Source of the DNA: a virus
Reading direction: 5' to 3' (one strand)
Virus record (IMG/VR): IMGVR_UViG_3300001097_000079
Span: 1-22,336 of that record
DNA length: 22,336 bases
Shown here: positions 1 to 22,336 of the stretch, piece after piece
Position numbering within the stretch: position 1 is the stretch's first letter
Layout of the letters: each line of letters begins with the position of its first letter
The notes under the pieces: model-generated
The model's database searches: none
What the model was told of the DNA's origin: nothing
Seen by the model: the letters and a program-made list of their open reading frames with translations, nothing else
Translations under genes and position numbers: made by a program

Positions 1-374
1 TAAGGAGCTGTTTTGTCTCCATATCCATACTCAATGTTGTAAGCTAGAGATTTACCCATATCTATGCTATCATTCTCATGTCCATAGTTTTCATTAAATC
101 CTGCAACATCGACTACCCTTAATACCCCTCCCGAAACTTCAGAAATCATTTCTTCTTGGTCAGCAAGCGACCCTGTACCCAATGGATTTCCCATTCCTCC
201 ATTTGAGCTTCCCCCTCTCCGATTGTAAACCCTAGGGTCATATGCATTATATACAGTTTCTGACACAGACATTTGTATTTCATCTTTAACTGTTTTCGCA
301 ACTTGGTCAGCTAGAGATTGGTCAATAATCTTTTGCAAGTAGATGTTTAAATCGTTTATATTTTTAAAATCCAT
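1..374 (-). CDS. HK97 gp10-like head-tail/minor tail protein, 3'-truncated by the window edge
   Basis: The reading frame begins with ATG at 374 behind a good ribosome binding site (GAGGGG, 5 nt spacer) and stays open to the window edge, so only the first 124 codons are visible. It begins MDFKNINDLNIYLQK and continues with a helical stretch and the segment YDPRVYNRRG, followed by a Gly/Asn/Ser-rich loop. That YDP-x-VYxRRG signature is common in the HK97-gp10-like family of Bacillota phages, which act at the head-tail connection or tail end during assembly. It follows the acidic gene at 385-1017 by 10 nt, so the two are probably co-transcribed. The family call rests on this N-terminal pattern alone. 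The C-terminus is missing because the window ends, not because the gene is broken. Confidence 0.6.
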   Translation of the reverse strand, partial: MDFKNINDLNIYLQKIIDQSLADQVAKTVKDEIQMSVSETVYNAYDPRVYNRRGGSSNGGMGNPLGTGSLADQEEMISEVSGGVLRVVDVAGFNENYGHENDSIDMGKSLAYNIEYGYGDKTAP

Positions 375-384
375 TTTTACCCCT

Positions 385-1017
385 CTATAGGACAGTCTCT
401 TCTTCCGTGTTCTCTGTTGTTTTATCTTTTACCCCTTTTAGAGCCTCTGTAATTGAATCAAGCCACTCCATTTTAGAAGTGTCTAAGCCTTTTAATGCCT
501 TAATCGTTTTCAACATACCTTTTTCATCTGGGATTTTTGAAACTAAATTTTCAATACCTCTATTAATAATAGCCTCTAATGAATTGTTCAATAAGATTTT
601 CTCTTGAGTGTTTGCGTATAAAGTCTTTTCTATAAAGTCAAGTTCGGACTTATCAATTTCAAACAGAACATAATTTAAGATGCCATTTTGGCACATCGCA
701 TCGTAAGCATCTACTATTGACACTCCCTCAAGACTAATGTTTGTGTAATTAACAACCAAATTGCATTTAAGAGCTAAATCGCCAGTAGCATAGTCTCTTT
801 CTAACATTCCACTTTCATTTTTTGTAAGTGTCACATCTATAACCTTATCAATCAACACAAGCTTTGAATTGAAAGGAATGAAAGCAGCAATTTCAATTTT
901 ACTTTTATCGACAACAGCTTCCTCCACTGAGATTAATGTATCTTCTGGAATTGGCTCAAACCCTTGTTCCTCTATTACTACTTCTGAAGCTTTTTCGTCT
1001 TTAATTTCCTTGTTCAT
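385..1017 (-). CDS. Unknown acidic phage protein, 210 aa (possible tail assembly factor)
   Basis: I do not recognise the family. An upstream in-frame ATG exists at 1038, but the sequence AAAGGAG lies between it and the ATG at 1017 with a 6-nt spacer. I therefore start at 1017 (MNKEIKDEKASE). The first 35 or so residues and the last 15 are Glu/Lys-rich and probably disordered. The middle is a mixed alpha/beta region with a beta-strand stretch (KIEIAAFIPFNSKLVLIDKV) and a helical second half. There is no signal peptide or membrane segment. It sits between a RusA-type resolvase and a gp10-like gene, in the part of the genome where tail chaperones often lie, but no chaperone motif is visible. A promoter-like motif lies just upstream (1041-1070). 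Confidence 0.7.
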   Translation of the reverse strand: MNKEIKDEKASEVVIEEQGFEPIPEDTLISVEEAVVDKSKIEIAAFIPFNSKLVLIDKVIDVTLTKNESGMLERDYATGDLALKCNLVVNYTNISLEGVSIVDAYDAMCQNGILNYVLFEIDKSELDFIEKTLYANTQEKILLNNSLEAIINRGIENLVSKIPDEKGMLKTIKALKGLDTSKMEWLDSITEALKGVKDKTTENTEEETVL

Positions 1018-1040
1018 TGTTTTCTCCTTTGTTTCCATTT

Positions 1041-1070
1041 TTATAAAATATATTATAATTTAACTATTTA
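1041..1070 (-). promoter_or_regulatory. Candidate phage promoter (AT-rich recurring motif, copy a)
   Basis: On the minus strand this reads TAAATAGTTAAATTATAATA. It shares an AGTYAAAWTATAATATA-like core with copies near 15440-15456 and 18141-18160. It contains a perfect TATAAT (1057-1052) but has no TTGACA-like box about 17 nt upstream. It overlaps the stop of the resolvase gene and lies about 35 nt before the start of the next gene, as expected of a promoter. The function is inferred from recurrence and position. Confidence 0.4.
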
Positions 1071-1654
1071 ATTTTTTTGTATTTTGCACAAGTAAATTCT
1101 TGTACATCTGTTTGTATTCTTCCCTCTTTGGCTTTTGTGAGAATACTGCAATTGTTTTTATACCTTTTACAAGTGATGCAATTACTTTCATAAGATTGTA
1201 ATTGTTTAATAGTAGGGAATATCCCTACAAAATCAACAGGATGTATAGTAATCTCGACTCTGGGATTAGCAGTGTCATAAAATATACCTTGCACCCTTTC
1301 ACATGATTGTACATCGTCTTCCCAAACCACAAGGCTCTCAGAGACGGCATCTAACATAAGTTTCCACATATTATTAGTATCCATATTAGTTTTTGGAAAA
1401 TAAAAAGTACAGTCTACATAATATTTTTGGAATCTATTCTTTAACTTCTTCCACTTTTGTAACTTTACTTGCTCTTTAATATGTTTAGCAAATTTCTTTT
1501 TATATGCCTTCGCTTCAGCAGTTTCGTACATAGTCACTTGGGCTCTAGGAGTTCCACCGTAGTATGTGATGAAAGCTCTTGGTTTCAAAAACTGATTTAC
1601 ACTAATAGGAATATCTGATATTAATTTTAATACTTGAATGATAGTAACACCCAC
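1064..1654 (-). CDS. rusA: RusA-type Holliday junction resolvase with C-terminal Cys cluster
   Basis: RusA-family enzymes are dimeric, Mg-dependent nucleases that cut Holliday junctions and other branched DNA during phage recombination and before packaging. The family pattern is visible: an early DIPISVNQFLKP segment, a Lys-rich helix, then YFPKTNMDTNNMWKLMLDAV with acidic and polar residues D92, N94/N95, K98 and D102, then a VWEDDVQ motif (D113, D114) matching the metal-binding Asp set. Beyond the usual 120-150 residues there is an extension of about 40 residues with four Cys (C159, C162, C169, C189) that may bind zinc. The start is uncertain: the frame opens with GTG at 1654, but the best ribosome binding site (AAAGGTGG) overlaps that codon, so initiation may occur a few codons later. 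A terminator lies just upstream (1675-1714). Confidence 0.8.
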   Translation of the reverse strand: MGVTIIQVLKLISDIPISVNQFLKPRAFITYYGGTPRAQVTMYETAEAKAYKKKFAKHIKEQVKLQKWKKLKNRFQKYYVDCTFYFPKTNMDTNNMWKLMLDAVSESLVVWEDDVQSCERVQGIFYDTANPRVEITIHPVDFVGIFPTIKQLQSYESNCITCKRYKNNCSILTKAKEGRIQTDVQEFTCAKYKKIK

Positions 1655-1674
1655 CTTTTTTCGTTTTTTACTCT

Positions 1675-1714
1675 AATAAAAAAAAGAGTAGTAAAATTAT
1701 CTTTACTACTCTTT
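1675..1714 (-). terminator. Rho-independent terminator
   Basis: On the minus strand there is a perfect 10-bp stem, GAGTAGTAAA paired with TTTACTACTC (1686-1695 with 1702-1711), with a 6-nt loop and then a run of eight T. It ends the transcription unit of the 85-aa gene at 1733-1990. Confidence 0.85.
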
Positions 1715-1732
1715 CAAGAATACTTTTACTGA

Positions 1733-1990
1733 TTATTTATGATATTTTTTCTCGTACTTTACCTCTTTTACATCCTCAGCAAAATTAATATCCTTCCAAG
1801 TTAGGTTTTTCCCTTTTGGAATAAATAACATTTTTATTGTAGATTCATCTGACTTTATCTCAACATTTCCATCGGTAATATATAATTTCTCATTCTTCTT
1901 GAAAATAGTATATGTTCTATCCATATGGATTCCTTCTGGTGGATAAGGTGCGGAAGAGTATATTATTTCTGTTTCGTTGTATTTAATCAT
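1733..1990 (-). CDS. Unknown small phage protein, 85 aa
   Basis: I do not recognise the family. ATG at 1990 has a strong ribosome binding site (TAGGAGG, 7 nt spacer). The protein is soluble-looking, with alternating beta-type segments (TYTIFKKNEKLYITDGNVEIKS, then TIKMLFIP) and a basic C-terminus (EKKYHK). There is no membrane segment or Cys motif. It follows the tail-tube candidate by 17 nt and is closed by a strong terminator at 1675-1714, so it is the last gene of that short unit. A virion or tail-associated role is possible from position only. Confidence 0.75.
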   Translation of the reverse strand: MIKYNETEIIYSSAPYPPEGIHMDRTYTIFKKNEKLYITDGNVEIKSDESTIKMLFIPKGKNLTWKDINFAEDVKEVKYEKKYHK

Positions 1991-2007
1991 AAGTTTCCTC
2001 CTATAAA

Positions 2008-2751
2008 TTAAACTTCAACATAGTGCATCATGTTTCCTGCGGAATCACTCATTACATCCCATTCAACTGAGAGTTTCGCAACGTTATCTGCATCCATAGT
2101 TAAACTAACATTCGACTTAGGCTTCAAATTAAGTAGCTGGTACTGTACAAATTTGTCAACTTGGTCAGTTCCTCTAATTGCTGAATCTGCATAAATTTTA
2201 TACCCATCTGGAAAGCTTACATTGTCTACTGTAAAGCTTGTAACTGAGCTATCAAGCATGTAGTAAACTGCAACCTTGCCCGCAGCCGCAAAAGTAGTTG
2301 CGTTAAAAGTCAAATCTAAATCTGTAATTGAATATACATCTGGAGCAGTAGGTGTACCTACTGTTTGCTCAGCATCGTGACTGATTCCATCAACATCCAA
2401 CTTGAAAATTGCTAAACTTCCTACCTTTGGTGATGCTGCTAAACTTGCACCAGTACCTCCGGCTTCTACGTCAAGAACTTCTCTTTTAGCAATTGGCATA
2501 ATTCCAGTGTTCATAGTCGTACCGAACAAAATAGAAAGCCATTTAGTTTCGAAAATTTCCATTTCAGTTTTAAACGTTCCCTCACGATTCTTGTCCCATC
2601 TAATCGCCTTTGTTGATTTATTCATTGCGTAGACCGAATCAGAAGTGAAGTCAATGCTTGAAGTTTTTGCATAATCGCAGTACAGCACTGGTTTACCTGT
2701 TGCGTTTGAAATTACTTGAATATTCGCCGCATCTTTAATACCATATAACAT
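2008..2751 (-). CDS. Probable major tail tube protein, 247 aa
   Basis: The protein begins MLYGIKDAANIQVISNATG and has the features of a phage tail-tube subunit: a short N-terminal beta segment, a DKNREGTFKTEMEIFETKWLSILFG-like segment shared by many siphovirus tube proteins (here around residues 50-75), an Ala/Gly/Ser/Thr-rich middle and a beta-rich C-terminus. It would polymerise into the tube through which DNA passes. An in-frame ATG lies six codons upstream (2769), but AAAGGAG sits between it and the ATG at 2751 with an 8-nt spacer, so I start at 2751. It is preceded by a hairpin terminator (2805-2826), suggesting separate control of this abundant product. The tube assignment rests on composition, size, order and the partial motif. 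Another virion beta-sandwich protein is the alternative. Confidence 0.65.
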   Translation of the reverse strand: MLYGIKDAANIQVISNATGKPVLYCDYAKTSSIDFTSDSVYAMNKSTKAIRWDKNREGTFKTEMEIFETKWLSILFGTTMNTGIMPIAKREVLDVEAGGTGASLAASPKVGSLAIFKLDVDGISHDAEQTVGTPTAPDVYSITDLDLTFNATTFAAAGKVAVYYMLDSSVTSFTVDNVSFPDGYKIYADSAIRGTDQVDKFVQYQLLNLKPKSNVSLTMDADNVAKLSVEWDVMSDSAGNMMHYVEV

Positions 2752-2804
2752 GTTTATTTCTCCTTTCATAATAGAAAAATTGTTTTTTTAGTTTTACCTC
2801 TATA

Positions 2805-2826
2805 CCAATAAAAAGCCTTTCGGCTT
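2805..2826 (-). terminator. Short hairpin terminator or attenuator
   Basis: On the minus strand AAGCC-GAAA-GGCTT (5-bp stem, stable GAAA tetraloop) is followed by TTTATT. It lies in the 117-nt gap between the 235-aa gene and the tail-tube candidate. The short stem suggests partial termination. Confidence 0.65.
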
Positions 2827-2868
2827 GCTATTTTATATATTTATTTTATAATTTAATTAGATTAATTA

Positions 2869-3576
2869 TTACTCACTGCTGTGCTTAACTCTAAGCAAAT
2901 CAGTCCAGTGTTGTCCCTCAATTGGGCTGATATCGCCATTTGCCAAACAGACGCTAAAATTATCACTGTATTTGCTCATGTTGACAATTGATTTGTAACA
3001 ATTCATAAGTTTCCACATTGTCCACGTTTTAATTTCTGTTGTGGGGATATGATACCTCCCCCCAAATTCGCAAAAATTAATAATATCCTCTAACTTGAGC
3101 TCGCTGGCTTTCTCGCCTCTTTTTCTACCCTCTTGTATTTTCATCCAAATATCTTTCTGCCTGTCATTTTTGAACACAGGAGGTTTCTCAACTTTGGGTT
3201 TTTGTCTTGAATTAATTTCTAATATAATCCCGCCAAACTCGTCAAAGTTATCTCGGTTTAAAACAAGCTTATCATTGATTTTAAATCCTTCTCCAACTTC
3301 CACAATAGACTCTGTTTCACAAAAATATTTTAATGACTCAAGTAGTAGATTCTTCATATTTTCATTAGAGCATACAATATCAAAGTTTTTTATACCCTCT
3401 TTTGCCTCGTCAGTACACTCTACACCTAAACTATCCAATGAGACTATATAAGGAAGAAGTAGCCTGTTGTATTCCTCAGTTCCATATCTTATCACTTCTG
3501 AAATAGACGGTGACTTTATAATCACATCTTGAAAATTGATTGGTTCTTCTAATTCTAAATTTACATAAATATCCAT
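2869..3576 (-). CDS. Phage protein, 235 aa, resembling a tail assembly chaperone
   Basis: The protein starts with a beta segment and the phrase IKSPSISEVIRYGTEEYN, then a mostly helical body with a Lys/Arg-rich middle (VFKNDRQKDIWMKIQEGRKRG) and a C-terminal helix containing TWTMWKLMNCYKS. The 'iksPsiseVi.yG' opening and the 'W.L....' C-terminus are reminiscent of Gp15-like or tail-chaperone proteins of Gram-positive siphophages, which help tube and tape-measure assembly. No slippery site linking it to a second frame was recognised. ATG at 3576 lies one nt after the stop of the preceding gene, with only a weak upstream site, so translation is probably coupled. The function is tentative. Confidence 0.6.
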   Translation of the reverse strand: MDIYVNLELEEPINFQDVIIKSPSISEVIRYGTEEYNRLLLPYIVSLDSLGVECTDEAKEGIKNFDIVCSNENMKNLLLESLKYFCETESIVEVGEGFKINDKLVLNRDNFDEFGGIILEINSRQKPKVEKPPVFKNDRQKDIWMKIQEGRKRGEKASELKLEDIINFCEFGGRYHIPTTEIKTWTMWKLMNCYKSIVNMSKYSDNFSVCLANGDISPIEGQHWTDLLRVKHSSE

Positions 3577-3577
3577 G

Positions 3578-4084
3578 TTAAATCACATCCGCACTTTCAA
3601 ATTTAAAATCTGTAATTTTAAAAGTTATTTCAGCACCTATATACTCATCATTTACAGTTATGTCAGACCTATCGTAAAATTCGAATACCCCTAGTCCACT
3701 TTCTGAAAATATATCGTCTATTAAATCAATAATGAAATCGTATCTACTACCCATCTCTGTAGGTTCTGAACCGACAGGAACTAAAGCGTAGAAAGTTATC
3801 ATGCCTTGTTGGTATACATAAGATTTCTTCTTGAAATTATAAAATTTAGTAGTTACGAACACTTTCCCGTCCTCTTTGGGTATGTCAACTTTTTGATAAG
3901 GAAATATTTGTTTTCTAATGAGTAAATATGGGTTATCCAGAAGCGCCTGCTCTTCAATAGTTGGGGTGACATTTAAAAAATCGTAATCAAGCATGACCAA
4001 TGATTTAATAAGATTTTCATTTGTAATCATACTCCCAAATATTTTATTTTTTATTGTTGTCATAGATTGACTTTTAATCTTCAC
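3578..4084 (-). CDS. Tail terminator/head-tail connector-like protein, 168 aa
   Basis: The start is GTG at 4084 with a near-perfect ribosome binding site (AGGAGGTGA, about 5 nt before GTG). No better ATG is available until eight codons in. The body contains a beta-hairpin region (FVTTKFYNFKKKSYVYQQG, then MITFYALVPV), a helix with RYDFIIDLIDDIF, and C-terminal strands (YIGAEITFKITDFKF). This beta-beta-helix-beta-beta arrangement matches the general plan of gpU-like tail terminators and connector proteins, which form a ring capping the tail tube. Its place between the head genes and the tube candidate agrees. No diagnostic residue confirms it. Confidence 0.55.
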   Translation of the reverse strand: MKIKSQSMTTIKNKIFGSMITNENLIKSLVMLDYDFLNVTPTIEEQALLDNPYLLIRKQIFPYQKVDIPKEDGKVFVTTKFYNFKKKSYVYQQGMITFYALVPVGSEPTEMGSRYDFIIDLIDDIFSESGLGVFEFYDRSDITVNDEYIGAEITFKITDFKFESADVI

Positions 4085-4095
4085 TAAATCACCTC

Positions 4096-5277
4096 CTAGA
4101 ATAAGTTAGCTGTTTTAATCTGAATTTCTTCATAAATCGAAGGGTCAAATTCTAATTCGGCACGAAGAATAACATATTTGTTTGGCACAGTGTCACAGGT
4201 TATCATACAAGTTTTATTGTCCTCAACAATAACAACATACTGATTGTTGCTACCATCTTCGTTTCTAATAGACCACGTAACGTTCTTCAGCATGTCGTCA
4301 ACACCGTTTTTCTTAGGTGTAGCATTATAAGTCAATGACGTAGTTACTTTGATAGAGCTATCGTCTGGTGTGATAGTAATAGAATATCCATCAACAAGAC
4401 TAATCATAGAATGTACGTTAATAACTGACATGGCATCCTTGTATTGAACCGTAACGGTTGCGTCACCTGTCCCTATTACTGTTACCAATCCCGCTGTATC
4501 TACTTCTATAATGTCTGTATCACTAGATATATATGCAAGAACCGGATTATCAATGACCACATCGTTTTCATCTACTAAGGTCTGAAGCTGCAATGTGGTG
4601 CTAGGGTATATCATGTTTACATGCTCACCGTTTAGAATTTCAACATTACGTGCAATTTGGTTACTATAATAGTTTGCTATTCCTAGTTCAATATTGTCAT
4701 CCTCAATTTTATTTGTCGTTTTTATCTTTATATTTATTAATTCCTTTTCCACAATGTCATCAATCCCAACAACCTCGTATAGTCGTTTATTAAGTACAAA
4801 CCTATCTCCTAAAACAATAGTATTTGTATTTATATTAGCCGGAATTGTTAATGTGAATTTATTATTTGCGGTGTCAATAAGAGTATTGTAGTCTAATCCA
4901 ATACTACCCGTGACTAATCCACCATTTCCAATAATGCAAGGTGTTTCTATTAAGACGAAATCATTATAAAATTTTAAGATATTATTACATTTTCTCATTT
5001 TTCCAGATAGAAAAAAGTCTCTATCCTCCGGCTCAAATATTATTAAATAATCAGAATCATCATAGGAAATCCTATCTCCCATTTTTATGATAATAACAGA
5101 TTTTTCTATTAAAATTATTGAGTCTATGTTTTTTTGCCATTCGTTAGCATCGTTAATAATGCCCTCATACTTGATAAAAGAATTATTAATATTTACATAG
5201 GCTTTTTCACACATGCTAAAAATAACTTCTTCATGGCTAGTAGTGTCAACATTAGTCCACTGTTTATAATCTTTCAT
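4096..5277 (-). CDS. Structural protein with Ig-like (Big_2) domain, 393 aa
   Basis: The start overlaps the end of the preceding gene. The frame could open at GTG 5286 followed by three ATG codons. AAAAGGTG gives the best spacing to the last of these, so I start at 5277 (MKDYKQWTNVD). Residues up to about 200 form a beta-rich region of unknown family, containing GDRISYDDSDYLIIFEPED and GDRFVLNKRLYEVVGIDDI, which suggests a connector or tail-completion fold. From about residue 215 there is a bacterial Ig-like domain: SSDTDIIEVDTAGLVTVIGTG followed by DATVTVQYKD is the classical Big_2 signature. A second beta-rich domain (SITITPDDSSIKVTTSLTYN and following) looks Ig-like too. Such domains usually decorate virion surfaces and bind carbohydrate or cell surfaces. 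Placement on a connector-region protein is unusual. Confidence 0.7.
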   Translation of the reverse strand: MKDYKQWTNVDTTSHEEVIFSMCEKAYVNINNSFIKYEGIINDANEWQKNIDSIILIEKSVIIIKMGDRISYDDSDYLIIFEPEDRDFFLSGKMRKCNNILKFYNDFVLIETPCIIGNGGLVTGSIGLDYNTLIDTANNKFTLTIPANINTNTIVLGDRFVLNKRLYEVVGIDDIVEKELINIKIKTTNKIEDDNIELGIANYYSNQIARNVEILNGEHVNMIYPSTTLQLQTLVDENDVVIDNPVLAYISSDTDIIEVDTAGLVTVIGTGDATVTVQYKDAMSVINVHSMISLVDGYSITITPDDSSIKVTTSLTYNATPKKNGVDDMLKNVTWSIRNEDGSNNQYVVIVEDNKTCMITCDTVPNKYVILRAELEFDPSIYEEIQIKTANLF

Positions 5278-5518
5278 CATCATCACCTTTTAAATATATG
5301 TTTGTAGGTATTCTGTTTACTAATCCAATTATATCAAACGTGGTAGAGTGTAACTCTTTATTATCTTTCAAACATACATCCCCCATTTCTTCAATTTGAT
5401 ATATAACTGAAAATATTTTGTTTATTATATTGCTACAGTAAATATTTACATCTAAATCTATTTCTTTAAACTCCCCAGTCTCTCTGTCTTTCACTGTGTT
5501 TTTTACATTGTAAGACAT
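5264..5518 (-). CDS. Unknown small phage protein, 84 aa
   Basis: The family is not recognised. ATG at 5518 follows the stop of the upstream gene by one base and has no clear Shine-Dalgarno sequence, so it is probably translated by coupling. The sequence is a short charged N-terminus (VKDRETGEFKEIDLDV), a helix (NIINKIFSVIYQIEEMG) and a polar C-terminus ending KGDDDERL. Its last codons overlap the start of the Big_2 protein gene. The overlap also provides that gene's ribosome binding site. A connector-region accessory role is possible from position. Confidence 0.65.
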   Translation of the reverse strand: MSYNVKNTVKDRETGEFKEIDLDVNIYCSNIINKIFSVIYQIEEMGDVCLKDNKELHSTTFDIIGLVNRIPTNIYLKGDDDERL

Positions 5519-5519
5519 A

Positions 5520-5966
5520 TTAATTAATTATCTTACTCAATACGTTTCTTGTATAGCTTCTGTTTAACTCAGTAGTAACCCTTGATAAACATTCTCTAAG
5601 TGCTACGATTTTTGATTGTAGTCCAAGCACATTTAGTTCAGATTTCTTATTGAACTGATTAGCTATTGCAAGCGATGTATTAAGCTCTCTTTCTAAATAA
5701 TTTTTGTATATTGTTCTTCCTAATATTTTAGTATGTGACCGTGGGATGTCTTCATTAATAACTTTAATTACTGTATTGTCTTCTAGTGTTTCCTCGCCTA
5801 TTGTCAGCTCAGTTTTTAAGTTCTCTTCATAGTCATAAAATGCCGATTGTAAATAAGATTCCACAATGTTATTTGTGGATATTACATCTAATTCGGGATG
5901 ATTATTTAAATCAATATTAGCTATTGAATAAAAAACATCATAAATATTTTCTAATGGAGTTTTCAT
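5520..5966 (-). CDS. Unknown phage protein in the connector region, 148 aa
   Basis: The family is not recognised. ATG at 5966 has a G-rich ribosome binding site (AGGGGGGG). The protein is mostly helical and polar, for example RTIYKNYLERELNTSLAIANQF and a long C-terminal helix ending RSYTRNVLSKIIN. There is no membrane segment. It follows the 171-aa gene by 10 nt and precedes the 84-aa gene by one base, so it is part of a tight operon between the major capsid gene and the tail genes. Head-tail connector (adaptor) proteins in this position are usually small and helical, so an adaptor is a reasonable guess but unproven. Confidence 0.65.
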   Translation of the reverse strand: MKTPLENIYDVFYSIANIDLNNHPELDVISTNNIVESYLQSAFYDYEENLKTELTIGEETLEDNTVIKVINEDIPRSHTKILGRTIYKNYLERELNTSLAIANQFNKKSELNVLGLQSKIVALRECLSRVTTELNRSYTRNVLSKIIN

Positions 5967-5976
5967 AGTTCCCCCC

Positions 5977-6492
5977 CTACTTATCTACTTGAGCTTTTTT
6001 TACTTTTTTTGATACCTTAATATCGTTAGTAATTTTGATATCAGAACCATCAGATTCCATAATCGGCATATTTAATTCCGCTTCAAATAGCTTCACTTTC
6101 TTTGCGTCCATTCCTTTTTCTTTATATTCTTCTCTGGCTAGAATGATTATTTTTTCTTTTGTACCATCACTCAAATCAGAGCTTAAAATCTCTTTTATTT
6201 CTGAAATTGGTCTATCAATAACAATTTCTTTTAAATCTGTTCTTGATAGAGCATTGATATCAGTACCTTCTTCATCTTCCAGTCCTAGCTCAACTCTCAT
6301 AGCTTTATCGTCTATGAAAAGATAACCCTTTTGAATAGTTTTGCATGAATTATAAATATGCCATACCTCATCTGTAGGTATGTTTGTAAAAGCAGTCTGG
6401 CTAGGAAGTACAAATTTTTTCCCGTTTGAATATTCAAGACCCAATCTTCCTGCTGGCATGTTGTTTACAACTTTAATGTTCTTATTTGCCAT
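5977..6492 (-). CDS. Unknown head-region protein, 171 aa
   Basis: The family is not recognised. ATG at 6492 has a good ribosome binding site (AAGGAG, 8 nt spacer). The first half is beta-like (NIKVVNNMPAGRLGLEYSNG, then KKFVLPSQTAF). The second half is helical with repeated acidic stretches, including KEIVIDRPISEIKEILSSDL and EKIIILAREEYKEKGMD. It ends in a Lys-rich tail (KVSKKVKKAQVDK). It directly follows the major capsid gene, separated from it by a terminator-like hairpin (6530-6566). Proteins at this position in related phages are often head-tail connector or head-completion proteins, but the sequence itself does not settle this. Confidence 0.65.
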   Translation of the reverse strand: MANKNIKVVNNMPAGRLGLEYSNGKKFVLPSQTAFTNIPTDEVWHIYNSCKTIQKGYLFIDDKAMRVELGLEDEEGTDINALSRTDLKEIVIDRPISEIKEILSSDLSDGTKEKIIILAREEYKEKGMDAKKVKLFEAELNMPIMESDGSDIKITNDIKVSKKVKKAQVDK

Positions 6493-6529
6493 TTTATTTT
6501 CTCCTTTTTATCCTTTTGAATTTAAGAAA

Positions 6530-6566
6530 TAATAGAAAAGGTGAGTTTCAAAAACCCACCTTTTCC
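6530..6566 (-). terminator. Terminator-like hairpin after the major capsid gene
   Basis: A 14-bp stem (6535-6548 with 6552-6565) with a 3-nt loop is followed on the minus strand by TATTATTTCTT. The single non-Watson-Crick position is a G-U pair on the minus-strand RNA but an A-C mismatch on the plus strand, which supports a minus-strand RNA role. It probably acts as a partial terminator that lowers expression of the connector genes relative to the capsid gene. Confidence 0.75.
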
Positions 6567-6576
6567 ATAAATTAGA

Positions 6577-7551
6577 CTATAGAGATGTATCTTCGTGTAA
6601 CGCACAACCGTTAACATTAAGCACGGAAATTCCTGCTTTCTTGTAATAGTCCTTTGTAACACTCCAGTCCTTTTCGGTTGTTTCTTTAATGTGCATTCCA
6701 CCTTCAAGAACAATCTTAACAGGCTTATCTAAACCAACTGGAAGAATGTATTTGTATCCATCATCAAGAACCCTAGATGCATTAGTCTCATCTGTAAATG
6801 AATTTGGCAGTGAGATTACATTAGCACTCTTGTACTTTGCAACGAAACCATTATTTCTAATGTCAAGTCTATCAAGTTCAGTTGTCTTGTTCCAGTCGAA
6901 CCCTGCACCGTTAGATACATTTGCAAGACCTGTCCAAGTGCCAAATATGCTAGGCTGACCATAAGACATTACAGTTCCAACTAATTTGTCAAATTCTGTA
7001 GCGGTAAATCCAGCTTCAGCAAATCTATTGGCGTTATTAGTTGAACCAAAAGCACCAATTAATGCAGTTTGAATACCGGCATAGATATTCTCCATGATGG
7101 AATCAACCAACTGGTTAATTAATTCTGCGAAATCAACCCTTCCGCAAGCAAGGTCTTCATATTCTGCATAAACAGCACCGCCGATTGGGGCAGTATCAGT
7201 TGTGAATGAACCTTTGTATAATTTCTGTCTTGGCTGTTCTACACCAAGTGCAGTGTAAGCAGAAGTGATTTTTCCACTTTTTACGTTCCATTTCTTTGCG
7301 ACACCATCACCAACAGATGATACGTCAGCGATAACGCCTAATGCATCTGTAATTCTGATAGGAAGTACTGCATCAACAGTTTGCTCAATAATTTCATTGA
7401 TTAACATTTCATTTCTTCTATAATCCTTACCAAGTTCTGCAAGGTAAGTCTTCATTCCTTCAGCTCTTTGCTCTGGAGTGTATTTAGCATCAGAACTTTT
7501 TCCAAGTGCGGTATCGACAGCACTAGTTAATACTCTCTTTTCTACATTCAT
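6577..7551 (-). CDS. Major capsid protein (HK97 fold), 324 aa
   Basis: This protein would form the icosahedral shell. It starts MNVEKRVLTSAVDTALGK at 7551 with a clear ribosome binding site (AAGGAG, 8 nt spacer). The size is right for an HK97-fold subunit, and the order portal - protease/scaffold - decoration - capsid is the standard late-gene order. Sequence features include a helical N-arm, a beta segment with RITDALGVIADVSSVGDGVA, a spine-helix region (FAELINQLVDSIMENIYAGI) and a C-terminal P-domain ending with a beta-rich stretch around KPVKIVLEGGMHIKETTEKD. Its composition is less Lys/Asn-biased than its neighbours, as expected of a highly expressed structural gene. It is followed by a strong hairpin. 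Confidence 0.85.
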   Translation of the reverse strand: MNVEKRVLTSAVDTALGKSSDAKYTPEQRAEGMKTYLAELGKDYRRNEMLINEIIEQTVDAVLPIRITDALGVIADVSSVGDGVAKKWNVKSGKITSAYTALGVEQPRQKLYKGSFTTDTAPIGGAVYAEYEDLACGRVDFAELINQLVDSIMENIYAGIQTALIGAFGSTNNANRFAEAGFTATEFDKLVGTVMSYGQPSIFGTWTGLANVSNGAGFDWNKTTELDRLDIRNNGFVAKYKSANVISLPNSFTDETNASRVLDDGYKYILPVGLDKPVKIVLEGGMHIKETTEKDWSVTKDYYKKAGISVLNVNGCALHEDTSL

Positions 7552-7571
7552 TTTATTTCTCCTTATTTTCT

Positions 7572-7588
7572 ATAAATTATACGATTTT
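7572..7588. repeat. 17-nt inverted repeat, left copy
   Basis: ATAAATTATACGATTTT reads here on the plus strand, overlapping the 3' end of the decoration gene. The exact reverse complement is at 8624-8640. The AT-richness means chance is possible. Confidence 0.4.
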
Positions 7589-8059
7589 CTTAATCTGAAG
7601 GGCTTCATCGCCGTTAAGCTTTGTTTTGCCAATTACTTCGTACTGTGCAACGGCTGTAGCCGGAATATTGGCAACAGTTGTAAACATAAGCTCACCAGTT
7701 GCGGCAGATACAGTTCCTACATCTCCAACAGCGATTGTAGCATATGAAGTTTTAGCACTTGTGCCACTAGTAGCAAACTTTGTAATAGTAACAATGTCAC
7801 TACCGATTAGGTCAAGTGTTCTGGGATTAATACCACCAACTACATTCGTAAAATCACCCTCATTCATTGAGTCATACTGATTACATACGGACGCAACCAA
7901 TACTGTCTTTTCTGTAATAGCTGTAGGTAATTTCAGTTCTCCAGTAACTTCATCCTGTACTACGAATAGTCCATTTTGCAGTTCATCCTTTGCTTTTAGT
8001 CTACCATCGGCAACACCGTGGACTCTATCCACTCTTACGATTCCATATTTGTTTGTCAT
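7577..8059 (-). CDS. Probable capsid decoration/head-stabilising protein, 160 aa
   Basis: ATG at 8059 has a strong ribosome binding site (AGGAGG). The protein begins TNKYGIVRVDRVHGVADGRL and continues with short beta strands, a Ser/Thr/Ala-rich middle (ATSGTSAKTSYATIAVGDVG) and a C-terminal strand (GDEALQIKKIV). It contains no Trp-rich or enzymatic motif. Its position between the scaffold and the major capsid gene, its size and its beta-rich composition fit a small decoration protein bound on the outside of the capsid, comparable in position to lambda gpD. The specific family was not identified, and a head-fibre-like protein is the main alternative. Confidence 0.65.
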   Translation of the reverse strand: MTNKYGIVRVDRVHGVADGRLKAKDELQNGLFVVQDEVTGELKLPTAITEKTVLVASVCNQYDSMNEGDFTNVVGGINPRTLDLIGSDIVTITKFATSGTSAKTSYATIAVGDVGTVSAATGELMFTTVANIPATAVAQYEVIGKTKLNGDEALQIKKIV

Positions 8060-8088
8060 TTTATTTCCTCCTGTATTTTATAATTTAA

Positions 8089-8601
8089 TTACATATTGTA
8101 ATTAGCTAATGTGTCATTGTCTGGTGCTTCGTTCTTTGCCATTGCAAAGAAGTTTGTGTCTTTTGAATTGTTCAGTTTTAGAGTTGCTCTATAGTGACAA
8201 GCGATAATCTCGTTTAACTTAAACTGCACTGCTTTAACATCTTTTGTGTCAGCAATCTCATTAATAATTGTAACTTCCTCTTCTGTCAAATCAGCCTTAA
8301 CTTCTTCAAGCATTGCCTCAATCTGTATAACTGAATCTTTTTCCAGCCTTTCAGCTTCAGCACTTGAGAAAGTCTCAACCTTTTCAGCAAGAATTTCTTT
8401 TTCTTTTCCTAATGAAACTACTGCTTCATTGGCTTCGTTCAGCTTTACTTCTACCTCAGCTTTTTCGCTTGTAATCGTCTCTTTTGCGGTAGCAAGAGCA
8501 GCGACTTCGCTTTTAAGAGTTTCAAAATCCTCTTTCAAAGTTTTATTCTCAAGTGCGATAGTAGCGTTTTCAGCTATTAACTGTTTTACATCGTTCTCCA
8601 T
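8089..8601 (-). CDS. Nested scaffold protein from an internal in-frame start, 170 aa
   Basis: Inside the protease-scaffold gene, in the same frame, GAAGGAGGAAAAGATATG gives a perfect Shine-Dalgarno sequence (GGAGG) 7 nt before an ATG at 8601, exactly at the junction between the protease and the coiled-coil part. The product would be the scaffold alone (MENDVKQLIAENATIALENK and following), with a long heptad-like Glu/Lys region and a short globular end. Lambda gene C/Nu3 shows the same arrangement, where the nested protein is the assembly scaffold. The site is seen directly; its use is inferred. Confidence 0.6.
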   Translation of the reverse strand: MENDVKQLIAENATIALENKTLKEDFETLKSEVAALATAKETITSEKAEVEVKLNEANEAVVSLGKEKEILAEKVETFSSAEAERLEKDSVIQIEAMLEEVKADLTEEEVTIINEIADTKDVKAVQFKLNEIIACHYRATLKLNNSKDTNFFAMAKNEAPDNDTLANYNM

Positions 8602-9474
8602 ATCTTTTCCTCCTTCTGAATTTAAAATCGTATAATTTATTTCAACCTTTTCCGGTTCTCCAGAAAGGGAAACAACATTGTCACTGGACACAGAATATGC
8701 TACTTTGTAATAAGCGTTTGTGGGGTCGCTAAAAAGATTATAAATAACGTATTCATTATAGATGGCTGAGACCCAATAGTTCCATTCTAAATAGCCATCT
8801 CTGTCTTTTTCCGTATTAATTAAACCGCTTATTTGACATCTAATGTCATCGTGACTTAATTCTGCAAATATATTTTTTTTCATTTCATTACTTCCTTTTC
8901 CTAAATATTGTGCCACAAGAGTTAAAACTTTTGCGTCTGGATTAGCTGGGAATGATACAATGGCAATTCCACTTAAATAATTTTTATCACTTGCTCCAAT
9001 TATTAATGTGTCACCGTCAACTTTGTATTCTTGAGCTACAACTTCTACAGAAATATTTAACCCTGTATCTGAATTGTGTAATTGAACAATAGCCTCACAT
9101 AAGTCGTAATTCCTTTTGGAAACTTTAGCGTACCCAACCAACTCTGAAAGTCCATCTTCATTAAATCTTTTTTCAAATTTATAAAAACTTCCTATCTCAA
9201 CCGTATTGAAAACTCCAGTGTGTGATGAGTATTTATGACCTAAACTTTCAAAATCATAAGCAAGCAAAGTGTCTATATCAACCACAAGGGGGCTACCTAT
9301 GTATTTTTCTTGCAATTCAACAACTGAATCAATAAAGTCAGAATTGAAATGATAACCATTTAAATTAGGACAGTCAGTCACTATAGGAAATTCCATATAC
9401 ATAAATAGGTCATCGGACTTTTGGCTGTCTAAAATTCCATTATTAAGTTGTACTGTTATATTTTTCTTTTTCAA
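8089..9474 (-). CDS. Prohead maturation protease fused to scaffold, 461 aa
   Basis: The N-terminal half is an HK97/U35-type prohead protease: it begins KKKNITVQLNNGILD, contains a GHKYSSHTG stretch (candidate catalytic His about residue 85), LVGYAKVSKRNY, LNISVEVV (candidate catalytic Ser about 142) and the family-typical end GIAIVSFPANPDAKVL (about 171-183). The C-terminal half is a long Glu/Lys/Ala-rich coiled coil, the expected scaffold domain, which would be cleaved out during maturation. The start is best taken as TTG at 9474, 8 nt after AAAGGAG. An earlier TTG at 9498 overlaps the portal stop and lies upstream of that site. A nested scaffold start lies at 8601. Confidence 0.8.
   Translation of the reverse strand: MKKKNITVQLNNGILDSQKSDDLFMYMEFPIVTDCPNLNGYHFNSDFIDSVVELQEKYIGSPLVVDIDTLLAYDFESLGHKYSSHTGVFNTVEIGSFYKFEKRFNEDGLSELVGYAKVSKRNYDLCEAIVQLHNSDTGLNISVEVVAQEYKVDGDTLIIGASDKNYLSGIAIVSFPANPDAKVLTLVAQYLGKGSNEMKKNIFAELSHDDIRCQISGLINTEKDRDGYLEWNYWVSAIYNEYVIYNLFSDPTNAYYKVAYSVSSDNVVSLSGEPEKVEINYTILNSEGGKDMENDVKQLIAENATIALENKTLKEDFETLKSEVAALATAKETITSEKAEVEVKLNEANEAVVSLGKEKEILAEKVETFSSAEAERLEKDSVIQIEAMLEEVKADLTEEEVTIINEIADTKDVKAVQFKLNEIIACHYRATLKLNNSKDTNFFAMAKNEAPDNDTLANYNM
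8624..8640. repeat. 17-nt inverted repeat, right copy
   Basis: This is the exact reverse complement of 7572-7588. It lies inside the protease-scaffold gene, about 23 nt upstream of the nested scaffold start. Confidence 0.4.
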
Positions 9475-9494
9475 ATTATTCTCTCCTTTCTTAA

Positions 9495-11066
9495 TCAATC
9501 ACTAGGCGATGGAGAATCATTACCGCCGTTTGAGTTAGAATTATCGGAACTATCCCCACCTTCACCACTTCCGCTAGGTCTTCCGTTTTCTCCGGACATA
9601 GTAGAGGACGTTTGCAAAGGTTTAAATGCATCTTTAAACTTAAATGTATTTTCGATTGAAAGGATATCCATATATTCATCAACGCCTAATCCTCTAGCAT
9701 TGACACTCAGGCTTAAATTACCACCCTTATCTAATAATCCATCAAAAGCAGAAATAATATCTTCTTTATTGAATGGCGTAATCCCTAAGAATTTTAATTT
9801 AAATTTATACTGCCCTGTTCCAACAAGAGAATTGAACTTTCTATAAAACCATATACTCTCAATCTGCTTCAACATTTTCATAACCGTATTAGTTAAAACT
9901 TCCACATTTAAAACACCTGTGCTGAAATTCCCACCTTTTAAAGCTCCCTCTCCAATTCCGGACGATGTTAAAATATCATCTTTGATTTCTTGGGTTTTAT
10001 TCTTCTCCATTGCGGATAACTGTAAAGGAACTTCTGCTATTTTTGTTCCCCCAAGGACAGTTAGAACCCCCACGTTTGACGGGACTAGACTTTTAAGGTT
10101 TTCGTGTGCTTGTACGATATCAGCTTCGCCTAAAACGGAGTTCATGTCTTTGTCAACAGGTAGCTGCTGTATAATGATTTTTCTTTTTTGACTAGCAATT
10201 ACGGCTTTATCAAGACTCTTTACCTCATCATAATAAAGTATTTCGTCTATAGTTCCGTATAAAAGTCCCAAACCTTCAGCACATTCCATATTTACACCAG
10301 TTTTGAACGTGTATGTCTTTTCTGGGGGTAGTCGTCTCCACTTTAATTCATTCACAAAATTTTCATTTACATTATCAATGCCTTTTTTATATTTCTGATA
10401 CTGAACTAAAAAGAAATTATCAAATCCTTTAAATTGGTAATTCCTCTCCCTAACAGTCAAATATTTATCAAAATACGAGAAGTCAAATTGAATTATAGGA
10501 TTCCCGTCAGACTCAACACCTACCACTCTTGTGTAATCTACTGGAAGTGGTTGTATATATGTCCCTCTGTCAAATCCGGAATATCTACCATATTTTACAA
10601 GTTTGAAAATAATATCATCAAGAGTTGCATCAAAATTACAGTTCCAAAGGTACTGTTTAATTTTATTTAACTTGGACGAATATATTTTTTCATTTATCTT
10701 TTCCTTATTTGATATCATAGGGATTAAAGAATGTTCATACGATATTAAATTTTTAGTTGTGTCGACTAACCGCCCATAGATTCCATTTGTGGCACATAGA
10801 TAGTCAGACATTCCCCTTAATTTTTTACCATTTGTAACATGGTCAGCAAGCAACCCTTTTACAGCATCGCTAGAATATTTGCTCGATTGAGATGTTCCAT
10901 TGTTGCTTAAATAACTGTAACTATCTGAACCACTTGGAGTATAAAGCTGTGCTGTGATTACTCTATCCTTTTCATCTTTTTGTATCTTTGAAACTGGGGT
11001 TTTCCCTTTAAAATCTGCCGGAGCTTCAATCTCGCTTGTGATTATATCTTTTGAATTTGTCGTCAT
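9495..11066 (-). CDS. Portal protein, 523 aa
   Basis: The portal is the dodecameric ring at one capsid vertex through which DNA is packaged and to which the terminase docks. ATG at 11066 follows a strong ribosome binding site (AAAGGAGG). The size and gene order (large terminase - portal - protease) are those of a portal. Features include a helix-rich N-terminal part with RGMSDYLCATNGIYGRLVDT, a wing region (FDATLDDIIFKLVKYGRYSG), an INEKIYSSKLNKIKQY segment, and a C-terminal helical stem and crown with SSGIGEGALKGGNFSTGVL, a stretch typical of phage portals. The last 40 or so residues are Ser/Gly/Asn/Asp-rich and disordered (SGSGEGGDSSDNSNSNGG). Confidence 0.85.
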   Translation of the reverse strand: MTTNSKDIITSEIEAPADFKGKTPVSKIQKDEKDRVITAQLYTPSGSDSYSYLSNNGTSQSSKYSSDAVKGLLADHVTNGKKLRGMSDYLCATNGIYGRLVDTTKNLISYEHSLIPMISNKEKINEKIYSSKLNKIKQYLWNCNFDATLDDIIFKLVKYGRYSGFDRGTYIQPLPVDYTRVVGVESDGNPIIQFDFSYFDKYLTVRERNYQFKGFDNFFLVQYQKYKKGIDNVNENFVNELKWRRLPPEKTYTFKTGVNMECAEGLGLLYGTIDEILYYDEVKSLDKAVIASQKRKIIIQQLPVDKDMNSVLGEADIVQAHENLKSLVPSNVGVLTVLGGTKIAEVPLQLSAMEKNKTQEIKDDILTSSGIGEGALKGGNFSTGVLNVEVLTNTVMKMLKQIESIWFYRKFNSLVGTGQYKFKLKFLGITPFNKEDIISAFDGLLDKGGNLSLSVNARGLGVDEYMDILSIENTFKFKDAFKPLQTSSTMSGENGRPSGSGEGGDSSDNSNSNGGNDSPSPSD

Positions 11067-11099
11067 GTAAAAACCTCCTTTCTATTATTTTAGAACCGT

Positions 11100-11901
11100 C
11101 TAACTGTATAAGAATATCAATTTGCGACCATCTTTTTTTACTTTATCTTCGAATGTTTTTATGTACCACAACCCGTACACAGTGGCACTGTATCTGTCTT
11201 TATCAACTCTTTTAGTTACCTGCTCAACTGTCAACCTTCCGGCTTGTAAATGTTTCAGCTTTAAATTAGCAACTTCCTCGATTAAAAAATCAGTTTGGAT
11301 GCTAGGAAGGACTATATTTTTAACATAGTCCTTATCATTTAAATCATAATTATTAGTTTGATTTTTCTCTAATAATTGTAATTTTCCGCTTTCAACCATA
11401 TCAATAAAATTTACAATTATTTCGGTATTAATACCTTGTGATTGTAGAGCGTATAGGCACTTTTTGGCTGTTTTGTCATCCGGTTCATCTTCAGTATTTA
11501 TTGTGTCCCAACATTCTAAAATATCGCTACTCTGAGGGTCGAATTGTTCTTTTAACAATTCATCTTTTAATCCCTGTCCAACACCGTTTGCATCAATGAT
11601 AGCGATTTTAGCATCGTACATTTTATATACTCTTTTAAGCTCTATGGCTTGACTTGTAAAATTTAAACCATTTGGCAGGTTGATTAGGTTGACAAGTTGC
11701 ACACTTATTAATCTATCTTCCTTATTTCTCTTTGCTTTTAATATTGAAATAGAACTCTGATTATTAGATGACTTATTTGAACGAGATACGTCCATAGAGA
11801 CATAGTAATCTGATTTTCCATCTCCTTTTAATTCGGGTGTGGTCAAGACTCTTAAATCCATTAATTTGTTAATATCTATAAGAGCATCTGCACAAGCTCC
11901 A
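11100..11901 (-). CDS. terL: Terminase large subunit, exon 2 (nuclease domain)
   Basis: This is the 3' part of the large terminase gene, joined to exon 1 by removal of the group I intron. Splicing at 11902/11901 gives TGG GT|T GGA GCT, that is, W-V-G-A-C-A-D-A-L-I-D-I-N-K-L, and keeps the frame to the TAG at 11100. The RNase H-like nuclease domain that cuts concatemeric DNA is here: YYVSMDVSRS (first Asp), KIAIIDANGVGQGLKDEL (second Asp) and KDRYSATVYGLWYI (third acidic site). An ATG at 11861 (MDLRVL) could look like a gene start but has no Shine-Dalgarno sequence, and it would leave the nuclease separate from the ATPase. After both splicing steps the mature protein would be about 573 aa, a normal size. 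Confidence 0.85.
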
Positions 11902-12188
11902 CGTTTACACCCCTACTTTCGTAGTATTTATTTAGGGACTAGACTATATCTTCACCTACATCTTTCATGTTTAGGTGTCTGGCACTTCGCAATAATGAAT
12001 TTCACATTAAAGCTACTCCCTTGCGGGATAGTCGTTGCACTTTTCTTATTTCTAAGACTTAGCACAGGATTGTCATTTCATTTCTGATTTAGAGTTCCCC
12101 TGTTAGCACGAAATTATATTCGCACACCCTACATTTGTAGGTTCACCAGATTTTAATTGTACATTTCTGCACAAAAGGGCTAATTAAA
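11902..12188 (-). ncRNA. Group I intron (IA2-like, td-related), no ORF
   Basis: A 287-nt group I intron interrupts the terminase gene. The 5' splice site follows exon GGGT (ending 12189), which pairs with the intron's GCCC guide (12180-12177) with a terminal U-G pair, just as in the T4 td intron. A GAAA-capped hairpin (GTGCA/TGTAC) follows. P4 is ACAGG with CCTGT (about 12103-12099 with 12068-12064). The conserved R element GTGCAACGACTATCCC and S element GAAGATATAGTC give a 6-bp P7 (12033-12028 with 11947-11942). The intron most likely ends at G 11902. Ending at G 11899 would also keep the frame. No homing endonuclease fits inside. Confidence 0.88.
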
Positions 12189-13975
12189 ACCCATTTACAT
12201 TCATAATTCATTGAGAAAAATATTGGAGACAGCCTATCTTTTTTATCTAATATCTGAGATTTTGTTTCTCCTCTATTGTATTCGCAAGCCAGTTCCCAAC
12301 TAGACCCTAAAACAATTTTGCCTTTTAGGTCAGCCATTTCATCAATCATTCCCAGATTTCTTTCAAATTCGTCCGAACCTCTGAAGCCGGATGTTGTAAA
12401 GAAATTAATTTGCCCGTTCACTTCCTCTGGGCTTATTAACGCTTCCTTACCTATTGTTCTTCTTGGAATATTGACAATTGGTTCAAGAGCATCTTCAAAT
12501 AGTGCATTGTTTAATAAATTAGACTCTTCAATATTCAAACGTTTTCTTCTTGACCCTTTGCTCGTTTGGGAATTGGCTAATATGTTTATTAACCCTCCAG
12601 AAATAAAAGAAACCATAGCACTATCTTTAACGAAACTGGATTTTACAATCTCATTTCCAAGTAAAGGATAGAATTTCACAATCTCTCTGTGCTTCTCTTC
12701 TAAAAGTTTTGAGGCGTTATCCTTAGTCTGAGCTGACATAGATACTTCAATGTCTGGGTAAAATATACAGACCAAATACATAGCAAGAATTTCTATAAAA
12801 GTGTTATGACTCACAAAACCATTAGAAACAAAACTATTAGTCTTAGGAAGAGATAAATCGTATACATGATTTTGACTATCAACTACACTTTTAACTTTAG
12901 AATAATAATAATCTGCACTACCCAATTCCAAAGAGGGATTAATTTCTCTTTCTGTTTTACACATCTCTATTAACTTGTTTTGTATCGCCTTATCACTAAA
13001 GCCTATCTCTCTTAAATACAAGCTCATATATTCTCTATCTATTTCTATAAAATATGAATATGAGATGTCATCTTGTTTAGTTATTTTATTTCTATCTGAG
13101 ACAATTCCGAAATTTAACAAAACCGTCTGAACCTGTTTTGATAATTTTTCAGAAGTGGTGCGGTATCTTATATAGGAATCAGAAATACTACATCCGGTAT
13201 TGAACAACCCCTGTATAAACTTTGAAACTGTATTTTTAGGAGATTCTAATATACATTTAGGAATTTCATTCTCAAACGCATCTCTAACATTTGTCCTAAT
13301 AAACTCATCTTCCTCAAGCTTTAAACAGGTTGATTTTCCCCAAACATTATTTCCCCTACTAATAACTAAATAGTCATCTTGACTAATATCTTCTGACTTT
13401 TTCCATTCGTGCTTTCCATCTTTACCAATGACAAGCAAGGGGTGATTTAAAGATGCTTCAATTTCAAATCCTTCTTCAGTAATTACCTTTTTGGTATCTT
13501 TGTATCCACTGTAGACTCCTGCGCTTGGAATTTCTAATTGATTGTACCTGTTCACTATCTTAACTTCTGGAATAGTAAAAGTTTCTTTATCATCAGATTG
13601 ATAATCAAAATACTCTCCAATTTCTTTAATACCTTCATCTGTTAGGATTAAAGTGTCGCCACTTACGCATTTTCCATATCCACGGGGAAATACCCCATAA
13701 ACAGAAGCGAATCTTGCTATACTTCTTAAAAATACCCTTTGGTCTAAATCTAATCTTATACTTCCGGTTTCTGGAGTTATTAAATCTATATACAAATCTG
13801 GATTCCATCTAGCCCAACTAATAAAATCAACATATTTGTCCATATTCTTAGTTAAACTATCGCCCTCTTTAGCACCTTTGCTTTTTACAGTTGCGTTAAA
13901 TTCGGGATTTTTTATATCTGACCTGTTCTTTTCATTCTTCATATTATCTGATTGAAAATTTCCATAACTACTCAT
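12189..13975 (-). CDS. terL: Terminase large subunit, exon 1 (ATPase domain, contains an intein)
   Basis: This is the 5' part of the packaging motor gene. ATG at 13975 overlaps the end of the zinc-finger gene by 8 nt. The ATPase P-loop FPRGYGK|TFIE is split by an intein (residues 103-391). After protein splicing it reads R-G-Y-G-K-T. A Walker B candidate is RLNIEES. A conserved ATPase end segment, INFFTTSGFRGSDEFERN, follows. The unspliced frame would read through the intron into a TGA near 12143, giving a truncated protein with a nonsense tail (VLISPFVQKCTIKIW). The complete protein needs both group I splicing and intein removal. Precursor length after RNA splicing is 862 aa, and mature length about 573 aa. 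The family call is confident. Confidence 0.9.
12803..13669 (-). mobile_element. Intein in the terminase Walker A loop (289 aa) with degenerate LAGLIDADG domain
   Basis: All splicing blocks are visible. Block A is CVSGDTLILTDEG with Cys103 as first residue. Block B is EIEASLNHPLLVI (N-x-x-H). Blocks F and G are HVYDLSLPKTNSFVSNGF and VSHN, with penultimate His390 and terminal Asn391. The +1 extein residue is Thr392, which is also the P-loop Thr. Between them lies an endonuclease-like region. Its first motif is FIQGLFNTGCSIS, where the LAGLIDADG consensus has G-L-F-D-A-D-G, so the catalytic Asp is replaced by Gly. The second motif (YMSLYLREIGFS) is hardly recognisable. The splicing part looks active and the homing part dead. 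Confidence 0.92.
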
Positions 13976-14951
13976 CTAAATCACCGTCACGTTCTTCTTC
14001 ATCATCTTCATCATCACTAAAAATACTTTCACTATCTAAAGTTCTATTTTCATATTCCTTTTTACGAATTTCATAGAAGTTATAAATCTCTTTGTACTCG
14101 CAAGCGGGAAGACCTTTCATGTCTCTTACATAATTAATGTAACAGAGCAATGTAAAATCAACTTTGTCCTGTGGTTTCTCTTTAAATTTTGGAAGAATTG
14201 GAATAATATCAACAGCCTGTTCCACTGCACGAACCAACTCTCCAAATGTAGATAGACCATCCATTAGGTCTGCCTTACTTAACTGACTTGGATTTATTTT
14301 AGCGGATGTTCCGGCAGCACTTGCCATAGCTCCCCACTCTTTTGCGTCCTTGATATAGCCGGCTGCGGTTGCAAATTCCTCCTTAACTCTGTATCTAATA
14401 TAGTTAATCAGTGCTTCAGTATGCATTGCGGTCTTTTCGGTATAGTTGTTCTTTAAAAAGTCATATTTCTTTTCAAATGCTTGATATTCTTTTTTCTCAT
14501 ATCCTGCACCCCATTTATCTTCAATTTCTACACTGAGGGTAAATTCTTTCTGGGACGTTGAGGACAGATAATTTCTTTCCTCTATAGATTTTGGGTCAAA
14601 CTCTGAATCTTTCCAAGTCGTATCTCTGTACTGGTGCATTGCTAAATTCTTTATATAGAATCCAAAACTATCACCTTTTCCTTCAGTTGCGGAAACCCAT
14701 AAGTCCCATATAAAAGGCTTGTCCATTATCTGCAAAGCTTTCTTTAAAAGGGTAAGCTGTACGTCTCCGTAATCATCAGTTATCATAGATTTTAAACATG
14801 TTTTACAATACGGAATCTTACCGGTAGCTTCATGTACCTTTTGGTAACTTTTGTAAAACTCAGTTTCTTTTTTTAATTCCCCACAAGAGGCACAGGTTAT
14901 ATCTTTTGCTTTTTTCTTTTTTACTGGTGTTAATCTACTCTTTGCTGCCAT
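13968..14951 (-). CDS. Zinc-finger protein, probable terminase small subunit, 327 aa
   Basis: ATG at 14951 has a clear ribosome binding site (AGGAAGTG). The N-terminus is Lys-rich (LTPVKKKKAKDIT) and carries a four-Cys zinc ribbon (C20-x2-C23 and C49-x2-C52). The rest is helical with QLTLLKKALQIMDKPFIWDLW, and the C-terminus is extremely acidic (SDDEDDEEERDGDLDE). The gene sits immediately upstream of, and overlaps, the large terminase gene, the normal position for the small subunit that recognises viral DNA. A DNA-binding zinc finger fits this role. No classical small-terminase HTH is seen, so the assignment rests on position and DNA-binding features. The preceding gap contains a terminator. 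Confidence 0.65.
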   Translation of the reverse strand: MAAKSRLTPVKKKKAKDITCASCGELKKETEFYKSYQKVHEATGKIPYCKTCLKSMITDDYGDVQLTLLKKALQIMDKPFIWDLWVSATEGKGDSFGFYIKNLAMHQYRDTTWKDSEFDPKSIEERNYLSSTSQKEFTLSVEIEDKWGAGYEKKEYQAFEKKYDFLKNNYTEKTAMHTEALINYIRYRVKEEFATAAGYIKDAKEWGAMASAAGTSAKINPSQLSKADLMDGLSTFGELVRAVEQAVDIIPILPKFKEKPQDKVDFTLLCYINYVRDMKGLPACEYKEIYNFYEIRKKEYENRTLDSESIFSDDEDDEEERDGDLDE

Positions 14952-14989
14952 TTTTTCACTTCCTTTTTTCCCTTTGAATTTATTCTCTT

Positions 14990-15042
14990 AAAACACAATA
15001 AAACCCATATTAACTACCAAATTGAGATGGCTAATATGGGCT
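14990..15042 (-). terminator. Rho-independent terminator after the acidic gene
   Basis: On the minus strand CCCATATTA (15040-15032) pairs perfectly with TAATATGGG (15012-15004) across a 19-nt loop, followed by TTTTATTGTGTTTT. It separates the acidic gene from the terminase operon. Confidence 0.75.
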
Positions 15043-15069
15043 TAATCTATTTTCAGATTTGCTTAATGT

Positions 15070-15396
15070 CTATTCAGTAACTTCTAAAAACCCTAGCAAT
15101 TCTAATCTAGCTTCTTCTCTGCCTATTTCATATGCTGTATCAAAAACAGACTCTATAACCTCAAACATACAATCTGAACATTCAGTATTTAACGCCTTCA
15201 GTGCCATACCTGCCATATATTCGAACTCTGCCTCATCATCACCATCTTCATCATAAAAACAGTCATCATCATCAAATTCGGAATCATATTCATATTCATC
15301 TTCATTAAAATCATCATCGTCAAATTCACAATCATTCAGTTCATCCAAGAACTCCTCAAACTCTTCTGGGGAATTTACAAATGCAATTATTTTCAT
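15070..15396 (-). CDS. Highly acidic small protein, 108 aa (possible DNA mimic)
   Basis: The start is ATG at 15396, with AAAGGTG 6 nt upstream. A GTG at 15405 is part of that site. About 41 of 108 residues are Asp or Glu, against four Lys or Arg. The first third holds runs such as FDDDDFNEDEYEYDSEFDDDD. The C-terminal half is a more normal helical segment with three Cys and an Ala/Glu-rich helix (AYEIGREEARLELLG). The family is not recognised. Strongly acidic small phage proteins are often DNA mimics (Ocr, Ugi-like) that block restriction or repair enzymes, but the composition alone does not prove it. The gene has its own promoter-like motif and terminator, so it is expressed as a single-gene unit. 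Confidence 0.75.
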   Translation of the reverse strand: MKIIAFVNSPEEFEEFLDELNDCEFDDDDFNEDEYEYDSEFDDDDCFYDEDGDDEAEFEYMAGMALKALNTECSDCMFEVIESVFDTAYEIGREEARLELLGFLEVTE

Positions 15397-15436
15397 AAGT
15401 TTCACCTTTCTTCGTACTAAATTTTAAATATAATTA

Positions 15437-15456
15437 ATATATTATATTTTGACTAT
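15437..15456 (-). promoter_or_regulatory. Candidate phage promoter (recurring motif, copy b)
   Basis: The minus strand reads TAGTCAAAATATAATATATT, with TATAAT at 15446-15441 and no recognisable -35 box. It begins at the stop of the metallophosphoesterase gene and lies 45 nt upstream of the acidic gene. It shares CAAAATATAATA with the copy near 18631-18646. Confidence 0.45.
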
Positions 15457-16625
15457 TAAAAATTAATATCGTATGTTGCTATTACACCTTCATCAGTGCA
15501 AACGCCAACCAACTGCTGTGGTTTACCCAAAATTCTCTTTTCTATACAATAATCATCCATACCCATTAGTGAGCCGGACATCATTACCTTACGTCCTTGT
15601 ATCCAGTCTTGGAAGTTATGATGAAGATGTCCTAAAACTATCCCATGTACAGGTTCTTTTAATAAGTCTACCAGTTTAGAAATGCTTGAAACTCTATCAT
15701 AATCACCGTGAGCAAAGGCATAGTTTAGCCCTCTGATATCTACAAGTGTCATTGTAGAATCGATACCATTTTCTAGGACGCTGACATTCTTTATGTTTTG
15801 TAGCCTAGATTTAATATACCACGGAATTAAGATATCAAGTTTCTCATCTTTCAAAGAGTCGTTCTTATTTGTTATTCTGGAGTGGTTTCCTGCAATAACT
15901 ATAAGTTTCACTGTTTTAAAATGACCACTCAGCTCTTGTAGAAACCATGCAACCAACTCGGAGACTCCCATAACTTGCTGAATAATGTTTTCTTTGTTAG
16001 CAACTTGAATTGGTAAATGTATACTTCCCGAAATCAAATCACCATTTGCACAAACTACGCAATTTTCTGATTTATGTAATTGTTTAATACTGTAAATCTT
16101 ATCAAGATACTGCTCTAACCTCGCTTTTGCTATCTTTGAATTATACTTATTCCAATTATTATCAATATCAATACCATAATGAATATCATTCAAACCTATT
16201 AGTAAATCATTATCAGATTCATAAATTTCATAATCTGTATTCTTTTTATATGGCTCAAGCCTACCCACTTCTTCAATAATAATATCTTTTAATAAATCAA
16301 AACGTGCGGTTTCCCGTATGAGTTTAGTATAAGATGTTCTTTGGTCAAAAAATTTAATTTTTTCTTTTTCAAGCTCTATCCTTTTTAATTCATAACCTTT
16401 GATACGACCATCTCCCTCAAGGAAGGATTGTTCTGCATCATCTACACCTTCTGAATAAGCACGATACCATTTCCTATAAGTAGATTCGTTAAATCCATTG
16501 CCAGTTTCCTTATTGATTAAATCACATATCTCTTTTGCGGAAATGTCATATAGTTCTTTATTTTTGAATAGCCTAACTTTATATGGTTTAATATCTTCAT
16601 CCGCAAAGCGGTTCAGTTCTTCCAT
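15456..16625 (-). CDS. Metallophosphoesterase with N-terminal HTH-like domain, 389 aa
   Basis: This is a calcineurin-like metallophosphatase or nuclease. All two-metal motifs are visible: GLNDIHYGID (D147, H149), NGDLISG (D196), IAGNHSR (N247, H248), FAHGDYD and GHLHHN. The N-terminal 60 or so residues contain SAKEICDLINKETGNGFNES plus TYRKWYR, resembling the helix-turn-helix of terminase small subunits, followed by a long Lys/Glu helix (about 75-100). Related enzymes are SbcD/Mre11-like nucleases and phage phosphoesterases encoded near terminase genes; the substrate cannot be read from sequence. An in-frame ATG at 16640 precedes the best ribosome binding site (AAGGAG), so I start at 16625. 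It follows the beta-CASP gene closely, so the two are co-transcribed. Confidence 0.85.
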   Translation of the reverse strand: MEELNRFADEDIKPYKVRLFKNKELYDISAKEICDLINKETGNGFNESTYRKWYRAYSEGVDDAEQSFLEGDGRIKGYELKRIELEKEKIKFFDQRTSYTKLIRETARFDLLKDIIIEEVGRLEPYKKNTDYEIYESDNDLLIGLNDIHYGIDIDNNWNKYNSKIAKARLEQYLDKIYSIKQLHKSENCVVCANGDLISGSIHLPIQVANKENIIQQVMGVSELVAWFLQELSGHFKTVKLIVIAGNHSRITNKNDSLKDEKLDILIPWYIKSRLQNIKNVSVLENGIDSTMTLVDIRGLNYAFAHGDYDRVSSISKLVDLLKEPVHGIVLGHLHHNFQDWIQGRKVMMSGSLMGMDDYCIEKRILGKPQQLVGVCTDEGVIATYDINF

Positions 16626-16655
16626 TATTCTCTCCTTCATCCCTATTTTATATTA

Positions 16656-18077
16656 CTACACAGTGGCAGTCATGCCTTTTATTGTTGCTATTACTTTTGT
16701 TGTTTTATTCATTTTAGATATTTCGCCCTCCAGCAATTTTTTAAACTCCAGTTTCCCCTTCTCTTCTCCATGAACTAAATATATTTTATCTGTGTTTATA
16801 CTTTTCAAATAATTTAAAAGTTCTTTCTGTTGAATATGAGATGAGTAGCTCCCAAGCATCATGATTCCACATTTGTTTTTACGTGAGACTTTATCAATTG
16901 TAATGGTTTTCTGTCCACTTTTTATTTTGCCACCAATACTATTTGGAGGGCAATAGCCACATATAATAACACCATCGTTGTAGTTGCCAATATATTCTCC
17001 TAAATAATTAACAACTCTCCCTTTCTGGAGGAATCCTGAGCTGCTTAAAACAATTTTAGGGGATTTATCTATTACACATAACTGGCTCTCTTTATAATCT
17101 TTTATAAACCTTACATTCTTCCAATTACAGGCTTTTTCAAATAATTCTAAGTTTTCACCTTCTAGTACACTTTTATAAACTTTATTTATCTCCCATATTA
17201 GGGGAGAATCAACAATTACTGGTATTTTGAAATTCTCATCTCCCCCATAAAGGAGAAACAGGTCTGTAAGAATTTGCTGAGACCTTGATAGTGCAAAAAC
17301 TGGAATTAATATCCTACCTTTTTTAACATTGCAAATCTCATCAACGGCAACTTGTATTTTTTCTAAATCTTTTTCTCTATTTGGTTTAATTCCTTTAGCA
17401 GAACCTCCGTATGTTGATTCACTGATTACGATAGTTGTCTTTTTGCATTTTTCCAAATCACTTACATAATGATTTTTTGTTTGTGGACTTCCTAAGTCAC
17501 TTGTATAAAGAATCTTGTCAATATGTCCAGAAGCATTCTTAATAAACAGTTCTAATTGAAAAGCTCCAATAATATGAGAATTTTTTAAAAATTTAAAACT
17601 GATTTCTTCATCTAATTTATGAATTTCTCCGAATCTATAAGTTTCAGTTAAATCTATCATTCCATAAACATCTTCCTCGCTGTAATATGGGGAAACCGAC
17701 TTACCATATTTTTTTGTTAAATAGTCAGAATCTTTTCTTATAATCTTAGCAGAGTCAAGCCCCATTGGTTTCATTAAAGCTTTAGCGATATCTGTAGATA
17801 TAATCTTACCATTAAAACCGTCATGTACTAATTTGGGAATTAATCCACTATGGTCAATATGTGAATGATTGAGAAAAACGTAGTCAATACTCTTTGGCTT
17901 GAATGGAAATGACTTTGAGTTTTCTTTGAAGTCATCTAACTGATTAGATGATTGTGTCATTCCACACTCTAATAGTATCTTCTTAGTTGAGGTTTCGACT
18001 AAGTACATTGAGCCGGTAACTGATTTTGAAGCATTGCCTAAAAAACTAACTTTTACTTTGTCTTTTTTTTTACTCAT
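16656..18077 (-). CDS. Beta-CASP metallo-beta-lactamase-fold ribonuclease, 473 aa
   Basis: This protein belongs to the CPSF73/Ysh1-like beta-CASP family of zinc-dependent RNases that cut or trim RNA. Motifs in order: NHSHIDHSG (H71-x-H73-x-D75-H76), NSHIIGA (H168), YTSDLG (D194), ESTYGG (E220, motif A), SSSGFLQKGR (about 345-354), SYSSHIQQKEL (H414, motif B), and LVHGEEK (H436, motif C). All metal ligands are present, so it looks active. It lacks the archaeal KH domains and the RNase J C-terminal domain. ATG at 18077 has AAAGGA upstream. A promoter-like motif (18141-18160) precedes it, itself following a terminator, so this gene opens a new unit. It could process phage tRNA or mRNA, or host RNA. 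Confidence 0.87.
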   Translation of the reverse strand: MSKKKDKVKVSFLGNASKSVTGSMYLVETSTKKILLECGMTQSSNQLDDFKENSKSFPFKPKSIDYVFLNHSHIDHSGLIPKLVHDGFNGKIISTDIAKALMKPMGLDSAKIIRKDSDYLTKKYGKSVSPYYSEEDVYGMIDLTETYRFGEIHKLDEEISFKFLKNSHIIGAFQLELFIKNASGHIDKILYTSDLGSPQTKNHYVSDLEKCKKTTIVISESTYGGSAKGIKPNREKDLEKIQVAVDEICNVKKGRILIPVFALSRSQQILTDLFLLYGGDENFKIPVIVDSPLIWEINKVYKSVLEGENLELFEKACNWKNVRFIKDYKESQLCVIDKSPKIVLSSSGFLQKGRVVNYLGEYIGNYNDGVIICGYCPPNSIGGKIKSGQKTITIDKVSRKNKCGIMMLGSYSSHIQQKELLNYLKSINTDKIYLVHGEEKGKLEFKKLLEGEISKMNKTTKVIATIKGMTATV

Positions 18078-18140
18078 TTTTTAATCCTTTACTTTTCTAT
18101 TTTAACTAGCATGGGTTTATTCGTACAGGATATAGATTCA

Positions 18141-18160
18141 TTATATTATATTTTAACTAC
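18141..18160 (-). promoter_or_regulatory. Candidate phage promoter (recurring motif, copy c)
   Basis: The minus strand reads GTAGTTAAAATATAATATAA, with TATAAT at 18150-18145. It begins two bases after the terminator's T-run and lies 64 nt before the beta-CASP gene, exactly where a promoter for that unit would be. No -35 consensus is present. Confidence 0.5.
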
Positions 18161-18161
18161 T

Positions 18162-18197
18162 AAAAAAGAAGATACGTTTTATAAACAACGCACCTTC
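18162..18197 (-). terminator. Strong terminator after the tRNA unit
   Basis: On the minus strand GAAGGTGCGTT (18197-18187) pairs along its full 11 bp, including two G-U pairs, with AACGTATCTTC (18178-18168) across an 8-nt loop, followed by TTTTTT. It ends transcription from the tRNA region. Confidence 0.85.
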
Positions 18198-18342
18198 TGA
18201 TATTACTGATATTATTAATATACTAACCCCAAAAATACGAGCGCTGTCACGAGAGATGGCTCAGAAAAACTATAAAGGTTAGTTGGTAATTTTTGTTCTA
18301 CGGTTGGGCTTTCCCCTACGCACCTGTTAGCTTCGCAGGATT

Positions 18343-18418
18343 TGGTGTCTATAATAGGATTCGAACCTATACTGGACGGATTTTAAGTCCGTTACCTCTG
18401 CCGTTGGGCTATATAGAC
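18343..18418 (-). tRNA. tRNA-Leu(UAA)-like, short variable loop, CCA encoded
   Basis: A 76-nt cloverleaf can be drawn. The acceptor stem is GTCTATA/TATAGAC (7 bp), the anticodon stem ACGGA/TCCGT with loop CTTAAAA (anticodon UAA, reading UUA), the T arm ATAGG-TTCGAAT-CCTAT, discriminator A, and encoded CCA. The variable loop is only 5 nt (CCAGT), although bacterial tRNA-Leu normally has a long variable arm. The D stem (GCCC/AGGT) has one mismatch and one G-U pair. The UUA codon is very common in these genes, which fits a supplementary tRNA, but charging by the host leucyl-tRNA synthetase is uncertain. Confidence 0.85.
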
Positions 18419-18634
18419 ATAATTAGGTCGTGTTAAAAAACCTGTCAACTTAATGCATATGCAGATAAAACTCACACGGTAGTACATTTGTTTTTTTCAC
18501 ATTGAATTTTCATCGTTTACACTCTAAAAGGATATTTTCTTGCTAGAGGATGAGCTACTGGGCTGTGAATCACCACGCCTAACCGTCATTAGGTTCTTGG
18601 TTATATAAGCGGTTTCCCGAATGTATGCATCGTA
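18419..18634 (-). other. Non-coding leader between the 52-aa gene and the tRNA
   Basis: I see no gene here. The minus strand holds a 5-bp hairpin, CCTAA-TGACGG-TTAGG, and GC-richer segments (CACAGCCCAGTAGCTC) that stand out from the AT-rich background, so a structured RNA is possible. A 13-codon ORF (MKIQCEKNKCTTV) has only a weak ribosome binding site and is not claimed. Confidence 0.4.
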
Positions 18635-18650
18635 TTATATTTTGTTATTT
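18631..18650 (-). promoter_or_regulatory. Weak copy of the recurring promoter-like motif (copy d)
   Basis: The minus strand reads AAATAACAAAATATAATACG, sharing CAAAATATAATA with copy b. It overlaps the end of the 52-aa gene and lies about 215 nt upstream of the tRNA. It may drive the tRNA unit, or may be chance in AT-rich coding sequence. Confidence 0.25.
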
Positions 18651-18793
18651 GCCTTTATTTTTTTAGAATGTGTTGAGGTGGCAAAATTTACATTATATAC
18701 AGTTATTTTCCAATCTTGCCATTTAGACACAATTTCATTTATAATATATGTATATTCTTGTGAGTGTTTTTCATTATTTGCTTTATTAGTCAT
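18635..18793 (-). CDS. Unknown micro-protein, 52 aa
   Basis: The start is ATG at 18793 with a strong ribosome binding site (GTAGGAGGG, 5-6 nt spacer). The protein begins MTNKANNEKHSQEYTYIINE and is polar with a short amphipathic part containing two Trp (SKWQDWKITVYNVNF) and a basic C-terminus (HSKKIKANNKI). No family is recognised. There is no signal peptide or membrane segment. The overlapping plus-strand frame (18621-18932) has no ribosome binding site and is treated as a shadow. This is one of a run of micro-genes between the RNA polymerase and the tRNA. Confidence 0.65.
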   Translation of the reverse strand: MTNKANNEKHSQEYTYIINEIVSKWQDWKITVYNVNFATSTHSKKIKANNKI

Positions 18794-18928
18794 AATTACC
18801 CTCCTACACATCCTAAGCTTACTAATTCATTTTAACCTACTTAAAGTTATATTACTAACTTGTGAGTTAAACCCACGAATCAGCCAAATTGCCGATAAAT
18901 ATCATTCCAAATCACTTATAAAAACTAT

Positions 18929-18952
18929 TTAATCTGCTTCATCGATTATCAT
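18929..18952 (-). CDS. Seven-codon leader ORF (possible upstream ORF)
   Basis: AAGGAG with a 6-nt spacer precedes ATG at 18952, but the frame encodes only MIIDEAD before TAA. The ribosome binding site is as good as those of real genes here. It could be a leader peptide for the 52-aa gene downstream, or a decayed gene start. Confidence 0.25.
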   Translation of the reverse strand: MIIDEAD

Positions 18953-18980
18953 AAGTTCTCCTTGCCATAATAGTATCTTT

Positions 18981-19136
18981 TTATAACATCCACTGTTTCC
19001 CGATTTTTACAGACCATTTAAACAAACCAATATATATATATAATTCGCCTTCTCCATAAAATAGCATTATTCCAAGGTTACCCGTTCCATCTTGGCTTGT
19101 TGTTTCAACTCCAACTTTTAAGTTTAATTCTTCCAT
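18981..19136 (-). CDS. Unknown micro-protein, 51 aa
   Basis: The start is ATG at 19136 with ribosome binding site GAAGGGG about 7 nt upstream. The protein begins MEELNLKVGVETTSQDGTGN and continues LGIMLFYGEGELYIYIGLFK, ending WSVKIGKQWML. The alternating hydrophobic pattern suggests a small beta-sheet protein. There is no Cys pair, signal peptide or clear transmembrane helix. The family is not recognised. It follows a short frameshifted-looking ORF (19167-19248) and precedes the leader ORF and the 52-aa gene. Confidence 0.65.
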   Translation of the reverse strand: MEELNLKVGVETTSQDGTGNLGIMLFYGEGELYIYIGLFKWSVKIGKQWML

Positions 19137-19166
19137 TGTATTTCCCCTTCTTTTTTTATTTAGAAG

Positions 19167-19248
19167 TCATCTGGTTAGGTATGTAATTTTCACTATCGCC
19201 TTACCATTGTCATACCAACCCCCATTTAGACATTGGACAAATATTCAT
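19167..19248 (-). pseudogene. Possible frameshifted micro-gene (about 26 aa)
   Basis: ATG at 19248 follows a G-rich ribosome binding site (GGGGGTGG) and reads MNICPMSKWGLV before a stop. Removing one base of the five-G run would continue it as WGWYDNGKAIVKITYLTR to a TGA at 19167. The second frame looks protein-like but has no start of its own. The explanation could be a real frameshift mutation, a sequencing indel in the homopolymer, or chance, since the ORF is very short. Confidence 0.25.
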
Positions 19249-19311
19249 AATCCACCCCCAAAATAATTAGAGAATGGTGTATATTATCCTCCTCTCAGAT
19301 GTTGTTTATGC

Positions 19312-19401
19312 CTATTCTGTCTTACTTGGGTAAATAAAACCTGTTATTATTTGATATTCTTCTTCCGTTATAGCTTTTTCAACAATATTCCACCACCGCA
19401 T
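19312..19401 (-). CDS. 29-aa ORF, probably the -1 frame extension of the 46-aa ORF
   Basis: The frame reads MRWWNIVEKAITEEEYQIIT and then GFIYPSKTE. The ITEEEYxxITG phrase resembles the XkdX family of tiny phage proteins found near tail and lysis genes. The ATG at 19401 lacks a ribosome binding site. It lies in the -1 frame relative to the 46-aa ORF (19368-19508) and is reached by a -1 slip at T-TTA-AAA (19410-19404), which would give a fused 65-aa product. Confidence 0.4.
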   Translation of the reverse strand: MRWWNIVEKAITEEEYQIITGFIYPSKTE

Positions 19402-19508
19402 TGTTTTAAATAACCGCTATTTTCCACTTCTGTGAGAGGTGTTAGCGGTACTGTTGTTTTTCTATAGGGCAGATTATTTAATTCGCCATCTGCCAGAGCA
19501 TTATTCAT
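19368..19508 (-). CDS. Unknown micro-protein, 46 aa (frameshift partner)
   Basis: ATG at 19508 opens a frame reading MNNALADGELNNLPYRKTTV, then PLTPLTEVENSGYLKQCGGG, ending ILLKKL. The first 35 codons look like a real polar protein. The last 11 are less convincing and overlap the 29-aa ORF in another frame. No Shine-Dalgarno sequence precedes the ATG, although the start region holds a 7-bp hairpin (GGCAGAT/ATCTGCC) that could matter for translation. A -1 shift at the slippery heptamer TTTAAAA (19410-19404) would replace the tail by an XkdX-like end. Whether the shift is programmed, a mutation or an error cannot be told from sequence. Confidence 0.4.
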   Translation of the reverse strand: MNNALADGELNNLPYRKTTVPLTPLTEVENSGYLKQCGGGILLKKL

Positions 19509-19711
19509 TCAAACCGATAATTTAGTACGCCATTCAGTAGGCGTTTGAGTAGTGTAGGAGTTTTAATAATTATGCTTTGCATAAAACTTTAAAAAACTGT
19601 ATTACTACTCATATACAAGAAAGATAGAAGCTCATTTTTACCCCCTACACCCCTTGTAATTAGAGGGTTTGAGACTTCAAGTTTTGACAAAAAAAGCCGC
19701 TAAACCGCATT
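19509..19711 (-). other. Gene-free stretch after the RNA polymerase gene
   Basis: About 200 nt follow the polymerase stop. They contain a GCGG-TTTA-GCGGC element ahead of seven T (not a proper hairpin), an 8-codon ORF (MSFYLSCI, 19609-19635) with a G-rich ribosome binding site, and a long imperfect palindrome at 19547-19610. I see no convincing gene. The palindrome suggests regulation or a replication or processing site. Confidence 0.5.
19547..19610. repeat. 64-nt imperfect palindrome
   Basis: Outer arms GAGTAGT and ACTACTC (7 bp) enclose inner arms with AGTTTT/AAAACT and a TTATGC-TTT-GCATAA hairpin core (plus-strand reading). The structure can form on either strand. The outer arm also occurs in the terminator stem at 1686-1711. 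Confidence 0.55.
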
Positions 19712-22336
19712 TTAACTGTTTTTTATATCTTCTCTTGTCATTTTAACATATTCAACACCGAATATATTATAGTCAAAAGCCCCTTGAGATTTCACAAGAA
19801 ATTCATCCAAACCCGTACTATCACTCTTGAAACACTTTATAACTTGAACCCTCTTTGATGAGTATAATAAATTTAAAGTCAGCATAGCATATTTTTTAAA
19901 TCCAAATTTATCATTCTCTTTAGTAGTAAAACACTGTTTGAGAATATACAATATAGTTTTATCGTTTAGGTATAACTCCTTCAATTTAATTATAGCCTCT
20001 ATCTTTACCTTTTTCTCAACTGTCTTTTTCCCCTGTGACCCTAATGTACAGTTTTTCGTTCTCAATCCATTTATTGCCTTTCCACAAACCTCAACCATGT
20101 CATAGATGTTCTGAGCACTTTTGTATCTACTCGTTCCTTCTATGTCTTTTGATTTAATTAGCAGCTCTCCAAAACCTATATTCTTACTACCTTTTAAATA
20201 GTTACTATTTTTAAATGTTAGAACATCTTGTAAAATATCGAGAGGGGTATTAAACGTTTCAAAAATTCTATACTCATTGAAATCTGATATCATCCCAAAG
20301 AATTTTGGTACTATCATCTTCCTTGCTATCTGCCCGTACTTATCTTTCTCTTCTATGTATCTTAAATAGTCAATCTTTCTCATCTTACTCAGCTCTTTAC
20401 TCATACTCACATTGTCAAACACCTTTTTACTTTTATCAATTTCTATTTGACTCATACTTGATAGCCGGCTGCTTGCATTATATAACTCATCTATAATATA
20501 TTGACCCTCACTTTTTGAGATAGCATCGTTCATATACGAGTTTATTATCTGTGACATATTGACTATTCTTCCTATGTAATTATCACTTAGAATAATATCT
20601 AATTTCTGTAGCTCTCGCATATTATATTTTCTTAATTTCGAATCACCCTCTACTCGATTTAAGGGAGTGGGAAAGTTTTTTTCACAATACTTTGCATGTT
20701 TCACCAATATTGGATGTGGTAGTAATAAATTTGTGTCGCTGTCTGTATCCTCCCCCTGTAACCTATCTGGCATATCATTATCATAGAAATTTACAATCAT
20801 AATATTGTCAGTAAAGTTAAACCAATCATATTCACTTTGGAGCACATTCTTACTATACATTACATTACCAGAATTAATATGTGGGTTTCTGGAAACACAG
20901 AACTCTTGCCCATCATCATAATATTGACAAAATACTTCACGACCTTGCATGATAGAGTTCCCCTTATACTTTCCTATTGAATGTTGCAACATTTCGTAGG
21001 GATTTGATATAATAGTTACATATTTAGCATCTTTTATCCGTATTTTCCCTCTTTTAAGATGTCCTATATAGTTTGAAATCAAATCACTTTTTATCTTTTT
21101 AAACTTTGTTGTGTATTGAATATCTGGATTTACAAATAATAAAGCATTCATTAACTCCATATTCTCATACAACTCTTCATCGCCTTTGCCAAAGTCCTCA
21201 TCCACTATTAATTTACTTTCTCCCTCTCCACAGAAGTAGTTTCTAAACACAGAGATGTCATTCTTTAGTAGCATTACATAATCTCTCTCAAGTTCTGTAA
21301 TGTCCATTAGGTCATCATAGGTTAACGTGGGCATGCTATTCAAAAGCTGATATGTGCTCCTATTATAGTCTCCATAGTTTCCGGTTTTATCACACTTCAC
21401 TACACCGAACATTGAATCTATGCTGTCCTGCCAATATTGGTAGCAACCTTTTTTGCTTCCATCTCCTATTTTGTAAGCGAACTTTAAAAACTTCAAAGAG
21501 TTAGGTGTAATGATTAGTTTTATCTTCTTAGCGTCATACTCAGTCCCGAACATGTCGGTTAATGTAGAAACGCTATTATGCTCAAACCACTTTTGTAATT
21601 TAGTATTGAATGCACAGTCTTTGAACATATCACTACGCAACAGCATAAAACCTTTATCTGTTTTCTTGTATTCTTCAAAAACTGATTCGTCCATTAGCCC
21701 CTGTCCATCTGTTAGGCAGTTTCTAATAGTTACTACTTCACTATTTGTAATTAATTCTCCACCTTCCTCTTTTGTCACACTTGCTAGACTAGAAAATTCT
21801 TCTCCGTAGATATCATCAATCAATAAAATCTCAGTCTTAGGGTCTAGGTTAATTGTAAATTCAATTCCAGATGAGATTAAAGACTCATAAGCCAATAGAC
21901 CTGTTAAATCTAATTCCTCATCTTTTTCAAATTTAAGTCCTAATCTACTCCTGTCTAGCAATATGTCTCTCATGTCTTCCTGTATGTAAAATGCATACCC
22001 ATTCTTAGCTTTACCTGCCCCTCTCTTATAGAATATATAGTGCACTCCATCCATATCAAAACCATTTACATATAGGTATTTTCTTATCTTTTTCTTATTG
22101 GCAATTGCAACTCGCTTTCCAGTTTTTTCTTCCCCCTCTTTGCTTATCCATTCTTTTTCCTCATCCCATTTGGTATAGTTCTTCTCAAACGTAATGTTGA
22201 TAATTTTCCTTGTGTACTGCTTGTTTTTCACGGAATAGAATGCATCAGAGAACATTTTATTGAGTCTTATCGTTTCTAGGCTGTAAGGTACAGTAGCCGA
22301 AAACAGCTTTGATAAGTCTCTGTTCTTATATGTTGT
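19712..22336 (-). CDS. YonO/RdRP-like single-chain two-barrel RNA polymerase, 5'-truncated by the window edge
   Basis: At least 874 residues of a large enzyme are visible. The Met at 22255 has no Shine-Dalgarno sequence, and the frame stays open upstream to 22336 (TTYKNRDLSKLFSATVPYS), so the true start lies outside. Near residue 500 (counted from that Met) is RLQGEDTDSDTNLL, a D-x-D-x-D triad matching the Mg-binding DxDGD of two-double-psi-barrel RNA polymerases (SPbeta YonO, QDE-1-type RdRPs), with Ser in place of Gly. Upstream lie DGQGLMDE with FMLLRSDMFKDC (first-barrel region) and CVSRNPHINSGNV, matching the R-N-P-x-x-x-x-G-(N/D) motif before the catalytic loop. Proteins of this family transcribe phage DNA independently of host RNA polymerase. 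The family call is inferred from motifs and would be settled by a profile search. Confidence 0.75.
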   Translation of the reverse strand, partial: TTYKNRDLSKLFSATVPYSLETIRLNKMFSDAFYSVKNKQYTRKIINITFEKNYTKWDEEKEWISKEGEEKTGKRVAIANKKKIRKYLYVNGFDMDGVHYIFYKRGAGKAKNGYAFYIQEDMRDILLDRSRLGLKFEKDEELDLTGLLAYESLISSGIEFTINLDPKTEILLIDDIYGEEFSSLASVTKEEGGELITNSEVVTIRNCLTDGQGLMDESVFEEYKKTDKGFMLLRSDMFKDCAFNTKLQKWFEHNSVSTLTDMFGTEYDAKKIKLIITPNSLKFLKFAYKIGDGSKKGCYQYWQDSIDSMFGVVKCDKTGNYGDYNRSTYQLLNSMPTLTYDDLMDITELERDYVMLLKNDISVFRNYFCGEGESKLIVDEDFGKGDEELYENMELMNALLFVNPDIQYTTKFKKIKSDLISNYIGHLKRGKIRIKDAKYVTIISNPYEMLQHSIGKYKGNSIMQGREVFCQYYDDGQEFCVSRNPHINSGNVMYSKNVLQSEYDWFNFTDNIMIVNFYDNDMPDRLQGEDTDSDTNLLLPHPILVKHAKYCEKNFPTPLNRVEGDSKLRKYNMRELQKLDIILSDNYIGRIVNMSQIINSYMNDAISKSEGQYIIDELYNASSRLSSMSQIEIDKSKKVFDNVSMSKELSKMRKIDYLRYIEEKDKYGQIARKMIVPKFFGMISDFNEYRIFETFNTPLDILQDVLTFKNSNYLKGSKNIGFGELLIKSKDIEGTSRYKSAQNIYDMVEVCGKAINGLRTKNCTLGSQGKKTVEKKVKIEAIIKLKELYLNDKTILYILKQCFTTKENDKFGFKKYAMLTLNLLYSSKRVQVIKCFKSDSTGLDEFLVKSQGAFDYNIFGVEYVKMTREDIKNS

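Follow-up and report, generated by a model that had tools for sequence, protein, structure and literature searches.

An intein and a group I intron, both without a working endonuclease, in the large terminase gene of an SPbeta-like phage

The large terminase (TerL) gene of an SPbeta-like phage, found at 13975..11100 on the minus strand of the window (the whole 22,336-nt stretch of viral DNA analysed here), is interrupted twice: by an in-frame intein between the Lys and Thr of the Walker A motif, and by a group I intron in the linker between the ATPase and nuclease domains. Neither element carries a working endonuclease. This point was missed in the original prediction, as was the earlier report of the same combination of elements in a Campylobacter phage TerL (PMC3322345). 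Very probably, the two are homing elements that were acquired separately and are no longer homing-competent, and their splicing has been kept as TerL is essential. The parts of the locus are listed below, where a slash in a motif marks a splice junction.

13968..14951, minus strand: PHROG_3314 gene, directly upstream of TerL, with an 8-nt overlap
12189..13975, minus strand: TerL exon 1, intein included; N-terminal region, Walker A (GYGK/T), Walker B (LNIEE) and coupling motif (TTS)
12803..13669, minus strand: in-frame intein of 289 aa, Cys1 ... HN/Thr+1, between Lys and Thr of Walker A
11902..12188, minus strand: group I intron of 287 nt at W-V/G, in the ATPase-nuclease linker
11100..11901, minus strand: TerL exon 2, stop included; remainder of the linker, then the RNase H-like nuclease domain, with the motif I Asp in YVSMDVSRS
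9495..11066, minus strand: portal protein gene (phrog_2739, E 3e-63), downstream of TerL; packaging-module context

When exon 1 and exon 2 are joined, the frame is open throughout, and removal of the intein as well gives a TerL of 573 aa. In the unspliced mRNA, by contrast, translation would end at a stop at 12143, within the intron. At its N-terminus, the product of the upstream PHROG_3314 gene weakly matches endonuclease VII/HNH families. Elsewhere in the window, all on the minus strand, there are a Beta-CASP/RMMBL metallo-beta-lactamase nuclease like RNA-processing enzymes (16656-18077), a tRNA-Leu with anticodon UAA (18343-18418), and a large protein of PHROG_8308, a family of unknown function (19712-22336). 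The last contains a DTDSD stretch that may resemble the YonO RNA polymerase of SPbeta.

A Pfam search gave no name to the host protein. Its assignment to TerL comes from the PHROG matches of its relatives to large terminases, from an annotated relative in Psychrobacillus phage Perkons, a cultured phage with the intein, that is recorded as “terminase,” from the adjacent portal gene, and from fold matches of an uninterrupted relative (L003). The best PDB matches of the predicted L003 structure are T4 gp17 (E 1e-10) and other TerL proteins, including TerL nuclease domains; the full-length model is of medium confidence (pLDDT 69), with a good nuclease domain. On this modelled structure, the host gene is a TerL with the architecture of an ATPase followed by an RNase H-like nuclease. 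Some 36 residues separate the intron site from the first catalytic Asp downstream.

The original prediction had proposed that this gene is broken by an intein and a group I intron, and both are recognised by their families: the intron by RF00028, and the intein by Pfam and NCBIfam domains and by its fold. The intein matches Intein_splicing (E 6e-17) and LAGLIDADG_3 (E 5e-10) in Pfam, as well as the N-terminal and C-terminal intein domains of NCBIfam. Its AlphaFold model (pLDDT 86) has inteins as best PDB matches; the Hint domain is modelled confidently next to a single endonuclease half, and confidence is low where the two deletions left their scars. The ends, C1 ... VSHN/T, are those of a class 1 intein (N-terminal Cys; C-terminal His-Asn followed by Cys, Ser or Thr), the splicing blocks are conserved, and the extein residues K102 and T103 are contiguous in most relatives. 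It would thus be expected from these features that the intein splices from the precursor protein.

Its homing function appears to be gone. Full-length inteins at the K/T site are about 430-450 aa (432-449 aa), and both LAGLIDADG motifs are intact in all 10 that were checked. In the window intein, the first motif is deleted, a stretch after the second is missing, and the second itself reads GLFNTGC against GLFDTDG, so that the catalytic Asp is replaced. Lacking one LAGLIDADG motif entirely and the catalytic Asp in the second, this intein is, as judged from its motifs, not homing-competent. The divergence is distributed in the same sense: the retained endonuclease half is 51% identical to close relatives, while those relatives are 67% identical among themselves, and the splicing halves show no comparable drop (54 vs 58% and 60 vs 62%, window against relatives and among relatives, respectively). 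At the level of identity values, such divergence is what an intein would show that still has to splice and has lost homing. A search with the window intein alone returned no relatives, and a search with an intein alignment found some.

The intron, with its conserved core (P3-P9), matches RF00028 over the full length of the model (1-253) with 60.1 bits (E 3.4e-13), above the gathering score of 50, and the intron strand folds better than every shuffle, with a z-score of -4.0. A P1 U.G pair is present at the 5′ splice site (exon UGGGU, guide GCCC; TGGGT/TTTAATTAGCCC), and the 3′ end is an omega-G (...AAACG/TGGAGC). Because of the P1 U.G pair and the terminal G, a one-base ambiguity of the junction is settled at 12189/11901. 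Removal of the intron restores the host frame, and the spliced frame matches that of uninterrupted homologues. Probably, then, the intron self-splices from the mRNA. The 287 nt hold no endonuclease ORF, the longest stop-free stretch being 61 codons; without an endonuclease gene, the intron is predicted not to be homing-competent by itself.

An orthologous intron is found in a separate contig, L281 (IMGVR 3300047196_000353), at the same nucleotide (W-V/G, residue 307/308; L281:6615-7821, 1207 nt), in an SPbeta-like TerL that has no intein. With the endonuclease left out, the two introns share 68% identity across 266 positions; the 5′ end, the core and the 3′ end align, and the P1 U.G pair and terminal G are the same. 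In the P6 loop of the L281 intron, a 309-aa ORF encodes a PHROG_559 homing endonuclease (E 1e-56). W-V/G is therefore a site at which an intron family with a homing endonuclease inserts, and the window copy is one without it. By comparison of these two sequences, the endonuclease gene of the window intron may either have been lost or never have been present. In a Neobacillus prophage (L025:510-1367), two close stretches related to the window intron lie in another gene, and the TerL there is uninterrupted.

Relatives of the TerL were drawn from viral contigs, genomes and phage records, and loci sharing an identical 80-mer were taken as one cluster, which gave 97 clusters with the window excluded. 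Since ranking by the whole protein favours uninterrupted genes, separate searches were made with exon 2 and with the exon 1 part, and the best 80 loci of each were used. The counts describe the matches listed in these searches, which were ranked by similarity, and should not be taken as natural frequencies. Among them, the intein site is read through without a gap in 82 of the 97 clusters and the intron site in 95, while an insertion is present at K/T in 14 and at W-V/G in one (L281). The join at 12189/11901, which the original prediction had set against homologous terminases as its own test, is thus read through in the homologues with no gap. Dozens of relatives are gapless at both sites. The proposed insertion sites are supported, and the proposed splice coordinates are exact. 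The further proposal that a full-length motor would need both RNA and protein splicing agrees with the anatomy of the gene and with its unbroken homologues.

Other interruptions were found in the same gene. L015 (IMGVR 3300031227_001844; L015:1338-3916) has a K/T intein and a group I intron in one SPbeta-like TerL, as in the window. Its intein is full length, with both LAGLIDADG motifs present, and its intron (33.6 bits, E 2e-9) differs from that of the window in site, length and coding content, being about 970 nt long with an ORF and inserted after LFED near Walker B, at about residues 206/207. At residue 413/414, L125:6177-6441 is an ORF-less group I intron (90.6 bits), and at residue 175/176, L228:2405-2860 contains a group I-like core by reading, with no Rfam match. 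The survey shows that the SPbeta-like TerL is a repeated target, hit by inteins at one site and by introns at about four; three of the intron sites are backed by an Rfam group I match and that of L228 by core-like sequence only. Among the matches listed, most of the intein-bearing relatives are without an intron, and most relatives are without either element; the introns are too few to claim any association between the two. That coexistence is uncommon, as had been suggested, is in line with two doubly interrupted genes (the window and L015) against about 97 clusters of relatives among the matches listed. When prophages were searched in 399 genomes from a single class and 100 from a single genus, the close matches gained were all uninterrupted copies. 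Of the remaining candidates, L195, a contig beginning exactly at exon 2, was rejected as an intron carrier, as its first bases fit a TGT codon found there in some other relatives, and L309 was rejected as it reads straight through. In L300, the sequence breaks off right at the 5′ splice site (TGGGT), perhaps by chance or perhaps because assembly broke at an intron, and this contig was not used as evidence.

These observations are best explained as follows. In an SPbeta-like phage of Gram-positive bacteria, TerL would have been invaded separately by an intein and by a group I intron, each at the preferred site of its family, namely K/T of Walker A and W-V/G. That the elements travel separately is indicated by L281, which has the intron without the intein, and by the intein-bearing relatives, most of which lack the intron; from the sequences, the two invasions were probably independent. 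After the invasions, the homing functions would have been lost or were absent, and, with no working endonuclease in either, neither element would home by itself. Either one could still be mobilised by a freestanding endonuclease encoded in another part of the phage, of which the window is a 22-kb fragment. Only exact excision would leave a working TerL, and splicing of both elements would accordingly stay under selection. In the cell, GTP-dependent self-splicing would first remove the intron from the mRNA and connect 12189 with 11901; after translation, excision of the intein from the precursor would yield the 573-aa motor.

The retention of splicing features in two elements without working endonucleases can also be read as regulation. 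The original prediction had suggested that the double interruption times or conditions packaging, for example on redox state through the Cys of the intein. Put more fully, both elements would be kept as regulators, the GTP-dependent intron and the Cys1 intein delaying TerL maturation until the energy or redox state suits packaging; a similar “molecular on-switch” has been proposed for phage introns (PMC11878797). However, Cys1 is generic to this intein class, neither element is present in most relatives, and the sites and types of insertion are sporadic and site-specific, as for homing elements. Retention is, moreover, expected without regulation, since an essential gene tolerates only exact loss. 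Such regulation is possible in principle with nothing locus-specific behind it, and we regard it as improbable. The same small chance is given to a stronger form, in which loss of both endonucleases amounts to domestication and serial RNA splicing (GTP-sensing) and protein splicing (redox- or folding-sensing) act as a maturation checkpoint for the packaging motor. Probably, neither element has a regulatory role.

Two other explanations would remove the need for splicing or for a group I intron. As the window is a fragment, the viability of the phage cannot be judged from it, and TerL might be a decaying gene of a defective prophage in which neither element has to splice. This is slighter still in likelihood than regulation: the exons, the splicing blocks and the ribozyme core are intact and in register, the packaging genes around TerL in the window are intact as well, and faster divergence is confined to the endonuclease part of the intein. 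The exact sequence is known in a single copy, which would be compatible with an intron that is some other insertion or an assembly artefact; the full-length RF00028 match and the folding z-score speak against this, and the L281 orthologue, inserted at that very nucleotide in another contig, contradicts it, so that this explanation is scarcely credible and the least probable of all. Two separately acquired homing elements, retained by the need of TerL for splicing, are by far the preferred explanation.

Genes of this kind are already known, and what is less usual here is that both elements lack an endonuclease. In the same broad phage lineage, bnrdE (nrdE) of SPbeta, encoding ribonucleotide reductase, is interrupted by both an intron and an intein; the gene and the insertion sites differ from those in the window (Lazarevic 1998/2001, as cited in PMC3653736 and PMC8270828). 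The TerL of Campylobacter phage vB_CcoM-IBB_35 (gene 2-52), published as interrupted by an intein and an intron as in the window, is T4-like, unlike the SPbeta-like TerL of the window. Its TerL region (L365:41760-47033) contains three Hint-like segments and a MobE endonuclease gene; an RF00028 search of this region gave no match, and the type of its intron is uncertain. In mycobacteriophages, TerL inteins termed TerL1-a are well documented; they split the P-loop at its “classic” site, between its invariant Lys and Thr as in the window, in a different terminase family; the available part of that paper describes no intron (PMC5050341). Bastillevirinae TerL genes have group I introns, some with a PHROG_559 endonuclease in common with the L281 intron, and splicing of SIOphi TerL has been demonstrated experimentally; this is a different terminase, and the accessible text reports no intein in those genes (PMC11878797). 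In crAss-like phages, TerL inteins and many introns have been described (PMC7886860).

The window thus adds a clearly delimited example of an essential phage gene in which both RNA and protein splicing would be needed. Together with its relatives, it forms a comparative series of empty genes, genes with an intein only, with an intron bearing an endonuclease, or with both elements, which suits tests of how homing elements invade, decay and persist.

Follow-up and report, generated by a model that had tools for sequence, protein, structure and literature searches.

The first minus-strand gene of the window, by which we mean the whole 22,336-base virus record IMGVR_UViG_3300001097_000079, encodes what we judge, at a probability of roughly 80%, to be a single-chain, DNA-dependent RNA polymerase (RNAP) of the YonO type that would transcribe the late operon of the phage. 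The direct observations behind this reading are a predicted two-barrel fold, homology to YonO, invariant aspartates and basic residues, and a conserved gene order. The open reading frame comprises 874 codons and extends beyond the window edge on its 5' side, the N-terminus being cut by the end of the contig, and the first ATG lies at 22255. In four relatives (L010, L012, L015 and L017) the frame starts about 18-25 codons ahead of the first or second residue of the window protein, and most of the protein is therefore present. The earlier note on this DNA, made from its letters alone, had proposed recovering the missing upstream part; its length can be estimated from these relatives and the segment itself lies beyond the contig end. 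The same note had described an open reading frame here with a D-T-D-S-D active site, and both the frame and the motif (codons 20749-20735) were present on the minus strand. D-T-D-S-D was the sole match of a degenerate form of the motif in the 22,336-base record and a reversed control pattern gave 0 matches. The coordinates of the features discussed below are collected in Table 1.

Table 1. Features of the window and of related loci. Coordinates refer to the window unless a locus is given.
Feature	Coordinates	Strand	Basis or remark
Single-chain two-barrel RNA polymerase (YonO-like, DxDSD clade)	19712-22336	minus	ORF, PHROG, model, hhalign
Predicted DPBB-A (= DPBB2 of QDE-1), residues ~433-541	20714-21040	minus	Bears the aspartates; designed-barrel alignment
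Predicted DPBB-B (= DPBB1 of QDE-1), residues ~158-317	21386-21865	minus	Segment model and VIA
Catalytic triad D530-T-D532-S533-D534	20735-20749	minus	Matches the YonO-group DxDGD column in the alignment
R483-N-P-H486 signature	20879-20890	minus	Within DPBB-A, upstream of the triad
Bridge-helix-like N586-x-IG-x-I-x-N593-x-SQ and E632-I-D-K helices	20426-20581	minus	After DPBB-A
Box TCTTGTATATG	19610-19620	minus	~90 nt past the RNAP stop; counterpart of the relatives' element; lead only
Stretch of 1.6 kb without a long minus-strand ORF	18078-19711	minus	Between RNAP and late genes
tRNA-Leu(taa)	18343-18418		Within the 1.6-kb gap
Beta-CASP metallo-beta-lactamase nuclease	16656-18077	minus	Beside RNAP
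YonJ-like calcineurin-type exonuclease	15456-16640	minus	28% to SPBc2 YonJ, E=1e-34; phrog_284 exonuclease, E=2.6e-61
Two-hairpin RNA	L170 8593-8659; L024 10735-10802; L025 6895-6962; L084 13325-13391		Also in L027, L028 and L030

The relationship to YonO was assessed at several levels of sequence comparison. The window protein matched phrog_8308, annotated 'unknown function', at E=2e-89, and this PHROG was also matched by six proteins of the YonO group, with SPBc2 YonO first. A single BLASTP comparison of the window protein with SPBc2 YonO gave 21% identity at E=7e-8, and an HMM built from 44 members of the window's clade scored SPBc2 YonO at 80 bits. Aligning the clade with the YonO group using hhalign resulted in Prob 100 and E=1e-54 over 711 columns, with DTDSD placed beneath DNDGD. 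The window protein alone gave no Pfam match up to E=0.1. By sequence comparison the window protein is a homologue of SPbeta YonO, with both barrels covered.

Querying PDB sequences with either the window protein or the 44-row profile returned chance matches only, and a fold search was therefore needed. An AlphaFold model made with the alignment of 44 sequences as input had a pLDDT of 87.8 and a pTM of 0.83. Foldseek against the PDB gave 21 matches at E<=0.001, every one a QDE-1 or RDR2 chain. With VIA, 13 QDE-1/RDR2 entries scored Z 21.1-26.6 and a fourteenth 15.1, with nearly the whole chain aligned (for example 2j7n_A, Z 22.7, rmsd 4.0 A over 630 residues, and 7w82, Z 26.6, rmsd 7.9 A over 605 residues). 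Other single-chain phage RNAPs ranked next at Z 11-15, with P32 gp64 and P74 gp62 at about 15; the crAss phage phi14:2 RNAP (6vr4) scored 8.6, and matches to multi-subunit RNAPs were limited to parts of the catalytic region.

The two barrels were located separately. The designed double-psi barrels 7dww and 7di0 aligned to residues 436-541/542 of the model with an rmsd of 2.0 A and Z 8.1-8.2, placing the barrel that bears the aspartates. Residues 78-345 modelled alone had a pLDDT of 83.8, and the top 13 VIA rows for this segment were RDR2 and QDE-1 chains at Z 6.2-8.4, matched in their DPBB1-bearing region (e.g. QDE-1 557-789). The next rows, at Z <5, were mostly other proteins with double-psi folds, among them expansins, formate-dehydrogenase-type enzymes and p97 N-domains, and Foldseek gave no match for the segment at E<=0.001 (best E 0.24). 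In QDE-1 itself DPBB1 spans 690-792 and DPBB2 916-1018, with catalytic D1007, D1009 and D1011 (PMC1750930). The models indicate that the window RNAP carries two double-psi barrels on one chain, with support for the second barrel being modest when it is isolated. The two-barrel polymerase of YonO/QDE-1 type proposed in the earlier note is borne out by these folds and by the YonO homology; that note had named a fold lacking two double-psi barrels, or best matches outside the polymerases, as evidence to the contrary, and both barrels were found and the best fold matches listed by Foldseek and VIA were to polymerases only.

Because the nearest solved folds are QDE-1 and RDR2, because several depositors name relatives 'RNA dependent RNA polymerase' and because the Pfam RdRP model (PF05183) matched 7 of the 44 alignment members (best E=4.5e-8), the enzyme could instead be an RNA-templated polymerase that copies phage or host RNA and is functionally nearer to QDE-1 than to YonO. 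We consider this improbable, as the closest characterised phage relative, YonO, is described as a DNA-dependent RNAP (PMC5467207) and the gene order presented below fits late transcription. According to their entry titles, QDE-1 structures exist with DNA and with RNA templates, and the fold thus does not decide the template.

The catalytic motif and its flanking signatures were strongly conserved. In the alignment of 44 relatives D530, D532, S533 and D534 were invariant, as were R483, P485 and H486 of the first signature (its R and P are invariant in the YonO-group alignment too) and R234, K239, K282 and K314 of DPBB-B. The N586...SQ and E632-I-D-K signatures were invariant or nearly so, are helical in the AlphaFold model and have counterparts in YonO (IG..SN and ID.AK); the label 'bridge helix' for the N586 helix is given by position. 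A chance occurrence of the motif was ruled out, since the motif and its flanking signatures are invariant or nearly invariant across the 44 sequences. In the proposed mechanism D530, D532 and D534 in DPBB-A would hold the catalytic magnesium following the two-metal mechanism of the superfamily, the basic residues of DPBB-B would assist the reaction as their counterparts do in QDE-1 and cellular RNAPs, and S533 would lie in the metal loop between the second and third aspartate.

Viral contigs were scanned with a three-sequence alignment, which confirmed 108 relatives of which 80 were kept, and a scan of bacterial genomes confirmed 171, of which 80 were also kept. Neither scan used the DxDSD motif as a pattern. 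Scanning the viral contigs with a single sequence found no relatives and neither did a scan with the PMBT24 protein. The resulting 160 loci include near copies (75 + 79 distinct sequences, the 75 also counting five annotated phage records) and many members come from fragmentary or metagenomic contigs. Named hosts in the genome scan were mostly Clostridia and other Firmicutes, with Anaerovorax sp. IOR16 and Clostridium tagluense among those whose contigs carry relatives, and single MAGs labelled Desulfobacterales, WWE3 and Bacteroidales may be binning errors. Large and abundant, the DxDSD branch occurs in both phages and prophages, with Clostridia and related Firmicutes as hosts. The earlier note had suggested a divergent branch of a kind with few described members; the separate branch stood, but with this many viral and genomic loci it is not rare. 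YonO-like proteins in Firmicutes prophages and genomes are mentioned in PMC5467207, and a search of the open-licence literature found no polymerase paper on the motif DFDSD, a scope within which the clade cannot be called undescribed in print.

At the fourth motif position the 160 relatives had 159 Ser, one Ala (L152, DFDAD) and no Gly, and at 157 of the 160 loci D-x-D-S-D lay in an open frame of 400 or more codons. In L127 a stop cuts the frame that reads DYDSD, L089 reads FDSD after a break behind the first Asp, and the motif stretch of L035 reads DADMDSD. Gly was found in the YonO group (D-x-D-G-D in 39 of 40 loci, with L215 unread) and in outgroups (DFDGD in PMBT24, TR-TP1 and MT835651; DYDGD in MT836002). 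BUCT082 (L171), an SPbeta-type phage whose RNAP belongs to another branch within the wider YonO group, has DFDYD, and the phi14:2 ORF gp077, taken as the 6vr4 chain from its length, reads DFDID. Given this Tyr and Ile, and since the literature, as far as the sources cited here go, defines the triad as DxDxD, Gly is not defining for YonO-like RNAPs. The earlier observation that the usual Gly is replaced by Ser therefore holds for the window and its clade, but Gly is common rather than universal.

That Ser could be an isolated oddity or stem from sequencing error was ruled out by the 159 of 160 loci and by the use of both Ser codon families. In a tree of 60 rows built with the motif columns omitted, one branch (SH-aLRT 100) split 46 DSD/DAD rows from 14 DGD/DYD rows, and three changes account for all states. 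This was a quick tree in which long branches meet at the DSD/DGD split, and a single origin of the Ser clade is thus likely, not proven. Of the 46 rows, 10 encode the Ser with AGY and 35 with TCN. The two codon families were exchanged at least 8 times, and six other conserved Ser columns showed a similar number (6-11). As each AGY/TCN switch needs two base changes and the count is like that of other conserved Ser columns, Ser itself appears to be under selection. Its near-total fixation indicates that S533 is compatible with catalysis in the clade and does not mark a broken active site; it is probably tuned for catalysis there. The prevalence of Gly in the YonO group and in the DFDGD and DYDGD outgroups could mean that Ser marks a weakened or repurposed enzyme, e.g. 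an RNA- or DNA-binding regulator, which we regard as very improbable with the three aspartates and the basic residues invariant and Ser maintained by selection. An inactive enzyme is also unlikely because residues other than Gly occur in related enzymes, one of which has reported activity: phi14:2 has DFDID, yet its virion RNAP is reported to be active in vitro (PMC10136315).

Gene order was assessed in the window and in its relatives. Downstream of the RNAP and on the same strand, the window has a gap with tRNA-Leu, the beta-CASP nuclease, the YonJ-like nuclease, terminase, portal (phrog_2739) and virion proteins. In the 80 viral (IMG/VR) loci, 74 of which have >5 kb downstream, a same-strand YonJ-type nuclease followed the RNAP in 52, a YonN-type HU gene in 42 and the C-terminal part of terminase in 19; none of the three was found upstream of the RNAP in any of the 80. 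Of these loci, 11 have a beta-CASP nuclease downstream of the RNAP gene and on its strand. Counts were lower in the 80 genome loci, of which 51 have >5 kb downstream (nuclease 13, HU 16, terminase C-terminal part 4). L012 has helicases upstream of the RNAP and terminase and portal downstream. In SPbeta the order is yonO-yonN(HU)-yonK-yonJ. There YonO is reported to transcribe the late genes, starting upstream of yonK at a promoter that the study did not define (PMC5467207). By synteny the 1.6-kb gap of the window, in which no HU gene was recognised, would be the place of the SPbeta late start site. The terminase gene of the window (11100-13975, minus strand) also contains an intein (PF14890 and LAGLIDADG, ~12803-13648) at a Walker-A-like GYGK and a group I intron (RF00028, 11922-12198) that sets off a C-terminal exon.

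The gene order of the window is as would be expected for a late-gene polymerase. Host RNA polymerase would read the early genes, and the phage RNAP would be made next and would then read a late unit starting just downstream of its own gene and comprising nuclease, terminase, portal, head and tail genes. Members of the same superfamily are packaged in phi14:2 and P23-45 (PMC10770324, PMC10136315), and the window enzyme might likewise be a virion-packaged RNAP injected with the DNA for early genes, like that of phi14:2 or P23-45 gp96. This seems to us quite improbable, as YonO, its nearest characterised relative, transcribes late genes (PMC5467207) and the gene is a free ORF ahead of the packaging genes. 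In relatives it was also a free ORF, usually of ~850-1,050 codons, and none of these ORFs was seen fused to a tail or structural protein. Each of eight records searched held one RNAP gene, two partial matches in six of the eight being pieces of one gene.

A candidate regulatory element was found directly after the RNAP gene. It consists, in the subclade that includes the window, of an inverted repeat (AAACC...GGTTT) followed by TTCCTTGTATATGRTATA, and lies mostly 36-142 nt past the RNAP stop, or 790-830 nt past it where another ORF intervenes. The window keeps only the box TCTTGTATATG of this two-box element and the full two-box profile misses the window site. The 16 element sites were picked before a leave-one-out profile test, in which the site ranked first on its strand in 12 of the 16 loci, clearly so in 11 of those 12 (scores >=21.9 versus <=12.2 elsewhere on the strand) with a near tie in L092; the L012 site ranked second, and L010, L011 and the window failed. 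The box-B pattern with two mismatches occurred in whole records about as frequently as a reversed control, and no counterpart of the element was seen in 14 YonO-group loci. The element could serve as promoter, operator or terminator, and we do not claim it as a promoter. We also considered a T7-like TATAGGGAGA start sequence after the RNAP gene but dropped it, since with two mismatches it occurred at 36 of 117 loci versus a shuffled mean of 22.8 and a shuffled maximum of 33; it was also undercut by the enrichment of a Shine-Dalgarno-like AAAAGGAG at the same place.

A bolder reading, which we hold to be rather unlikely, is that the clade forms a separate line of phage RNAPs in which the fixed Gly-to-Ser change makes catalysis differ from that of YonO, whether in metal geometry or in the choice of substrate or template, and which in the window's subclade uses its own late promoter, the inverted repeat with TTCCTTGTATATGRTATA, directly behind the gene. 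The clade maintains a natural, long-kept variant of a catalytic loop that is conserved in other respects. It includes many complete homologues and has a candidate promoter element at a defined place, which opens both the function of the loop residue and the recognition of promoters to direct testing.

Other features were observed in and around the RNAP genes of relatives. Many SPbeta-group phages have a 67-nt two-hairpin RNA downstream of the RNAP (between yonN and yonK in SPbeta), as do 6 of 92 loci searched besides the window, and five of its pairs have changes on both sides. In none of five loci searched did an Rfam match at E<=0.1 overlap it, and it was absent from the window (best E=1.1). 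BUCT082 retains this RNA despite its other-branch RNAP. Known structured RNAs near the RNAP of relatives included ROOL, RAGATH-18, skipping-rope and HEARO (L004 8424-9021 and 10421-10481; L013, L015 and L017; L030 5074-5278). The RNAP frame was broken in or beside the DxDxD codons in L004 (4275-5003) and L089 (9288-9649) and at the ORF ends of L008, L009 and L173, as if mobile introns target the catalytic motif. An Rfam group I intron was confirmed in L004 only (5276-5525, just behind the motif exon), and breaks at the same motif are noted in crAss zeta phages (PMC7886860).

Two-barrel single-chain phage RNAPs are already known from YonO, P23-45 and phi14:2. QDE-1 (Neurospora, Thielavia) and plant RDR2 share both DPBBs with the window RNAP and are its closest solved folds, but they are eukaryotic RNA-silencing enzymes with 10-14% identity whose N-terminal parts are unmatched. 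P23-45 gp96, P32 gp64 and P74 gp62 are likewise single-chain two-barrel phage RNAPs, with no sequence similarity to the window RNAP found; P32 gp64 and P74 gp62 are smaller (592-595 residues) and P23-45 gp96 is fused to the tape measure. The phi14:2 virion RNAP resembles the window RNAP in its two barrels and non-Gly motif residue, and differs in being a 2,166-residue virion protein for early genes of a phage with a Bacteroidota host. YonO of SPbeta/SPBc2 differs in the low identity given above, in its DNDGD motif and in being shorter than the DSD clade by one or two residues right before the motif. It shares with the window RNAP a single chain of similar length, the aspartate triad, the R-x-P-H, IG..SN and ID.AK signatures, the same PHROG and a YonJ-type nuclease downstream.
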